Source of the DNA: Cruoricaptor ignavus
GTDB taxonomy: Bacteria > Bacteroidota > Bacteroidia > Flavobacteriales > Weeksellaceae
Assembly (NCBI RefSeq): GCF_900141665.1
Contig: NZ_FQYI01000007.1
Span: 62,001-126,000 of the forward strand
Length of the DNA: 64,000 bases
Reading direction: 5' to 3'
Shown: positions 1 through 64,000 of the stretch, piece by piece
Layout: each line of letters begins with the position of its first letter
Numbering within the stretch: the first letter of the stretch is position 1
Position numbers and translations under genes: made by a program
The notes under the pieces: generated by a model
What the model saw: the letters and a program-made list of their open reading frames with translations, nothing else
What the model was told of the DNA's origin: nothing
Database searches by the model: none

Positions 1-149
1 GAAATGCCTACGCGCAAAGCAGGCTGATAAAGGTGAAAATGGAATCTCAGCTGGGCAGGGAAGTGATAGGCGATTCCCTGATGACGCTGGAAAGCCACCC
101 GCACAAACTTTTGATAAAACTGGACAGCACGGATGCAAAAGCAAAATGA
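1..149 (+). CDS. FtsL-like division protein, C-terminal end (partial)
   Basis: The reading frame is open from the left edge to a TGA at 147-149, giving about 48 residues that end in LDSTDAKAK. No domain can be recognised in this fragment. The identity is inferred from position: in Bacteroidota dcw clusters a short FtsL-like single-pass protein lies between rsmH and ftsI. The last 17 nt overlap the start of ftsI in another frame, which suggests translational coupling. The 5' part lies outside the window. Confidence 0.6.
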   Translation, partial: NAYAQSRLIKVKMESQLGREVIGDSLMTLESHPHKLLIKLDSTDAKAK

Positions 150-2124
150 ATACGACATCAAGCGGAAGCGCACATTGCGGTGGGGCTACCTCTTCGCCGC
201 CACGGCTTTCGTGGTGTTCTGCGTGTTCATCACCCGCATCATCGTGCTGCAAAACACTGATGTAGAAGAGATTCGGGACAACTACATCAACAAAAACTAC
301 CGCGAAGCTACGCTGCAGGCTGCCCGCGGAAACTTGTACGCTTCGGATGGTTCCATCCTGGCAACCACGGTGATGCGCTACGATATTTACATCGATTTCA
401 AAACGATTCGGGATACGGTTTACGCCAACAATGTTAACGCTTTGACGGATTCTCTCGGGAAAATGTTCGGGAAGCCGAAGAGCTACTTCCGCCAAAAATT
501 TGATGCGGAGAAAAAGAAGAACAACCAATACTACACCTTGGTTCGTGGGCTGGATTTCGACGAGTACGATAGAATCCGCAAGTTTCCGCTTTTTAACAAA
601 GGCAAAAACCGCGGCGGCTTCATCGTGGATAGGAATTACAAACGGGAACTTGCCACTTCGGAAATTGGTGCAGGAACAATAGGTATGGATGATGAGCGCG
701 GGCAATCTGGCCTGGAAGCAGCGTTCAGCAAATACCTGAAAGGTTCGGACGGTACAAGGCTGGAGCAGCGCGTGAATTCATCGCAATGGAAACCCATCGA
801 TTTCTGGAAGGTGAAAGAGCCAGTGGATGGGATGGATGTTTATACCACCCTGGATTTGCGAATACAAGACATAGCGCACTCTGCCCTGAAAAGGCAGCTG
901 GTGGAATACGATGCACAGCACGGCACGGTAATCGTGATGGAGACCAAGACCGGAAAAGTGCGCGCAATGGTAAACCTTCAGCGGAAGGAGCCGGGCGTTT
1001 ACGAAGATGCCTACAATTACGCGATAAAGGACAACATTGAGCCGGGCTCTACCTTTAAAGCGGTTTCCCTTCTGGCAGCGATGGACGATGGCTTCATAGA
1101 TGAAGGCACCACGGTAAGCGTGGGCGGAGGAAGCTGGACCTATGCCGGACAGAAAATTTCCGACGGGCACGGTGGCGGAACTTACGAAATTTCCGATGTG
1201 CTGGCGAAATCTTCCAATGTGGGCACGGCAAAGCTCATCACAAAGCATTACGCCTCGAATCCGCAGGTTTTCCTAAACCATCTAAAGCGCTGGAAGCTGA
1301 TGGATAAGATGGACATAGAACTGCCAGGCATTACCACGCCAAGAATAGTAACGCCGGAAAACAAACGCTGGAACGCCGCCACATTGGCTTCCATTTCCTA
1401 CGGCTACTCCACGAATATCAACCTGCTTCAGCTCACCACATTCTACAACGGCATCGCCAACAAAGGCGTGATGGTAAAGCCCCTGTTCATCGACAAAATA
1501 ATGAAGGACGGCAAGGTAAACTACGATGCGAAACCACAGGTGATGGTGAGCAAAATGGCATCGAAGGAAGCGATAGAAATGATGACCAACGCTCTTACAA
1601 AAGCCGTAGAAAAAGGCACCGCCAGAAGCATCTACACGCCAAATTTGAAAATGGCCGGAAAAACCGGCACCGCAAGGTTTGAGTACTGGAAGCCAGGCCC
1701 GATGAAGTACCGCGCAAGTTTCGCCGGCTTCTACCCGTCGGACGACCCGAAGTACACCTGCTATGTGATGATAAGCGAGCCTGCACCCGGAAAATCGTAT
1801 TACGGCGGCACAGTGGCAGCGCCAGTTTTCAAAGAAATTGCGGGAAAAACCTTCCTGAAAACACCGCAAAACATCGAGAAGGAAATGCTGGTGGAAAAGA
1901 AGGTGGACCTGAGCAAAATGACCGAGCCTAATGTGAAAATAGCGGTAACGAACAATAAGATGCCCAATGTAACCGGGCTGATTGGCAAGAATGTGATACC
2001 GCAACTGGAAAACTTGGGCTACAGGGTGGATTACAAAGGTGTCGGGAAAATTACCGAGCAGTTTCCACTGGAAGGCACGGTCATCAGCAAGAACCAGAAA
2101 ATTTATCTAAGCCTGCAGAACTGA
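133..2124 (+). CDS. ftsI: Penicillin-binding protein 3-type septal transpeptidase FtsI (with PASTA domain)
   Basis: Class B penicillin-binding protein that cross-links septal peptidoglycan in the periplasm. One N-terminal membrane segment (about residues 17-38) is followed by the dimerisation domain and a transpeptidase domain. The three active-site motifs are visible: STFK at 306-309 (acylated Ser306), SSN at 360-362 and KTGT at 510-513. A C-terminal PASTA domain (about 608-662) is present, as is common in Bacteroidota FtsI. The 663-residue length fits the family. The gene sits between the ftsL-like end and murE. It overlaps the first by 17 nt and shares one base with the second (stop 2122-2124, murE ATG 2124). 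Confidence 0.95.
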   Translation: MQKQNEYDIKRKRTLRWGYLFAATAFVVFCVFITRIIVLQNTDVEEIRDNYINKNYREATLQAARGNLYASDGSILATTVMRYDIYIDFKTIRDTVYANNVNALTDSLGKMFGKPKSYFRQKFDAEKKKNNQYYTLVRGLDFDEYDRIRKFPLFNKGKNRGGFIVDRNYKRELATSEIGAGTIGMDDERGQSGLEAAFSKYLKGSDGTRLEQRVNSSQWKPIDFWKVKEPVDGMDVYTTLDLRIQDIAHSALKRQLVEYDAQHGTVIVMETKTGKVRAMVNLQRKEPGVYEDAYNYAIKDNIEPGSTFKAVSLLAAMDDGFIDEGTTVSVGGGSWTYAGQKISDGHGGGTYEISDVLAKSSNVGTAKLITKHYASNPQVFLNHLKRWKLMDKMDIELPGITTPRIVTPENKRWNAATLASISYGYSTNINLLQLTTFYNGIANKGVMVKPLFIDKIMKDGKVNYDAKPQVMVSKMASKEAIEMMTNALTKAVEKGTARSIYTPNLKMAGKTGTARFEYWKPGPMKYRASFAGFYPSDDPKYTCYVMISEPAPGKSYYGGTVAAPVFKEIAGKTFLKTPQNIEKEMLVEKKVDLSKMTEPNVKIAVTNNKMPNVTGLIGKNVIPQLENLGYRVDYKGVGKITEQFPLEGTVISKNQKIYLSLQN

Positions 2125-3584
2125 TGAAGCTGAGCGAAATTTTAAACAATGTAAAGACTTTGGGAACTTTCGGTGATGAAAGCCGAGAAATTTCCGAGAT
2201 TGTTTTTGACAGCCGGCAAGCTGCCGAAGGCGCGCTGTATGTGGCGATGAAGGGCACAGTTTCCGATGGGCATCAGTTCATTAATTCTGCAATAGAGAAC
2301 GGTGCGAAAGCCGTTGTTTGCGAAGATTTGCCGGAAGAGCAAGCGGAAGGCATCACCTTTATCAAGGTGGAAAATTCTGCGAAGGCCCTTGCAAAAATGG
2401 CGGCGAACTTCTACGGCAATCCATCCGAGAACTTAGTATTGGTGGGCATTACGGGAACTAATGGCAAAACTTCTACCACCACGCTTCTTTTTGAAACCTT
2501 CAAAAACCTGGGCTTTAAACCTGCGCTGATTTCCACGGTGGAAGTTCGGATTGGCGATGAGGCCTTCCCTTCCACACATACCACGCCGGATGTTCTCACC
2601 CTGAACCAAATCCTGAGGAAGGCGGTGGATGCAGGCTGTGAGTATGCCTTTATGGAAGTCTCTTCGCACGGCATCCATCAGAACAGAACGGATGGGCTGA
2701 AATTTAAGGTGGCAGGCTTTACTAACATCACGCACGATCATCTAGATTATCATAAAACTTTTGACGAATATATAAAGGTAAAGAAGCGATTTTTCGACGA
2801 GCTTCCGGCTGATGCGGTGGCGATAACCAACCTGGACGACAGAAACGGAACGGTGATGCTGCAGAATACCCGCGCGAAAAAATCCGGCTACGCGCTGAAA
2901 ACGCTGGCAGATTATCACGGGAAAATTTCCGAGGCGGATTTCAACGGGATGCTGCTGAATTTCAACGGGAAGGAATTCTGGACGGCGCTTACCGGGAAGT
3001 TCAACGCTTACAACCTTTTACTTGTATATGCAGTAGCCTGCGAGCTGGGCTTTAATGCTGATGAAATACTGCAGGCGATTTCGAAACTGCCACGCGTAAA
3101 AGGGCGCTTCGAGACGCTAAAATCCGAGAGCGGCATCTTCTTCATCGTGGATTATGCACACACACCCGATGCGCTCGAGAATATTCTGGACAGTATTAAC
3201 CAAATCAGAACAAATAATGAAAGGCTCATCACAGTATTCGGTTGCGGCGGCGATCGTGACAGCGCGAAACGACCGCAAATGGGAAAAATTGCCACTCGAA
3301 AATCAACGCTTGCAATCATTACTTCCGATAATCCGCGCAAGGAAGATCCAAAGCAAATCATCGAGGACATAGCGGCAGGCATCGAGCCGCAGCACTTCGC
3401 GAAATTCACCGTGATACCGGACAGGATGGAGGCGATAAAGGCGGCGATAAAATTTGCCGAGCCGAAGGACATAGTGCTGGTTGCCGGCAAAGGTCACGAG
3501 AATTACCAAGAAATCAACGGTGTGAAACACCATTTTGATGACAAGGAAGTGATAGAAGATTTGCTGAAGAAGATGAGTAAATAA
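2124..3584 (+). CDS. murE: UDP-N-acetylmuramoyl-tripeptide synthetase MurE (meso-DAP adding)
   Basis: Cytoplasmic ATP-dependent ligase that adds the third stem-peptide residue to UDP-MurNAc-L-Ala-D-Glu. The Mur ligase P-loop TGTNGKT is at residues 110-116. The DNPR motif at 402-405 is the known signature of enzymes that use meso-diaminopimelate, so a DAP-type peptidoglycan is predicted. At 486 residues it is full length, with N-terminal, central ATPase and C-terminal ligase domains. It starts on the last base of the ftsI stop codon. The following spacer up to mraY holds short tandem words. Confidence 0.96.
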   Translation: MKLSEILNNVKTLGTFGDESREISEIVFDSRQAAEGALYVAMKGTVSDGHQFINSAIENGAKAVVCEDLPEEQAEGITFIKVENSAKALAKMAANFYGNPSENLVLVGITGTNGKTSTTTLLFETFKNLGFKPALISTVEVRIGDEAFPSTHTTPDVLTLNQILRKAVDAGCEYAFMEVSSHGIHQNRTDGLKFKVAGFTNITHDHLDYHKTFDEYIKVKKRFFDELPADAVAITNLDDRNGTVMLQNTRAKKSGYALKTLADYHGKISEADFNGMLLNFNGKEFWTALTGKFNAYNLLLVYAVACELGFNADEILQAISKLPRVKGRFETLKSESGIFFIVDYAHTPDALENILDSINQIRTNNERLITVFGCGGDRDSAKRPQMGKIATRKSTLAIITSDNPRKEDPKQIIEDIAAGIEPQHFAKFTVIPDRMEAIKAAIKFAEPKDIVLVAGKGHENYQEINGVKHHFDDKEVIEDLLKKMSK

Positions 3585-3633
3585 TTTTGAAAAATTGAGC
3601 AATTTGGAAATCTGGAAATGAACCACGCCAAAC

Positions 3634-3664
3634 AACTTTAAACTTTGAACCTTTGACCTTGAAC
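3634..3664. repeat. Short tandem-word spacer between murE and mraY
   Basis: Four imperfect units of 7-8 nt follow each other: AACTTTAA, ACTTTGAA, CCTTTGA, CCTTGAAC. They fill the end of the 86-nt spacer before the mraY ATG. Three further dcw spacers have comparable low-complexity word repeats with different words. No function is visible. Confidence 0.55.
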
Positions 3665-3670
3665 TAAGCT

Positions 3671-4912
3671 ATGTTTTTCTACCTCTACGAATATCTCGCT
3701 GAAAGCGGCATCCACATTCCTGGGATGAATCTCTTCCGCTACATATCGTTCCGTGCGGCAATGGCGGTTCTGCTGTCTCTGGCCATCGCATTGCTCTACG
3801 GCAAAAGAATCATCAAGCTGCTTCGCCGGAAACAGATGGGCGAATTAGTGCGCGATCTTGGGCTGGAGGGCCAGAAACAGAAGGAGGGCACGCCTACAAT
3901 GGGCGGCATCATCATCATCCTTGCCACGCTGGTTCCGGTGCTGCTATTCACCAAGGTGGACAATATCTACATCATCCTGCTCAGTGCATCCGTTGTGTGG
4001 ATGGGTGCCATAGGCTTCATCGATGATTATCTGAAAAAAATCAAGAAAAACAAAGACGGCCTGCACGGCGTTTTCAAGGTTATAGGGCAGGTAGGCTTAG
4101 GGCTGATAGTAGGCGTTACGATGTATTTCCATCCGGATATTACCGTGAAGCGGAAGTATGCCGATGCTTCCGTGGTGAACCGCAACAATGTGGAACAGAA
4201 CTTTATGCAGGAGGAAAAGCGCGCGATTTCCACCGTGCCCTTGGTGAAGAACAACGAGTTCGATTACAGCGGTGCACTGTTTTGGATGGATGAGGAGGAA
4301 GCTGAAGAATGGGCGTGGATTATCTTTATCCCCATCGTGATTTTCATCGTCACGGCAGTTTCGAACGGTGCGAATATTACCGATGGCATCGATGGTTTGG
4401 CGGCGGGAACCAGCGCCGTAATCGTGCTGACGCTGGCATTCTTCGCCTACCTTTCCGGCAACGCGATTTTCGCCGATTACCTCAACATTATGTTCCTGCC
4501 CAACACTGGTGAAACCACGATTTTCGCGCTGGCACTGGTAGGCGCCATCATCGGTTTTTTCTGGTACAATACCTACCCTGCCCAAGTCTTTATGGGCGAT
4601 ACAGGCAGCCTGATGCTGGGCGGCGTAATAGCCGTGCTGGCGATTATCCTTCGGAAGGAACTGCTGCTGCCGGTGCTTTGCGGAATTTTCCTGATCGAGA
4701 ATTTATCGGTAATTCTTCAGGTGATGGTCTTTAAATACCGCCGGAAAAAATTCGGGCTGGAATATGCGCAGAACAATAGGCTGTTCAAGATGGCGCCGCT
4801 TCATCACCATTACCAAAAGCTAGGCTACCACGAAAGCAAAATCGTGAACCGGATGATCATCATCGGCGTGATGCTGGCGATTATCTGCCTGATAACGCTG
4901 AAAGTAAGATAG
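3671..4912 (+). CDS. mraY: Phospho-N-acetylmuramoyl-pentapeptide transferase MraY
   Basis: Integral membrane enzyme that transfers phospho-MurNAc-pentapeptide to undecaprenyl phosphate to make lipid I. The expected signatures are present: D118-D119-Y120 in the first catalytic loop, NITDGIDG at 235-242 with the Mg/nucleotide-binding aspartates, [12 protein letters not shown], and the HHH motif at 378-380. Many hydrophobic helices span the protein. At 413 residues it is longer than the roughly 360 of proteobacterial MraY. The extra length is a charged insert around residues 155-215, a feature I know from Bacteroidota MraY. murF, which often precedes mraY, is absent here and occurs as a fusion at 36611. 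Confidence 0.95.
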
Positions 4913-4924
4913 AGGAAAGAGCCC

Positions 4925-5019
4925 AAGTAAAAAGGCAAAAGTAGAAAGTAAAAAGTGCTTGCTGAAGAATTGAAAATTTGAAATTAAAAAAATAAGAAAG
5001 CAAGAAGCTAAGAGCAAAA
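4925..5019. repeat. Low-complexity spacer between mraY and murD
   Basis: This purine-rich spacer has the 10-mer AAGTAAAAAG twice, at 4925-4934 and 4946-4955. It ends in the near-repeated words AAGAAAGC, AAGAAGCT and AAGAGC before the murD ATG. There is no convincing promoter or terminator. Confidence 0.45.
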
Positions 5020-6360
5020 ATGACGAAGGATAAAATGAGCATTGTGGTTTTGGGTGCCGGTGAAAGCGGTTTTGGCGCAGCCTACCTTGCGAAAAAGCAG
5101 GGTTTGGATGTATTCGTTTCAGACCGTGGCGAAATAAAGCCGCACTACAAAAACCTGCTCATAGAAAATGGGATTGAGTTTGAGGAGAATACGCACAGCG
5201 AAGGGAAAATCCTTTCGGCAGATTGGGTGGTGAAATCACCGGGAATTCCGAAAAAGGCGGAAATCATCGGCAAAATAAAAAACCGCAACATTAAGATTTC
5301 TTCCGAGATTGAGTTTGCGGCGGAATTTACCGATGCGAAAATCATCGCCATCACAGGAAGCAACGGCAAAACCACCACCACATCGCTGATTTACCATATT
5401 CTGAAAAATGATAAACTGAGCGTAGGCCTTGGCGGAAACATCGGGACAAGCTTTGCAAGGCAGGTGGCCGATGAGGATTTTGAATACTATGTGCTGGAGG
5501 TAAGCTCTTTCCAACTGGATGATATTCAGCACTTTAGGCCTTACATTTCTCTGCTGCTGAACCTTAGCCCGGATCATCTGGACCAATACAACTACAACTA
5601 CGAGGAGTATGCGCTGGCGAAATTCCGCATCGCGGAAAACCAGGAAAACGACAACTACTTCATCTATAACAAAGATGATGAGATGAGCAGGCAAATCCTG
5701 GAAAAAATTGAAATCCGTGCGAAGAAAATTCCGTTCAGCCTGAAGGAAAACTTGAAGGAAGGCGGCTACCTGAGCGGCAATGAAATCCGCGTGAAATTGG
5801 ACGATGATTTCCAGATGCCGGTTTCCGAACTGAGCCTCAGCGGAAGCCACAATGTAGCGAACAGCCTAGCCGCTTCCATAGCTGGTAAGATATTGAAAAT
5901 CAGCAATGAAAGCATCAGAAATTCCCTGATGACTTTCCAGGCGGTAGAGCACAGGTTGGAATTTGTAACGGAAATCGGCGGCGTGAAATTCATTAACGAC
6001 AGCAAGGCTACCAATGTAAACGCCGCATATTATGCGCTAGAAAGTATGCGGCAGCCTACCGTTTGGATTATGGGCGGTGTGGATAAGGGCAACGATTATA
6101 GCGAGCTGGACGATTTAGTAAAGAAAAAAGTAAAGGCGATAATTTGCTTAGGCATTGATAATCAGAAGATTACAGAGCACTTCAAGAATAAGGTGGAGAT
6201 GATGTACAGCACTGCAAATATGGCAGATTGCGTGAAGCTGAGCAAGCAGATTGCGACGGATGGTGATGCGGTTTTGCTTTCGCCGTGCTGCGCAAGTTTT
6301 GATTTGTTTGAAAACTATGAAGACCGCGGAAAGCAGTTTAAAAACGAGGTTTTGAAATGA
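5020..6360 (+). CDS. murD: UDP-N-acetylmuramoylalanine--D-glutamate ligase MurD
   Basis: Cytoplasmic ligase adding D-glutamate to UDP-MurNAc-L-Ala. An N-terminal Rossmann-like domain begins VVLGAGESGFG. The Mur P-loop TGSNGKT is at residues 112-118, and the C-terminal domain contains the family sequence FINDSKATN. The 446-residue length is usual. The stop codon overlaps the ftsW start (ATGA at 6357-6360), which indicates coupled translation. Confidence 0.95.
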   Translation: MTKDKMSIVVLGAGESGFGAAYLAKKQGLDVFVSDRGEIKPHYKNLLIENGIEFEENTHSEGKILSADWVVKSPGIPKKAEIIGKIKNRNIKISSEIEFAAEFTDAKIIAITGSNGKTTTTSLIYHILKNDKLSVGLGGNIGTSFARQVADEDFEYYVLEVSSFQLDDIQHFRPYISLLLNLSPDHLDQYNYNYEEYALAKFRIAENQENDNYFIYNKDDEMSRQILEKIEIRAKKIPFSLKENLKEGGYLSGNEIRVKLDDDFQMPVSELSLSGSHNVANSLAASIAGKILKISNESIRNSLMTFQAVEHRLEFVTEIGGVKFINDSKATNVNAAYYALESMRQPTVWIMGGVDKGNDYSELDDLVKKKVKAIICLGIDNQKITEHFKNKVEMMYSTANMADCVKLSKQIATDGDAVLLSPCCASFDLFENYEDRGKQFKNEVLK

Positions 6361-7580
6361 ATGAGCAACGGCAAAGAACGGAAATTCTAAAGGGCGACAA
6401 AGTCCTGTGGAGCGTGATCATCCTGATTTCGTTGTTCTCGATATTCCCGGTTTACTCGGCAAGCTCTAACCTGGAATACATCGTGAACAGCGGCACTACC
6501 ACTTCACACATCGTGAAACACATCGCCTTCGTTGGATTGGGGCTTGGGCTGATGCGCGGTGTTCTGTTTGTGCGGTACGAGCACATCGGGAAGCTCAGCT
6601 TTTTCGGCCTGGTGGTGATGACTCTCGTTCTGGTGGCCACAGCGTTTACTGGGCAAACCATCGATGGTGCATCGGCATCGCGCTGGTTTACAATTCCCGG
6701 CACGCCCATTTCATTTCAGCCATCAGCATTCGCCTACCTTGCACTCATCATCTATCTCTGCCGCTATCTCACCAAAAAAATCGGCAGGGAAAGGCTTCCG
6801 CTGGAAAACATCGTGGCGATTTTTGTTCCGATACTCGTAGTTTCCGGGCTGGTTGCCAAAGACAACGGCTCCACAGCGCTGATGATGATTATCGTATCTC
6901 TCGCGGTTTTAGTCATCGGCCAGCTCAACTGGAAATACATCGTGGGCTTCCTGGCTACCGCAGTTTTAGCGGGCGGGCTGTTCATCACCGTAGCACTGAA
7001 CACCAACCTTTTCAGCAACAACCGTGTGCATACCTGGATGAGCCGCATCGAAGTATTTTTCGATAAAAACAAGGATGCAGAAACCGAAGCCGATAAGGCG
7101 AAGAATTACCAGGTAAATCAGGCGAAGGCTGCCATTGTGAACGGCGGCGTAAACGGAAAGGGCCCGGGGAAAAGCGCGCTGAAACAGATGCTACCGCAAT
7201 CTGCATCAGATTTTATCTTCGCCATCATTGTGGAAGAATATGGCTTGCTGGGTGCCGCAGTCTTGATAGGCGCTTACTTCATAATGATCATCCGCATCGT
7301 GATGATTGCAAGCAAGATGCCGGCGTTTTTCGGCTCACTGCTCGTGATTTCGCTTGGGATAATGATTTTCGTTCAGCTCTCGGTGAACATCGCCGTAGCC
7401 GTGAATTTAATTCCGGTTACAGGACAGCCTTTGCCGCTCATCAGCTATGGTGGCACATCTATGCTCGTCACCTATGTTCAGCTTGGCATCATCCTAAATG
7501 TCAGCTCGCGCATTCAGGTTTTGGATGAAGAAGGCATCGGCAGAAAACAGAATATTGAAGAAATAAACGACATCGCTTAA
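6357..7580 (+). CDS. ftsW: Lipid II polymerase / division protein FtsW (SEDS family)
   Basis: Polytopic membrane glycosyltransferase of the SEDS family that polymerises lipid II at the septum with FtsI. About ten hydrophobic helices are visible. The family motif PVTGQPLPLISYGGTS lies near the C-terminus, and a hydrophilic periplasmic loop spans about residues 220-270. Location in the dcw cluster with ftsI favours FtsW over RodA. It overlaps murD by 4 nt. 407 residues is normal. Confidence 0.93.
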   Translation: MNEQRQRTEILKGDKVLWSVIILISLFSIFPVYSASSNLEYIVNSGTTTSHIVKHIAFVGLGLGLMRGVLFVRYEHIGKLSFFGLVVMTLVLVATAFTGQTIDGASASRWFTIPGTPISFQPSAFAYLALIIYLCRYLTKKIGRERLPLENIVAIFVPILVVSGLVAKDNGSTALMMIIVSLAVLVIGQLNWKYIVGFLATAVLAGGLFITVALNTNLFSNNRVHTWMSRIEVFFDKNKDAETEADKAKNYQVNQAKAAIVNGGVNGKGPGKSALKQMLPQSASDFIFAIIVEEYGLLGAAVLIGAYFIMIIRIVMIASKMPAFFGSLLVISLGIMIFVQLSVNIAVAVNLIPVTGQPLPLISYGGTSMLVTYVQLGIILNVSSRIQVLDEEGIGRKQNIEEINDIA

Positions 7581-7587
7581 TTATAAG

Positions 7588-7615
7588 TAATGGGCAATTG
7601 GTAATTGATAATAAG
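7588..7615. repeat. Low-complexity spacer between ftsW and murG
   Basis: The 99-nt spacer 7581-7679 begins with repeated words related to TAATTGG (TAATGGGC, AATTGG, TAATTGA, TAATAAGG). It later has AAGGC repeated around GAGGTT. No clear promoter box precedes murG, so read-through from upstream is likely. Confidence 0.45.
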
Positions 7616-7679
7616 GCTGAGGTTAAGGCGAAATGAGTTTTAAAACTTTTTACTTGGCTCTTGGTTTAATGAAAATATT

Positions 7680-8786
7680 ATGAAAGTTTTAATGAGCGGT
7701 GGTGGTACTGGTGGACATATTTTTCCGGCTGTAGCGATAGCCGATGAAATCCGGCGCAGAAATCCGGATGCAGAGTTCCTGTTCATCGGCGCCAACGGAA
7801 AAATGGAAATGGAAAAAGTTCCGCAGAACGGCTATAAAATCGAAGGTCTGAACATCGCCGGTTTTGATCGCGGTAATCTTTTGTCCAATTTCAAACTGCC
7901 GTTCAAGCTTTTGCAAAGCCTGCTTAAAGCCCGAAAAATCATCCGCAATTTCAACCCGGATTTTGCCATTGGAACCGGCGGCTTTGCAAGCGGCCCGGCG
8001 CTTTTTATGGCGAGCAGCTTGGGCGTGCCCACTTTCATTCAGGAGCAGAATGCCTTTGCCGGCGTTACGAATAAAATCCTTAGCAAGCGTGCAAAAGCAG
8101 TTTTCACGGCTTATCCAAAAGTGGACGGCTTTCCGCAGGAAAAGATTCATTTTCTGGGAAATCCTATCAGGCAAAACATCGTTAATGATTTGATTGACAG
8201 AGATTTAGCTAAAGAAAAATTAGGCCTGGATAAAGCCAAGCTCACCGTGCTTTCCGTTGGAGGTTCCCAAGGCTCAAGAACATTGAATAATGCCTGGAAG
8301 GAAAATCTGGAAAAGCTCATCGGGAAAAATGTACAGCTAATTTGGCAAACCGGAAAGCTTGATTATCAATCGATTACAAAAGATTTTGAACGAAGAAACC
8401 ATAGCGAAGGACAGAGAAAATTGGTGCAAATCCGCGAATTTATTTCCGAAATGCCGCTGGCTTATTCCGCTGCAGATATCATCGTTTCCAGAGCAGGTGC
8501 CATCGCAATTTCCGAGTTGGCCGTAGCGCAAAAGCCCGTAATCCTGGTGCCGTTTCCAAACGCTGCGGAAGATCATCAGACGAAAAACGCGCTGAACTTG
8601 GTCGAAAAAAATGCGGCTAAAATGGTGCGGGATTCTGAAATGAAGGAAAAATTCTGGGCAACGCTTTCAGAACTGATTGAAAATGAACAGCTTAGAAAAG
8701 ATATGGCAGAAAACATCGCATTTTTTGCAAAGCCAAAAGCTGCAGAAGAAATTGTGAGCTCAATCTATCAAATTCTCAAAAAATAA
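7680..8786 (+). CDS. murG: UDP-GlcNAc:lipid I GlcNAc transferase MurG
   Basis: Membrane-associated GT28 glycosyltransferase that converts lipid I to lipid II. The glycine-rich loop GGGTGGH is at residues 7-13. A second family loop, VGGSQGS, marks the C-terminal Rossmann domain, and SRAGAIAISEL near residue 265 belongs to the UDP-GlcNAc site. 368 residues is typical. The ATG is preceded by AT-rich sequence without a Shine-Dalgarno element, as is normal for this phylum. murC follows after 6 nt. Confidence 0.95.
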   Translation: MKVLMSGGGTGGHIFPAVAIADEIRRRNPDAEFLFIGANGKMEMEKVPQNGYKIEGLNIAGFDRGNLLSNFKLPFKLLQSLLKARKIIRNFNPDFAIGTGGFASGPALFMASSLGVPTFIQEQNAFAGVTNKILSKRAKAVFTAYPKVDGFPQEKIHFLGNPIRQNIVNDLIDRDLAKEKLGLDKAKLTVLSVGGSQGSRTLNNAWKENLEKLIGKNVQLIWQTGKLDYQSITKDFERRNHSEGQRKLVQIREFISEMPLAYSAADIIVSRAGAIAISELAVAQKPVILVPFPNAAEDHQTKNALNLVEKNAAKMVRDSEMKEKFWATLSELIENEQLRKDMAENIAFFAKPKAAEEIVSSIYQILKK

Positions 8787-8792
8787 TGTGAA

Positions 8793-10151
8793 ATGATGAA
8801 TTTGGAACAATTTGAAAATTTCTACTTCATCGGTATCGGTGGTATTGGGATGTCTGCTTTGGCGCGCTATTTCAAATCCATCGGCAAAAATGTTTTGGGC
8901 TATGACAGAACCGAAACCAAGCTCACTTCTGCACTGATCTCCGAAGGCATCGGTATTTCTTTCCAGGATGAAATCACGGAACATATTTCTTCGCTAAAGC
9001 CTGAAAACACGCTGGTTATCTACACTCCTGCCGTGAAGACGCTAGGCATTCTTGATGATTTTCAGCAAAGAAATTTCACCATTCTGAAAAGGGCGAAAGT
9101 TCTTGGGATGATAACCGATGAAACCAAGTGCATCGCTGTAGCGGGAACTCACGGGAAAACCACGACTTCATCTCTGGTGGCTCATCTCTGCCATTTTTCA
9201 GGATTATCATTTTCTTGCTTTTTGGGTGGAATTTCTGAGAATTTTCAATCCAACTTTATCTACACCGGAAATGAATTTTCCGTGGTGGAAGCCGATGAGT
9301 ACGACAGAAGCTTCCTGAACCTTCATCCGGATTTTGCCATCGTAACTTCCACAGATGCCGATCATCTGGACATTTATGGCGACAAAGCGACCATTGAGCA
9401 AAGCTTCAAGGATTTCGCAGGCTTAGTTCCGGAAAAGCAAAAACTTTTCGTGCGGAAAGGTTTGGAAATTGGCAGAGAATCAATGACTTACGCCGTAAAT
9501 GAAGAGGCGGATTTTTACTCGGACAATCTGAGAATGGAGGACGATTTCATCCTGTTCGATTTCCACACAAAATATGAAACCGTCAAGGATTTCAAATGGC
9601 AAACCCCAGGCATTCACAATGTGGAAAATGCCACGGCTGCCATCGCTTTGCTTTATAGCTTAGGTGTTGATTTTCAGACACTTAAAAGCGGACTTTTAGC
9701 CTTCAAAGGCATCAAGCGAAGATATACGAAGCACCGTTTTGAAAGCGGGAAAATCTACATCGATGATTATGCGCATCATCCCACAGAACTTGATGCGGTG
9801 ATTGGCTCCATCCGCAATTTCTACCCTGAGAAAAAATTGCTGGTGGCTTTTCAGCCGCACCTTTTCAGCAGGACAAGGGATTTTGCGGAAGGCTTCGCCA
9901 AGAGCCTGGAAAACTGCGAGGAGCTGCTGCTGCTGGACATCTATCCTGCGAGAGAACTTCAGGAAAACTTCCCGGGGATTACTTCAGATTGGCTTCTGGA
10001 AAAAATTAATCTGGAAAAAAAGGAAACGGCTGGCTTGCAGGAAGCCTTCGGGAAAATTCAGCAAAAAGATTTCGACATACTGCTGACGGTAGGTGCAGGA
10101 AACATCGATATGCTGTACGATGGGATTGTGGAATGGCTGGGAAAAAACTGA
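8793..10151 (+). CDS. murC: UDP-N-acetylmuramate--L-alanine ligase MurC
   Basis: Cytoplasmic ligase that starts the peptide stem by adding L-alanine to UDP-MurNAc. The N-terminal motif GIGGIGMSALA and the P-loop AGTHGKT (117-123) identify MurC rather than MurD, E or F. The sequence YDDYAHHPTE-like (here IDDYAHHPTE) in the C-terminal domain is also typical. It is 452 residues long. The codon before the ATG at 8796 is also ATG, so the true start may be one residue later. Confidence 0.95.
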   Translation: MMNLEQFENFYFIGIGGIGMSALARYFKSIGKNVLGYDRTETKLTSALISEGIGISFQDEITEHISSLKPENTLVIYTPAVKTLGILDDFQQRNFTILKRAKVLGMITDETKCIAVAGTHGKTTTSSLVAHLCHFSGLSFSCFLGGISENFQSNFIYTGNEFSVVEADEYDRSFLNLHPDFAIVTSTDADHLDIYGDKATIEQSFKDFAGLVPEKQKLFVRKGLEIGRESMTYAVNEEADFYSDNLRMEDDFILFDFHTKYETVKDFKWQTPGIHNVENATAAIALLYSLGVDFQTLKSGLLAFKGIKRRYTKHRFESGKIYIDDYAHHPTELDAVIGSIRNFYPEKKLLVAFQPHLFSRTRDFAEGFAKSLENCEELLLLDIYPARELQENFPGITSDWLLEKINLEKKETAGLQEAFGKIQQKDFDILLTVGAGNIDMLYDGIVEWLGKN

Positions 10152-10154
10152 TGA

Positions 10155-10182
10155 ATGATAAACGATAAATGATTTGATTTGG
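10155..10182. repeat. Seven-nt tandem words between murC and ftsQ
   Basis: The 32-nt spacer is almost entirely made of 7-mers: ATGATAA, ACGATAA, ATGATTT, GATTTGG. It ends one base before the ftsQ ATG at 10184. This is the fourth dcw spacer built of short repeated words. Confidence 0.5.
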
Positions 10183-10183
10183 A

Positions 10184-11197
10184 ATGAAGAATAAGTGGCG
10201 GTTTCTGAAGATTTTTGTGACGGTAATTATCCTTGGATTTTTGCTGAGCTTCTCGCTGAACCGCTTTAGCGAAAAACCGGTGAGCAAAGAGATGACCGCC
10301 ATAAACCTGAACACCACCACAATTCCGGTGTATTTCGTGGATGAAAACCAAATACGCGACATCGTTAGCAGAGACAACCCCTCCGGCAAAGTGGGCGGCA
10401 TCAACATACCGGAACTTGAACGGAAAATCAACGAGATAGAAAGCGTGGACAGCGCCAATGTTTACCTGAACCTGAACGGGCAGCTGAATATAGATGTGCA
10501 CCAGAAAATCCCAGTATTTCGCCTGAGCAAGGGCAACCAGGAATTTTATGTGGATGAGCAGGGCACGGAGTTTCCGCTCTCGAAAAACTACGCCCACCCC
10601 TGTATGCTGGTGAAGGGCAATGTGCAGCCGGAGGAATATGAAAAGCTGGCAGAGCTTGTGCGAAAGATAGATGCGGACGATTTCTGCAAGAAATTCTTCA
10701 TCGGCATCAGCAAAGAAAAAAACAACTATAACCTGCTGACGAGCGATGGCAATTATAAGGTGGAAATTGGCGACCTGGATAATATCGATTTCAAGGTGAA
10801 GGGCTTTAAAACCTTCGTGGAAAAATTCCTGGTGTACCAGGACCAGCGGAAGTACAGCAAGATTTCGGTGAAGTATGATAACCAAATCGTAACCACGCTG
10901 AATCCGAATTTCAAGGAAAACGAGGCGGCGATAAATTCATCCAAAGAAAAAATCGCGAAAGCGGAAAACAAACCGGAAGCCACGCCAAAGCCTGCGGCGA
11001 AAAAACCGGAGAAAGCGGAAGCAAAAAAGGCACAGCCGAAAAAAGAGGAGCCGAAGAAAGAAGCAGCGAAAAAATCGCCGGAGAAAAAAACTGAGAAAAA
11101 ACCGGAACCAAAGAAATCAGAAACAAAAAAAGCGGAGCCAAAAAAGGCTGAGCCGAAAAAGAAAAACGAAGCAAAAAATAAAGAAAAGAAAAAATAA
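10184..11197 (+). CDS. ftsQ: Cell division protein FtsQ with long Lys/Glu/Pro/Ala tail
   Basis: Bitopic division protein that links cytoplasmic and periplasmic divisome parts. It has a short basic N-terminus, one membrane segment (about residues 8-25) and a periplasmic POTRA/beta domain. Overall similarity of FtsQ is low, so the name rests on topology and on the position between murC and ftsA. The last 88 or so residues (about 250-337) form a highly charged tail of K, E, P and A, with repeats such as KKAEPKKAEPKK. The tail would lie in the periplasm. ftsA starts 5 nt after the stop. Confidence 0.85.
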   Translation: MKNKWRFLKIFVTVIILGFLLSFSLNRFSEKPVSKEMTAINLNTTTIPVYFVDENQIRDIVSRDNPSGKVGGINIPELERKINEIESVDSANVYLNLNGQLNIDVHQKIPVFRLSKGNQEFYVDEQGTEFPLSKNYAHPCMLVKGNVQPEEYEKLAELVRKIDADDFCKKFFIGISKEKNNYNLLTSDGNYKVEIGDLDNIDFKVKGFKTFVEKFLVYQDQRKYSKISVKYDNQIVTTLNPNFKENEAAINSSKEKIAKAENKPEATPKPAAKKPEKAEAKKAQPKKEEPKKEAAKKSPEKKTEKKPEPKKSETKKAEPKKAEPKKKNEAKNKEKKK

Positions 11198-11202
11198 CAT
11201 AT

Positions 11203-12585
11203 ATGGAAAACCAGGAATATTCAGTAGGGCTGGACATCGGGACTACCAAGATTGTAGCCATCGTCGGCAGGCGGAACAACCACGGGAAAATCGAGGTAAT
11301 GGGAGTAGGCAAAGCCAAAAGCCTCGGGGTACACAAGGGCATTGTGAACAATATCGCGCAGACCATCGCCTCCATCCGCACGGCAGTAGATGAGGCGCAG
11401 AAAAGCGCCGGAGTTCCCATTAAAAAAGTTACGGTGGGCATCGCAGGGAAGCACATCCGCTCACTCCAGCACTCGGATTACATCATGCGAGAACACCCGG
11501 AGGAAGTCATCACCGAAAAAGACATCGAAAGCCTCAAAGACCAGGTAAAAAAACTCGTAATGCTGCCTGGCGAGGAAATCATCCATGTGCTGCCGCAGGA
11601 ATACAAGGTGGACAGCGACGGCGAAATCCACGAGCCGATAGGCATGAGCGGGAAGCGGCTGGAGGCAAACTTCCATGTAGTGGTGGGGCAGATGGGCAGC
11701 ATCCGCAACATCGCCCGCTGCGTGCGCGAAGCTGGCCTGGAGATGGAGTCCCTCACCCTGGAGCCCCTCGCCTCTTCCGAAGCGGTACTCACCAAGGAAG
11801 AAAAGGAGGCCGGCGTGGCCATCGTAGACATAGGCGGCGGCACCACGGATATCGCCATCTTCAAGGACAACATCATCCGCCACACCTGCGTAATCCCATA
11901 CGGCGGGGGCATCATCACCGAAGACATCAAGGAGGGATGCTCCATTATCGAAAAACACGCCGAGCAATTAAAAGTAAAATTCGGGTCCGCAGTGCCGGAG
12001 ATGGAGAAGGAATCCACCTATGTGACAATTCCAGGCCTGCACGGCAGACCGGATAAGGAAATTTCCCTGAAAACTTTAGCCCAAATCATCAACGCAAGGG
12101 TAGAGGAAATCCTGGAAATGGTAAATACCGAACTAAAGGCGTACGGCGCTTTCGAGCAGAAAAAGAAACTCATCGCAGGCATCGTGCTTGCCGGCGGCGG
12201 CTCCAACCTGAAGCACCTCCGGCAGCTTGCCAACTATACCACCGGCTTCGACAGCAGAATCGGCTTTGCCAATGAATATGTGGCGAATGACAAAAACCAA
12301 CACCTGAAGGGCCCGGAATATGCGACTTCCATCGGGCTGTTAATGGAAAGCCTGAAAATCAGGGACAAAAAAACAGAGCCTGAAAAGGAGGCCGAAACAG
12401 AACCGGCTGCAAAAGAAACCGGAAAGGGAATAGAAATAGAAAAGGAAATAGCTTCCGCTACCGACATCGCGCAAATAACAACTGATGCAAACGACTTTTC
12501 CACCGAGCCTAAGGCTAAGCGCCCTACCTTCGGCCAGCAGCTGATGGAAAAGGTAAAAAAGTTCTTCGAAGAAGTGGAAGATTAA
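11203..12585 (+). CDS. ftsA: Cell division protein FtsA
   Basis: Actin-like ATPase that tethers FtsZ to the membrane. The phosphate-1 motif GLDIGTTK is at the N-terminus and phosphate-2 IVDIGGGTTD is in the middle. The C-terminus ends in the amphipathic helix LMEKVKKFFEEVED, the expected membrane-targeting sequence. It is separated from the core by a charged linker (about residues 385-440). 460 residues is within the Bacteroidota range. A hairpin lies between this gene and ftsZ. Confidence 0.95.
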   Translation: MENQEYSVGLDIGTTKIVAIVGRRNNHGKIEVMGVGKAKSLGVHKGIVNNIAQTIASIRTAVDEAQKSAGVPIKKVTVGIAGKHIRSLQHSDYIMREHPEEVITEKDIESLKDQVKKLVMLPGEEIIHVLPQEYKVDSDGEIHEPIGMSGKRLEANFHVVVGQMGSIRNIARCVREAGLEMESLTLEPLASSEAVLTKEEKEAGVAIVDIGGGTTDIAIFKDNIIRHTCVIPYGGGIITEDIKEGCSIIEKHAEQLKVKFGSAVPEMEKESTYVTIPGLHGRPDKEISLKTLAQIINARVEEILEMVNTELKAYGAFEQKKKLIAGIVLAGGGSNLKHLRQLANYTTGFDSRIGFANEYVANDKNQHLKGPEYATSIGLLMESLKIRDKKTEPEKEAETEPAAKETGKGIEIEKEIASATDIAQITTDANDFSTEPKAKRPTFGQQLMEKVKKFFEEVED

Positions 12586-12614
12586 GGAAAAAAACAGAAA
12601 ATTTTTATAAATTG

Positions 12615-12633
12615 TGAGCAGAATTTTTGCTCA
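12615..12633. other. Hairpin between ftsA and ftsZ
   Basis: TGAGCA at 12615-12620 pairs with TGCTCA at 12628-12633 around an AT-rich loop. The flanking G and T can extend the stem by wobble. No T-run follows, so it is not a standard terminator. It may act as a processing or stability element in the ftsA-ftsZ transcript. Confidence 0.4.
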
Positions 12634-12677
12634 TAAAAACCAAATCATAAAAGCCTTTGGCGAGCAATTTTAAAAGA

Positions 12678-14531
12678 ATGGAAAATACACTAAATCAGGG
12701 TTTTACCTTTGACCTACCAAAAGGGAATTCATCTATCATAAAAGTAATCGGCGTAGGGGGCGGTGGTAACAATGCCCTGATGCATATGTACGAAAAGGGC
12801 ATCCACGGGGTAGATTTCATCATCTGCAACACGGATGCGCAGACGCTGGACAACAATCCGGTATCCAATAAAGTTCAGCTGGGCATCAGCATTACCGAAG
12901 GCCTGGGCGCTGGCGCAGACCCGGAAGTAGGGGAAAAAGCGGCAATAGAAAGTATTGATGATATAAAGGCGGCCCTGGGGCAGAATACCAAGATGGTCTT
13001 CATCACCGCAGGCATGGGCGGCGGCACAGGCACCGGAGCGGCTCCTGTGATTGCAAAAATCGCCAAGGAAATGGGCATCCTGACCGTGGGGATCGTAACT
13101 GTGCCGTTCAGCTTTGAGGGCAGAAGGCGCCTGGAGCAGGCGGAATCGGGGCTGGAAAAACTCCGCAACAATGTGGATTCCCTGATCGTCATAAACAATG
13201 ACAAACTCCGCCAGCAGTTTGGAAACCTGGGCTTCAAGCAGGGCTTCTCCAAAGCAGACGAAGTGCTGACTAATGCGGCGAAGGGTATGGCGGAAGTAAT
13301 CACCGCGCCGTTTACCATCAACATAGACTTCCGCGATGCGAAATCCGTACTGCAGAACTCGGGCACCGCACTAATGTCCACAGGCAGCGCTACCGGGGAG
13401 AAACGCGCGGAAGAGGCGGTGCGCAAGGCTTTGGATTCCCCGCTGCTGAATGATAACAAAATTACTGGGGCAAAGGATGTTCTGCTGCTCATACAGTCCG
13501 GCACCGATGAGGCGCACGAGGCCACGATGGACGAAATCGGGCTCATCAACGACTACATCCAGAGCGAGGCGGGGAATACGGCGAACATCATCTTCGGGGT
13601 GGGCACAGACGAGAGCCTCGGCGAGGCGATAAAGGTTCTGGTAATCGCTACAGGGTTTGCAAAAGAGAAAAATACCGGGCATGTGGAGAAGGAATTCATT
13701 AACCTGCACGACAGGCCGGAACGCCGCGAATCTCCGTTCAAAACAAGAAAAGAGCGTGGGGAAGATACTGCCGGCGATACAATATTCCTCCTGGATGATG
13801 AGGAAGACCAGCCGGCATCTCCATTTTTTACCTCTACAAAGCAGGATGCCATTGATAAGGCTGCCGCCGAGCAGGACACTCAGGATTTTGAAAAAGAAAA
13901 TTTGAGGCTGGAGGATGACTCTGATGAGGATGAAGTGCTAAGTATCTTCTCCTCCGACAGGGACGAAGACGAAACCGTATCCTTCACCTTTGATTTCGAA
14001 GGGGAGAACCCCGCGGAAGGCGGCCGCAATACCGGCGATTTTTCATTTTTCATAAATGAGCCTAAGGAAGAGGAGCCTAAAATTCAGGTGAAAAGCAATT
14101 CGGGAGATCCTGACACTTTGGGCAGCTCATCCAAATTTGGCATTGAAAACAGAAGCCAATCTTTCTCGCCTGTCCCTGCGGCAAATATTAAAGAAGCGGA
14201 TGCGCCTATAGAAAACACGGAAGAAGAGCTCCCCCAGAAGGAAACGGAAACAATAGTATATGAGGAGGAAGTTGAACAATTTACCATCATCAGCAAAAGC
14301 GTAAGCGCAAAGGCCGCGGAACGCCGGAACAAGCTGAAAGAATTCAACTCCCGCTACCAGAATTTTGAGTCGGATAATGATTTTGAGACAGTGCCGGCAT
14401 TCCGGAGGAAGAATATCAACATCTCTCAGGAAAATGCATCAGAGCAGCAGATCAACACCTTTCTAGCGGAAGATCAGCGCGGCGGTTTTCAGGTTCGAGA
14501 AAACAGATTTCTGAATAAGGATGTGGACTGA
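12678..14531 (+). CDS. ftsZ: Cell division GTPase FtsZ
   Basis: Tubulin-like GTPase that forms the Z ring. The nucleotide motif GGGGNNA is near the N-terminus and the tubulin signature GGGTGTG follows about 85 residues later. I use the ATG at 12678 because MENTLNQGFTF matches known flavobacterial N-termini. A TTG at 12657 in the same frame would add seven residues. The GTPase core ends near residue 330. It is followed by an acidic linker of roughly 200 residues. The probable conserved C-terminal peptide VPAFRRKN begins at residue 572, and 40 more residues follow it. The total is 617 residues, longer than typical FtsZ because of the linker. Confidence 0.95.
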   Translation: MENTLNQGFTFDLPKGNSSIIKVIGVGGGGNNALMHMYEKGIHGVDFIICNTDAQTLDNNPVSNKVQLGISITEGLGAGADPEVGEKAAIESIDDIKAALGQNTKMVFITAGMGGGTGTGAAPVIAKIAKEMGILTVGIVTVPFSFEGRRRLEQAESGLEKLRNNVDSLIVINNDKLRQQFGNLGFKQGFSKADEVLTNAAKGMAEVITAPFTINIDFRDAKSVLQNSGTALMSTGSATGEKRAEEAVRKALDSPLLNDNKITGAKDVLLLIQSGTDEAHEATMDEIGLINDYIQSEAGNTANIIFGVGTDESLGEAIKVLVIATGFAKEKNTGHVEKEFINLHDRPERRESPFKTRKERGEDTAGDTIFLLDDEEDQPASPFFTSTKQDAIDKAAAEQDTQDFEKENLRLEDDSDEDEVLSIFSSDRDEDETVSFTFDFEGENPAEGGRNTGDFSFFINEPKEEEPKIQVKSNSGDPDTLGSSSKFGIENRSQSFSPVPAANIKEADAPIENTEEELPQKETETIVYEEEVEQFTIISKSVSAKAAERRNKLKEFNSRYQNFESDNDFETVPAFRRKNINISQENASEQQINTFLAEDQRGGFQVRENRFLNKDVD

Positions 14532-14570
14532 TGCCATATTGGCAGAAAATCCTTTAATGCCATTTCGGCG
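14532..14570. promoter_or_regulatory. Two operator-like 13-mers upstream of the bacilliredoxin gene
   Basis: TGCCATATTGGCA (14532-14544) is a near-perfect palindrome. TGCCATTTCGGCG (14558-14570) repeats it 26 nt later. A third relative, TGACATTTCGGCA, lies at 18755-18767 upstream of clpC. In the first and third copies the similarity continues into GAAAA. The pair starts right after the ftsZ stop and ends 5 nt before a promoter -33 element. This arrangement fits a regulator-binding site, but the regulator is unknown. Confidence 0.5.
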
Positions 14571-14575
14571 CAGAA

Positions 14576-14606
14576 TTTGAGTGTATGAGGGTACTCAATA
14601 ATTTTC
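14576..14606 (+). promoter_or_regulatory. Promoter of the bacilliredoxin gene
   Basis: TTTG at 14576-14579 and TAATTTTC at 14599-14606 are separated by 19 nt. This matches the Bacteroidota sigma-ABfr consensus TTTG-N19/20-TAnnTTTG with one mismatch. The start codon at 14630 lies 23 nt downstream. Confidence 0.55.
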
Positions 14607-14629
14607 ATTAACAATTAAATTAAATCAAA

Positions 14630-15040
14630 ATGTATCCACAGGAACTTGTAATGCCAATGAAGGCAGAACTAACGAATAACGGTTTCGAAGATCTAACAAC
14701 GCCGCAAGAAGTAACCGATGCTCTGAAAAGACCCGGCACTACCCTGCTGATGGTAAATTCCGTTTGCGGATGCGCGGCTGGAGCTGCAAGACCGGGGGTG
14801 GTTCATTCCCTTTCCGGGGACAAGAAACCAACTCACCTTACCACTGTATTTGCTGGCTTTGATCTTGATGCGGTGGCAGAGGCGAGGAAGCACCTGGCGC
14901 CCTTCCCGCCAAGTTCTCCGTGCGTGGCACTCTTCAAAGATGGCGAGCTGGTACATATGCTGGAGCGCCACCACATTGAGGGTAACCCGGCGGGCGCCAT
15001 CGCGGCGAACTTGCAGGCTGCCTACGAAGAGTTCTGCTAA
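14630..15040 (+). CDS. BrxA/BrxB-family bacilliredoxin-like protein
   Basis: Small thioredoxin-fold protein of the YphP/YqiW family, 136 residues. In Bacillus these proteins remove bacillithiol from protein cysteines. The family active-site sequence SVCGCAAG is visible with Cys46-Gly-Cys48, and the C-terminal half carries the family sequence ERHHIEG. The start MYPQELVMPM is the usual family N-terminus. The gene has its own promoter and terminator, and operator-like repeats lie upstream. Whether this organism makes bacillithiol cannot be told from the window. Confidence 0.9.
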   Translation: MYPQELVMPMKAELTNNGFEDLTTPQEVTDALKRPGTTLLMVNSVCGCAAGAARPGVVHSLSGDKKPTHLTTVFAGFDLDAVAEARKHLAPFPPSSPCVALFKDGELVHMLERHHIEGNPAGAIAANLQAAYEEFC

Positions 15041-15049
15041 GAAACTGAA

Positions 15050-15078
15050 AAAACCGCTCTAAAGAGGGCGGTTTTTTT
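15050..15078. terminator. Bidirectional intrinsic terminator
   Basis: ACCGCTCT and AGAGGGCGGT form a stem with one bulged base, followed by seven T on + and preceded by an A-run that acts as a T-run on -. It separates the convergent bacilliredoxin gene and the glycosyltransferase gene, whose stop codon begins at 15077. Confidence 0.85.
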
Positions 15079-15976
15079 AATCCATATCCTGCTCCATAAG
15101 GCTGCAGAGGAGCAATATTTTGTAAAAATCCAGCAGAGGGATGAAATAATTTCCTGATAAAAGGAGCCTCTTTACGGGTTTTTCAAAAACATTGAAAAGC
15201 TCGGAGAAATGCTTCGCCAAATGAAGATTGCTAAGGAGCCTATAGGCTTTCGCTATTTTCATACCGGAGATTGCATCCGCATATTGCTTGTCTTTAAGGA
15301 GCCTGGCTAGTGTCCGCATAGAGCATTCTGTTTTCTTAAGAAATTCCGCATCTGTGGTTTTATCGAGATGGAGTACGGGATTTTCAATATGATCCACGGG
15401 AAATTCATTTTTCGCCAGCGAATATCCCAGCATCCAATCCTCGTAGCCATAGGTGGAGATGCGTTCGTCGAAATTGATTTTTGCAAAAACATCTCTGCGG
15501 ATGGCGAAATTGATGCCCTTCAATGATGTATGCGGGTGTTTCCTGCGAGCGGCAAGAGCCGGCACTTCTCTTTTTGCTGAATAGTAATTTCGCAGGGTGC
15601 GCTGAGCCCCGTCTTCTGAAAATCCGCCATAAACTGCTGTAGCCTCAGGGTTTTGAGCAAAGAATTCAAGGTATTTGCTTAAAAAATTTTCGCTGACAAT
15701 TCCAGCATCACAGTCGAGGAATAGCAGCCACTCTCCTGAGGCGTATCTTAAAAACATATTGCGGATTGCGGAGCGCCCGATGTTTTCTTGCAGAAAAATA
15801 TAGCTATTTACTCTCGGGGTTATTTCCGAATTTTTTTCCTGAAAATAATCTTCTGACGCATCATCGATCAGGATGATTTCCGCATCAATTTTTTTCCTGG
15901 AAATTTCCTGCGCCAAATCCGAGACCAGCCTGCGGACATCAAAATTAAAAACCGGGATGCAGACCGAAAGTTTCAC
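15077..15976 (-). CDS. Family 2 glycosyltransferase
   Basis: GT-A fold sugar transferase, 299 residues, probably acting on a surface polysaccharide or lipopolysaccharide precursor. The N-terminus MKLSVCIPVFNF, the IDDAS motif and the metal-binding-type LDCDAG are typical of GT2. The start is a GTG that overlaps the stop of the upstream GT9 gene (GTGA). It is the last gene of a five-gene minus-strand operon. The sugar donor and acceptor cannot be predicted. Confidence 0.85.
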   Translation of the reverse strand: MKLSVCIPVFNFDVRRLVSDLAQEISRKKIDAEIILIDDASEDYFQEKNSEITPRVNSYIFLQENIGRSAIRNMFLRYASGEWLLFLDCDAGIVSENFLSKYLEFFAQNPEATAVYGGFSEDGAQRTLRNYYSAKREVPALAARRKHPHTSLKGINFAIRRDVFAKINFDERISTYGYEDWMLGYSLAKNEFPVDHIENPVLHLDKTTDAEFLKKTECSMRTLARLLKDKQYADAISGMKIAKAYRLLSNLHLAKHFSELFNVFEKPVKRLLLSGNYFIPLLDFYKILLLCSLMEQDMD

Positions 15977-16944
15977 CTTTTTATTTTTTCTAAAATCTGC
16001 TGAATCGAGAGTTCCTCCAGGCAGGCATAATCACCCCGGTAGCACTCTTTGTCGCCAAAAACCGAGCAGGGCCTGCAGCTTAGATCCTTGACTTCGGCAA
16101 CATCCGCCACGCTTTGTCCGTAGCCTAGAAAGCCTGCGTATCTGTGGGTGCCCCCCCACACGGAGATGCAGCGCGTGCCCACCAGGCTCGCCAGATGCAT
16201 ATTGGCAGAATCCATAGAGACCATAAGGCGAAGGCGCGCAATCAGCTGAAGCTCTTCGGTGAGGCTGAGGCGGCCCGCCACACATTCCGTATTGGGGATT
16301 GCCGCCTGCCAGTGCCGCAGTGTTTCGATTTCGGATTCGCCGCCTCCGAAGAAATAGACTTTTTCCTCTTTTGCAAGGAGCCGCGCCAGCTCGAAGGATT
16401 TTGCCGGGGAGAGCATTTTGCCCTTGTGCTGGGCAAACGGTGCAAAGCCGATGTTTTGTTTTTCTTCTGTGGTGGGGCACAGTTCGTGGGAAAGTTTCAC
16501 GGGAAACCCTAAGTCGCGGAATACATCAGCATACCGCTCCACGGTAGGTTTCAGCTGGAATTTGTCCAGATTCTGCACATCTGTGAGCGCTTCTTTTCCC
16601 TCTTTTCCCTTGTCGATAATGGCGACCCGATATCCTCGCAATTCAAAAATCCTGCGAAAAACCTTTGTACGGATGACATCGTGCAGATCGGCGATCCCGT
16701 CTGGCTGGAACTCTTTTATCAGAGACAATGCCAGCCTGCGCAAGCCGAAATAGCCCCGGTAATCATCGAGATTTACACCTTTAAAAACAAGATTCGGAAT
16801 CCCGAGGAAAAGCTCTCTGAAGTTCTCCCGGGTTACCATCATCACCTGCACATCGGGATTTTGCTGCAGAAATTCCCTGCAGACTATCGCAGCCATAGCA
16901 ACATCTCCGAAGGCAGAAAACCGGTATGCGAGAACTTTCTTCAA
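15973..16944 (-). CDS. Family 9 glycosyltransferase (heptosyltransferase-like)
   Basis: GT-B fold protein of the GT9 family, which includes the lipopolysaccharide heptosyltransferases. The N-terminal signature is YRFSAFGDVAMAA. The C-terminal domain has MDSANMHLASLVGT followed by VWGGTH, which corresponds to the nucleotide-sugar site. 323 residues is normal. The TTG start overlaps the sufE stop in TTGA. It is co-transcribed with the GT2 gene and probably works on the same glycan. Confidence 0.85.
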   Translation of the reverse strand: MKKVLAYRFSAFGDVAMAAIVCREFLQQNPDVQVMMVTRENFRELFLGIPNLVFKGVNLDDYRGYFGLRRLALSLIKEFQPDGIADLHDVIRTKVFRRIFELRGYRVAIIDKGKEGKEALTDVQNLDKFQLKPTVERYADVFRDLGFPVKLSHELCPTTEEKQNIGFAPFAQHKGKMLSPAKSFELARLLAKEEKVYFFGGGESEIETLRHWQAAIPNTECVAGRLSLTEELQLIARLRLMVSMDSANMHLASLVGTRCISVWGGTHRYAGFLGYGQSVADVAEVKDLSCRPCSVFGDKECYRGDYACLEELSIQQILEKIKR

Positions 16945-17363
16945 GACTTCAGCTGATAAGCTACGGCGTAGAATTTTATTTGCTTCGTCATTGCCATCAG
17001 CCCATTTGCGCGGCTTGGGGAAAGGAATTCCTGCAGCCCGATATCCTCGATGAATTTAAAATCTGAACTGAGTATCTCTTCCGCGCTGTGCCCGGAGTAA
17101 ATCCGGACAAGCAGAGCGATAATTCCTTTTGGCAGAATACCGTCGGAATCTGCATCGAAAAACAGTTTGCCATCGCGGAAATCCGCATCCAGCCATACCT
17201 TGCTTTGGCATCCTTTTATTTGGTTGGCTTCGGTTTTCTTCTCCTCCGGGAGCCCTTTCAGGTCTTTTCCAAGGTCTATGATGTATTCGTATTTCTGCTC
17301 CCAATCTCCCAGGAAGGCAAATTCATCCACGATTTCCTGCTGATTTTCGGTAATAGTTTTCAT
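16941..17363 (-). CDS. sufE: SufE-family Fe-S cluster assembly protein
   Basis: SufE takes sulfur from the cysteine desulfurase SufS and passes it to the SufBCD scaffold. The protein has 140 residues and the conserved acceptor cysteine is Cys52 in the family sequence IKGCQSKVW. No suf genes are nearby; instead it lies between glycosyltransferase genes. It overlaps the GT9 start by 4 nt and is 9 nt from the GT4 gene upstream. The odd location looks like operon capture rather than a functional link. Confidence 0.92.
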   Translation of the reverse strand: MKTITENQQEIVDEFAFLGDWEQKYEYIIDLGKDLKGLPEEKKTEANQIKGCQSKVWLDADFRDGKLFFDADSDGILPKGIIALLVRIYSGHSAEEILSSDFKFIEDIGLQEFLSPSRANGLMAMTKQIKFYAVAYQLKS

Positions 17364-17372
17364 CCGGCAAAT

Positions 17373-18473
17373 TTAAGCATTGCTGAGCATTTCGGCTTTC
17401 CTGAAAAGCTCCAGAATTTTCTCCTCCTCCATCTCCCAGCAGTATTCTCTTGCCGCTTCGCGCAAGGCATCGGCATAAAACTCTCTGCCGTTTTCAAGTA
17501 TTGTTTTTAGCGCGGCGGCGATGGTTTCTGGATTATGATTGTCAATCATCTCCCCTATTTTGTAACGGTCGAAAATTTTTTTTATCTCCGGAAAGTTGAT
17601 AAGCACTGCAGGCACCAGCGACTGGATGTAATCTGGCACTTTATTCGGCAGCGAGTAATAGTAGCTCAATCCGTTATTTTCCTCTACTGCGAGCCCTGCA
17701 TCGGCAATTTTGGTAAATTTCCTCAGCTTCTCTGGAGAAAGCCTGCCAAGAAACTCCACCTTTGCCTGTAGGCCTTCTGCCCGCGTATGTTTCTCATAAT
17801 CAGCCCTTAGGTTGCCAACACCCGCGATTTTCAGAATGGCGTTATCCAAATATTTCATAGCGGAAATAGCCTGAAACAAGCCGCGGCTCTCGTTCAAGGC
17901 TCCCTGCCAAATGATGATCTTCGGAGAATTTTCTATAAAATCTATCCGGCCGGGAATTCTTCTTGGAATATTCCTCACTACCACGGGGCTTATCCCGTAT
18001 TTCGCACGGAACCACCCCGCGTAGCTGGCGCTCTCCGTCATCATATAATTTAAGCCCGGAACTATGGCTTTTTCTAAAAACCTCCAGACCTTTTGAGAAA
18101 ACCTACCCTGAACCGAGGGCTGCTCTGTGAAGATTTCGTGGCTGTCGAATACGAGCGGAATTTTAAATAATTTTGAAGCTAAATCATTGGCAGGCAGCGT
18201 ATCCAAGTCATTGGCAAGCAGTACACAGCCCGGACTTTTAAACCTTACTATTTCCCTGAACAATTTCATGTTAAATTCCGCATATGCGAATTTTAATTTT
18301 TTAGATTTTATCCTGATTCTCAATATTTTATAAGACCGTTCCAACGGCGGAGCGCCTGCCCAGTCGTTCCCGATGAGGATGATTTCGTGGCCGGCTTCGT
18401 GCAGTGTACGGCATACTTTTTCTACCCGCTGATCGGTCACCAGATTGTTGAAAACGCTTACGATAACCCTCAT
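17373..18473 (-). CDS. Family 4-type glycosyltransferase
   Basis: GT-B fold glycosyltransferase of 366 residues. The N-terminal half begins with a Rossmann strand (MRVIVSVFNN) and contains the sequence VFDSHEIFTEQP, common in GT4 enzymes. The C-terminal half has the donor-domain region around IIWQGALNESRGL and the acidic VEENNGLSYYYSLPNK segment with the catalytic-type glutamates. It overlaps the membrane-protein gene upstream by 4 nt (ATGA). The substrate is unknown. Confidence 0.85.
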   Translation of the reverse strand: MRVIVSVFNNLVTDQRVEKVCRTLHEAGHEIILIGNDWAGAPPLERSYKILRIRIKSKKLKFAYAEFNMKLFREIVRFKSPGCVLLANDLDTLPANDLASKLFKIPLVFDSHEIFTEQPSVQGRFSQKVWRFLEKAIVPGLNYMMTESASYAGWFRAKYGISPVVVRNIPRRIPGRIDFIENSPKIIIWQGALNESRGLFQAISAMKYLDNAILKIAGVGNLRADYEKHTRAEGLQAKVEFLGRLSPEKLRKFTKIADAGLAVEENNGLSYYYSLPNKVPDYIQSLVPAVLINFPEIKKIFDRYKIGEMIDNHNPETIAAALKTILENGREFYADALREAAREYCWEMEEEKILELFRKAEMLSNA

Positions 18474-18706
18474 TTAGCCTTAAAAATATGGTAAGCCTGG
18501 ATAAAGCATAGAAATCCATTGGGGATGATGACGGGCCAATACATTGCGGCAGCGTCTCCCCCTCCCTTGAGCACGCCATATATTACGAAAAAAAGGCAGC
18601 CTGCAAGGTTAACGATCCTGATTTTCCGCAAATCCTTCAGCATAAAACTTGCAACAACGAGGGCGGAGCCTAGGTAGCCGCAGATATCTGCGAATGATAT
18701 TTCCAT
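18470..18706 (-). CDS. Small YgjV-like inner membrane protein
   Basis: 78 residues with three predicted hydrophobic segments. The sequence GYLGSALVVASFMLKD at the N-terminus and the short second half resemble the YgjV family of unknown function. It is the first gene of the glycosyltransferase/SufE operon. A TAAATTTG -7 box on the minus strand lies 17 nt upstream of its ATG. No function can be given. Confidence 0.75.
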   Translation of the reverse strand: MEISFADICGYLGSALVVASFMLKDLRKIRIVNLAGCLFFVIYGVLKGGGDAAAMYWPVIIPNGFLCFIQAYHIFKAK

Positions 18707-18723
18707 CTTTTTAGCGAATTTTA

Positions 18724-18731
18724 CAAATTTA
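18724..18731 (-). promoter_or_regulatory. -7 box of the glycosyltransferase operon
   Basis: TAAATTTG on the minus strand fits the Bacteroidota -7 consensus TAnnTTTG. No clear TTTG lies at the expected upstream distance. The divergent clpC regulatory region is next to it. Confidence 0.4.
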
Positions 18732-18754
18732 AGACTTTAAGATAAATATTTTTA

Positions 18755-18767
18755 TGACATTTCGGCA
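18755..18767. promoter_or_regulatory. Operator-like 13-mer upstream of clpC
   Basis: TGACATTTCGGCA has the same shape as the two copies at 14532-14570 and is followed by a small GCAGA/TCTGC hairpin (18765-18778). It lies 82 nt before the clpC ATG, in the divergent region with the glycosyltransferase operon. It is a candidate stress-regulator site. Confidence 0.45.
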
Positions 18768-18848
18768 GAAAAATCTGCTGGTAGGTTATTTGCAAAAAGA
18801 GTTCAGGTAAAAAATTTTTCCTACCTTTAAATTCAATTTTATTTCGAT

Positions 18849-21371
18849 ATGAACAATAAATTTTCAGACGGTTTGAGCAAAGTATTCAAACAGAGTAAAA
18901 CCGAAGCGCGGCGTTTGAAAAGCGAATTCCTCAATACAGAGCACCTGCTGCTGGGCATTATAAAAACAGAAAATTCCGCAAAGGATATTCTTAAAAACCT
19001 TAACGCAGACCTCAATATGATAAGGCGGAAGATAGAGAGCATCAGCATGCCTACCGCCAACCCGCTCGCTATGGAAAGCAGCCAGATTTCTTTCACGCGG
19101 ATGGCGGACCAGGCTGTAAAACGCGCAGAGCTGGAAAGCCGGCAGTATAAAACTGGGGAGATAAATACCGTGCACCTTCTGCTGGGCATTCTCTACAAGC
19201 AGGAAGATCCCGCCGCTAACATACTGGAAGCTTATGACATTGATTACGAAAGAGTTACCACTGAATACCGTTCTATGATTCAAAATTCCGGGCAGGCTCC
19301 GCAGATGAGCGTTTATGAGGATGATGACGATGACGAACCTGCCTACAGCCAGCAATCCCGCAGGCCGGCGGGTAACCTCGCCACCGGGAAAACCAAAACC
19401 CCGACGCTGGACAATTTCGGCAGAGACCTGACTGCGGCGGCGGCGGAAGGCAAGCTGGACCCTGTGATAGGAAGGGATAAAGAAATCGAGCGCGTATCGC
19501 AGATCCTCTCTCGGCGGAAGAAGAACAACCCTCTGCTGATCGGGGAGCCCGGCGTGGGTAAATCTGCAATAGCGGAAGGGCTTGCCCTGAGGATCCACCA
19601 GAAAAATGTGTCCCGCGTGCTCTACAACAAGCGGGTTATCACTCTCGACCTGGCTAGCCTGGTAGCCGGCACGAAATACCGCGGGCAGTTCGAAGAAAGA
19701 ATGAAAGCCATAATGACAGAGCTGGAGAAAAACCGCGATGTAATCCTCTTCATCGATGAGCTGCACACCATCGTGGGCGCGGGCAGCTCCACCGGATCGC
19801 TGGACGCATCGAATATTTTTAAACCTGCCCTGGCAAGAGGGGAGATCCAATGCATCGGTGCCACCACCCTGGATGAATACCGCCAGTACATCGAAAAGGA
19901 CGGCGCGCTGGAACGCCGCTTCCAGAAGGTGATGGTAGAGCCTACCTCCATAGAGGAAACCATCCAGATTCTGCATCAGATTAAGGACAAATACGAGGAT
20001 CATCACAATGTAAAATATACCGATGAGGCGATAAACGCCTGCGTAAACCTCACCTCGCGATACATCACAGACCGCTACCTGCCGGATAAAGCCATCGACG
20101 CTATGGACGAGGCCGGCTCCAGGGTTTACATCAAAAACATGAAAGTGCCGGAGCAGATCATTGAAAATGAAAAACTTATCGAGCGCATCCGCGAGCAGAA
20201 ACAGAAGGCCGTAAAGGCACAGGACTACCTGGAGGCTCGCCGCCTGAAAGATGAAGAAGAGCGCCTGGGTAGGGAGCTGCAGGTAGCTCAGGAAGACTGG
20301 GACAAAGATGTGAAGGAGAAAAAAGAAACCGTGGACGAGGAAAATGTTGCCGAAGTGGTTTCTATGATGAGTGGCGTGCCGGTAACGAAGGTAGGCAAAA
20401 ACGAACTCGAGAAACTCGCCCAGATGGATGAGAAACTGAACGGGAAAGTCATCGGGCAGGAAGATGCAGTAAAAAAAGTTGTAAAAGCCATCCAGAGAAA
20501 CCGCGCCGGCCTGAAAGACCCGAACCGCCCGATAGGCACCTTTATCTTCCTTGGTACCACAGGCGTCGGCAAAACCGAACTTGCGAAGGTAATGGCGCGC
20601 GAGCTTTTTGACTCTGATGAAGCGCTGATCCGCATCGATATGAGCGAATATATGGAAAAATTCGCCGTGTCCCGACTCGTGGGCGCGCCTCCGGGCTATG
20701 TGGGATACGAGGAGGGCGGCCAGCTAACGGAGGCTGTGCGGCGCAAACCTTATTCCGTAGTGCTGCTGGACGAGATAGAAAAGGCCCACCCGGATGTCTT
20801 CAACATACTCCTGCAGATTCTGGACGAGGGACACGTAACTGACTCGCTGGGCAGAAAGATCGACTTCCGAAACACCATCATCATCCTCACCTCAAACATC
20901 GGAACCCGCGACCTAAAAGACTTCGGCGACGGCGTAGGATTCGGTACTTCGGCGAAGCGCAGCACGAGCGGCGCCAGAGCGAGAGCGACCATCGAGAATG
21001 CTCTTAAAAAAGCCTTCTCGCCGGAATTCCTGAACAGGATTGATGACATCATTATCTTCAACTCGCTGCAGCAGGAAGATATCCGCAAAATCATCGACCT
21101 CGAGCTTGCGAAGCTCTACAGCAGAATCAGCAAGCTGGGCTACCGCGTGGAGCTTACCGAAGAGGCGAAGGACTTCATCGTGGAAAAGGGCTGGGACAAA
21201 GATTTCGGCGCAAGGCCTCTGAAACGCGCCGTACAGAAATACATCGAGGATCTCCTGGCGGAACTGCTTGTAAATAAAGAAATTACAGAGGGCGAAACCG
21301 TAGTGCTGAAGCTAAATGATGCTAAAGACGCGCTGGAAAAAGAGAGCGCTGTCGCAGAGATGGCGGAGTAG
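18849..21371 (+). CDS. clpC: ATP-dependent Clp protease ATPase subunit ClpC
   Basis: AAA+ unfoldase that feeds substrates to ClpP. Two Clp N-repeats occupy about residues 1-145. The first Walker A, GEPGVGKS, is at 232-239. A UVR-like coiled middle domain (about 430-470) separates it from the second Walker A, GTTGVGKT (569-576). The short middle domain with UVR motif marks ClpC rather than ClpB or ClpA. 840 residues is standard. It is monocistronic, with an operator-like motif upstream and a strong terminator downstream. Confidence 0.95.
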
Positions 21372-21394
21372 TTTCTTGAGAAAATTTTATTATG

Positions 21395-21421
21395 ACCTGC
21401 TTGCGAAGGCAGGTTTTTTTT
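21395..21421 (+). terminator. Intrinsic terminator of clpC
   Basis: ACCTGC (21395-21400) pairs with GCAGGT (21409-21414) around an 8-nt loop and is followed by a run of T. Confidence 0.85.
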
Positions 21422-21476
21422 ATTTTTTCTCTCAAAATTTCTTTCTTAGAAAAAACTTTTTGACAAGATAATCTGC

Positions 21477-21484
21477 TAAGTTTG
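21477..21484 (+). promoter_or_regulatory. -7 box directly before the radical SAM gene
   Basis: TAAGTTTG fits TAnnTTTG exactly and ends only 4 nt before the GTG start codon. A TTTG lies at 21459-21462, but the spacing of 14 nt is shorter than usual. If the box is used, the transcript would be nearly or fully leaderless. Confidence 0.45.
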
Positions 21485-21488
21485 CATT

Positions 21489-22532
21489 GTGGAAATTAAG
21501 ACAAAAATAAAAGGCCAGGGCGCGCAAAGGAATGTTGCCAATCGCTTTGAGCGGTACACGCACGAGCCAGATGAAGGTGATGTAGATAGCCGGAAAACTA
21601 CATTCACAGAGGTATTTCCCAAAAGCATCGTCAACAAGGTGAAGAGCCCGGATATTTCCATGGAATATTCCCTGAACCCTTACCAGGGTTGCGAGCATGG
21701 CTGCGCATATTGCTTTGCGCGCCCCACGCACGAGTATTGGGGTTACTCCGCGGGGGTAGATTTTGAGCGCAATATTATGGTGAAGAAAAACGCACCGGAG
21801 CTCCTTGAAAAGTTTTTCCGGAGGAAGGGATATCAGCCAAAAACCATCACGCTCTCCGGCAACACGGATCCGTACCAGCCTGCAGAAAGGCAGCTGCAGC
21901 TTACGCGCCAGCTTCTGGAAAAATTTCTTGCCTACCGGCACCCGGTTTCCTTCATCACAAAAAACGCATTGATTCTGAGAGATTTAGACATTCTGACAAA
22001 ACTTTCAGAGCTGAACCTTGTCTCGGTAAATATGAGCATCCCGACGCTGAATGAAGACCTCCGCCGCGTGATGGAACCGCGTACCTCATCCGTAAGCAAC
22101 AAGCTGAAGGCGGTGGAAACGCTCTCTCAGAACGGCATCCCGGTAAATGTGATGGCGGCACCCGTTATCCCCGGATTGAACTCTGAGGAGGGGCTTAGCC
22201 TATACAAAACCGTTTCGGAACTGGGCGCCCTCAGTGCACACCATGCGCTCATCCGCCTGAATGACTCTGTGGAACCCGTGTTCGTGCAGTGGCTTGAGAC
22301 TTATTACCCGGACCGTGCGGCGAAGGTGCTGAACCTCATCCGCAGCATGCGCGGTGGGGAGCTCGGGGAAAAGCGCTTTTTCGAGCGCTACAAAGGTGAA
22401 GGAAATATAGCAGAAATGATACACAACACCTATAAACTCGCAAGGCGGAAATATTTTTCTGGCAAAAGTATGCCTTCTCTTTCTACGGAACATTTCACGG
22501 GGAGCACTGTGCAGCAGCTGAGCCTTTTCTGA
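21489..22532 (+). CDS. PA0069-family radical SAM protein
   Basis: Radical SAM protein of 347 residues. The [4Fe-4S] cysteine motif CEHGCAYC (CxxxCxxC) is preceded by the family sequence SLNPYQGC and followed by FARPTHEY. These are features of the PA0069 family, related to spore photoproduct lyase, whose reaction is not known. The GTG at 21489 is the only possible start because an in-frame TAA lies at 21477. menD follows after 23 nt. Confidence 0.88.
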   Translation: MEIKTKIKGQGAQRNVANRFERYTHEPDEGDVDSRKTTFTEVFPKSIVNKVKSPDISMEYSLNPYQGCEHGCAYCFARPTHEYWGYSAGVDFERNIMVKKNAPELLEKFFRRKGYQPKTITLSGNTDPYQPAERQLQLTRQLLEKFLAYRHPVSFITKNALILRDLDILTKLSELNLVSVNMSIPTLNEDLRRVMEPRTSSVSNKLKAVETLSQNGIPVNVMAAPVIPGLNSEEGLSLYKTVSELGALSAHHALIRLNDSVEPVFVQWLETYYPDRAAKVLNLIRSMRGGELGEKRFFERYKGEGNIAEMIHNTYKLARRKYFSGKSMPSLSTEHFTGSTVQQLSLF

Positions 22533-22543
22533 GCCTTTCTTTG

Positions 22544-22551
22544 TAGATTTG
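22544..22551 (+). promoter_or_regulatory. -7 box directly before menD
   Basis: TAGATTTG matches TAnnTTTG and ends 4 nt before the menD ATG. No clear -33 element is seen. The spacing again implies a leaderless transcript if it is functional. Confidence 0.4.
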
Positions 22552-22555
22552 CCGC

Positions 22556-24253
22556 ATGAAAAAGTTTTCTTCCAAGCGCAGCGTGCAGATCCTCGGTAGC
22601 GTCCTGCAGCAGTACGGCGTACAAAACATCGTGATTTCTCCCGGTTCGCGTAATGCGCCGATAGCCATACATCTTGCTGAAAGCCAATACTTTAACTGCT
22701 ACAGCATCGTGGATGAGCGAAGCGCCGCCTTCGTGGGGATGGGTATGGCATTGAGCGAGGGAAAGCCAGTGGCTGTTACTTGCACCAGCGGTTCTGCGGC
22801 GGCGAACTACTACCCTGCCGTTGCGGAGGCTTTTTACTCAAATATCCCCCTGCTGCTCCTTACTGCAGACAGGCCTACGGATTATGTGGATATATTTGAC
22901 GGGCAGACCATCCGGCAGAAGGAGCTCTTCAGTCAGCATTCCTACGGCGACTTTGAACTGATGGAGGACAGCGGGGCGGATGCGGATGATTTTAACCTTG
23001 AAACAATTAAAAAAGCGGTAGAGCTATGCATCGAGAAGCAGGGCCCCGTACACATCAACATACCGCTGGAGGAGCCGCTATACGAGCTTGTGCAAGATTT
23101 CCCCCTGGTACCGCAGGTAGAGAAAACTATTCGGAAACGCGGTACAGAACTGCCCTCCACCCTTGTTGCCGAATGGAATTTAGCCAAGAGAATCTTAATA
23201 CTTGTAGGCACCGTTAAACAAAGCGAAGAACTTGAAAATCAGCTCATTCAGCTGGTGAAGAATCACACTGTCGTGGTACTTTGCGAAACAAATTCTAACC
23301 TGAAAGACCCGAGATTCCTGCACCATATCGACCGCTATATTTCTGGTTTTGATGAGCAGGATATCCGCACATTTGCGCCGGATTTGCTCATCACAATTGG
23401 GCAGAATGTGGTATCAAAAAAAGTTAAGCAGTTTTTTAGGGCCGCAGATATTCATTCGCACTGGCATATTGACGAGCACTGGCACCCGGACACTTATTTT
23501 CATTTAACTCAAAAAATCTCCGCGCGGCCGGAAATTTTCCTCAGCAAACTGATCTATAACATTTCCCTGAACCCCCGGCCATATTACAATCTTTGGAACA
23601 GCCTGAGGGAAAGGAAGGATGCGCTGCATCGGGAATTCACACTACGGGCACCGTTTTCAGATTTTACAGCCTGTAAAATTATTTCCGAAAAAATCCCGGT
23701 AAACCACGCCGTGCATCTTAGCAACAGCGCGACTATACGGTATGCGCAACTATTTGATTTTCAAAAGTTTAAATGTTACTGCAATCGCGGAACCAGCGGT
23801 ATCGACGGCTCTACTTCCACCGCGATGGGCTTTGCCATCCGGCACGCGGCACCCACCGTGCTTGTTACGGGCGATCTTGCTTTTTTTTACGACATCAATG
23901 GGCTTTGGAACCAGTATATTCCGCCGTTTACGAGGATCATTATCCTGAATAATCAGGAGGGGAATATTTTTAAAATAATCCCGGGGCCGCAGAATGCCAA
24001 CGGTAATGTGCTGGACGAATTTATTGGCACGAAACACCGAAGAAGCGCCGAAATCCTGGCGAAGCATTTCGGTTTCGGATATGCAAAAGCGGAGGACGAG
24101 CTTACGCTGGAGCGGATTCTGGATAATTTCTTCAGCCCGTCGATTGAGCCCAAGATCCTTGAGATCTTTACCGGTAATGCTAGGAATGCTGATGTGCTGA
24201 GAAATTATTTTGATCACTTGTCCGGGAGAAATCCGGTGCGGGTGGATGAGTAA
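22556..24253 (+). CDS. menD: SEPHCHC synthase MenD
   Basis: Thiamine-diphosphate enzyme joining 2-oxoglutarate and isochorismate in menaquinone synthesis, which agrees with a Bacteroidota respiratory chain. The N-terminal sequence VISPGSRNAP is the family signature. CTSGSAAANYYPAVAEA and the ThDP-binding region with GDLAFFYDINGLWN are also present. 565 residues is full length, and the start aligns with known homologues. No other men genes are in the window. Confidence 0.95.
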   Translation: MKKFSSKRSVQILGSVLQQYGVQNIVISPGSRNAPIAIHLAESQYFNCYSIVDERSAAFVGMGMALSEGKPVAVTCTSGSAAANYYPAVAEAFYSNIPLLLLTADRPTDYVDIFDGQTIRQKELFSQHSYGDFELMEDSGADADDFNLETIKKAVELCIEKQGPVHINIPLEEPLYELVQDFPLVPQVEKTIRKRGTELPSTLVAEWNLAKRILILVGTVKQSEELENQLIQLVKNHTVVVLCETNSNLKDPRFLHHIDRYISGFDEQDIRTFAPDLLITIGQNVVSKKVKQFFRAADIHSHWHIDEHWHPDTYFHLTQKISARPEIFLSKLIYNISLNPRPYYNLWNSLRERKDALHREFTLRAPFSDFTACKIISEKIPVNHAVHLSNSATIRYAQLFDFQKFKCYCNRGTSGIDGSTSTAMGFAIRHAAPTVLVTGDLAFFYDINGLWNQYIPPFTRIIILNNQEGNIFKIIPGPQNANGNVLDEFIGTKHRRSAEILAKHFGFGYAKAEDELTLERILDNFFSPSIEPKILEIFTGNARNADVLRNYFDHLSGRNPVRVDE

Positions 24254-24262
24254 TTACGGTGA

Positions 24263-24294
24263 TTCGGCAAAATAGCGGGCGTTGCGTACTTTTG
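24263..24294 (+). promoter_or_regulatory. Candidate promoter of the membrane-protein gene pair
   Basis: TACTTTTG at 24287-24294 fits the -7 consensus. TTCGG at 24263-24267 sits at about the right distance for a weak -33 element. The start codon is 16 nt downstream of the -7 box. Confidence 0.45.
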
Positions 24295-24310
24295 CAGGAA
24301 ATTTTTTCGA

Positions 24311-25033
24311 ATGAAGCAAAATCCGCAGCGCCCTTCTGCTGCCGACATCCTCCGGAATGCCTTTGGCTATTGGCGGCGCACGCTGCGCTATCAGGTACTT
24401 TTTTCGCTGATATATTTATCGGTATTCCTTACGGCGGTGTTTTTCGGCATCGCAAAGACTGGGATAGGGCAGGAGCTCCTGAGCATCAGCAAGCTACAAC
24501 CATTTTCAGAAGCCTATACGCAAGCGGTTCAGGCGCTCTCCCGCACGCCGGGTTTTCAGCGGCTATCCTGGCTGCTGATGCTAACCTCCGTATTTCTTTA
24601 CCCTTTAAATCTGGGGCTGATGAAGATTTTCCGAAAGATGGATTTGAATGAGAAAGTTTCTGCAGCAGATATCCTGGCGGGCTACCAGGGGGCAAACTTT
24701 TTCATCTTCACCGGGTTTTATCTTTTTTGGTCGGTGGTGTACAGCCTGCTGTTTTCCACTGTTTTCCTCGCGTATTTCTGGGTGATAGCCACCGTATTCT
24801 GTGCGCCGCTGATGTTTTTTATGAACAAAAAAATCTTCGAAAGCATCAGCCTTTCCTGGCGGGCGTTGCGCATCTTCCCTGCGGAGATTATCCTCTGTAC
24901 TGCCGCGGCGGCCATTATAAAATATGCCGGGATATTCTCGGTGGCAGGCGCCATTTTTACCCTGCCGTTTTGGAACGCAGTGATTTATGCCATGTACAAG
25001 GTGATGTTTTCTGAAATTTACAGGCGGGAATAA
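24311..25033 (+). CDS. Hypothetical multipass membrane protein
   Basis: 240 residues with about five or six hydrophobic segments and a basic N-terminus (MKQNPQRPSAADILRNAFGYWRRTLRYQ). I do not recognise a family. The next gene has a similar size, a similar amphipathic start and several membrane segments. Both may therefore be distant members of one family of integral membrane proteins. No catalytic motif is visible. Confidence 0.75.
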   Translation: MKQNPQRPSAADILRNAFGYWRRTLRYQVLFSLIYLSVFLTAVFFGIAKTGIGQELLSISKLQPFSEAYTQAVQALSRTPGFQRLSWLLMLTSVFLYPLNLGLMKIFRKMDLNEKVSAADILAGYQGANFFIFTGFYLFWSVVYSLLFSTVFLAYFWVIATVFCAPLMFFMNKKIFESISLSWRALRIFPAEIILCTAAAAIIKYAGIFSVAGAIFTLPFWNAVIYAMYKVMFSEIYRRE

Positions 25034-25046
25034 ATGAAGAAATTGC

Positions 25047-25054
25047 TACTTTTG
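25047..25054 (+). promoter_or_regulatory. -7 box upstream of the second membrane-protein gene
   Basis: TACTTTTG fits TAnnTTTG. It lies 24 nt before the ATG at 25079. The -33 element is not evident. Confidence 0.35.
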
Positions 25055-25078
25055 AGCCAAGTATTTAAATAAAAATTT

Positions 25079-25813
25079 ATGGAAAATTTCAACTTAAATC
25101 CGGCGCAGGAAATCCCGGAGCGCAGTACAAGCGGCGTCATCAGCCACGCTTTTAATCTTTACAAGGGCATCTTTGCCTATGCCCTGCTGGCCACCGTTCT
25201 TTATATTGTTCTAAATTCCCTTCTTGGGGCTCTCTTCCCTTTTGATTCTCAGGAGTTTATGCGGCAGGTGCAGCAGTCCGGCGGAGATTTTTCAAGACTG
25301 GATCCCGAGCTTGTTTCGCAATACAGCACCATGTCGGTGGTCAGCGGGATTATAGGTATCTTGCTCTCCCCCCTGCTTGCGGGCGTGATATACATTGCCA
25401 GCAAATATCATAACGGGCACCGCCCGGAATTCCGTGATTTGTTTGTTTACTACAGGCAGAATTTCGGTCAGGTCCTTCTCTACGGGCTTCTTTCGGGTAT
25501 AATCTTATCCTTTTCCTTCTCACTTTGCTTTCTGCCGGGCTTATTCGTGGCGCCTTTATTTATGCTCGGCTACCCGATCGTGCTATTTGAAAATGCTACA
25601 GCGATAGAGGCAATAAAAAAATCTGTAAATATCGCGAAGGAGAACTACGGCGCATTCCTCGGCATTTTTATCCTCAGCGCTCTCATCAGCTTAGCAGGCT
25701 TGTTGCTGTGCTTCGTCGGTATTATTCTTACTTATCCCTTCATTTTCGTGGCTATGTACTCCGCATACTGCGCCTTCGTGGGCAGGCCAAGGCCAATCTA
25801 TGGAAATATTTAA
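25079..25813 (+). CDS. Hypothetical multipass membrane protein
   Basis: 244 residues with about six hydrophobic segments. Soluble parts are the N-terminal 25 residues and a loop near residues 58-80. The segment YPIVLFENATAIEAIKKSVNIAKENYG resembles a pattern seen in many unannotated Bacteroidota integral membrane proteins (glycerophosphoryl diester-type or DUF4013-like), but I cannot assign a function. It is followed after 18 nt by an AI-2E family permease. Confidence 0.75.
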   Translation: MENFNLNPAQEIPERSTSGVISHAFNLYKGIFAYALLATVLYIVLNSLLGALFPFDSQEFMRQVQQSGGDFSRLDPELVSQYSTMSVVSGIIGILLSPLLAGVIYIASKYHNGHRPEFRDLFVYYRQNFGQVLLYGLLSGIILSFSFSLCFLPGLFVAPLFMLGYPIVLFENATAIEAIKKSVNIAKENYGAFLGIFILSALISLAGLLLCFVGIILTYPFIFVAMYSAYCAFVGRPRPIYGNI

Positions 25814-25831
25814 TTTTTTTAATTATCTGAA

Positions 25832-26917
25832 ATGTCCTACAACCCTCAACAAATCAGCAATGTAAAGGTAAAGCAAATCCTCCTCATCGGGGTGATTGTA
25901 TGGCTGCTGTACCTCATCGTAAAAAATCTGCTACTCTTCATCCCGTCTCTGCTGGGCGCCATTACGCTGTATGTGGTGACGCGCGATCTGAATTTCTATC
26001 TGCAGGAAAAGAAAAAATGGAAGCCCGCGCTCGCTACTAGTGTAATAATCCTTCTATGCCTGGTGGTGATCATCATCCCGATGTATTTTATAGGTGACTT
26101 GTTGGTACAGAAAATCGGCAGCTCTCAGCAGTATATGAGCCAGATTAATGAGTACATCCTGAAGTCTCAGGAGTATGTTTATGAGAAAACGAATATTGAC
26201 CTCCTGAGCAAAGGAAATATGGACAAGCTGCAGGGCTCCATCAGCAGAATTGGGACTTCCCTGGTGAACGAAACTGTGAATACGCTTACTGTGGTGCTTT
26301 CCATGTTCTTCATTCTGTATTTTATGCTTGCCAATCCACGGAAATTTGAACAAGCGGCTGCCCAGCTGCTTCCCCTGAAGAGAACGAATGTAAATATGAT
26401 TGGGGAAAAATTCCGCAAGCTGGTAATGGCGAACGCCGTAGGGCTGCCGGTGACTGCCATAGGCCAGGGCCTGTTCGCGTTGATTGGTTACCTCATTTTC
26501 GGGGCGCCAAGTGCTGCGCTGCTCTTCGTGCTTACGGCGATAGCATCGGTGCTGCCGGTGGTGGGGACGATGATTGTCTGGGTACCCGTAGTGCTCTACA
26601 TGTTTGCAATAGGTGATACGGGCAACGCCATCGGGCTTACGCTGTACTGCCTGATTGTGGTGGGGACTACCGACAATGTACTGAGATTTACCGTTTTGAA
26701 AAAACTTGAGGACATCCACCCGCTGAATACGGTTTTTGGTATCATTATGGGGGTAAATCTCTTCGGGTTTATCGGCCTGATCTTTGGCCCTATTCTCGTA
26801 TCTATGACGCTCCTCCTCATCCAGGTTTATGCCAATGAATTTTCCGACGAAGATACCCCTCCAGACTTGCACCTTGGCGAGCAACCCATTGAGAAAAAGA
26901 TTGATTTAATGCTTTAA
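25832..26917 (+). CDS. AI-2E family transporter (PerM/TqsA-like)
   Basis: Membrane protein of 361 residues with about eight hydrophobic segments and a soluble domain between segments 3 and 4, the usual AI-2E/PerM layout. The C-terminal region VVGTTDNVLRFTVLKKLEDIHPL and GPILVSMTLLLI match the family. Characterised members export autoinducer-2 or act as Na+/H+ antiporters, so the substrate is open. Confidence 0.88.
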   Translation: MSYNPQQISNVKVKQILLIGVIVWLLYLIVKNLLLFIPSLLGAITLYVVTRDLNFYLQEKKKWKPALATSVIILLCLVVIIIPMYFIGDLLVQKIGSSQQYMSQINEYILKSQEYVYEKTNIDLLSKGNMDKLQGSISRIGTSLVNETVNTLTVVLSMFFILYFMLANPRKFEQAAAQLLPLKRTNVNMIGEKFRKLVMANAVGLPVTAIGQGLFALIGYLIFGAPSAALLFVLTAIASVLPVVGTMIVWVPVVLYMFAIGDTGNAIGLTLYCLIVVGTTDNVLRFTVLKKLEDIHPLNTVFGIIMGVNLFGFIGLIFGPILVSMTLLLIQVYANEFSDEDTPPDLHLGEQPIEKKIDLML

Positions 26918-26922
26918 AAAAC

Positions 26923-26955
26923 AAACCTCAGGAAAAATTTCCCGAGGTTTTTTGT
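26923..26955. terminator. Bidirectional intrinsic terminator
   Basis: AAACCTC (26923-26929) pairs with GAGGTTT (26944-26950). Inside, GGAAA pairs with TTTCC after one mismatch. T-runs on both strands serve the convergent permease and uvrB genes. Confidence 0.85.
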
Positions 26956-26962
26956 TGAAAAT

Positions 26963-28966
26963 CTAAGCAGAAATCCCTTCCTTCAGCGCTTTGATTTCAT
27001 CGCGGATTTTCGCAGCCTTGATGAAGTCCAGATTCTTCGCGGCGGCCTCCATTTCCTTCTGCTTCTTGGCAATCAGCTGCTCTAAATCTTCCGCGTTGTA
27101 GTTCGCGCGGTCTTCCGCCACGCTTTTCAGGATTTCCTTTTGGGTGTACTTTTCATCAGGGAAATCTTTCGCCCTGCCAACCAGCGCCTCGGAAATTTTC
27201 TTGTTCACCTGCTTTGGCACTATGCCGTGCGCCTCGTTATATTCCTGCTGCTTTCTGCGGCGGTAGTCCGTTTCTTCTATCGTGCGCTGCATACTGCCCG
27301 TGATGCTATCAGCATACATTATCGCCTTTCCATTGATGTTCCTTGCCGCACGGCCTACCGTTTGAATCATCGAGCGTCTTGAGCGCAGCATCCCTTCCTT
27401 ATCGGCATCCAGAATGGCAACCAGCGAAACTTCCGGCAAATCCAGGCCTTCGCGCAAAAGATTCACGCCGATTAATACATCGAAGAGCCCCGTGCGCAAA
27501 TCCTGCATAATCTGTATGCGTTCCAGCGTTTCCACATCGGAATGGATGTAGCGGCAGCGTATGCCAAATTTCGTGAAATACTTGGTAAGCTCTTCCGCCA
27601 TTTTTTTGGTTAAAGTGGTTACCAGAACTCTCTCGTCAATTTCTGCGCGCTTCTGGATTTCCTCCATCAGATCATCAATCTGATTAATCGTCGGGCGGAT
27701 TTCAATTTCCGGGTCCAAGAGGCCAGTTGGACGGATGATTTGCTCCACGAAAATGCCGCCGGTTTTTTCCAGCTCATAATCAGCGGGCGTTGCCGAAACA
27801 TAGATGACCTGATTCTGCATCCCTTCAAATTCCTCGAATTTCAGGGGCCTATTGTCCAAAGCTGCAGGCAAGCGGAAACCGTATTCCACCAGGGCTTCCT
27901 TCCGGCTTCTGTCGCCACCGTACATTGCGTGAACTTGTGGAATTGTAACATGGCTTTCATCGATGACCATCAGATAATCCTTGGGGAAATAATCCAATAG
28001 GCAGAACGGCCGTGTTCCTGGCAACCTTCTGTCGAAATATCTTGAGTAATTTTCGATGCCGCTGCAGTAGCCCAGCTCCTTCATCATTTCCAGATCCAGC
28101 TCGGTTCTTTCCTGTAGCCGCTTGGCTTCCAGCGGTTTTTCCACTTCGGTGAAGAAATCTACCTGCTTTACCAAATCGTCCTGTATTTCGCGGATTGCCG
28201 TTTGCTGCGTTTCCTTTGTCGTCACGAAAAGGTTGGCAGGGTAAATTTGAATTTGCTCAAAATCCGATTCCACATTTCCAGAAATCGGGTCGAAAGTTTG
28301 GATCTTCTCAATCTCATCACCGAAAAACTGAACACAGATGGCATTATCCGCATAAGCCGGGAAAACATCCACCACATCGCCTTTCACGCGGAAAGTTCCG
28401 CGCTGAAACTCGTTGATTGAGCGGGAATAAAGCGCATTCACCAGGGCGTGCAGCAGCGCCGTTCTCGTTACTTTTTCGCCTGCCTTTATGGAAATCAGCG
28501 ACTTGTGGAATTCCGTGGGATTGCCGATACCGTAGATGCAGGAAACCGACGCCACGATGAGCACATCCCTTCTCCCGGAAAGCAGGCTTGCCGTGGCGGA
28601 AAGCCGCAGTTTTTCCACTTCTTCATTGATGCTCAAATCTTTCTCGATGTAAGTTCCCGATGAAGCGATGTAGGCTTCCGGCTGATAATAATCGTAGTAG
28701 GACACGAAGTATTCCACCGCGTTTTGCGGGAAAAACTCCTTGAACTCCATAAAAAGCTGCGCCGCCAAGGTTTTGTTGTGCGCCAGCACCAAAGTAGGCC
28801 GCTGCACATTGTTCACCACATTGGCTATGGTAAAGGTTTTTCCGGAACCTGTAACGCCGAGCAAAGTTTGGTACTTCTCTCCCACTTCTATACCTTCCGA
28901 AAGTTTCTGGATGGCATTCGGCTGATCACCTGTCGGGTTAAAATCAGATTTCAGTTGGAATTTCAT
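26963..28966 (-). CDS. uvrB: Excinuclease ABC subunit UvrB
   Basis: DNA damage-recognition helicase of nucleotide excision repair. Walker A GVTGSGKT is at 37-44. The beta-hairpin region YYDYYQPEAYI, helicase motifs including DESH, and the C-terminal UVR motif that binds UvrC (about 620-660) are all present. 667 residues is standard. An inverted repeat lies upstream of the start (28996-29020). Confidence 0.97.
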   Translation of the reverse strand: MKFQLKSDFNPTGDQPNAIQKLSEGIEVGEKYQTLLGVTGSGKTFTIANVVNNVQRPTLVLAHNKTLAAQLFMEFKEFFPQNAVEYFVSYYDYYQPEAYIASSGTYIEKDLSINEEVEKLRLSATASLLSGRRDVLIVASVSCIYGIGNPTEFHKSLISIKAGEKVTRTALLHALVNALYSRSINEFQRGTFRVKGDVVDVFPAYADNAICVQFFGDEIEKIQTFDPISGNVESDFEQIQIYPANLFVTTKETQQTAIREIQDDLVKQVDFFTEVEKPLEAKRLQERTELDLEMMKELGYCSGIENYSRYFDRRLPGTRPFCLLDYFPKDYLMVIDESHVTIPQVHAMYGGDRSRKEALVEYGFRLPAALDNRPLKFEEFEGMQNQVIYVSATPADYELEKTGGIFVEQIIRPTGLLDPEIEIRPTINQIDDLMEEIQKRAEIDERVLVTTLTKKMAEELTKYFTKFGIRCRYIHSDVETLERIQIMQDLRTGLFDVLIGVNLLREGLDLPEVSLVAILDADKEGMLRSRRSMIQTVGRAARNINGKAIMYADSITGSMQRTIEETDYRRRKQQEYNEAHGIVPKQVNKKISEALVGRAKDFPDEKYTQKEILKSVAEDRANYNAEDLEQLIAKKQKEMEAAAKNLDFIKAAKIRDEIKALKEGISA

Positions 28967-28995
28967 TTTTAGTTTAAGTATTGTAAATCAAATAG

Positions 28996-29020
28996 TTGCA
29001 AAGGTGATTGACCTTTACAA
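28996..29020. promoter_or_regulatory. Inverted repeat upstream of uvrB
   Basis: TTGCAAAGGT and ACCTTTACAA form 10-nt arms with a single mismatch around a 5-nt centre. The site is 30 nt upstream of the uvrB ATG (minus strand) and touches the end of tsaB at 29025. It could be an operator or the terminator-like end of the tsaB transcript, although no T-run is seen. Confidence 0.4.
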
Positions 29021-29024
29021 TGCA

Positions 29025-29696
29025 TTACTTTTCTGCCTTCTTCACGCCCTGAAATTCTTTCAGGTAAAACGGCTCAAAGTAAGCGACATCCACAAAGTCC
29101 TTCTTTTCAAATTTTCCGGCGGCAGCTCTTACCATAAATTCAGCAGAAGGAAAAACTTCCGGCTTGAATTCCGCCTTCACTTTTAAAACTTCTGACGCCT
29201 TTTTTGCACCGTCACCTACGAAAAGAATTTCTCGGTTTTCTAGTTCGGCAAAAGAATTTTCATCCAAAATAAGGTTGGTGGCACCCTGAATTTCCGCGCC
29301 GGTTCTCCCGTCGTAAATTGCCGTGTAAACCTCCATCCTTCTGGCATCAATCAGCGGAACAATGTAATCAAATCCCTGATTTTCAAAAGCTTGCACCATT
29401 GTAAGCATCGTATCCACGGCAATCATCGGGATTTCCAAAGCAAAGCAAAAACCTTTCGCCGAAGCAGCGCCAATCCTCAAGCCCGTGTATGAACCGGGAC
29501 CTTGGCTCAATGCCACGGCATCCAAATCCTGTAGAGAAATTTCCGCACCCTCCAAAGCCCATTCCACAAAGCGATGCAGCTTTTCGGACTGCTTGTACCC
29601 ATCCGAAATTTCTTCGCAAAGGCACAGCAATTCCCTTCCTTCCGAAACGGCTACGGAACAGTTTCTCGACGAAGTTTCCAGGTGCAGAATTTTCAA
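29025..29696 (-). CDS. tsaB: tRNA t6A modification protein TsaB
   Basis: TsaB works with TsaD and TsaE in making N6-threonylcarbamoyladenosine at position 37 of ANN-decoding tRNAs. The N-terminus MKILHLETSSRNCSVAVS and the sequence SQGPGSYTGLRIG are family hallmarks of the ASKHA-like fold. 223 residues is typical. The start is TTG, placed 2 nt after the stop of the upstream dehydrogenase gene; the family alignment supports it. Confidence 0.93.
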   Translation of the reverse strand: MKILHLETSSRNCSVAVSEGRELLCLCEEISDGYKQSEKLHRFVEWALEGAEISLQDLDAVALSQGPGSYTGLRIGAASAKGFCFALEIPMIAVDTMLTMVQAFENQGFDYIVPLIDARRMEVYTAIYDGRTGAEIQGATNLILDENSFAELENREILFVGDGAKKASEVLKVKAEFKPEVFPSAEFMVRAAAGKFEKKDFVDVAYFEPFYLKEFQGVKKAEK

Positions 29697-29698
29697 AC

Positions 29699-30448
29699 CT
29701 AAAGCGTTTTGTAAATCGTTTGCGCTTCCAGCTGGGTTTTCGGGTAAATCGTTAAATCCGAAATGGAAACGCGGTTCGGAAGATTCACGCAGTACGAAAT
29801 CACATCGGCAATATCTTCCGCCAGCAAGGCTTCGTAGCCTTCGTAAACGGCGGCAGCACGCGCTTTATCGCCCTTGAAACGCACCTCCGAAAACTCCGTA
29901 GCCACCGCACCAGGACGAATGTTCGTCACCTTGATTCCAAACTCGGTAAGCTCCGCCCTCATCCCTTCAGAAATACCGTCCACCGCCCTTTTGGAAGCGC
30001 TGTACGCAATGCCGTTTCGGTAAGTTCTGAGCGCAGCGATGGAGCTGATGTTCACAATATGGCCACTTTTTTGCTCCTTCAGCCGTGGAATTATCAACTT
30101 GGAAACATACAGCAGCCCCTGCACATTGCCGTCAATCATCGCGTCCAAATCTTCTATGGAAGCGTCCTCCAGCAAATCCAGGCCGTGCGCATTTCCGGCG
30201 CTGTTCACCAGAATATTTATGGTGGAAAACTCTTCCGGGATGGAATTTATCGCCTTTTCTACCTCCTCGAATTTCCGCACATCGAAAACCAGGGTGTGCA
30301 CTTCGGTTTTCTGGGAAAGCTCGTCCGCCAAACTTTTCAGCAAAGCTTCTCTTCTTCCGCAAAGGATGAGTTTCTTGCCCTGCTCTGCGAAAATTCTTGC
30401 CGTGGCCTTTCCTATGCCAGAAGTTGCACCGGTGATTAATGCTGTCAT
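29699..30448 (-). CDS. Short-chain dehydrogenase/reductase (YdfG-like)
   Basis: Classical SDR oxidoreductase of 249 residues using NAD(P)H. The cofactor loop TGATSGIG is at 7-14, the NSAGNAHG motif in the middle, and the YxxxK catalytic pair in YSASKRAV with the upstream serine in SSIAAL. Similarity in style to YdfG suggests a 3-hydroxy acid or serine dehydrogenase activity, but the substrate is not fixed by sequence. It probably shares a transcript with tsaB. Confidence 0.88.
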   Translation of the reverse strand: MTALITGATSGIGKATARIFAEQGKKLILCGRREALLKSLADELSQKTEVHTLVFDVRKFEEVEKAINSIPEEFSTINILVNSAGNAHGLDLLEDASIEDLDAMIDGNVQGLLYVSKLIIPRLKEQKSGHIVNISSIAALRTYRNGIAYSASKRAVDGISEGMRAELTEFGIKVTNIRPGAVATEFSEVRFKGDKARAAAVYEGYEALLAEDIADVISYCVNLPNRVSISDLTIYPKTQLEAQTIYKTL

Positions 30449-30479
30449 TTTAATTGTTAAAAAATTAACGGTGAAAGTT

Positions 30480-32609
30480 TTATTTCATATCCGAAAGCAC
30501 ATTTACCGCTTCCTGCAGATAAATGTCCCTGCGAAGATTCTTAATCCAGTTTTCGGTTTTTTTCTTATAAATATCATCCTTGGTCTCGCGAACTATTTCC
30601 TCCTTTGTTAAGGTAAACTGCAGGCCGTTGTTGAATTTTTGCAGCGATTCAAACTTTTTAATCTGTTCCTTGCGTTGCTTCATCAGCTCATCAAATTTTG
30701 CCCGGTTTACGGTGATGCGTTCCTCTTTATCCAGTAATTCTTTCCACTCTACAGACTGTATTAAAAGATTGTACTGAGGGTTTTCCTCAAGCCTCGCCGC
30801 GCTGCGTACCGCCAATTCTTTCGGGTTTACTCTGTCCACTGGCTGAAACTTTACCGCCGGGATTTTATCCCACGCCAATGCGAAATCCACATAGCGCTCG
30901 CCCACTTCTGCGTGGCTGAAAAGGTCTTTCATTTTGATATCAGCCTCGATGCCCTTTCTCTGCGTGGATTCTCCCGTTACCCTGTAAAATTTCTGAATCG
31001 TCATTTTCAGCGAGCCGAAATCATCGGAGGTATCTAGAAAACGGTTCAAATCCACGAAGGTTTGCACCGTACCTTTCCCGAAACTTTGCGGCGAGCCAAG
31101 CACCAGTGCACGGCCATAATCCTGCATTTCGCCGGCAAGAATTTCCGATGCCGAGGCGGAAAATTCGTTCTGCATAATGAGCAGCGGCCCCGTCCATATT
31201 GGGCTGTTAGTCTTGTTTCGGAGGGTCTGAATCTTACCGTTGCCATCCTTTACCTGCACATACGGCCCTTCGTTCATAAACAGGCCCATAATATCGCCAA
31301 CTTCCGTGAGCGAGCCACCGCCGTTGTTTCTAAGGTCGAGGATGATGCCCTGCGCTCCTCCCGCCTTCAGCTTTAGGAGTTCTGCCTTTACATCATCACT
31401 GGCGTTTCTGCCCTTCGGATCATTGAAGTCCGCATTAAAGCTAGGTAAATAAATGAAGCCGTATTTTTTTCCGTCTTTGGCAGTGATCATAATGCTTCGT
31501 GCAAATGTATCCTCTATGGAAACTTCCTCGCGGATCATCGTCACCTCCTGCACGGTACCGTCTTTTTTCTGTACCGTTAGCGTTACCGGCGTTCCTTTGG
31601 CACCGCGGATCAGGCGGACAGCGTCCTCGCTCAGCATTCCTATGGCATTCACTGCCTGCTCTTTTGGTTTGGATTTTATTTTTAAAATTTTATCCCCCTC
31701 CGAAAGCTGTTTAGATTTCCACGCCGGCGCACCTACGGTAAGCTCGCCAAGCTCCAGGTAGCCCTTGCTTTCCTTGATGAGCGCCCCGATTCCGATGATT
31801 TTCCCGACAAACTGCGTATCGAAATCTTCCCTGTCCCTTGGCGAAAAATAGTTGGTGTGTGGATCGAAAACCAGCGTGTAGGAGTTCATATACCTGGAAA
31901 ACCAGTCCATTTTTTTTACTTTTTTTATCCTCTTAAAGGAATTGCCAAGCAGGTCTTTCACTTCGGAAGTTGCCTTCGTCATTTTTTCCTCCGGCGTCAG
32001 GATTTTCACATTTACAGTATCCGGCAGTTTGTTCCTCTGGAAGGAATCCTTCTTTTTCTGCTGAGATTCTTCGCGGGATTTCAGAGTTTCTATTTCCTGT
32101 AAGATATTGTATTTGATGAATTTACGCCACTCGGCATACATTTCCTTCTGGTCTCTCGGCGCGGTCTTTACCTTTGGTTCCAGCACAAGGCTTTCATCTT
32201 CATCGAAATCAATCGGCTTGCTGAATATGTCCTTCGTGATCGCCTCAGCATCGTCAATCCGCTTCATTAGCCTGTCGTGGGTCAGGTTGAAAAAGGTAAG
32301 GTCGCCTGTTTTCAGATAATCATCAAGCTTTGTTTCGTGCTTTGCAAATTCATTCATATCCGACTGCAGAAAGTAGCGCTTCGAAGGGTCGATATACTCA
32401 AAATATTTCTTGTAAACATCCGCAGAGTAGGCATCATTAATGGGCTTCGGGCTGTAATGGAGATAGGAGAGTGTGTTCTTCACACTCACCATAATGGTGG
32501 ACATTTTCTCATTATCATCCTTCGGCGCATTAAAGCAGAACATCAGCGTCGTAAGCGGGATGAACAGCAGTAAGGTGTTCAGTTTCAGTTGTTTAAATAT
32601 ATTTTTCAT
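30480..32609 (-). CDS. prc: Carboxy-terminal processing protease (Prc/Tsp-like, S41)
   Basis: Periplasmic tail-specific protease of 709 residues. An N-terminal signal or anchor (about 1-25) is followed by the Prc N-terminal domain, a PDZ domain (about 245-335) and the S41 catalytic domain. NEFSASASEI and SFGKGTVQ carry the Ser/Lys dyad region, and a DUF3340-like tail follows. I use the ATG at 32609; a TTG at 32618 would add three residues. The promoter region is shared with surE on the other strand. Confidence 0.93.
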   Translation of the reverse strand: MKNIFKQLKLNTLLLFIPLTTLMFCFNAPKDDNEKMSTIMVSVKNTLSYLHYSPKPINDAYSADVYKKYFEYIDPSKRYFLQSDMNEFAKHETKLDDYLKTGDLTFFNLTHDRLMKRIDDAEAITKDIFSKPIDFDEDESLVLEPKVKTAPRDQKEMYAEWRKFIKYNILQEIETLKSREESQQKKKDSFQRNKLPDTVNVKILTPEEKMTKATSEVKDLLGNSFKRIKKVKKMDWFSRYMNSYTLVFDPHTNYFSPRDREDFDTQFVGKIIGIGALIKESKGYLELGELTVGAPAWKSKQLSEGDKILKIKSKPKEQAVNAIGMLSEDAVRLIRGAKGTPVTLTVQKKDGTVQEVTMIREEVSIEDTFARSIMITAKDGKKYGFIYLPSFNADFNDPKGRNASDDVKAELLKLKAGGAQGIILDLRNNGGGSLTEVGDIMGLFMNEGPYVQVKDGNGKIQTLRNKTNSPIWTGPLLIMQNEFSASASEILAGEMQDYGRALVLGSPQSFGKGTVQTFVDLNRFLDTSDDFGSLKMTIQKFYRVTGESTQRKGIEADIKMKDLFSHAEVGERYVDFALAWDKIPAVKFQPVDRVNPKELAVRSAARLEENPQYNLLIQSVEWKELLDKEERITVNRAKFDELMKQRKEQIKKFESLQKFNNGLQFTLTKEEIVRETKDDIYKKKTENWIKNLRRDIYLQEAVNVLSDMK

Positions 32610-32649
32610 AAAAGGCAAAAGCGCTTTGCTGGCGCGAATTTTAAGCCAC

Positions 32650-32657
32650 CAAATTTA
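32650..32657 (-). promoter_or_regulatory. -7 box of prc
   Basis: TAAATTTG on the minus strand, 40 nt before the prc ATG. It forms a divergent pair with the surE box at 32692-32699. A clear -33 element was not found. Confidence 0.4.
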
Positions 32658-32691
32658 AGACCTATTTCCTGATTTTGGCTTTAAATTTACT

Positions 32692-32699
32692 TAAATTTG
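32692..32699 (+). promoter_or_regulatory. -7 box of surE
   Basis: TAAATTTG on +, 14 nt before the surE ATG at 32714. Because transcription would begin near 32705, the TTG at 32675 cannot be the start. TTTGG at 32674-32678 is closer than the usual -33 spacing. Confidence 0.45.
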
Positions 32700-32713
32700 C
32701 GGAAAATGAAAAA

Positions 32714-33484
32714 ATGACAGAGAAACCGCTGATTTTAGTGACGAATGACGACGGAATTACGGCACCAGGTGTAAGGCACCTCACCGAATTTATGAACGAG
32801 ATAGGCGATGTAATCGTGGTGGCGCCCAATTCCCCGCAAAGCGGAAAAGGCCACGCCATCACCATCAATTCTACCCTGATGTTCGAGGAAATCAGCCTGG
32901 AAGGTCCGCAGCGTGATTTTTCCCTCGGCGGAACACCGGTGGACTGCGTAAAATTTGCGCTGGATAAAATTTTGCCGCGCCGCCCGGACCTTGTGGTTTC
33001 CGGCATCAACCACGGTGCAAATTCCTCCATCAATGTCATCTATTCCGGCACGATGAGTGCCGCTGTAGAAGCTGGTGTGGAAGGGCTTCAGGCCATCGGT
33101 TTCTCTCTGCTGGATTTTTCCTGGGATGCCGATTTTCTTCAGGCTAAAAAATTCATCCAAAGCATTGTGCGCCGCGTTCTGGAAAACCCTTTGCCAAAGG
33201 GCGTTGTGCTGAATGTGAACATTCCGAAACTTCCTGAAAATGAGATAAAAGGCGTGAAAGTCTGCAAGCAGGCCGATGCAAAATGGGAAGAGAATTTTGA
33301 CGAGCGCGTGAACCCGCACGGCAAGAAATACTACTGGCTTACCGGGTATTTTAACAATATGGATGAGAGTGCCGATGCCGATGAGAACGCGCTTTCCGAA
33401 GGCTACATCTCAATTGTTCCGGTGAAGTTCGACCTTACGGCTTACGAACATATCGGCACTCTGCGCCAGACTTTGGAATTTTGA
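32714..33484 (+). CDS. surE: 5'/3'-nucleotidase SurE
   Basis: Metal-dependent phosphatase acting on nucleoside monophosphates. The N-terminal metal motif TNDDG is at residues 10-14, followed by VVAPNSPQSGKGHAIT and GTPVDCVKF, all typical of SurE. The ATG at 32714 gives 256 residues and the usual N-terminus; a TTG 39 nt upstream is rejected because it lies before the predicted transcription start. The gene converges with fabG, leaving only 1 nt between the stops. Confidence 0.95.
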   Translation: MTEKPLILVTNDDGITAPGVRHLTEFMNEIGDVIVVAPNSPQSGKGHAITINSTLMFEEISLEGPQRDFSLGGTPVDCVKFALDKILPRRPDLVVSGINHGANSSINVIYSGTMSAAVEAGVEGLQAIGFSLLDFSWDADFLQAKKFIQSIVRRVLENPLPKGVVLNVNIPKLPENEIKGVKVCKQADAKWEENFDERVNPHGKKYYWLTGYFNNMDESADADENALSEGYISIVPVKFDLTAYEHIGTLRQTLEF

Positions 33485-33485
33485 T

Positions 33486-34223
33486 TTAAGTCAGCATCCC
33501 GCCGTCCACATTCAGCACCTGGCCTGTAACATACGCCGACAAATCGCTGGCAAGGAAAACGCAGGCATTAGCCACATCTTCCGGCAGGCCGCCGCGTTTT
33601 AGTGGGATGCCATCCCGCCAAGTTTGCACGGCTTTCTCATCGAGCGCTGCCGTCATTTCCGTTTCAATGAAGCCTGGCGCAATCGCGTTACAGCGGATGT
33701 TTCTGGAACCCAACTCCAGCGCAACGGATTTTGTAAAACCAATGACACCGGCCTTGGAAGCGGCATAATTCGCCTGGCCAGCATTGCCCCTCACACCAAC
33801 CACCGAAGTCATATTAATGATAGAGCCTGCCTTGGCTTTCATCATCGGCTTGGTAACGGCTTTAGTGAGATTGAACACGGAATCGAGGTTTACGCGGAGC
33901 ACCGCATCCCAATCTTCTTTGGACATCCTTAGCAGCAGATTGTCTTTGGTAATTCCAGCGTTGTTAATCAGTACATCTACCGAACCGAAATCTGTAAGTA
34001 CCTCATCCACAAGCTTTTGCGCTGCTTCAAAATCGGAAGCATCCGATTGGTATGCCTTCACGCTGTCGCCAAACTGCGCTGAAATTTCGTTGGCCTTTTC
34101 CACCGAGCCTGCGTAAGTGAAGGCTACTTTTGCGCCCTGCTTCACGAAGACTTCCACGATGCCTTTTCCAATTCCACGAGTTCCACCGGTTACAATCGCT
34201 ACTTTTCCTTCAAGTAATCCCAT
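33486..34223 (-). CDS. fabG: 3-oxoacyl-[acyl-carrier-protein] reductase FabG
   Basis: NADPH-dependent SDR that reduces 3-oxoacyl-ACP in fatty-acid synthesis. Cofactor loop TGGTRGIG at 13-20, NNAG, the catalytic NYAASKAG with Tyr and Lys, and the C-terminal VNVDGGM-like end (LNVDGGML) are clear. The 245-residue length is exact for FabG. It lies 12 nt downstream of rsmI on the same strand. Confidence 0.93.
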   Translation of the reverse strand: MGLLEGKVAIVTGGTRGIGKGIVEVFVKQGAKVAFTYAGSVEKANEISAQFGDSVKAYQSDASDFEAAQKLVDEVLTDFGSVDVLINNAGITKDNLLLRMSKEDWDAVLRVNLDSVFNLTKAVTKPMMKAKAGSIINMTSVVGVRGNAGQANYAASKAGVIGFTKSVALELGSRNIRCNAIAPGFIETEMTAALDEKAVQTWRDGIPLKRGGLPEDVANACVFLASDLSAYVTGQVLNVDGGMLT

Positions 34224-34235
34224 TTACAAAATTTT

Positions 34236-34910
34236 TTATATCGAATTATTAATCACGAGAACAATCTCACCCTTTAAATTTTTACTTTCAGCAAACTCAA
34301 TTAACTCATTGATTGTCCCTCTTTTAGTTTCTTCAAACTTCTTCGAAATTTCTCGGCTAAGACTTACTTTTGTTTCTTCGCCGAAAAAAACTTTTATCTG
34401 CTGCAAAGTTGAGTTTATCTTGTGTGGACTTTCATAAAGCACCACGGTTTTTTTCTCTTCTGCCAATTGTTTCAGCTTAGTTTGCCGGCCTTTCTTCTGG
34501 GGTAAAAATCCAGCGAAAAGGAATTCATTATTCGGCAAACCGGAAACTACGAGTGCAGGAACGAATGCCGTAGCACCGGGTAAGCAAATCATCTCCAGCC
34601 CTTCATCTGCCACCGCTTTTGCGAGAAGATAACCGGGATCGGAAATTCCAGGCGTTCCTGCATCGGTGATGATGGCGATGTTCTGCCCAAGCTTCAAATC
34701 CTGAATCACCTTTTCCGTAGCCTGATGCTCATTGTGCATATGATAGGCTTTCAGCGGGCGCGAAATTTCGAAATGCTTCAGCAAAATTCCAGAAGTTCTC
34801 GTATCTTCACAAAGGACATAATCCACTGATTTCAAGACACTTACCGCCCTGAAAGTCATATCTTCCAAATTTCCAATGGGCGTAGGAACGAAGTAGAGCG
34901 TGCCTGACAA
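34236..34910 (-). CDS. rsmI: 16S rRNA (cytidine(1402)-2'-O)-methyltransferase RsmI
   Basis: SAM-dependent methyltransferase modifying C1402 in the ribosomal P site. The family motifs VPTPIGNLEDMT, CEDTRTSG and the sequence DAGTPGISDPG are plain. I choose the TTG at 34910, 2 nt after the stop of the upstream gene. It gives MSGTLYFVPTPIG as in homologues, 224 residues in all. Another TTG at 34943 would overlap the upstream gene by 31 nt and add an unlikely extension. Confidence 0.93.
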   Translation of the reverse strand: MSGTLYFVPTPIGNLEDMTFRAVSVLKSVDYVLCEDTRTSGILLKHFEISRPLKAYHMHNEHQATEKVIQDLKLGQNIAIITDAGTPGISDPGYLLAKAVADEGLEMICLPGATAFVPALVVSGLPNNEFLFAGFLPQKKGRQTKLKQLAEEKKTVVLYESPHKINSTLQQIKVFFGEETKVSLSREISKKFEETKRGTINELIEFAESKNLKGEIVLVINNSI

Positions 34911-34912
34911 AA

Positions 34913-35965
34913 CTACAGGAATTTGTTCTCCACCAAAGACCAAAGCCGCTGTGCATACTCATCAACTTTCTTCCAATTTCGGTCGTAATAAACTTCGCTC
35001 AAATATTCCTGCGCCTCTTCCAAAGTCTCGAAAGAATTGAGCGTTTTAATGGTATCGTTCAGATCGGTTTGGCTATTATTAAACAAATTTTTAGTGAAGG
35101 CAATGCGGTCGTTCAAATCTAATTTGAAGTCAGGTTTAGTTTTTGTATGAGTTTGATTTTCAGAAGTTAAGCTCAAAAAATTATCCTCTGTGTGCTCATC
35201 AAAAAGTGAAGGTTGATTTTTGCTGAAAGCCTTGATATTGGCGAGCTTAATTTTGCTGCTTGTTTGCTGAACAGGGGGTTCTGGAATTTCCTGCTTTGCA
35301 TTCTCTGAAAGAAACTTTTCTTCCTGCAAAATTTCCTCCTCACGGATCCTAACATTTTTTTCGTATAGATTCTCATCAATTGTAGCTTCAATGAGCATTT
35401 CTTCCTGCTGAAGATCGGACAATTTTTTTGCTTCTTCCTCCGCACTCATTTCCCTTGCAGGCTCCGCTGTGCTGTACTTTTTCCAATAATTTTCCAAAAA
35501 TTTTTCTGTATCTTCCTCTTCCGTAGAAAAAGCTTCAGCGCTAAACAATGAATCTTCCGAGGAAATTTCAGGCTCATCCTGAGACACGGGCTCGCGAACA
35601 GTTTCTAAAAAAATTATCTCTGAAACTTCAGAAATATCATCCTTTTCTACTGGGTTTTCTGAGATTTCTGCATTCGTGAAAGATCCGACATCTTCCTGTA
35701 ATCCTTCAATATTGATATCTTCCTTCTCAGCGATTTTTTTTGAGTTTAATAATTGGTTTTCAATGGGATACATAGGCGTATCTTCCATTGGTAAATCTCC
35801 AAAACTTAGGAGAATCCTAAGCGTTTCTGCAAGCTTTGGCAGCTCCTTCAGCTCATTTATTTTTTCCACTAAATCTTGCGGAGAATTGAGTTCTGACAAT
35901 TGTTTAAGCCGTATTTGACATTCGTTGAAAATAAATTCGGCAGATTCTTCGAGGGCTGTCTTCAT
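34913..35965 (-). CDS. Hypothetical acidic protein with conserved C-terminal domain
   Basis: 350 residues, very rich in Glu and Asp, with no signal peptide or membrane segment. The N-terminal 50 residues look helical, and about residues 60-255 look disordered and low in complexity. The last 70 residues (LNDRIAFTKNLFNNSQ to the end) are ordered and resemble a short C-terminal domain that I associate with unnamed Bacteroidota proteins. I cannot assign a function. It is the first gene of the rsmI-fabG transcript and is divergent from tdk. Confidence 0.8.
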   Translation of the reverse strand: MKTALEESAEFIFNECQIRLKQLSELNSPQDLVEKINELKELPKLAETLRILLSFGDLPMEDTPMYPIENQLLNSKKIAEKEDINIEGLQEDVGSFTNAEISENPVEKDDISEVSEIIFLETVREPVSQDEPEISSEDSLFSAEAFSTEEEDTEKFLENYWKKYSTAEPAREMSAEEEAKKLSDLQQEEMLIEATIDENLYEKNVRIREEEILQEEKFLSENAKQEIPEPPVQQTSSKIKLANIKAFSKNQPSLFDEHTEDNFLSLTSENQTHTKTKPDFKLDLNDRIAFTKNLFNNSQTDLNDTIKTLNSFETLEEAQEYLSEVYYDRNWKKVDEYAQRLWSLVENKFL

Positions 35966-35991
35966 CGGGCAAGGAGGTTTTTAAATTTCCG

Positions 35992-35999
35992 TAATTTTG
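35992..35999 (+). promoter_or_regulatory. -7 box of tdk
   Basis: TAATTTTG fits TAnnTTTG, 27 nt before the tdk ATG. A -33 element at the usual distance is not visible. Confidence 0.4.
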
Positions 36000-36026
36000 G
36001 AGATTATTTTACGGCTAAAATAGCAA

Positions 36027-36614
36027 ATGTTTTTAGAAAATACAATAAACCACAGCAAGCAGAGCGGCTGGATGGAAGTCATTTGCGGCTCAATGTTTTC
36101 GGGAAAAACCGAGGAGCTGATACGCAGGTTGCGGCGCGCCGAAATGGCGGGACAATGCGTGGAAATCTTCAAGCCGAGCATCGATTCCCGGTATGATGAA
36201 AGCAATGTGGTTTCACACAACCAGACGAAAATCCGTTCCACGGCGGTGCATTCGCCGAACGAAATTTTGCTTTTGGCGAGCGATTGTGAAGTAGTAGGAA
36301 TTGATGAAGCGCAGTTCTTCGACGAGAGCATTGTGGAAATAGCTAACACATTGGCAGACAGCGGAATACGCGTGGTAATTGCAGGTTTGGATATGGATTT
36401 TTTAGGCCGCCCTTTCGGCCCGATGCCTTACCTGATGGCAACGGCAGAATATGTGACGAAGGTTCACGCGATTTGCAGGCGGACAGGAAATTTGGCAAAT
36501 TACTCGATGAGAGTCAGCGGTGGCAACCAACTGGTGGAGCTGGGGGAAACCGAAAAATATGAAGCCGTGAGCCGGAAAATTTTTGTAAAGGAAGTAAAAA
36601 CTAAAAGGGGATGA
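36027..36614 (+). CDS. tdk: Thymidine kinase Tdk (type II)
   Basis: Cytoplasmic salvage kinase phosphorylating thymidine. The P-loop GSMFSGKT begins at about residue 21, DEAQFF is the Walker B/lid region, and the C-terminal VSGGNQLVELGETEKYEAVSR matches the family. A single cysteine stands where zinc-ribbon forms have CxxC, so zinc binding may be lost. 195 residues is normal. The stop overlaps the murF-alr start (ATGA-type overlap at 36611-36614). Confidence 0.93.
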   Translation: MFLENTINHSKQSGWMEVICGSMFSGKTEELIRRLRRAEMAGQCVEIFKPSIDSRYDESNVVSHNQTKIRSTAVHSPNEILLLASDCEVVGIDEAQFFDESIVEIANTLADSGIRVVIAGLDMDFLGRPFGPMPYLMATAEYVTKVHAICRRTGNLANYSMRVSGGNQLVELGETEKYEAVSRKIFVKEVKTKRG

Positions 36615-39055
36615 AGTACAGCGTAAGAGAACTCGCTGAGCTGACCAATTCGCAGTTTGCCGGGGATGCGGAACTAGTCATAGAAAATATCGCGATTGAC
36701 AGCCGAAGCATTTTCTCTTCTGAAAAAACTGCTTTTATTGCTATACGGACGGCTCGGAATTCCGGAGAAAAATTTATCACCGATGCTGTTTCTAAGGGTA
36801 TCAAGGTTATTATTTCTGAGAGTTTAGAAATTGATAATCAGGACATTACATGGATAAAATGTAACGATGCAATTTCGTTTCTTCGCCGGCTTGCAATAGC
36901 CCATCTGAATAATTTTTCTAGGATGACGAAGATCGGAATTACCGGAAGCAACGGGAAAACAGTCGTGAAAGAATGGCTGTACCAATGCCTGCTGCCAGAG
37001 TTCCGCACCGTGAAAAGTCCTAAAAGCTATAATTCTCAAATTGGTCTGCCGTTATCCATCCTCCTTGCGGATGCCCAACATCAACTAGGAATTTTCGAGG
37101 TTGGGATTTCTCAACCTGGCGAAATGGAATTGCAGGAAGAAGTGCTGCAGCCAGAAATTGGGGTGCTTACGAATGTTGGCTTCGCTCACTCGTCTCATTT
37201 TCAGAGTTTTGAGCAACATGTAGAAGAAAAAATAAAACTCTTTCAGAATTCAAAAGTCATTTTTTACAATGGAGATGATTCACGAATCACTGCAGCAGTT
37301 CGAGGAAAATTCGGCAGAAAAAAAATTATTAGCTTCGGTTTATCACCCCAGAATGACATTTACCCGATAAAAGCCGCAGATGAAACAATCTGTATTGTAA
37401 TTAATAATTTTAAGGTTAAACTCTCATTACCAATCTGTTACAAGGATGACCAATTTCTTTGCAATGTTCTTATCATCGCAGGAATATTAAATTATTTTAA
37501 TTTCTCTCCAGAAAAAATTTCTCAAAAAATTTCTCAGCTTCGTCCAATAGAAATGCGGATGGAGAGCGTGAAAGGAATACGCAGGAACCTAATAATTAAT
37601 GATTCTTACACGCTGGATAGGGACTCTTTATCCGTTGCTTTTCAGTCACTTCAGGAGTATCAGAATGAAAACAAAATTTTGATCATCAGCGATTTTGCAG
37701 AAGTCCAGTCTCCGGAAAAATTTTATCCGGAAATCGTTAAATTAATCAACGCTCAAAGTTTCAGCAGAATTATTTTAGTGGGCGAAGAATTTCCTAAATA
37801 CCAGCACGGCCTCATTGCTGATAGCCATTCTTTCCCAGACACACAAGCTCTTTTGCAAAGCGGAATCCTTACGCTCATTTCCCACTCACTGATCCTTGTT
37901 AAAGGCGCAAGGAAATTCCGGATGGAAGATATTTCAAAATTCCTCCAGCTGCAGAAGCACGATACAGTTTTGGAAATAAACCTTAATTCCCTGCTGCACA
38001 ATATCAACCGCCACCGTGACTTCCTGCGCCAGGAAACCAGGCTAATGGCAATGGTAAAAGCCAATGCCTACGGAGTAGGTAGTTTCGAAATTTCGGAATT
38101 TCTTCAGCATCATCATATTGATTATCTGGGTGTTGCGTTCGCAGACGAGGGCGCGGAACTGCGGAAAAAAGGCATTACGGTACCCATTATGGTAATGAAT
38201 CCCGAACAGCACAGTTATGGTACTGTAATTGATTTTGGGCTGGAGCCAGAGATCTACAGCTTTCGCGTGCTGGAGCTTTTTTCGAAGGCTTTGGCGGAAA
38301 AAGGGATTCAGGAGGCATTCCCGGTACACATCAAGCTAGAAACAGGGATGAACCGCCTTGGCTTTGAGGAAAAGGAACTTATGGAGCTCGCAGCGCTGCT
38401 AAAGACTAAAAATGTGGTGGTGAAAAGTATTTTCAGCCACTTTGCTACCGCGGATATGCCCGAGGAAAGTGGTTTCGTCCACTTTCAGGCAAAAAATTTC
38501 GAACGGATGTCCGCAAAGCTAAGCGAGGAATTAGGCTACAGGCCTATGCGCCACATCTGCAACAGCGCCGGAATTAGCTTATTCCCTGAATATCAGTATG
38601 ATATGGCAAGGCTTGGAATTGGTATGTATGGAATTTCTGCCAACAGACTGCTCCAGAATGAGCTGCAGCCGGTAGCGGCGTTCAAGACAGTAATCTCTCA
38701 GATATCGGTGCTAAAACCCGGCGAAACCGTAGGGTACGGCAGAAGATACTCCGCTGCGAAAGAAACGAGAATCGCCACTATCCCAGTGGGCTACGCAGAT
38801 GGAATTCGCCGCTCGCTGAGCGGGGGTAAAGGCAGTGTATCCGTAGGTGGCAAACTTTGCCCCATCGTAGGTTCCGTGTGTATGGATATGCTGATGATAG
38901 ACCTCGGCGATGCTGCCGCGGGGGAGGGTGATGAGGTCATCATCTTTCACAATGAGCCGTCGCTCCAAGACTTTGCAAATTATTGTGATACAATACCTTA
39001 CGAAGTTTTAACATCCATTTCTTCAAGAGTAAAACGCATTTACATCAAAGATTAA
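36611..39055 (+). CDS. Bifunctional MurF ligase / alanine racemase fusion
   Basis: A fusion of 814 residues. The N-terminal part (about 1-445) is MurF, which adds D-Ala-D-Ala to the UDP-MurNAc-tripeptide; its P-loop TGSNGKT is at 111-117. The C-terminal part (about 450-814) is a PLP-dependent alanine racemase with the family sequence MVKANAYGVG, Lys483 being the PLP lysine. The racemase makes the D-alanine used for the dipeptide. The fusion is known in Bacteroidota and explains the missing murF in the dcw cluster. The N-terminal half is visibly more AT-rich than the racemase half. Confidence 0.93.
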   Translation: MKYSVRELAELTNSQFAGDAELVIENIAIDSRSIFSSEKTAFIAIRTARNSGEKFITDAVSKGIKVIISESLEIDNQDITWIKCNDAISFLRRLAIAHLNNFSRMTKIGITGSNGKTVVKEWLYQCLLPEFRTVKSPKSYNSQIGLPLSILLADAQHQLGIFEVGISQPGEMELQEEVLQPEIGVLTNVGFAHSSHFQSFEQHVEEKIKLFQNSKVIFYNGDDSRITAAVRGKFGRKKIISFGLSPQNDIYPIKAADETICIVINNFKVKLSLPICYKDDQFLCNVLIIAGILNYFNFSPEKISQKISQLRPIEMRMESVKGIRRNLIINDSYTLDRDSLSVAFQSLQEYQNENKILIISDFAEVQSPEKFYPEIVKLINAQSFSRIILVGEEFPKYQHGLIADSHSFPDTQALLQSGILTLISHSLILVKGARKFRMEDISKFLQLQKHDTVLEINLNSLLHNINRHRDFLRQETRLMAMVKANAYGVGSFEISEFLQHHHIDYLGVAFADEGAELRKKGITVPIMVMNPEQHSYGTVIDFGLEPEIYSFRVLELFSKALAEKGIQEAFPVHIKLETGMNRLGFEEKELMELAALLKTKNVVVKSIFSHFATADMPEESGFVHFQAKNFERMSAKLSEELGYRPMRHICNSAGISLFPEYQYDMARLGIGMYGISANRLLQNELQPVAAFKTVISQISVLKPGETVGYGRRYSAAKETRIATIPVGYADGIRRSLSGGKGSVSVGGKLCPIVGSVCMDMLMIDLGDAAAGEGDEVIIFHNEPSLQDFANYCDTIPYEVLTSISSRVKRIYIKD

Positions 39056-39056
39056 A

Positions 39057-41216
39057 ATGAAAAAATTTCTGTTTATTTTTTTTGCTTTCGTCTCCTCCGG
39101 ATTTTTTTCTCAGGTGAAGGAACCGCTCAGTATACCGCCAGACGCTAAGATCGGTCTCTCTCTGGCAGGCGGCGGCGCCAAAGGATTCGCGCATGTAGGC
39201 GTGCTGAAGGTAATGGACTCCCTGGGCGTGAAGGTGGATTATATCTCCGGCACGAGTATGGGCTCGATTGTGGGTGGGCTGTACGCAAGTGGCTACAGCG
39301 CCAAGGAAATTGAGAAAGTGGTGCGGGATACGGATTTTTTTGACCTCATCCTTAATGAAAAGGAGTGGGGCAAAAACACCTTTTATAACAAAGGAAATGA
39401 CAAATATCTGCTGACGGTGCCTTATAAAAACGGTAAATTTAACGCCGTACCAAAAGCTGTAGCCAAAGGGCAGAAAATGGGTAATAAACTTCGGGAGCTT
39501 CTTCATCATGTATCAGAAACGGAGGATTTTTCCCAATTGCCCATACCGTTCCTGTGTGTAGCCACGAATGCAGAAACCGGTAAAATGCGGGTCTTCGAAA
39601 GCGGGGATCTGCCTTCTGCCATCCTTGCGAGCTCCGCATTTCCCTCACTTATGGATCCGGTGAAAATTGGCGACAGCATTTATATCGATGGTGCAATCAC
39701 TGTGAATTATCCTTCGGAACATCTTAAAAAGAAGGGCATGGATATCGTAATTGGCGTTGATCTTAGCCAAGAACTGTCAACCCGGGAGGAGCTCAATTCT
39801 GTGGTAGACATATTGAACCAGGTCATAGATTTCCAGATACAGAGGGAAACGCAGCGGCAGTATGGCTTTACCGACATCAACATAAAACCCGATTTAAAGA
39901 ACAAGACCTCTGCCGATTTCGGAGAAAAAGAATTACTACTGACCCAAGGATACAGGGAAGGGCTGAAATATGCCGAAATTCTCGACAAGCTCCCGAAACG
40001 AGGAAATAATCTCAACAAGATTATAGTCCCGGATAGGGACGCGCGGTACCCGATACAGGATGTGGTAATGGAGGGCAATAATATTTTCGGCAGAAATTAT
40101 GTGCTTGGGAAGATGAATCTTAAACTCCCAGAGCAGCTTTCTTATCCACAGATTAACGAGAAAATTGATAAGCTTTACACCACAGGCAATTATGAATTCA
40201 TCAATTATGACCTTGAAAAAAGAGGTTCTGAAAGTACGCTGCACCTGGAGCTTCAGGAGGATGACACGAGGCTGTTCCTGAAATTCGGCCTGCATTATGA
40301 CGATGTTTTTAAAACCGGTCTGCTTATCAATGCCACGGGCAAGCGTGTACTTTTCCGCAATGCTATTCTTTCCGCAGACTTCATCATTGGGGATCAGCCT
40401 AGATATTACTTCAATTATTTTATTGACAATGGCTATTTTCCGGGCTTTGGTGTAAGCTCCACAGGCTTTAAACTTCAGTTGAAAAACTCGCAGAACGACA
40501 TCAAGGAAAAGTGGGGCTGGGTACGGAATAATGCCTTTCTGCAATCAACATTCTTGGACCGGTATGCGATCGGCGGCGGCCTAAGCCACGATTATTATGA
40601 AATAAATTCCGCACCAGGATGGCAGGGCAACAAGTCCCACAATTACTTTAATCCTTACTTTTTTATCAAAAGTGATACGCGCGATCAGAAAGATTTCCCC
40701 ACCCGGGGTCTCTATTTGGATGCCGGCGCACGCTATCTGGATATATTTTCTAACTCGTCGGACGAGGTTCTGCAGACTACCCTGGATCTTAGAGCTTTTT
40801 TCCCGCTTTCCAGAGTTTTTACCTATTCACTTGATACTTTTGCGGGCATTTCACTCGGCAAAGAGGCACCGCATTTTTACCTCTTCCGGCCGGGGGCGGT
40901 CATCGGGCAGCCTTTGGGTACTTTCACCTCCTTTACAGGATACCGCTTTGGCGATCTTGCTACTGATAATTTGTTTTCATTTAAAAACAGTCTTCAGGTA
41001 GAATTTGCACGAAATTTCTTTGCTACAGGTCATTACTCCCTCGCCAATTTATTTGCCGGCAGCGATATGAAAAAAGTGTTGCGGATATCTCATCACTCCG
41101 TTGGCATTTCCGGAGGTTACCGGTCGCCGTTCGGGCAGATTAGGGTGGATTTTTCTCAGCCGCTGAACAGTGGATATAATGGCGTATTCAGTGTAATAAT
41201 GGGTCATTGGTTTTAA
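39057..41216 (+). CDS. Patatin-like phospholipase with POTRA and outer-membrane barrel
   Basis: 719 residues with a signal peptide (about 1-19). The patatin domain (about 30-240) has the oxyanion motif GGGAKG, the nucleophile in GTSMG (Ser67) and the catalytic Asp in DGA (Asp211). A single POTRA-like region follows (about 325-405), then a beta-barrel resembling BamA/Omp85 up to the C-terminal aromatic residue (GHWF). This order is that of type Vd autotransporter-like phospholipases. It starts one base after the murF-alr stop. Confidence 0.88.
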   Translation: MKKFLFIFFAFVSSGFFSQVKEPLSIPPDAKIGLSLAGGGAKGFAHVGVLKVMDSLGVKVDYISGTSMGSIVGGLYASGYSAKEIEKVVRDTDFFDLILNEKEWGKNTFYNKGNDKYLLTVPYKNGKFNAVPKAVAKGQKMGNKLRELLHHVSETEDFSQLPIPFLCVATNAETGKMRVFESGDLPSAILASSAFPSLMDPVKIGDSIYIDGAITVNYPSEHLKKKGMDIVIGVDLSQELSTREELNSVVDILNQVIDFQIQRETQRQYGFTDINIKPDLKNKTSADFGEKELLLTQGYREGLKYAEILDKLPKRGNNLNKIIVPDRDARYPIQDVVMEGNNIFGRNYVLGKMNLKLPEQLSYPQINEKIDKLYTTGNYEFINYDLEKRGSESTLHLELQEDDTRLFLKFGLHYDDVFKTGLLINATGKRVLFRNAILSADFIIGDQPRYYFNYFIDNGYFPGFGVSSTGFKLQLKNSQNDIKEKWGWVRNNAFLQSTFLDRYAIGGGLSHDYYEINSAPGWQGNKSHNYFNPYFFIKSDTRDQKDFPTRGLYLDAGARYLDIFSNSSDEVLQTTLDLRAFFPLSRVFTYSLDTFAGISLGKEAPHFYLFRPGAVIGQPLGTFTSFTGYRFGDLATDNLFSFKNSLQVEFARNFFATGHYSLANLFAGSDMKKVLRISHHSVGISGGYRSPFGQIRVDFSQPLNSGYNGVFSVIMGHWF

Positions 41217-41219
41217 ATT

Positions 41220-41633
41220 ATGATTACTTTTCACTTTGAAGAAATACCAGAGTTCAAGCTGGCTAAAGGTATTAAAAGCTGGCTGGAATCGATTATCATC
41301 GAAGAAGGGAGGAAGCCTGGCGAAATTTCCTACATATTTTGCGATGATGAATATTTACTGAAGGTGAATCAGGATTTTCTCAAGCACGATTACTACACAG
41401 ATATAATTACTTTCGATTATGTTCGTGGAAAAATTATATCGGGCGACATTTTCGTATCTTTGCAGCGCATTGAGGATAACGCCGCACAGCAAAACGCAGA
41501 TTATGAAAAAGAATTTCATCGGGTATTGGCTCACGGCATCCTACATTTGTGTGGATACAAAGACAAATCTGACGACGAGCAAATTTTAATGCGGCAGAAA
41601 GAAGATTTTTACTTATCTCAATTGGATTTTTAA
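41220..41633 (+). CDS. ybeY: Endoribonuclease YbeY
   Basis: Zinc-dependent single-strand RNase for 16S rRNA maturation and ribosome quality control. The metal signature HGILHLCGY (HxxxHxxGY) is near the C-terminus, and DIITFDY marks the family strand. 137 residues is usual. The gene ends directly at the first parS palindrome. Confidence 0.93.
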   Translation: MITFHFEEIPEFKLAKGIKSWLESIIIEEGRKPGEISYIFCDDEYLLKVNQDFLKHDYYTDIITFDYVRGKIISGDIFVSLQRIEDNAAQQNADYEKEFHRVLAHGILHLCGYKDKSDDEQILMRQKEDFYLSQLDF

Positions 41634-41634
41634 A

Positions 41635-41650
41635 TGTTTCACGTGAAACA
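41635..41650. other. parS centromere-like site 1 (exact consensus)
   Basis: TGTTTCACGTGAAACA is identical to the 16-bp parS consensus bound by chromosomal ParB/Spo0J proteins. The palindrome extends one base further on each side (41634-41651). It lies in the 28-nt gap between ybeY and mnmG. A second copy is 1.9 kb downstream. The parAB genes are not in the window. Confidence 0.88.
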
Positions 41651-41661
41651 TTTTTTATTTT

Positions 41662-43530
41662 ATGAGTGTTATTTCAGAAAAATATGATGTCATCGTAGTT
41701 GGGGCAGGTCACGCTGGCTGTGAAGCTGCTGCCGCCGCTGCCAACCTTGGTTCCAGAACGATTTTGGTGACGATGAATATGCAAACCATCGGGCAAATGT
41801 CCTGCAATCCTGCTATGGGTGGTATCGCAAAAGGGCAGATTGTACGGGAAATCGATGCATTGGGCGGTTACAGTGGTATTATTGCCGACAAATCGGCGAT
41901 ACAATTCAAGATGCTGAACCTTTCCAAAGGACCGGCAATGTGGTCGCCCAGAACACAGAACGACCGAATGCTTTTTGCCGAAGAATGGCGCTTAGCATTA
42001 GAACAAACACCAAATCTGGATTTCTTCCAAGATATGGTGAAGAGACTGATTTTGGTAGGAAATAGGGTAGCTGGTGTGGAAACTTCAATGGGCGTCAAGA
42101 TTTATGGAAAGTCGGTAATTCTTACGAATGGTACTTTCTTGAACGGCTTAATTCATATCGGTGAGAAGCAATTTGGCGGCGGAAGAATGGGCGAGCCAAA
42201 GGCCTATGGATTGACCGAACAACTTACAGATTTAGGCTTTGACGCTGGACGAATGAAAACCGGTACGCCACCAAGAGTTGACGGCAGAAGCCTAGATTAT
42301 TCTAAAATGGATGAGCAGATAGGCGATGATAATCCATTGAAGTTCAGTTATTTAGATACGCCAAAATTGAAGGAGCAAAGAAGTTGCTACATCACTTACA
42401 CCAATGAAACCGTGCACGATATTCTTCGTGAAGGTTTTGAAAGAAGCCCGATGTTTAACGGTACCATCCAAAGCACTGGGCCAAGATATTGCCCTTCGAT
42501 TGAAGATAAAATTAACAGATTTTCGGATAGAAACCGTCACCAGCTTTTTGTGGAACCTGAAGGCTGGAAAACCGTGGAAATTTATGTGAACGGCTTTAAT
42601 TCATCATTGCCGGAAGAGATTCAGGCAAAAGCAATGCGCCAAATTCCCGGATTTGAAAATGTGAAGATTTTCCGTCCTGGCTATGCAATTGAGTACGACT
42701 ATTTCCCGCCAACACAGTTAAAACATACCCTGGAAACCAAGCTTGTAGAAAACCTGTATTTTGCAGGCCAAATCAACGGAACAACGGGATATGAAGAAGC
42801 TGCGGGGCAAGGGTTGATGGCCGGAATTAATGCTCACAACAAAATTCACGGAAAGGAAGAATTTGTGCTGAGTAGGGATGAAGCCTACATTGGCGTACTC
42901 ATCGACGATCTTATTACGAAAGGTACAGAAGAGCCTTATCGTATGTTCACTTCGCGCGCGGAATATCGCCTGCTTTTACGGCAGGATAATGCGGATATTC
43001 GTTTGACGGGAAAATCTTATAGGCTTGGTTTGGCGAGCGAAGAAAGGATGAGAAGGGTAGAAGAGAAGCTGGAAAACAGCCAGAAACTGGAAAATTTCCT
43101 GCGGGATTTGTCGCTGAAACCGAATGTTATCAATCCGATTTTGGAAGCTAATGAGAGTAATCCGGTGGATCAGGCTTACAAAGCTTCACAATTTTTAACT
43201 CGACCAAACATCGATTTACAGAAGCTTTCAGAGATTTCCGAAATTGGAAATGAACTGGAAAATTACGATGCAGAAGCGCAGCAACAGGCAGAAATAAACA
43301 TTAAGTACAAAGGCTACATTGATAAAGAGCGGGAAAATGTGGATAAACTGAAACGACTGGAAAACATCAAAATTCCTGCGGAATTTGATTTTTCACAAAT
43401 TACCTCATTATCTTCCGAAGCGAAGCAGAAATTTTCTGCAATTAAACCTGCGAGCATTGCTCAGGCATCGAGAATTAGCGGTATTTCGCCGGCTGATATT
43501 AATGTTTTGCTCATCTACCTTAATAAATAG
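41662..43530 (+). CDS. mnmG: tRNA uridine-5-carboxymethylaminomethyl modification enzyme MnmG
   Basis: FAD-dependent enzyme that with MnmE makes the cmnm5 group at U34 of several tRNAs. The N-terminal FAD motif GAGHAGCEAA, CNPAMGGIAKG, and the conserved GLMAGINAHNK are clear; 622 residues is standard. In many bacteria mnmG (gidA) lies next to the origin, and here it is bracketed by parS sites. mnmE is not in the window. Confidence 0.96.
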   Translation: MSVISEKYDVIVVGAGHAGCEAAAAAANLGSRTILVTMNMQTIGQMSCNPAMGGIAKGQIVREIDALGGYSGIIADKSAIQFKMLNLSKGPAMWSPRTQNDRMLFAEEWRLALEQTPNLDFFQDMVKRLILVGNRVAGVETSMGVKIYGKSVILTNGTFLNGLIHIGEKQFGGGRMGEPKAYGLTEQLTDLGFDAGRMKTGTPPRVDGRSLDYSKMDEQIGDDNPLKFSYLDTPKLKEQRSCYITYTNETVHDILREGFERSPMFNGTIQSTGPRYCPSIEDKINRFSDRNRHQLFVEPEGWKTVEIYVNGFNSSLPEEIQAKAMRQIPGFENVKIFRPGYAIEYDYFPPTQLKHTLETKLVENLYFAGQINGTTGYEEAAGQGLMAGINAHNKIHGKEEFVLSRDEAYIGVLIDDLITKGTEEPYRMFTSRAEYRLLLRQDNADIRLTGKSYRLGLASEERMRRVEEKLENSQKLENFLRDLSLKPNVINPILEANESNPVDQAYKASQFLTRPNIDLQKLSEISEIGNELENYDAEAQQQAEINIKYKGYIDKERENVDKLKRLENIKIPAEFDFSQITSLSSEAKQKFSAIKPASIAQASRISGISPADINVLLIYLNK

Positions 43531-43544
43531 TTTCACGTGAAACA
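43529..43544. other. parS centromere-like site 2 (one mismatch)
   Basis: AGTTTCACGTGAAACA differs from the parS consensus only at the first base; the inner 14-bp palindrome is perfect. It overlaps the mnmG stop codon (43528-43530) and contains the GTG start of the downstream methyltransferase at 43537. Confidence 0.82.
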
Positions 43545-44364
43545 TTTACAACTGAAAGACTATTTTCTGACTCAGGAAGAATTTGAAATTACAGAAACTC
43601 AGATTCCGGGCGTACTAAAGACACTGCCTGAGCCTAAAGATTTGGGAAAATATTACGACAGCAAAAATTACATTTCGCACAACCAGGACAGCAAAAGCTT
43701 CAAGGAAAAAATTTATAAATACTTTCAGAAAATTAATCTGAATTATAAACGAAATCTTTTAGCAGCGATGCTTTTCCAAAATGCTAAAGTTTTGGATTAT
43801 GGTTGTGGTGCCGGTGATTTTTTGGAATTTTGCAAGGATGATTTTCAAATGATTGGCTTCGAACCAAATGAAAAAGCTCGGGAAATTGCAAAACAAAAAG
43901 CCAAATCTGCGCAATTTATCTCTGATATTCAAGCACTGGAAAATTTTAGTCTGGATGCCATTACGCTTTGGCATGTATTTGAGCATCTAGAAAATCCGGG
44001 AAAAATGCTTGAGATTTTTAAGAGCAAGCTGAAGGATTCTGGCCAACTGATTATCGCGCTTCCGAATTACAAATCTTACGATGCTAAATTCTACGGAAAA
44101 TACTGGGCGGCCTACGATGTTCCACGGCACCTTTTCCATTTTTCGCAGGAAGGGATGCAGAATATTCTTTCGCGGAAAAATTTAAAAATCACAAAAGTGA
44201 AACCATTGCATTTTGATGCATTCTATGTTTCGATACTGAGTGAAAAATATCGGAAAAATCCATTTTTTCCCCTGTTTGGGATGACGATGGGTGCAATTTC
44301 GAATTTTAAGGCGGTAAAATCCGGCGAATTTTCAAGTCTGATATACTTTATCGAAAAAAATTAG
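43537..44364 (+). CDS. Class I SAM-dependent methyltransferase
   Basis: 275 residues. The SAM-binding motif VLDYGCGAGDF begins at about residue 86 and is followed by the acidic residue in GFEPN, so the fold is clear. The ending of motif IV-like sequence LWHVFEHLENP resembles methyltransferases acting on small molecules or lipids. The substrate is unknown. The start GTG lies within a parS site. The gene is AT-rich compared with its neighbours. Confidence 0.85.
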   Translation: MKHLQLKDYFLTQEEFEITETQIPGVLKTLPEPKDLGKYYDSKNYISHNQDSKSFKEKIYKYFQKINLNYKRNLLAAMLFQNAKVLDYGCGAGDFLEFCKDDFQMIGFEPNEKAREIAKQKAKSAQFISDIQALENFSLDAITLWHVFEHLENPGKMLEIFKSKLKDSGQLIIALPNYKSYDAKFYGKYWAAYDVPRHLFHFSQEGMQNILSRKNLKITKVKPLHFDAFYVSILSEKYRKNPFFPLFGMTMGAISNFKAVKSGEFSSLIYFIEKN

Positions 44365-44404
44365 TTATCCGATTTTTAGCCTGTTTCTGAAAGCCAATTT
44401 TCGA

Positions 44405-44441
44405 GCAAAAAAATTCCGCTACAAGAAATAGCGGAATAATT
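44405..44441. terminator. Terminator between methyltransferase and pgk
   Basis: ATTCCGCTA (44413-44421) pairs with TAGCGGAAT (44429-44437). A run of seven A on the left gives a T-run for the minus strand, so it ends pgk; AATTTT on the right gives weaker termination on +. Confidence 0.8.
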
Positions 44442-44466
44442 TTATAAATATTTATATAAATAAATA

Positions 44467-45657
44467 TCAACCGTTGATCGCTTTGATGCCTGGCAATTCC
44501 ACACCTTCCAAACTTTCAAGCATCGCGCCACCACCCGTAGAAACATAGGAAACCTTGTCCTCGTATTTATTCTGCTTCACGAAAGCCACGCTATCTCCAC
44601 CGCCAACAAGCGAGAACGCGCCAAGTTTGGTAGCCTCTGCAATCGCATCACCTAAAGATTTAGTTCCTGCAGAAAAATTCTCCATTTCAAAAACGCCAAC
44701 CGGTCCGTTCCACAAAATAGTCTTAGATTTCAAAATCACATCGTGGAAAAGTTCACGGGTTTTCGGGCCAACATCCAAGCCCATCCAGCCTTCCGGAATT
44801 TCGTAAATGTCCACCTCATCAGTTTTAGCATCATTGTTGAAATCATCAGCAATCACACTGTCCACCGGCAAATGAACCTCCACATTTTGAGCTTTTGCCT
44901 TTTCCAAAATTTCAAGCGCCAACTGCATTTTATCTTCCTCCACCAAAGAATTTCCGATATGTCCCCCCTTTGCCTTGATGAAGGTGAACGCCATACCGCC
45001 TCCAATAATCAGGTTGTCAACTGCTGGCAAAATATTCTCAATAATGGTAATTTTTGACGAAACCTTAGAGCCACCGATAATGGCTGTCACTGGCTTTTCA
45101 CCGCTGTTCAGCACTTTATCAATCGCCTGGAGTTCTTTGGACATCAGTTCACCGAAAAATTTAGTTTCTGGGAAAAACTCAGCGATAATGGCTGTGGAAG
45201 CGTGCGCCCTGTGAGCCGTTCCAAACGCATCATTCACATAGGCATCGCCCAAGTTCGCAAGCTGTTCGGCAAAAGATTTGTCGCCTTTTTCTTCTTCATT
45301 GTGGAAGCGCAGATTTTCAAGCAAAAGCACTTCGCCCGGCTGCAATTCTTCCGCGCATTTTACTGCAGCATCACCGGTAGATTCCTCACAGAACTTCACA
45401 GGTTCTCCAAGCACGGTTTCAATTTCGGAAACTATGTGCTTCAGCGAAAATTTATCGGAAACTTCGCCCTTTGGCCTGCCAAGATGCGAAAGCAAAATTA
45501 CAGAACCGCCGTCGTTCAGGATTTTCTCGATAGTTGGCTTCGCAGCTACAATTCTCGTATTATCGGTCACCTTCAGATTATCGTCTTGCGGCACATTGAA
45601 ATCTACGCGCACAAGCACTTTTTTCCCGTTGAAATCGTAATTTTGGATGGTTTTCAT
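44467..45657 (-). CDS. pgk: Phosphoglycerate kinase Pgk
   Basis: Glycolytic enzyme transferring phosphate between 1,3-bisphosphoglycerate and ADP. The substrate motif VRVDFNVP is near the N-terminus, with GRPKG, and the C-terminal nucleotide site includes GGGDSVAFV and STGGGAMLE. 396 residues is standard. It is alone on its transcript, with a minus-strand -7 box at 45687-45694 and the terminator at 44413. The origin-like gap lies upstream. Confidence 0.97.
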
Positions 45658-45686
45658 AAGATTGAATTTTGCGGATTTGACTTTAG

Positions 45687-45694
45687 CAAATTTA
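45687..45694 (-). promoter_or_regulatory. -7 box of pgk
   Basis: TAAATTTG on the minus strand, 29 nt before the pgk ATG. A T-run stands at the -33 distance instead of a clear TTTG. Confidence 0.45.
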
Positions 45695-46132
45695 CGCTTT
45701 CCGTGCCTGAAAAAAAATTCTTTGCCCGAAAAATTTCAACAGAGGTACAGCGATATTAATCAACAATTTTTTTTAAATTTTAGAAAGAAAGAAATTGTAA
45801 ATGTTGTAATGCGGTGTGAAATTTGGGAAAAGTTTTTTCGGGAATTTCGTAACATTTGGTTTACATTGCGTTCACGATTTATTCACATTGCAACGCATTG
45901 AAAATGAGCGGGATTTCTGGTTTATCAACAATTGTGAATAAGCTTTGGAAAACCTTTTGCGAAGGAAAGCGCTGTGAATTTTGCTGGAATATCATCGCTA
46001 AAAATTCCGTCAAAAAAATTCCTTGAGAGCCGGAAAAAGTTTCCAATATGAATTAAATGTTAACGGCGCAAGAAAATTTTGCGCAAAGTTTTCCACATCA
46101 AATCATCTGTACTATCAACAAATTATATTCAA

Positions 46133-46162
46133 TTGCGGTTATTGCTAAAAAACTTAAATTTG
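46133..46162 (+). promoter_or_regulatory. Promoter of rpiB
   Basis: TTG at 46133-46135 and TAAATTTG at 46155-46162 are separated by exactly 19 nt, a full match to the Bacteroidota promoter pattern. The rpiB ATG is 16 nt downstream. Confidence 0.7.
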
Positions 46163-46178
46163 TACATAAACGAACGCA

Positions 46179-46607
46179 ATGAGGAAAATCGCAATAGCAG
46201 CCGACCACGCAGGCTTTGAATACAAGGAATTTCTGAAAAAGGAACTTTCCGCGGAATTTGAAATACAGGACTTCGGTACGCAAAGTATTGATTCTGTGGA
46301 TTATCCGGATTTCGTGCATCCTGCAGCAACTTCTGTAGAAAACGGCGAAAATGAATTCGGAATCCTGATTTGCGGAAGCGGACAGGGCGTGCAGCTGAGC
46401 GCCAATAAGCATCAGGGCATACGCTGTGCCTTGGCCTGGATGCCGGATATTGCCGAACTTTCGCGCCAGCACAATGATTGTAATATGGTGGCAATTCCGG
46501 CAAGATTTATAGCAAAAGAATTCGCCCTGGAAATTGTGAGAAAATTCCTTAGCACAGAATTTGAGGGCGGCAGGCATAACGAACGCGTAAGGAAAATTTG
46601 TTTTTAA
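46179..46607 (+). CDS. rpiB: Ribose-5-phosphate isomerase B
   Basis: RpiB/LacAB family isomerase interconverting ribose 5-phosphate and ribulose 5-phosphate. The sequence ADHAGFEYK is at the N-terminus, the active-site ICGSGQG region replaces the more usual CGTGIG, and GGRHNERV is near the C-terminus. 142 residues is typical. Its stop is inside an 18-nt hairpin that recurs after rnr. Confidence 0.93.
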   Translation: MRKIAIAADHAGFEYKEFLKKELSAEFEIQDFGTQSIDSVDYPDFVHPAATSVENGENEFGILICGSGQGVQLSANKHQGIRCALAWMPDIAELSRQHNDCNMVAIPARFIAKEFALEIVRKFLSTEFEGGRHNERVRKICF

Positions 46608-46623
46608 ACTAAAAATTTAGTTT
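46606..46623. repeat. 18-nt hairpin repeat, copy 1 (before rnr)
   Basis: AAACTAAAAATTTAGTTT has 8-nt complementary arms around AA. It begins in the rpiB stop codon and ends 9 nt before the rnr ATG. An identical copy is at 48801-48818. Confidence 0.6.
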
Positions 46624-46632
46624 ATTATTTCG

Positions 46633-48786
46633 ATGCCAAAAAAATCACGATATATTTCTCAGAAAAACGAGTATAAGCTGCGCGAAATCGGGCGGCTGAT
46701 TACCCGTTTTATGAACGAGAACCCGACGAAAATTTATAATTACAAACAAATTGCCGATGGCATTGATTACAGAAATCCGCGGCAAAGAGAGCAGGTAGTA
46801 CAGGCACTGCACAAGCTAAGAGCCGATGACACGATAAAGGAAGTCGAAAAAGGGAAGTACCTGCTTAACCTGAAAATAGACGGCACGCTGACTGGCATCA
46901 TCGATTTCAACCAGACAGGAAACGCCTATGTGAAGGTGGATGGCCTGGAGGACGACATCTTCATCCACTCGAAAAATGTGAAGGATGCTCTGCAGGGCGA
47001 TACCGTTCTCATCGTGACCTATCACTACAAAGGCAAGCGCATAGAAGGCTCCGTGCTGGAAGTTCTGGAACGCAGCCGCAGCGAATTTGTGGGCACTTTT
47101 CAGTTCATCAAGCATAAAGATTTCGGCTTCGTGATTTGCGATAAAAAGCAAATAAACACGGATATCTTCATCCCGAAAAATAAAATCAACGGTGCAAAAG
47201 ATGGCGAGAAAGTCGTCGTGAAAATGTCCGCCTGGAAAAGAGGCGAAAAAAATCCGGAAGGCGAAATCATCGAGGTGCTTGGTTCGTCCGGTGAGCACGA
47301 AACGGAAATCCATTCCATACTGGCTGAATACGGCCTGCCGTATGAATTTCCGGCCGATGTAGAGCGCGAGGCCAACGAGCTTGATAGGGAAATCCGCCCG
47401 GAAGAAATTGCGCGACGCCGTGATATGCGCGAAATTCTCACCTTCACGATTGACCCGAAAGATGCCAAGGATTTTGACGACGCGCTTTCGATACGGCAGC
47501 TGGAAAATGGCAACTGGGAAATCGGCGTGCATATTGCCGATGTATCGCACTATGTAAAGCCTGGAACGCTGCTGGATGCTGAGGCCTTTAAGCGCGCAAC
47601 CTCGGTTTATCTGGTGGATAGGGTGGTGCCTATGCTTCCCGAAGTCCTTAGCAACGATGTGTGTTCGCTTCGCCCGAACGAAGACAAGTACACCTTCTCG
47701 GCGGTTTTTGAAATTGATGATAATGCCAAAGTCGTGAAGCAGTGGTTCGGCAAAACGGTTACGCATTCGGACAGAAGATTTACCTACGAAGAAGCCCAGG
47801 CAAGGATTGAAACCGGGCAGGGTGATTTGGCACAGGAAATTCTGGTGATGGACAGGCTGGCGAAAATTATGCGTGAAGAACGGATTAAAAACGGCGCGGT
47901 AACTTTCGACCGAAGCGAAGTGCGCTTTAATCTGGACGAAAACAACGAGCCTGTAGGCGTTTATTTCAAAATCAGCAAAGATTCCAATCATCTGGTGGAG
48001 GAATTTATGCTGCTGGCCAACCGAAAAGTTTCGGAATTCGTTTCGCTGAAAAGCAACAACCAGCGCAGTGAGAAGACCTTCATCTACCGCATCCACGATG
48101 ATCCGGACCCTACAAAGCTGGCGGCATTGCAGGAATTTGTGTCCACCTTTGGCTACAAAATGAACATTTCAAATTCCAAACGGACTACCGAAAGCCTGAA
48201 CAAGCTTTTGCGCGATGTGAAGGGAAAAGGCGAGGAAAATATGATAGAAACGCTGGCGATGCGAAGTATGGCCAAAGCAGTGTACGGCACGGAGCCTATC
48301 GGGCATTACGGCCTTGGTTTCGAGTTTTATACGCATTTTACATCGCCGATTAGGCGCTATCCGGACATCATTGCGCATCGCCTTTTACAACATTATCTGG
48401 ACGGCGGAAAATCTGTAAACCGCGATGAAATCGAGGATCAAGCGAAACACAGCTCTGCAATGGAAAGACTAGCAGCCGATGCAGAGCGTGATTCCATAAA
48501 ATTTATGCAGGTGAAATTTATGGAAAAGCACCTCGGAGAAGTTTTCGAGGGCGTGATCTCTGGCGTTGCGGAATTCGGTTTTTGGGTGCAGATTCCTGAA
48601 AACGGTGCCGAAGGTTTGATTAAATTGCGCGATTTGATGGACGATTCCTACCAGTTTGACCCGAAAACTTATTCGGTGATTGGTGCAAGAACAGGTAATC
48701 AATATCAGCTTGGCGATAAGGTGAAAATCAAGGTGATGAAGGCTAATCTTGTGGCGAAGCAGCTGGACTTCCGAATTGAAGTTTGA
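46633..48786 (+). CDS. rnr: Ribonuclease R
   Basis: 3'-5' exoribonuclease of the RNB family, processive on structured RNA. It has an N-terminal helix-turn-helix-like part, cold-shock domains (about 80-240) and the RNB catalytic domain with DPKDAKDFDDALS, where the aspartates bind Mg. A C-terminal S1 domain (about 630-715) follows. 717 residues is normal. It is flanked by two identical 18-nt hairpins. Confidence 0.96.
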   Translation: MPKKSRYISQKNEYKLREIGRLITRFMNENPTKIYNYKQIADGIDYRNPRQREQVVQALHKLRADDTIKEVEKGKYLLNLKIDGTLTGIIDFNQTGNAYVKVDGLEDDIFIHSKNVKDALQGDTVLIVTYHYKGKRIEGSVLEVLERSRSEFVGTFQFIKHKDFGFVICDKKQINTDIFIPKNKINGAKDGEKVVVKMSAWKRGEKNPEGEIIEVLGSSGEHETEIHSILAEYGLPYEFPADVEREANELDREIRPEEIARRRDMREILTFTIDPKDAKDFDDALSIRQLENGNWEIGVHIADVSHYVKPGTLLDAEAFKRATSVYLVDRVVPMLPEVLSNDVCSLRPNEDKYTFSAVFEIDDNAKVVKQWFGKTVTHSDRRFTYEEAQARIETGQGDLAQEILVMDRLAKIMREERIKNGAVTFDRSEVRFNLDENNEPVGVYFKISKDSNHLVEEFMLLANRKVSEFVSLKSNNQRSEKTFIYRIHDDPDPTKLAALQEFVSTFGYKMNISNSKRTTESLNKLLRDVKGKGEENMIETLAMRSMAKAVYGTEPIGHYGLGFEFYTHFTSPIRRYPDIIAHRLLQHYLDGGKSVNRDEIEDQAKHSSAMERLAADAERDSIKFMQVKFMEKHLGEVFEGVISGVAEFGFWVQIPENGAEGLIKLRDLMDDSYQFDPKTYSVIGARTGNQYQLGDKVKIKVMKANLVAKQLDFRIEV

Positions 48787-48800
48787 TAAAAAATTAGCTT

Positions 48801-48818
48801 AAACTAAAAATTTAGTTT
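48801..48818. repeat. 18-nt hairpin repeat, copy 2 (after rnr)
   Basis: This copy is identical to that at 46606-46623. It lies 14 nt after the rnr stop and 12 nt before the GTG start of the next gene. Confidence 0.6.
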
Positions 48819-48830
48819 TAAAGAAAATTA

Positions 48831-49628
48831 GTGGAGGGATTAGTATTATCTGCGGTAGTTTTAGGCATTATGCTAAGCCTGATTTTCGTCGGGCCAATGT
48901 TTTTCCTGCTCATCGAAACGAGTTTTACGAGAGGCCCAAAACATGCTTTAGCGCTGGATTTTGGCGTGGTGACGGCAGATATCGTCTGCATCATCCTGGC
49001 ATATTACGCCAGCAAGGATATCGTACACCTTATAGATACTTATCCCGGTTTTTATCGTATCACAGCGCTGCTGGTCTTCATTTACGGCGTGGTGATGATG
49101 CTCACCAAAGTGAAAATGCACATCCCGAACGAAGAAAGATTAATCGCGCAAAATTACTTCCGCACCTTTCTTAACGGCTTCTTATTCAATGGGTTAAACA
49201 TTAGCGTAATTTTATTTTGGCTAGTCACCGTAATTACTGTGCGCAATCAATATCCTGATCCGGAAAATTTTTTCCTGTACATCAGCATCGTGATTCTCAC
49301 TTTTCTGAGCATCGATTTTCTGAAAATAAAACTTGCCAAGCAATTCCACTACAAACTGACGGACAAGATTGCAAACGCCTTCAGGAAAGGTGTTGGCGTG
49401 ATTTTGATTCTCTTCAGCTTTACGATTTTCATCCAAAGTTATAAACGCTTTAACACTTTTGATAAACAGTTGGAAAAGGCGGAAAAAACGCCGGTAAAAA
49501 TTAAAAAGAAGAAAAAGAAAAAGGCAGGAAATGAAACTGTAATCTCGCCAAAAAAGCAAGAAGCAGAAACTACAGAAACAGAACCGCTTGGTGAAGATGA
49601 AACGCTGCAACAGATTGATAATCAATGA
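48831..49628 (+). CDS. LysE-family (RhtB-like) exporter
   Basis: 265 residues with about six hydrophobic segments in the first 205. The N-terminus GIMLSLIFVGPMFFLLIETSFTRGPKHALALDFG follows the LysE/RhtB pattern, in which a Gly-Pro stands near the end of the first helix. A lysine-rich, then acidic, cytoplasmic tail of about 50 residues follows. Amino-acid export is the usual role, but the substrate is unknown. The start is GTG. The stop overlaps the next ATG. Confidence 0.8.
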   Translation: MEGLVLSAVVLGIMLSLIFVGPMFFLLIETSFTRGPKHALALDFGVVTADIVCIILAYYASKDIVHLIDTYPGFYRITALLVFIYGVVMMLTKVKMHIPNEERLIAQNYFRTFLNGFLFNGLNISVILFWLVTVITVRNQYPDPENFFLYISIVILTFLSIDFLKIKLAKQFHYKLTDKIANAFRKGVGVILILFSFTIFIQSYKRFNTFDKQLEKAEKTPVKIKKKKKKKAGNETVISPKKQEAETTETEPLGEDETLQQIDNQ

Positions 49629-50557
49629 AAATACAACATCCTAAACCTATTAAGAACGGTGCAAAAATCGCCGTGATTTCGCCCGCTGGATTTGTGGAAG
49701 AATCGCAGATTGCCAAAGGCTTGGAAATGATTGAGGCCAAAGGTTTTGAGCCAGTTTTAGGGAAATTTGCACTGGGAAAATTTGAGAACGGCTATCCATA
49801 TTCCGGCACGGAAAAAGAGCGGCTTCACGATTTGAATTGGGCGCTAAATGATGAGGAAATTTCGGCCGTTTGGGCTACAAGAGGTGGCTACGGTTGTCAG
49901 CATTTATTGCAAAAAATTTCGCTCAAAAATTTTAAGCAAAATCCGAAATGGTACATCGGCTATTCTGATAACACGGTGATTCACAGCTATTTACTTAAAA
50001 AAAGTTTTGCTTCAGTGAATGGACAAACCTTAAAAACTTCAAGTTTCGGCGTTTGTGAGGAAGGCTATGAAGAAATTTTTAAAATCCTAAAAGGCGGTTC
50101 AACTAAAATTTTAGTTGATGATCATCCATTCAATAAAAAAGGTGAAGCGAACGGCATTTTAGTTGGGGGAAACCTTGCGCTAGTTTATGCGCTTTTAGGT
50201 ACCAAATACAGCTTTGATTTCAAGGATAAAATTCTGTTTCTGGAAGATATCGGTGAGAAGTATTATACGCTGGACAGAATGCTGATGGCGCTGGAATTGG
50301 CTGGTGTTTTCAGGAAAATTAGCGGTTTGATTGTCGGTGGAATGATTAATATGGGCGATGAAAAATCCAACGAAAATTACGAAAGCAGCTTTGATGAGAA
50401 GGCTTACGAGCTTATACACCATCGGTTGCAAAAGTATGATTTTCCCGTAGCGTTTCAGTTTCCGAACGGCCATATTTTCGAAAATCGCCCAATCATCATC
50501 GGAGGAATGATCCGCATGAAAGTCGGCAAAAAGGCAGAATTCAATTACCCTAATTAA
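49625..50557 (+). CDS. LD-carboxypeptidase (S66 family)
   Basis: 310 residues. Family S66 enzymes cleave the L,D bond of the tetrapeptide stem in peptidoglycan recycling; the MccF branch acts on microcin. The nucleophile region GYSDNTVIH, the upstream sequence ATRGGYGCQHLL, and a C-terminal segment with FPNGHIFENRPI, which supplies the catalytic His, fit the family. No signal peptide is seen, so a cytoplasmic recycling role is likely. Confidence 0.88.
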   Translation: MKIQHPKPIKNGAKIAVISPAGFVEESQIAKGLEMIEAKGFEPVLGKFALGKFENGYPYSGTEKERLHDLNWALNDEEISAVWATRGGYGCQHLLQKISLKNFKQNPKWYIGYSDNTVIHSYLLKKSFASVNGQTLKTSSFGVCEEGYEEIFKILKGGSTKILVDDHPFNKKGEANGILVGGNLALVYALLGTKYSFDFKDKILFLEDIGEKYYTLDRMLMALELAGVFRKISGLIVGGMINMGDEKSNENYESSFDEKAYELIHHRLQKYDFPVAFQFPNGHIFENRPIIIGGMIRMKVGKKAEFNYPN

Positions 50558-50569
50558 TCAATTTAAACC

Positions 50570-50941
50570 GTGGCTTCTCACAACGATTTCGGTAAAATGG
50601 CGGAAGATATGGCCTGCGATTTCCTGCAGAAGCTGGGTTACAAAATTCTTTCGCGGAATTTCCGTTTTCAAAAAGCGGAAATCGACATCGTTTGCAAAAA
50701 GGCTGGCGAAATCGTGTTTGCCGAGGTGAAAGCGCGGATGAACAATGCAATGATGGAACCGCAGGAAGCCGTAACGAAAGGGAAAATGAGACGCATCATT
50801 TCTGCGGCAGATGCCTTTCTGCAAAGCATCGACGCCGAAGAAACGGCAAGGTTCGACATCATTACCGTGATGCCGAGCACAACCGGAAATTTGGAAATAA
50901 ACCACATCGAAGCCGCATTTGAAAGCATCGATGCGGTTTAA
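50570..50941 (+). CDS. YraN-family endonuclease-like protein (UPF0102)
   Basis: 123 residues. The restriction-endonuclease-like fold signature GKMAEDMACDFLQKLGYKIL with later DIVCKKAGEIVFAEVKAR is typical of YraN. The function is not known. The start is GTG at 50570, which matches family alignments. The gene converges with the superoxide dismutase gene, 12 nt apart. Confidence 0.88.
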   Translation: MASHNDFGKMAEDMACDFLQKLGYKILSRNFRFQKAEIDIVCKKAGEIVFAEVKARMNNAMMEPQEAVTKGKMRRIISAADAFLQSIDAEETARFDIITVMPSTTGNLEINHIEAAFESIDAV

Positions 50942-50953
50942 ATTCAGAGAAAA

Positions 50954-51451
50954 TTACTTGATTTCCACGCAGCCCACTCTTCCGCCGGCATTACCCGTAG
51001 GCTGGGTGTGGAAATCGTCCGCTTTTTCGTGGATAATCAGCGTTTTGCCGATGATGTTGCGCTGCTCATCGCTGCATCCCAGGCACCATTTATCAGTTGA
51101 AAAATTCAGTTTCGCATTGCCGCTGTTATCAGCAGTCAGGTTGCCGATATCGCCGCTGTGAAACTCGCTGTGTCCCCATTTGCCGTGCTTTTCGGAAGTT
51201 GGGTTCCAGTGTCCGTCGGCGTTTTCAGCCTTCGGGTCAGAGCAGTCGCCTTTTTCGTGGATGTGCACCGCGTGAATTCCCGGTGTCAGATTTTTCACAT
51301 TCAAGGCAAGCGAAACTTTCTCGCCACTTTGCGTGAATTTCGCCGTTCCCTGCGTTTGCGTTCCAGATTTTGACAGAATTTGGTAATTTTTCGAAGTTCC
51401 GCACGATGCCAAAAGCAACGCAGCCGCTGCAATCAGAATTGGATTTTTCAT
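50954..51451 (-). CDS. sodC: Cu/Zn superoxide dismutase, lipoprotein
   Basis: Periplasmic SodC converting superoxide to hydrogen peroxide. The N-terminus MKNPILIAAAALLLASC is a lipoprotein signal with Cys17. The copper histidines are in AVHIHEKGDC, the bridging and zinc histidines in the HWNPTSEKHGKWGHSEFHSGD segment, and the C-terminal HEKADDFHTQPTGNAGGRVGC completes the active-site loop. 165 residues is typical. It is divergent from the TonB receptor gene, 208 bp apart. Confidence 0.93.
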   Translation of the reverse strand: MKNPILIAAAALLLASCGTSKNYQILSKSGTQTQGTAKFTQSGEKVSLALNVKNLTPGIHAVHIHEKGDCSDPKAENADGHWNPTSEKHGKWGHSEFHSGDIGNLTADNSGNAKLNFSTDKWCLGCSDEQRNIIGKTLIIHEKADDFHTQPTGNAGGRVGCVEIK

Positions 51452-51635
51452 AGTTTTAATATTTAGTGATTTTTAGAAAGCAAAAATTATGCAGATTTAA
51501 AAAGGAAATTTTATTTATAAAAATTTAGAAAAACTCCCGCATTTATTCATTTTTTTCCGAGCCATTATTTTCTTTATCCACACCGCCAATCCTCCATTTC
51601 ACTCCAATCCATTTTTTTTAAATTACTTCCAAAAC

Positions 51636-51643
51636 TAAGTTTG
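51636..51643 (+). promoter_or_regulatory. -7 box of the TonB receptor operon
   Basis: TAAGTTTG fits TAnnTTTG, 17 nt before the ATG. A T-rich run at 51612-51619 stands near the -33 distance. The rest of the 208-bp region between sodC and this gene shows no metal-operator palindrome that I can recognise. Confidence 0.45.
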
Positions 51644-51659
51644 TGAGGATTTTCAGAGA

Positions 51660-53726
51660 ATGAACATCGAAGGAAAAATATTGGTTGCTATCGTGGTGCT
51701 AAGCCTTGGCAGGCTGCAGGCCCAGGAAACAAAAATTACGCAGATCGACAGTGTAAAAATCCGCAAAAGCAGAATACTGCGGCAGCCAAAAAATTCAGAA
51801 ATTACCTCCGGTAGGCAGCTGGAAAATGCTTCCGGAGAGAACCTCGCCAATGTCTTGAAACAGCTCTCAGGAGTGAATATTTTGCAGAGCGGCGCCAATA
51901 TCTCCAAGCCTGTAATTCAGGGACTTACCAACCAGCGCATAGCCATTATCAACAATGGAATAAAACTGGAAAGCCAGCTCTGGAGCAGCGACCACGCGCC
52001 GGAAATAGACCCGAATCTTGCCTCCCAGATCGAGGTAATAAAAGGCTCCGATGCCGTGCGATACGGGTCCAACGCACTGGGAGGAGTAATCGTGATGAAG
52101 AACCGCCCCCTGCCTTTTTTTGGCGAGAAAATCGGAGGAAATGCGAGAATGGTAGGGCAATCCAACAACTCCGGATTTGGTGGTAACCTGATGCTGCACG
52201 GTGCCGCGGGCGCATTTGCCTGGCGCGTCCAGGGCAGCGGGAAACGCCTTGGCGACTACAAAACCGCAGACTATTATGTGAATAATACGGCAGCGAGGGA
52301 GCTAAATTTTTCCGGAGCATTGGGTTATAAAATGCCTTATGAAACGGCAGAGGTTTTCTACAGCCAGTTCTCCACAAACCTCGGCGTTTTTATGGGTTCA
52401 AGGATTGGCAGTGCAGATGACTGGAATCTGCGGCTCCGCCTTGGAAGGCCGCCCGTGGTGTTTCCGCAGGGATTTGAGATCCAGGCGCCCAACCAGAAAG
52501 TGAACCATCATCTTGCAAAATTTTCCCTGCAAAGCGACCGGCCTTTTGGCAAGACAGAATTTAATTATGCCTATCAGGAAAACCACCGCAAGGAATTCGA
52601 CCGGCGTACGGGACCCCTTGCCGACCGCCCGGTGCTGGATGTGGAGCTGGAAACACACTCCGGCACGCTGGACTACGAGAGGGTTTTCTTTGAGAATTTT
52701 AAAACCAGGGCGGGGGTGGCGTATTCTCACCAGAAAAACTTCAACATCCCCGGTACGGGCGTGAATTCCATCCTCCCCAATTTTGTTTCCAATAATGCCG
52801 GCGTGTGGCTCTCGGAGGAGTTCAGAAAAAATTCCTGGGTGGCTACGGGCGGCATCCGCTATGATTTTAAGGACTTCAGCGCGGCGGGCTACAACCGCTA
52901 CGGCGAGTACTACGGTGGCCAGCGCGATTACAGCAGCATCAGCTACGATCTTGGCATCCAGCGGCTGTTTGGCAATGGCTTTTCCGCAGCCACCAGCATT
53001 GGCAAAGCCTGGCGTGCGCCGGAGGCGGTGGAGCTCTTCAGCAACGGGCTGGATCACGGCAGCGCGCTCTACCTTCTGGGAGATGAAAATCTCAAAACTG
53101 AGAAAGGCCTAAAATGGACTGCCAGGCTGCAGTACGAAACGGGCAGGCTCTACCTTTCCGCGGAAGGTTTTTTGCAAAAAATCGACGGCTTCATCTATGA
53201 AATGCCCACCGGCGAATACAAAAACACCTGGGGCGGTCTGTTCCCGCTATTCGTGTACCGGCAGTCGGATGCGCTGCTGAAAGGTGCAGATGCGGAGCTG
53301 AGATTTCAGATTTCGGAGAGGGTAAAATATCAGGCGGTGTTTTCATCTGTGTATGCGGACAACCGGACGGAGGAATTTTATTTTCCGAACATTTCCCCGG
53401 AGCGCCTCAGTCAGAACATAGAGTTCAGCTTGGATAGGCTCACCAATCTGCGGGGAGGCTGGCTCCGGCTGGAGCACCAGTGGGTGAATAAGCAGCGCAG
53501 GTTCAGCGCAGAAACAGACTTGCTGCCGGATTCTCCGCCGGGCTACCACCTTTTCGGGGCGGGCATCGGCACGCAGGTGAGCACCTTCCGGAAGGACGAT
53601 ATGGCGCTCTCGCTGCAGGCGAATAATCTTTTCAATAAACTTTATAAGGACTACACCAACCGGTTCCGGTATTTTGCCCACGAGATGGGCAGGAATCTGC
53701 AGTTCCGGGTAAGCTTTAATTTTTAA
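51660..53726 (+). CDS. TonB-dependent outer-membrane receptor
   Basis: 688 residues with a signal peptide (about 1-21). The plug domain (about 45-165) includes GVNILQSGANISKPVIQGL and IEVIKGSDAVRYGSNALGG. A 22-stranded-type barrel follows and ends in the aromatic FRVSFNF. There is no N-terminal carboxypeptidase-like domain and no SusD partner, which points to a metal or siderophore receptor rather than a glycan one. Three lipoprotein genes follow. Confidence 0.9.
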   Translation: MNIEGKILVAIVVLSLGRLQAQETKITQIDSVKIRKSRILRQPKNSEITSGRQLENASGENLANVLKQLSGVNILQSGANISKPVIQGLTNQRIAIINNGIKLESQLWSSDHAPEIDPNLASQIEVIKGSDAVRYGSNALGGVIVMKNRPLPFFGEKIGGNARMVGQSNNSGFGGNLMLHGAAGAFAWRVQGSGKRLGDYKTADYYVNNTAARELNFSGALGYKMPYETAEVFYSQFSTNLGVFMGSRIGSADDWNLRLRLGRPPVVFPQGFEIQAPNQKVNHHLAKFSLQSDRPFGKTEFNYAYQENHRKEFDRRTGPLADRPVLDVELETHSGTLDYERVFFENFKTRAGVAYSHQKNFNIPGTGVNSILPNFVSNNAGVWLSEEFRKNSWVATGGIRYDFKDFSAAGYNRYGEYYGGQRDYSSISYDLGIQRLFGNGFSAATSIGKAWRAPEAVELFSNGLDHGSALYLLGDENLKTEKGLKWTARLQYETGRLYLSAEGFLQKIDGFIYEMPTGEYKNTWGGLFPLFVYRQSDALLKGADAELRFQISERVKYQAVFSSVYADNRTEEFYFPNISPERLSQNIEFSLDRLTNLRGGWLRLEHQWVNKQRRFSAETDLLPDSPPGYHLFGAGIGTQVSTFRKDDMALSLQANNLFNKLYKDYTNRFRYFAHEMGRNLQFRVSFNF

Positions 53727-53747
53727 AACCAAAAACAATTTTCAATT

Positions 53748-54692
53748 ATGAACACAAGAAAAAGATTTTGCAGAATGCTCGCAGCCTGGCTGCTGATGGT
53801 AATGACGCTGGCGCTCTCCGCGTGCCGCAGCGATGAGGAAAGCGTACCGCCACCGACTAACGAGAATAATGGCGGCGGGCACGATACCTGGGCCAAGGTG
53901 GAATTCATCGTTAGGGAGGGGCATTTTCACAAGGATGATTTCCACGCCAACAGCGGGAAGACGCCAATTTTACCAAAAATCCAGAAATTTACCTTCGAGC
54001 TGGATGCTAATAAGAACATCGTCCGCAAGGATGAAAACGGGAAAATACTTCAGCCCGGGGAATCGCCGGTGGTGGTGCAGGCGGGCTTCTGGGGCTACTC
54101 TATGGAGATCAATTATTACAATGCCAAAGGGGAGCGGATGAACAGCCAGTTTGTAACCAAGGAAATGCTGCCTGTGCATCAGCACTTTTTTACTACAAAA
54201 TCCTTCTCCGACCTGAAAACCGGTGCCACCACAGATGCACAGGGCAGCAGCTACATCACCAATCTCTACAGCTATACCTACCGCGATACCGACCCTATAG
54301 ACCTGATGAAAGGCGAATTCATCCCTGGTACCACACAGCAAACCCAACTTCTGAACGATGCCGTGGGGCTGAAGGGCTATTTTAAATTCACAAAAGGCAG
54401 CGTAAGGTTCGACATGAAGATCCGCTTCGCGCACCTTTTCACCCCGAAATATGCCAACAATGGAACCTGGTACCCTGCCAATAGCCCGGCAGAATCTCTG
54501 CTTGCGAGCGGGACAACGGATTTTAGCCAGACGGTGCCTTTCGTAGTAGTGGCAGATTTCAGCCTGGATGGCACGCCGGAGTCTTATGAAAAATATGTAA
54601 AAGAAATAGCGGATTACTATAAAATCTCTCCTGAAGAAGTAAAAAAATATCTGCAAACAGAACACGACGAGAGCGCTGGTTTCTGGATGTGA
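53748..54692 (+). CDS. Lipoprotein with His clusters, possible metal-binding partner of the TonB receptor
   Basis: 314 residues. The N-terminus ends in LALSAC (lipobox). After a short Pro/Gly linker come GGGHDTW, EGHFHKDDFHAN and later LPVHQHFF, together seven or more histidines. I do not recognise a family. It lies 21 nt downstream of the TonB receptor and is probably co-transcribed. A role in capturing a divalent metal at the cell surface is an inference from the histidines and the neighbour. Confidence 0.75.
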   Translation: MNTRKRFCRMLAAWLLMVMTLALSACRSDEESVPPPTNENNGGGHDTWAKVEFIVREGHFHKDDFHANSGKTPILPKIQKFTFELDANKNIVRKDENGKILQPGESPVVVQAGFWGYSMEINYYNAKGERMNSQFVTKEMLPVHQHFFTTKSFSDLKTGATTDAQGSSYITNLYSYTYRDTDPIDLMKGEFIPGTTQQTQLLNDAVGLKGYFKFTKGSVRFDMKIRFAHLFTPKYANNGTWYPANSPAESLLASGTTDFSQTVPFVVVADFSLDGTPESYEKYVKEIADYYKISPEEVKKYLQTEHDESAGFWM

Positions 54693-54709
54693 TAAATAAA
54701 TATATAAAT

Positions 54710-55432
54710 ATGAAAAGATTTTTGCTATGGGCAACGCTGTCCCTTGGCGTTCCATTCACGGTAATATCCTGCGGCAGGGACGATGATGCGCCTGCAGCAG
54801 GCTTCGATGAAAATGCGCCGCAAACGCTCGCCACAATGCAGCTGCCAGTACTCTACAAAATGATGGGCGCGGAAGAAGGAGTTTTCAAGCAAAAGCTTAT
54901 AGAGCACAAGGTAGCCTTTTCCGAAAAATCTTATGGTGACTGGAATCATTACTTTGCTGAAAACCCTGCATCACCGTTTAAAAGGTACAGAATAGAATTC
55001 GTGGATACCGATAGGAATGTAAAGTACGGCAACCCGGTTCAGAGGTACAGGGGCACATCCGGCATAAGGATCCACCCCGTAAATCAGGACGGAAGCAACG
55101 CTGCGGAAGCCGATTATAAAAAGGTGTTCGATTATTTCCACAGCCGCCTAAATAAACTCGATCCGGCGGGGAAGCCGCGCGAGTTTACGCTTTATAACTA
55201 CGATCTGGGATATTACGAGGAAGTGCCAGATTATGAGACCTTCATTCGCGAGCTGGGAAATCCTCAAAAAAAAGTAAACGGGGAAATCATCTGGAAAAAC
55301 AACCCCAAACCCTATATTTCTAACAGCTCCGCAGAAAAGAACTCGCCGATAATGATTCTAAAATATACAAAGGCGGAGGAAAAAGCGGCATACAGTTTGG
55401 AATTCCAGAACAACATCCCTTGGGATCTTTAA
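54710..55432 (+). CDS. Hypothetical lipoprotein
   Basis: 240 residues from the ATG at 54710, chosen because MKRFLLWATLSLGVPFTVISC gives a clean lipoprotein signal (Cys21). A GTG at 54689 overlapping the previous stop would spoil the signal. The mature part is soluble and charged, without known motifs. It is the third gene of the receptor locus. Confidence 0.72.
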   Translation: MKRFLLWATLSLGVPFTVISCGRDDDAPAAGFDENAPQTLATMQLPVLYKMMGAEEGVFKQKLIEHKVAFSEKSYGDWNHYFAENPASPFKRYRIEFVDTDRNVKYGNPVQRYRGTSGIRIHPVNQDGSNAAEADYKKVFDYFHSRLNKLDPAGKPREFTLYNYDLGYYEEVPDYETFIRELGNPQKKVNGEIIWKNNPKPYISNSSAEKNSPIMILKYTKAEEKAAYSLEFQNNIPWDL

Positions 55433-55451
55433 TATTTTAACTAAATTTTTT

Positions 55452-55826
55452 ATGAAAAACTTTATGATGGCGCTCGCAGCGGCAGTTGCATTGTCCTCCT
55501 GCGCAAAGAAAGAATCAGAATCGATGACCACTGAAACCGGTAGCGCGTCCGTGACGGAAACTCAGGCAGCGCCAGCAACCACAAACGAAATGGCTTACCA
55601 GAGCGAAGACGGGCGTACGAGGTTTCACGCGGTGTACAACCCTGACCAGGGCACCGCGCGAGTAACCAACGAAGCAGAGGGAAAAACCTACGAAATGCAG
55701 ACCGCACAATCTGCAAGCGGTGCAAAATTTACGGACAAAGAAGGTTATTTCTTCTGGACGCACCAGGGCGAATTCGAGTTCGGGAAAGGAGAGGAAACCC
55801 TCGTGAAAGGACGCGAGATACACTAA
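55452..55826 (+). CDS. Small lipoprotein with MliC-like domain
   Basis: 124 residues. The signal ends in VALSSC. The C-terminal 70 residues follow the pattern of MliC lysozyme inhibitors: YQSEDGRTRFHAVYNPDQGTARV, then QTAQSASGAKFTDKEGYFFWTHQGEFEF, compared with the family's ASGARY and FWTKG. A periplasmic lysozyme inhibitor is possible. It ends in a strong terminator. Confidence 0.7.
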   Translation: MKNFMMALAAAVALSSCAKKESESMTTETGSASVTETQAAPATTNEMAYQSEDGRTRFHAVYNPDQGTARVTNEAEGKTYEMQTAQSASGAKFTDKEGYFFWTHQGEFEFGKGEETLVKGREIH

Positions 55827-55848
55827 CCTGCAGGAAATTCCACCTTGT

Positions 55849-55877
55849 CTGCTCCCTTTTCGGGAGCAGTTTTTTTG
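55849..55877. terminator. Terminator of the lipoprotein operon
   Basis: CTGCTCCC (55849-55856) pairs with GGGAGCAG (55862-55869) around TTTTC and is followed by seven T. The response-regulator gene ends directly after it on the other strand. Confidence 0.88.
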
Positions 55878-56597
55878 TCAATGGTTCAGCCAATGCTTGA
55901 AATCTGCAAGAGAAGCCTTCGCTACTATGCCCATCTCCTCCTGCGGGAAGGGCGGCACTGCCACCACGCAGAGCCGCTGCCCGGAATATCTGTGCACCTC
56001 CGAAACCGCCTCGATATTCAGGCATACATTCCGGTTTATCTTGAAAAAAAGTCTCGGATCCAGGCTCTCCGCCACCTTCCCGAGCGTGCTGCCGTAGAGG
56101 TAGGTATCCCCGGAAATACTGTGGATAAACAGATTCTTCCCCTCGGCATAGAAGTAGGCAATCTCGCTCTCCTTGAGGCTCAGCATCTTGCTCCCTTCCG
56201 AAACAAGGAAGCGCCGCTGAGTGCGCGCAGCCGATTTTTGCCGCGCACCGATCTTTGTGAGAAGTTTGTATATGCTGCCCCTGTCGAATGGCTTGGTAAT
56301 ATAGCCTAAAGCGTTGTAGCTGTGCGCCTTAAGAGCGTATTCCTCGTGCGCCGTGAGGAACACCACGGGGGCTGGTGGCTGCATAGTATCGAGAAGATCG
56401 AAGCCGGTGCCGTCGCCCAGCTGGATATCAAGGAAGATGACATCCGGAATAAAATTGGCAAGAATGCCCGCTGCAGATTCAAAGCTGTCAGCCCTGCGGA
56501 TTTCATAAAACTCAATAATCTGCTGGTTTTGCAGGATATTCAATAATAAATCCGATGCCAAATCTTCGTCTTCAACAATTAAGGCTCTCATTTCCAT
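55878..56597 (-). CDS. LytTR-family response regulator
   Basis: 239 residues. The receiver domain (about 1-120) has the acidic pair E9-D10 and the phosphorylated Asp57 in FLDIQLGDG. A LytTR DNA-binding domain follows (about 140-236) with the family sequence FFKINRNVCLNIEAV. The start may also be the Met at residue 3. It is transcribed with the sensor kinase immediately upstream (1-nt gap). Confidence 0.92.
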   Translation of the reverse strand: MEMRALIVEDEDLASDLLLNILQNQQIIEFYEIRRADSFESAAGILANFIPDVIFLDIQLGDGTGFDLLDTMQPPAPVVFLTAHEEYALKAHSYNALGYITKPFDRGSIYKLLTKIGARQKSAARTQRRFLVSEGSKMLSLKESEIAYFYAEGKNLFIHSISGDTYLYGSTLGKVAESLDPRLFFKINRNVCLNIEAVSEVHRYSGQRLCVVAVPPFPQEEMGIVAKASLADFKHWLNH

Positions 56598-56598
56598 A

Positions 56599-58014
56599 TC
56601 AAAAAATTAAGGGAACAAAAACCACAAAATAATCATTTTCTTCCAAAAACCCAAAGCCGCCCCTGCCGTGGAAGCGGTAGATATTGGCGATGTACTCCAG
56701 CCCGATCCCCGTGGAGGCATCCGGAGAATTCTTTTTTGGGTTTAAATTATTTTTTACCGTTAGCCTTTCTCCATCGGAGCGGATTTCGATTTTCAGGGGT
56801 AGGTTTTTCGATAGCGCATTGTGTTTCACGGCATTTTCCACCAGAGTCTGAAGCGAGAGGAAGGGGATTTTCCCCCGCTCAAAATTACCGGAAATTTCCA
56901 TTTCCAGCGCCGTGCCGAAGCGGATCTTCTGAAGGTAAAAATATTCCTCAACAAACTGAATCTCATCTGAAATCTCTGCGAGCGCGCCTTCATTATTTTT
57001 TAGAACATAGCGGTATACATCGGCAAGTTTTTGCAAAAATTCATTGGATTTCGGGGATTCCGTCTCTATCAGCGCCTTTAGGGAATTCAGGCTGTTGAAG
57101 AGGAAATGAGGATTAATCTGCGTCTCGATCTGCTGCAGCTGGAGCAGCGCATTTTCCTTCAGGCGACGCTCGTTTTCCAGCTGTAGCTGCTGGTTTTTCT
57201 CAGAGAGCCGATAGCTCACGCTGCGCTCCCTGGAAAGGTTTCTCTGGTAAAAAAGATACAGCATCACAAGCACAAGGAGCGCCAGCGCGGATACGCCGTA
57301 CAGCATCAGGGAAATCTGCCCGGAGCCGCGGCTGATTTTTTCCGGGGAGAATTTCAGGTAGAGAATCAGAGGCTCCGGGAGATCGGTGCGGATAGGGCCC
57401 TGCCATTCAAATTCTGCATTTTTCGGGAGGATTTTGCCCCACTCGTCGGGCTTTTCCGAGAAGAGGATTTGTCCGCTCCCGAGCATTACAACCGCCTGCT
57501 GATCGCTTCCCAGGTGGTTCTCTGCGAGGTGGCGGTTCAGTTCTTCCAAAGAAATGTCATAGACAAAGAAAGAGGCCTGCGGACCGGCGGTTTTGTATCT
57601 CAGGGTGCTTGGCGGTACCACGGATACGGCAGGGGTTGAATTCAATTTTTCCGCTTCAAAACCCCTTCCTTTCAGGACAAAATTCTTCCCACCCGGCGTG
57701 CAGAGTGTGGCATTTAAAAAATTGGGATTGGCCTCGAGGATGTTCCGGAGTGGCTGTAGCTCGGTATCACGGATTTGCCCATTGTTCTGCCAGGAATTTT
57801 CTATGGCAAAATGGATCTGGCGGGGCAGTTCCAGCAGGTTGTGAATTTCGTGGCGCAGCATTTCAGAGTTGATATGTGCCTCGTTTTCAATGTTTTGTAT
57901 ACGAACTTTCCGCACGGTTTGCTGAGAGAAATACACCGCGTAGAGCGCCAAAGTGAGAAAAATGGCAATAATGCCTGCGCCCCCTGCAAAGATTATTTTT
58001 TTGGAAAAATGCAT
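56599..58014 (-). CDS. Sensor histidine kinase of the LytS/YehU type
   Basis: 471 residues. Two membrane segments (about 8-30 and 230-250) enclose a periplasmic sensor domain of about 200 residues. The HisKA_7TM/His_kinase motif TQINPHFLFNSLNSLKAL carries the phospho-accepting His303. The ATPase domain (GIGLEYI-type motif) is at the C-terminus. It pairs with the LytTR regulator. The signal is unknown; similar Bacteroidota systems act on cell-envelope or metabolite cues. Confidence 0.92.
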   Translation of the reverse strand: MHFSKKIIFAGGAGIIAIFLTLALYAVYFSQQTVRKVRIQNIENEAHINSEMLRHEIHNLLELPRQIHFAIENSWQNNGQIRDTELQPLRNILEANPNFLNATLCTPGGKNFVLKGRGFEAEKLNSTPAVSVVPPSTLRYKTAGPQASFFVYDISLEELNRHLAENHLGSDQQAVVMLGSGQILFSEKPDEWGKILPKNAEFEWQGPIRTDLPEPLILYLKFSPEKISRGSGQISLMLYGVSALALLVLVMLYLFYQRNLSRERSVSYRLSEKNQQLQLENERRLKENALLQLQQIETQINPHFLFNSLNSLKALIETESPKSNEFLQKLADVYRYVLKNNEGALAEISDEIQFVEEYFYLQKIRFGTALEMEISGNFERGKIPFLSLQTLVENAVKHNALSKNLPLKIEIRSDGERLTVKNNLNPKKNSPDASTGIGLEYIANIYRFHGRGGFGFLEENDYFVVFVPLIF

Positions 58015-58044
58015 TGCTGAGACAAGGCTGTAATTAATTAATAA

Positions 58045-59232
58045 TCAGGCAATAACCCCACTTCCCAGCAATTCCTCGCCGAGGTACCACGCGGCAAATT
58101 GCCCTTCGGCAATCGCGCTTTGCGGATTTTCAAACTCAATATAGAAGGCGTCTTCAAACTGATAAAGCACCGCCTTTTCCAATGGCTGCCGGTATCTTAT
58201 TCTCGCTAAAACTTCCATCGTTTCGCCGGGTTTAAGGCACAAGTCTTCACGCACCCAATGCACTTCATCGTTATTGATTTTCAATGCTTTACGGAAAAGC
58301 CCTGGGAAATTTCTGCCTTCGCCAACGAACAGAATATTGTGCTGCATATCGCGCGAAATGATGAAGCAGCTTCCCTTGTGCCCGCCAATTCCAAGGCCCT
58401 TGCTTTGCCCAATCGTGAAATACTGCGCGCCCTGATGCTTGCCGATAACTTTCCCGTCAGACTTATCGTAATGAATTTTCGCCGAGAGAAATTCCAGCTC
58501 TTCACGCTTGTTTTCAAATTCTGGCAAAGGCTGGTGATAGGCTTCAAAATCCGGGAAGATTTCCACGATTTCTCCTTCTTTCGGCGCGATTTGCTGTTTC
58601 AGAAATTCGGGCAAACTTACTTTCCCAATGAAGCAAAGCCCCTGGGAATCTTTCTTTTCCGCCGTGGCAAGCCCTGCTTCCCGCGCTATTTCCCGAACTT
58701 CCGGCTTCGAAAGATGCCCTATCGGAAACAGCGATTTCGAAAGCTGCTGCTGGCTTAGCTGGCAAAGGAAATACGACTGGTCTTTGTTCGCATCCCTTCC
58801 CGCCAAAAGATGAAAAATTTCCTCACCATTATCATCGAAAGAGCTGGTAACCTGCGCATAATGCCCTGTGGCCACCTTCTCAGCGCCAAGCGATAAGGCC
58901 GTTTGCAGAAATACATCAAACTTCACTTCCCTGTTGCACAGCACATCAGGGTTCGGTGTTCTTCCGCGCTCATATTCGGCAAACATATAATCCACGATGC
59001 GCTCTTTGTACAGCGCGCTCATATCGATAACCTGGAAGGGTATGCCGAGTTTCTGGGCCACAAGAAGCGCATCGTTGCTGTCCTCAATCCACGGGCATTC
59101 GTCTTCCAGCGTTACGGAAGCATCGTTCCAGTTTCGCATAAAAAGCCCAATCACATCGTGCCCCTGCTGTTTCAGAAGGTAGGCTGCCACGCTGGAATCT
59201 ACACCGCCAGAAAGCCCGACCACAATTTTCAT
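58045..59232 (-). CDS. mnmA: tRNA-specific 2-thiouridylase MnmA
   Basis: ATP-dependent enzyme forming s2U34 in tRNAs, so with MnmG it completes the wobble uridine. The PP-loop [12 protein letters not shown] is near the N-terminus and the catalytic cysteines are in [12 protein letters not shown] and [10 protein letters not shown] choose the ATG at 59232, giving 395 residues; the longer frame to 59274 would start upstream of the promoter's -7 box. Its promoter is perfect in spacing. Confidence 0.95.
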
Positions 59233-59246
59233 CCGGAAATTTTTTG

Positions 59247-59276
59247 CAAATTTACGCTTTAATAACTTCAGCAAAA
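59247..59276 (-). promoter_or_regulatory. Promoter of mnmA
   Basis: On the minus strand TTG (59276-59274) and TAAATTTG (59254-59247) are separated by 19 nt. The ATG at 59232 lies 14 nt downstream. Confidence 0.7.
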
Positions 59277-59288
59277 ATTCGGTACTTT

Positions 59289-59834
59289 ATGAAAAAACTT
59301 TATTGCGTTGTTTTTGCGTGGGCGGCCGGTGCAGCATCCGCCCAGGTGGCGGTTTCTTCTCCTACAGTTCGAGCCGGGAAGGAGAGCCGCTGGACTTTTG
59401 GCGGCGGCATCGGCTTTGGGCTTTCCGGAGGTAGTAGCGGCTATGGAACCAGCATCAGCATTTCTCCGAGGGTGGGATACCTTGCATCCCCCGAGCTGGA
59501 AGCCGGGCTAATGGGCAGTGCCGGCTGGGCGAGCGGCAAGTATTATTCGCATTCTATGTACGGGGTGGGGCCTTTTGCGAATTACTATGTACTTCCGAAT
59601 CTCTTCCTGCACGCCGATTATAGGCATTATTTTTATAATTGGAAAGACAAGGTTTATGATTACAAAACCGATGGCGACGAGGGTACGCTAAATCTGGGTG
59701 CGGGATACAATGTGCGCCTCGGGAACAAGGCGGCACTACAGGTGGGCGCCTACTACAATGTGCTTTACAAAAAAGACTCCTCGATATTCGGTTCGGGATT
59801 CACGCCGGTTTTTGGGGTGGTGTTTGGGATTTAA
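59289..59834 (+). CDS. Outer-membrane beta-barrel protein
   Basis: 181 residues from the ATG at 59289 (MKKLYCVVFAWAAGAASAQ), with a signal peptide cut near ASA-Q. The mature part has alternating aromatic strands with Gly-rich turns (GGGIGFGLSGG, GVGPFANYYV, NLGAGYNVRL) and ends in GVVFGI. This is the pattern of an eight-stranded OmpW/OmpX-type barrel. The function is unknown. Confidence 0.8.
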   Translation: MKKLYCVVFAWAAGAASAQVAVSSPTVRAGKESRWTFGGGIGFGLSGGSSGYGTSISISPRVGYLASPELEAGLMGSAGWASGKYYSHSMYGVGPFANYYVLPNLFLHADYRHYFYNWKDKVYDYKTDGDEGTLNLGAGYNVRLGNKAALQVGAYYNVLYKKDSSIFGSGFTPVFGVVFGI

Positions 59835-59866
59835 TTTGAAAAAATACAAAGGCACTTAATTAAAAA

Positions 59867-59895
59867 AACCGTCAGCAAATGTTGGCGGTTTTTGT
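59867..59895. terminator. Bidirectional intrinsic terminator
   Basis: A 10-bp stem with two G-T pairs (59867-59876 with 59881-59890) and an AAAT loop, with a T-run on + and an A-run on the left. It separates the barrel gene and the small minus-strand gene. Confidence 0.8.
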
Positions 59896-59914
59896 TTTGA
59901 TTAAATGGAAAATA

Positions 59915-60094
59915 TCAGGGCAGGTATTCTAAGCCGTGCTGCTCTTCCGGCTTGCTTAGCTCGAAAAGCCTGTGGAAATCGGCGTAGTATTTCTTGTAGA
60001 GCAGCTCCTTGTTATTCTTCTTCCAAATTATCACACCTGCCGTAGCCACAAACCCTGCCAAAATGCCCACTGCTATCACCCTGTTCGCTTTCAT
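59915..60094 (-). CDS. Small single-pass membrane protein, 59 residues
   Basis: The frame from ATG at 60094 to TGA at 59915 encodes 59 residues. The N-terminus KANRVIAVGILAGFVATAGV and following IIWKKN form one membrane segment, followed by a basic and aromatic soluble part (LLYKKYYADFHRLFEL) and a short acidic end. It is not similar to a family that I know. It faces the terminator at 59867 and explains most of the gap between its neighbours. Confidence 0.6.
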   Translation of the reverse strand: MKANRVIAVGILAGFVATAGVIIWKKNNKELLYKKYYADFHRLFELSKPEEQHGLEYLP

Positions 60095-60177
60095 CTGAAT
60101 ACCTTTTAGTAAACTGCATCAGCAAAAAATATTCCCAAACCGTAAGGCCCCGAAATAAAATTTTGTTAAAAATTTGG

Positions 60178-60185
60178 TAATTTTG
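60178..60185 (+). promoter_or_regulatory. -7 box of the prolyl oligopeptidase gene
   Basis: TAATTTTG fits TAnnTTTG; transcription would begin near 60192. This supports the ATG at 60207 as start rather than the TTG at 60174 or ATG at 60189. Confidence 0.45.
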
Positions 60186-60206
60186 AAGATGAACAAAATT
60201 ACAGAT

Positions 60207-62375
60207 ATGAAACTGAGACCATTTCTCGGCATTGCTGTGGCAGCCTTCCTGGCATCGTGCAGCAGCCAAAAAACCGCGCAGAACGAAGGCGCTCCGCAAA
60301 GCCAAACCGCAGGACAAACCGCACATTCTCAACCGATGAAGTATCCGGAAACGAAGAAAATCAGCCACACCGATGAATATTTCGGGATGAAGGTTGAAGA
60401 CCCATACCGCTGGCTGGAAGACGATAGGGCGGCCGATACGAAAGACTGGGTGAAGCGGGAGGTAGCCTTCACCAATGATTATCTCTCGCAAATTACCTTC
60501 CGCGATGATATAAAAAATCAGCTGCGCGAAATATGGAATTATGAGAAAATCAGCGCGCCCTTCAAGCGTGGCGATTATACCTATTTCTACAAGAACGACG
60601 GGCTTCAGGCGCAAAGTGTGCTCTACAGAACGGATAAGAACGGCAAGACGGAAATCTTCCTGGACCCGAATAAATTTTCCGAAAAAGGCACCACATCGCT
60701 CTCAGGCATCAGCTTCAACAAGAAGGGTAACCTGGTGGCGTACTCCATTTCGGAAGGCGGTTCAGATTGGCAGAAAATCATCATTATGGATGCCATCAGC
60801 AAGAAAATTCTGGATGAGCCCATCGTGATGAAGTTCAGCGGTGCATCCTGGCTTGGTGACGAGGGCTTCTACTACAGCACCTACGAACAGCCGAAAAATG
60901 CAAGTATGCTGAGCGGGATAACCGATGAGCAGAAGGTGTATTTCCACAAAATCGGGACGAAGCAGAGTGATGATAAAATCGTGAGAGGAAACGGCGATCT
61001 GAAGCGGCGGTATATGGGGATTTCCGTATCGGAGGACGAGCGCTATCTTATCAATTCCGCTTCGGTGGCTACCAATGGTAATGAGCTGTATATCAAGGAT
61101 TTAAAATCAAAATCGGACTGGATAGCCCTCCAAACAGGATTTGATCACAACAGCAGCGTAATCGATACAAAAGGCGACTGGATCTACCTCCTCACCGATA
61201 AGGATGCGCCAAACCGCCGCGTTGTGAAATTCAACATCAACAACCCTAAACAGTGGACGGAAGTAATCCCTGAAACGAAAAATGCACTGAGCGTTTCCAC
61301 AGGAGGTGGCTACATTTTCGCAAATTATATGCGTGATGCGCTCACCTATGTGAAGCAGTATAACCACGATGGAAAACTGGTTCGCGAAATTTCCCTCCCT
61401 GGGAACGGTACGGCTTCTGGCTTTGGCGGAAGGGCGCAGGATAAAGAGCTTTACTACTCTTTCTCGAACTACATAATGCCGGGCACCATTTACAAATTCA
61501 ATGCAGACAGCGGCAAATCGGAAGTTTACCAAAAACCGAAGGTGAAATTCAATCCGGATGATTATGTTTCCGAGCAGGTGTTCTTCACATCAAAGGACGG
61601 CACGAAAATTCCGATGATGATCAACTATAAAAAAGGTCTGAAACGCGATGGCAAGAACCCGACGATTCTGTATTCTTACGGTGGGTTCAACATCAGCCTT
61701 CGTCCCGGTTTTTCCGTGGTGAATGCTGTGTGGATGGACAATGGTGGAATCTATGCCGTGCCGAACATCCGTGGTGGCGGTGAATATGGTAAGGCGTGGC
61801 ACGACGCCGGCACGAAGCTGCAGAAGAAAAATGTGTTCGATGATTTCATAGCAGCCGGCGAATATCTGCATAAAAACGGCTACACATCGAAGGAATATAT
61901 GGCGATGTCCGGCCGCTCAAACGGTGGCCTTCTGGTAGGTGCCACCATGACGATGCGCCCTGATCTGGCGAAGGTTGCTTTCCCAGGCGTTGGCGTTTTG
62001 GATATGCTTCGCTACAATCAGTTTACGGCGGGTGCAGGCTGGGCTTACGACTACGGCACGGCGCAGGATTCGCGTGAAATGTTCGAGTATCTGAAATCGT
62101 ATTCACCGGTGCACAATGTGAAAGCCGGCGTTTGCTACCCTTCCACGATGATCATCACCAGTGACCACGATGACAGGGTGGTTCCGGCGCATTCCTTCAA
62201 ATTCGGTGCAGAGCTTCAGGAGAAGCAGGCTTGCCAAAATCCTGTTCTGGTAAGGATAGAGGTGGATGCAGGCCACGGTGCAGGCCGCAGCACAGAGCAG
62301 GTAATCGGTGAAAATGCCGATATGCTGAGCTTCGCACTCTGGGAAATGGGTGTCAGAAACTTGCCGAAGAAATAG
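60207..62375 (+). CDS. Prolyl oligopeptidase (S9A), lipoprotein
   Basis: 722 residues from the ATG at 60207 (MKLRPFLGIAVAAFLASC, lipobox). An N-terminal seven-bladed propeller is followed by the alpha/beta hydrolase domain (from about 450). The nucleophile is Ser571 in GRSNGG, the Asp lies in SDHDDRVVPAHS and the His in DAGHGAG. The enzyme cleaves short peptides after proline, probably in the periplasm. Length is typical. Confidence 0.93.
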   Translation: MKLRPFLGIAVAAFLASCSSQKTAQNEGAPQSQTAGQTAHSQPMKYPETKKISHTDEYFGMKVEDPYRWLEDDRAADTKDWVKREVAFTNDYLSQITFRDDIKNQLREIWNYEKISAPFKRGDYTYFYKNDGLQAQSVLYRTDKNGKTEIFLDPNKFSEKGTTSLSGISFNKKGNLVAYSISEGGSDWQKIIIMDAISKKILDEPIVMKFSGASWLGDEGFYYSTYEQPKNASMLSGITDEQKVYFHKIGTKQSDDKIVRGNGDLKRRYMGISVSEDERYLINSASVATNGNELYIKDLKSKSDWIALQTGFDHNSSVIDTKGDWIYLLTDKDAPNRRVVKFNINNPKQWTEVIPETKNALSVSTGGGYIFANYMRDALTYVKQYNHDGKLVREISLPGNGTASGFGGRAQDKELYYSFSNYIMPGTIYKFNADSGKSEVYQKPKVKFNPDDYVSEQVFFTSKDGTKIPMMINYKKGLKRDGKNPTILYSYGGFNISLRPGFSVVNAVWMDNGGIYAVPNIRGGGEYGKAWHDAGTKLQKKNVFDDFIAAGEYLHKNGYTSKEYMAMSGRSNGGLLVGATMTMRPDLAKVAFPGVGVLDMLRYNQFTAGAGWAYDYGTAQDSREMFEYLKSYSPVHNVKAGVCYPSTMIITSDHDDRVVPAHSFKFGAELQEKQACQNPVLVRIEVDAGHGAGRSTEQVIGENADMLSFALWEMGVRNLPKK

Positions 62376-62425
62376 GGAAATGGTTTAAATTTTGCTGAAA
62401 TATTTTGACCTAAAAAATAAAAACA

Positions 62426-62776
62426 ATGGAAGAACCGAAACCAATGCTTACGCTGAGCCAGGTGATGGCAAAGCTTGCCAAAGACAAGAATGTAACAAGA
62501 GAATTCTGCATGAACGCCCAGGGCGAGATGCTACTGAAAGACTCCGAACACCAGTACACACCCGAAGAGCTGAAAATCTTAAAGTCCTACAGATTTGAGG
62601 GAATGAGTGATCCGTCGGACAATGCGGTGCTCTATCTCCTCGAAGATAATGATGGCAACAAAGGCTATATGATTGACTCCTATGGGGCGGACAGCAACTA
62701 CCCTGGCGATAAGTTTGATGAATTCGTACGCAGCATCCCTGTAGAGGAAGATGATGAATATGATTTTGACAAATAG
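62426..62776 (+). CDS. Hypothetical small acidic protein
   Basis: 116 residues, acidic, with no signal peptide or membrane segment. The middle part YTPEELKILKSYRFEGMSDPSDNAVLYLLEDNDGNKGYMIDSYG looks like one compact domain. I know related sequences only as phosphoribosylpyrophosphate synthetase-annotated or unnamed Bacteroidota proteins, and give no function. It is followed by a terminator. Confidence 0.72.
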   Translation: MEEPKPMLTLSQVMAKLAKDKNVTREFCMNAQGEMLLKDSEHQYTPEELKILKSYRFEGMSDPSDNAVLYLLEDNDGNKGYMIDSYGADSNYPGDKFDEFVRSIPVEEDDEYDFDK

Positions 62777-62794
62777 ATATCAGAAAGTTTTAAA

Positions 62795-62827
62795 AAGCCC
62801 GGCCGCCTAGAGCCGGGATTTTTATTT
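62795..62827. terminator. Bidirectional intrinsic terminator
   Basis: CCCGGC (62798-62803) pairs with GCCGGG (62812-62817), followed by ATTTTTATTTT. It lies between convergent genes. Confidence 0.82.
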
Positions 62828-62842
62828 TGGGAAAAATCTTCA

Positions 62843-64000
62843 TCAGTTCCAAAGACTACTGTTTTTGGATTCGTTTCTCCGCGCCTTCTTTTCGGCTTTT
62901 TTATCAGCTTTACTTTTCTTCCCGGAATCGTTGCTGCTCTGTCCTTCTGGTGTGTTCCTGCCTTGTAATTTGCTCACGCTGAGGTTCTTGCTGATGAGTA
63001 TTTTCGCCAGCCCCTCCTGTACGCCCTTCCAGAACATATTGAAGAAAGACTTGGTCTTATCCCTCTGTACATAGCCTATGTCCGCAGATTTCGGCTCGCT
63101 CTTGTTCCCGCTGATGAAGATATTCGCCACCCCCGTGGCTAGTTTCTTCACGCCGCCCTCATCGTTTACAAACTGAACCCGCAGGTTCACGGGGTGTAGC
63201 TGCTCCGTGCCGCGTATGCCCTCCTTGTTCCCCCGGAAGTCAAATTTCAGCAGCTCAATGGTGCCCGTGGTGCGTATACCGAGATAGGGCTCCACAAAAG
63301 GGTTGATGCGGGGCGCGGGCAGGTCGTGGATAGTACCCGAAATAGAGAAGGCATCATCCGCTGCGGCGGTGTTCATAATCCATTTTACCTTCAGCGGAGA
63401 GGCTTTCATAAAAGATGCGGAGACATCAATAGGAACCTCCGTCGGTTTACCTTTCATTTTGCCTGAATTCAGGTTGCGGATGTCCATATTCAGGTTAGAA
63501 AAAGTGAGCTTCCCCGGCCCGTCGCTGTTTTTGGTATCCTCCTCGTACTCCAGGAAGGCGTTGTTGATCTTTGTCTGTTTCAGGAAAAAAGGAAACTTTA
63601 TTTTCCGGAGCGCGGCGGAATACATCGGCTTCTCCGAGAGGTCGTCCGGGGGGATTTTACTGCGGAAAATGTTTGCCACCACCCCATCGATGGAGGCGCT
63701 TTCCCCGTTGAATATTTTCGTATCGGAGAAGAGGTCCCAGTCGCCGGTGATGTTTATGCTGCCCGCCTTGATGTCGTACAGGTCGCGCTCGTGCGGTATC
63801 ATGCGCACATACTGTGCCCTGGTTACCAGCGGGGTGTATTTAAAATCCCTCAGCTGCGCGCTGTGTTTTTTGAGGATAAATTTGCCGGAGCTCAGGCGGT
63901 AGAACGGGCGCATTTCATAGTTAATGCTTTTCAGATCAAGGTTGTAATCCCCGGCGCGGAACGGTATTTTGTTTTTTGACGAAGCCTCATCCATTATAAT
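62843..64000 (-). CDS. AsmA-like/DUF748-type large protein, C-terminal part (partial)
   Basis: The frame is open to the right edge without a required start (an ATG at 63994 is internal), so the N-terminus lies outside. About 385 residues are visible. Repeated beta-rich units such as KIFNGESASIDGVVANIFRSKIP and INNAFLEYEEDTKNSDGPGKLTFSNLNMDIRNL resemble AsmA or DUF748 repeats, which bridge the periplasm for lipid transport. The C-terminus is basic, with a KKSKADKKAEKKARRN tail. Identity is moderate. Confidence 0.6.
   Translation of the reverse strand: MIMDEASSKNKIPFRAGDYNLDLKSINYEMRPFYRLSSGKFILKKHSAQLRDFKYTPLVTRAQYVRMIPHERDLYDIKAGSINITGDWDLFSDTKIFNGESASIDGVVANIFRSKIPPDDLSEKPMYSAALRKIKFPFFLKQTKINNAFLEYEEDTKNSDGPGKLTFSNLNMDIRNLNSGKMKGKPTEVPIDVSASFMKASPLKVKWIMNTAAADDAFSISGTIHDLPAPRINPFVEPYLGIRTTGTIELLKFDFRGNKEGIRGTEQLHPVNLRVQFVNDEGGVKKLATGVANIFISGNKSEPKSADIGYVQRDKTKSFFNMFWKGVQEGLAKILISKNLSVSKLQGRNTPEGQSSNDSGKKSKADKKAEKKARRNESKNSSLWN

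Follow-up and report, generated by a model that had tools for sequence, protein, structure and literature searches.

Predictions for Flavobacteriaceae have placed the chromosome replication origin next to mnmG, as in Mariniflexile litorale (PMC11278836), where the position of dnaA disagreed with the skew plot, and in Algorimicrobium (PMC12843772). The text of PMC11278836 puts oriC at mnmG, and a figure legend in the same article labels mnmG as ter. The locus described here has in common with both predictions the mnmG neighbourhood and the agreement with GC skew; whereas the passages concerned in these articles name a neighbouring gene only, we can point to the gap between pgk and rpiB and to a defined module within it. 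In Elizabethkingia meningoseptica, the predicted oriC is 649 bp long, has three DnaA boxes with at most one mismatch and lies far from dnaA (PMC8994065), and its length falls within the range of the pgk-rpiB gaps that we measured (521-885 bp). The main text of PMC8994065 contains no occurrence of 'pgk' or 'rpiB', and the likeness rests on length, boxes and a distant dnaA rather than on orthology. Since flavobacterial origins near mnmG have already been predicted, an oriC at the present locus belongs to a known kind. Among the matches listed in the open-licence literature, judged by titles and the first lines of abstracts, none was an experimental study of a flavobacterial oriC, and DnaA-trio combined with 'bacteroid' retrieved nothing relevant from that literature.

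The oriC of Escherichia coli consists of an AT-rich unwinding side, a spacer, a strong box whose 3' end points toward the unwinding side, and a further array of boxes. The order found on the pgk side of our gap recalls this layout, but the number, order and spacing of the boxes differ, as does the gene context. Another reference is the BUS, made up of a DnaA-box and DnaA-trios, for which the criterion demands three or more 3'-NAN-5' trios no farther than 16 bp from the box (PMC8287927); deviant trios without the middle adenine were suspected in the same article. The present locus is like a BUS in having a box that faces the unwinding side and, in aligned relatives such as L006, a weaker box beside the strong one.

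Organization of the locus

The window, that is, the whole stretch of 64,000 nucleotides that was analysed, comes from Cruoricaptor ignavus (G000:C6:62001-126000), whose genome of 2.23 Mb is assembled in 29 contigs. The genes and the gap of interest are as follows.

41662-43530, plus strand: mnmG (gidA) (PF01134, E 1.9e-165)
44467-45657, minus strand: pgk, phosphoglycerate kinase (PF00162, E 1.9e-156)
45658-46178, no strand: pgk-rpiB intergenic region, proposed oriC (521 bp, GC 0.326)
46179-46607, plus strand: rpiB, ribose/galactose isomerase family (PF02502, E 3.4e-55)

The edges of the gap are the starts of the divergent pgk and rpiB, and the neighbourhood also carries ybeY, a methyltransferase gene and an RNase R-type gene. 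By RpiB, the nearest named relatives are Bergeyella, Chryseobacterium, Epilithonimonas and Kaistella. The dnaA gene lies on contig C19, away from the contig of the window (C6). A plasmid search with positions 41000-48800 gave no match, and Rfam gave nothing at gathering scores for positions 41000-47000. The gap had been called AT-rich in a sequence-only reading of the window, and the AT-richest 521-bp stretches do start at 45641-45661 (20-bp steps); with its GC of 0.326 the gap offers the AT-rich stretch expected of an oriC, for which we propose a role in unwinding.

DnaA boxes were scored by their mismatches to the reference 9-mer TTATCCACA. The same reading had counted at least four 9-mers with a single mismatch, and four are indeed present in 45658-46178 (45879+, 45922+, 45933- and 46089+), two of which form the opposed pair that it had reported at 45922-45941. 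The 20-mer of this pair occurs once more in the genome, at 3 mismatches, in a search that allowed up to 3. Perfect boxes are absent from the gap, and five are found in the rest of the window (6078, 40142, 43338, 51574 and 56120). When the dinucleotides of the gap were shuffled, the mean was 0.12 boxes, and none of 2000 shuffles reached four, so that the cluster exceeds chance. It is also the densest 521-bp stretch of the window for boxes, with up to 5 when the one at 46295 is counted, and stretches starting outside 45300-46200 hold at most 3 each. A weaker second group of three one-mismatch boxes (51946, 52277 and 52368; window positions 51946-52376) lies within a reading frame (51660-53726).

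Two parS sites had been claimed 2-4 kb away on the mnmG side, and both were recovered, at distances of 2.1 and 4.0 kb.

41635-41650, plus strand: parS, perfect TGTTTCACGTGAAACA (0 mismatches), between ybeY and mnmG
43529-43544, plus strand: parS with one mismatch, at the end of mnmG

These are the only parS-like sites with at most two mismatches in the whole genome, and ParB_N has a single match in it, on contig C12. Proximity of parS to oriC is usual in bacteria, though not universal. Of 11 genomes, 10 have a parS site (at most one mismatch) no more than 6 kb from the locus; in the remaining one, G051, the distance is 15 kb. A parS pattern with GTTCC arms is used by some relatives (L045), and none was found in the C. 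ignavus genome at up to one mismatch. A third parS-like site in the window, at 16493-16508 with three mismatches, is probably due to chance. In two genomes of genus g26, an additional parS-like site with one mismatch lies 65-75 kb from the proposed origin (G113:C1:1831269 and G117:C1:911113).

Conservation of the box array

A search of 120 genomes of the family, C. ignavus included, with 1 kb around the gap gave matches in 108, and nearly all the listed matches fell in the 5' portions of pgk or rpiB. Divergent neighbouring pgk and rpiB were found in 24 of the 29 best-scoring family loci, which were the ones fetched (L004-L032), and in all 7 of the close named loci (L041-L047), and pgk matched nowhere in the 8 more distant named loci (L048-L055); these pgk counts cover L004-L032 and L041-L055. 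Five loci with only one of the two genes (L004, L007, L009, L019 and L032) were set aside from the alignment of gaps, and seven near-duplicates (L017, L023, L026, L029, L030, L031 and L041) were dropped before alignment A1 and the counts over its 25 rows.

In the 31 relatives with divergent pgk and rpiB, the gap measures 524-885 bp, as against 521 bp in the window, and its core keeps a length of 299-316 bp (about 313 bp) at 42-55% identity to the window. Seven box positions keep their spacing within this core.

45824-45832, minus strand: DnaA-box position, degenerate here (4 mismatches), similar to TTATCCnCA in relatives; at most 2 mismatches in 24 of 25 rows
45846-45854, plus strand: weak DnaA-box position; at most 2 mismatches in 7 of 25 rows, mean 3.0 (background 6.4)
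45879-45887, plus strand: DnaA box TTATTCACA, weakly kept in relatives; at most 2 mismatches in 8 of 25 rows
45922-45930, plus strand: DnaA box TTATCAACA, left half of the opposed pair; at most 2 mismatches in 20 of 25 rows
45933-45941, minus strand: DnaA box TTATTCACA, right half of the opposed pair; at most 2 mismatches in 17 of 25 rows
45973-45981, minus strand: DnaA-box position, AAATTCACA in the window (3 mismatches); at most 2 mismatches in 17 of 25 rows
46089-46097, plus strand: DnaA box TTTTCCACA, the best-kept of all; at most 1 mismatch in 20 of 25 rows

Over the 25 rows, these seven best positions average 0.96-3.0 mismatches against a background of 6.4, and an eighth, 45958-, averages 3.6. 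Five of the seven are well kept and two are weak (45846+ and 45879+). At most one mismatch is seen in 20 rows at 46089+, 14 at 45922+, 10 at 45824-, 7 at 45933-, 6 at 45973-, 4 at 45879+ and 3 at 45846+; because the rows are related sequences, these counts and those given below for trios are numbers of rows and not of independent events.

Uniqueness of the module

The extent of the profile match defines the conserved module.

45762-46145, plus strand: conserved origin module (nhmmer 181 bits; the window is itself a training row)

A shorter, sequence-only model of the core, R1, was built on the 25 rows. In the C. ignavus genome it scores 135 bits at the module and at most 19 bits at the next match, and the module is therefore present once at full strength. 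Applied to 11 genomes outside the training rows, R1 matched in nine (G008, G097, G076, G065, G001, G051, G002, G033 and G085) with 81-139 bits, adjoining pgk in all nine; no match was obtained in G089, and G049 gave only a doubtful one of 20 bits. With the longer profile, L009 of G003, the tenth of the held-out loci, scores 148 bits; it also adjoins pgk. In 15 genomes from other families of the order, two matches had E below 1e-5 (G132 and G133), G123 had a match at E 0.001, and 12 had none. The match in G132 lies 3.6 kb from a two-mismatch parS-like site, that in G133 lies 37 kb from two one-mismatch sites, and that in G123 is far from any. In seven held-out genomes, six of genus g2 and G002 (L211-L217), rpiB is absent from the 3-kb locus of pgk and the module; this is a rearrangement right at the proposed origin.

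GC skew at the module

Skew was sampled from end to end in Bergeyella zoohelcum (G120), G026 and G051. In G089, G031, G067, G090, G061 and G113 most of the sampling lay no more than about 400 kb from the locus, and a deeper minimum farther away is possible there. Between the nearest stretches to the left and right of the locus, plain GC skew turns from negative to positive in 8 of the 9 sampled relatives; in G026 it keeps its sign, and third-position skew changes weakly. Some farther stretches run against the pattern (+211 and +721 kb in G120, -101 and +50 kb in G067, +101 kb in G090, -50 kb in G113 and -401 kb in G031). Third-position skew changes around the locus in plus and minus genes separately in G120 and G051, several others being noisy, and because both gene classes change, the switch in these two genomes is not merely one of gene orientation.

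The switch was resolved only to about 30 kb in most sampled genomes, which would leave room for an origin elsewhere in the parS/mnmG neighbourhood, with the gap serving as a DnaA-titration cluster; mnmG is also the neighbour named in the published predictions (PMC11278836, PMC12843772). We consider this very improbable on the evidence of two genomes in which the switch could be located more closely. In the contiguous 300-440 kb of Bergeyella zoohelcum, cumulative G-C reaches its minimum at 370.0 kb (0.5-kb steps) and the module occupies 369.64-370.00 kb, so that the minimum falls on the module, within about 500 bp; this genome belongs to the training rows of the model. In G051, the switch takes place between 1330 and 1360 kb (resolved to this interval), which includes the module at 1354 kb, whereas the parS/mnmG side, 15 kb from the module with parS at 1369-1371 kb, already has the right-hand skew sign.

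The gap might otherwise be a divergent promoter region only, in which DnaA boxes control the transcription of pgk and rpiB. Both genes start at its edges, and an element of the form TAnnTTTG, which we take to be a possible -7 promoter element, is found within the pgk-side 260 bp in 25 of 25 rows and within the rpiB-side 200 bp in 20 of 25, both counts being without a chance control. The window has one on each side, assigned by this presumed consensus.

45687-45694, minus strand: TAnnTTTG, possible -7 element of a pgk promoter
46155-46162, plus strand: TAnnTTTG, possible -7 element of an rpiB promoter

The box array of the window is, however, flanked by these two elements rather than composed of them, and a fixed-length array at 42-55% identity would exceed the needs of a promoter. 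Against a promoter-only role there is also the persistence of the module beside pgk where rpiB is gone, as well as the position of the skew switch, on the module in Bergeyella zoohelcum and near it in G051. In the latter genome rpiB has been relocated to 1446 kb, within a plus-skew run, and the switch stays near the module; the origin signal therefore travels with the module and not with rpiB. A purely transcriptional function is accordingly very unlikely.

In C. ignavus itself skew was followed on the 148-kb contig (one of 29), where it is weak and does not single out the candidate. The candidate lies near 108 kb and the cumulative minimum near 52 kb, a distance of about 56 kb, with only a local minimum about 8 kb from the candidate. 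Among plus genes, third-position skew is slightly below zero to the left of the candidate and close to zero or slightly positive to its right; minus genes give a mixed picture. The view of the sequence-only reading that the gap is an origin is upheld mostly by the relatives, through box layout and skew switch, in addition to module uniqueness and parS linkage; direct evidence from its own genome is weaker. Taking these lines together, we consider that the pgk-rpiB gap is very probably the chromosome oriC.

Proposed mechanism and significance

At such an origin, DnaA would bind the fixed-spacing array, made up of the outer positions 45824- and 46089+, the opposed pair in the middle, 45973- and the two weak positions, and bound DnaA would form an oligomer. 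This oligomer may then open the adjoining AT-rich stretch on the pgk side, at about 45762-45801, where helicase would be loaded and from which two forks would leave in both directions. Segregation of the new origins would presumably fall to ParB, acting at the pair of parS sites 2-4 kb away.

These results place the origin to about 300 bp, beside the easily found pgk, in many genera of one flavobacterial family. They call for caution where a chromosome is taken to start at dnaA, and they provide a fixed point for methods that estimate growth rate from coverage.

The proposed unwinding side

On the pgk side, a T-run/A-run is followed by TGTTGT, a short spacer and box 45824-, whose 3' end faces the AT-rich side.

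45762-45801, no strand: T-run/A-run AT-rich stretch seen in the alignment, pgk side, proposed unwinding element
45802-45807, plus strand: TGTTGT element between the AT-rich stretch and the first box, candidate non-canonical DnaA-trio

TGTTGT is found at this position in 22 of 25 rows, as against a mean of 0.93 and a maximum of 6 in mononucleotide shuffles, and, read by eye, it is also present in 8 of the 10 held-out loci, with three near-identical ones among them. Over whole gaps it occurs 38 times on the module strand and 4 times on the opposite strand. Unlike in a BUS, at least three trios within 16 bp of box 45824- were found in only 1 of 25 rows, where shuffles gave means of 10.2 and 10.9, and TGTTGT stands there instead; the canonical DnaA-trio is therefore absent at the unwinding-side box. 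At the six other box positions three trios were reached in 8-20 of 25 rows. Five of these positions differ from shuffles by no more than about 2.2 sd, and 46089+ falls short of shuffles (8 against 16.5), so that the criterion does not discriminate there. Within the window itself, only 45933- has three trios. A canonical BUS at the six other boxes was discarded, any excess over chance being about 2 sd at most.

TGTTGT may be a deviant DnaA-trio or a site for another factor. Read from the box outward, rows with TGTTGTTGTAG give 3'-GAT-GTT-GTT-GT-5', which would be a deviant of the sort suspected in PMC8287927, and rows with TGTTGTTGAG lack the GAT. That origins of the family open by way of a deviant trio, with the conserved TGTTGT beside the unwinding-side box guiding DnaA on the single strand, is a tentative proposal that we hold to be rather doubtful, and the locus offers a concrete test case for origin opening by DnaA where the canonical trio sequence is missing.

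The gap upstream of pgk in G089 (L019), which was missed by the model, nevertheless has TTATCAACA and a TAATAGTAATAATAG run which, by eye, resembles canonical DnaA-trios and is about as far upstream of pgk as TGTTGT is in the other loci. Canonical and deviant trios may thus both be present in the family.
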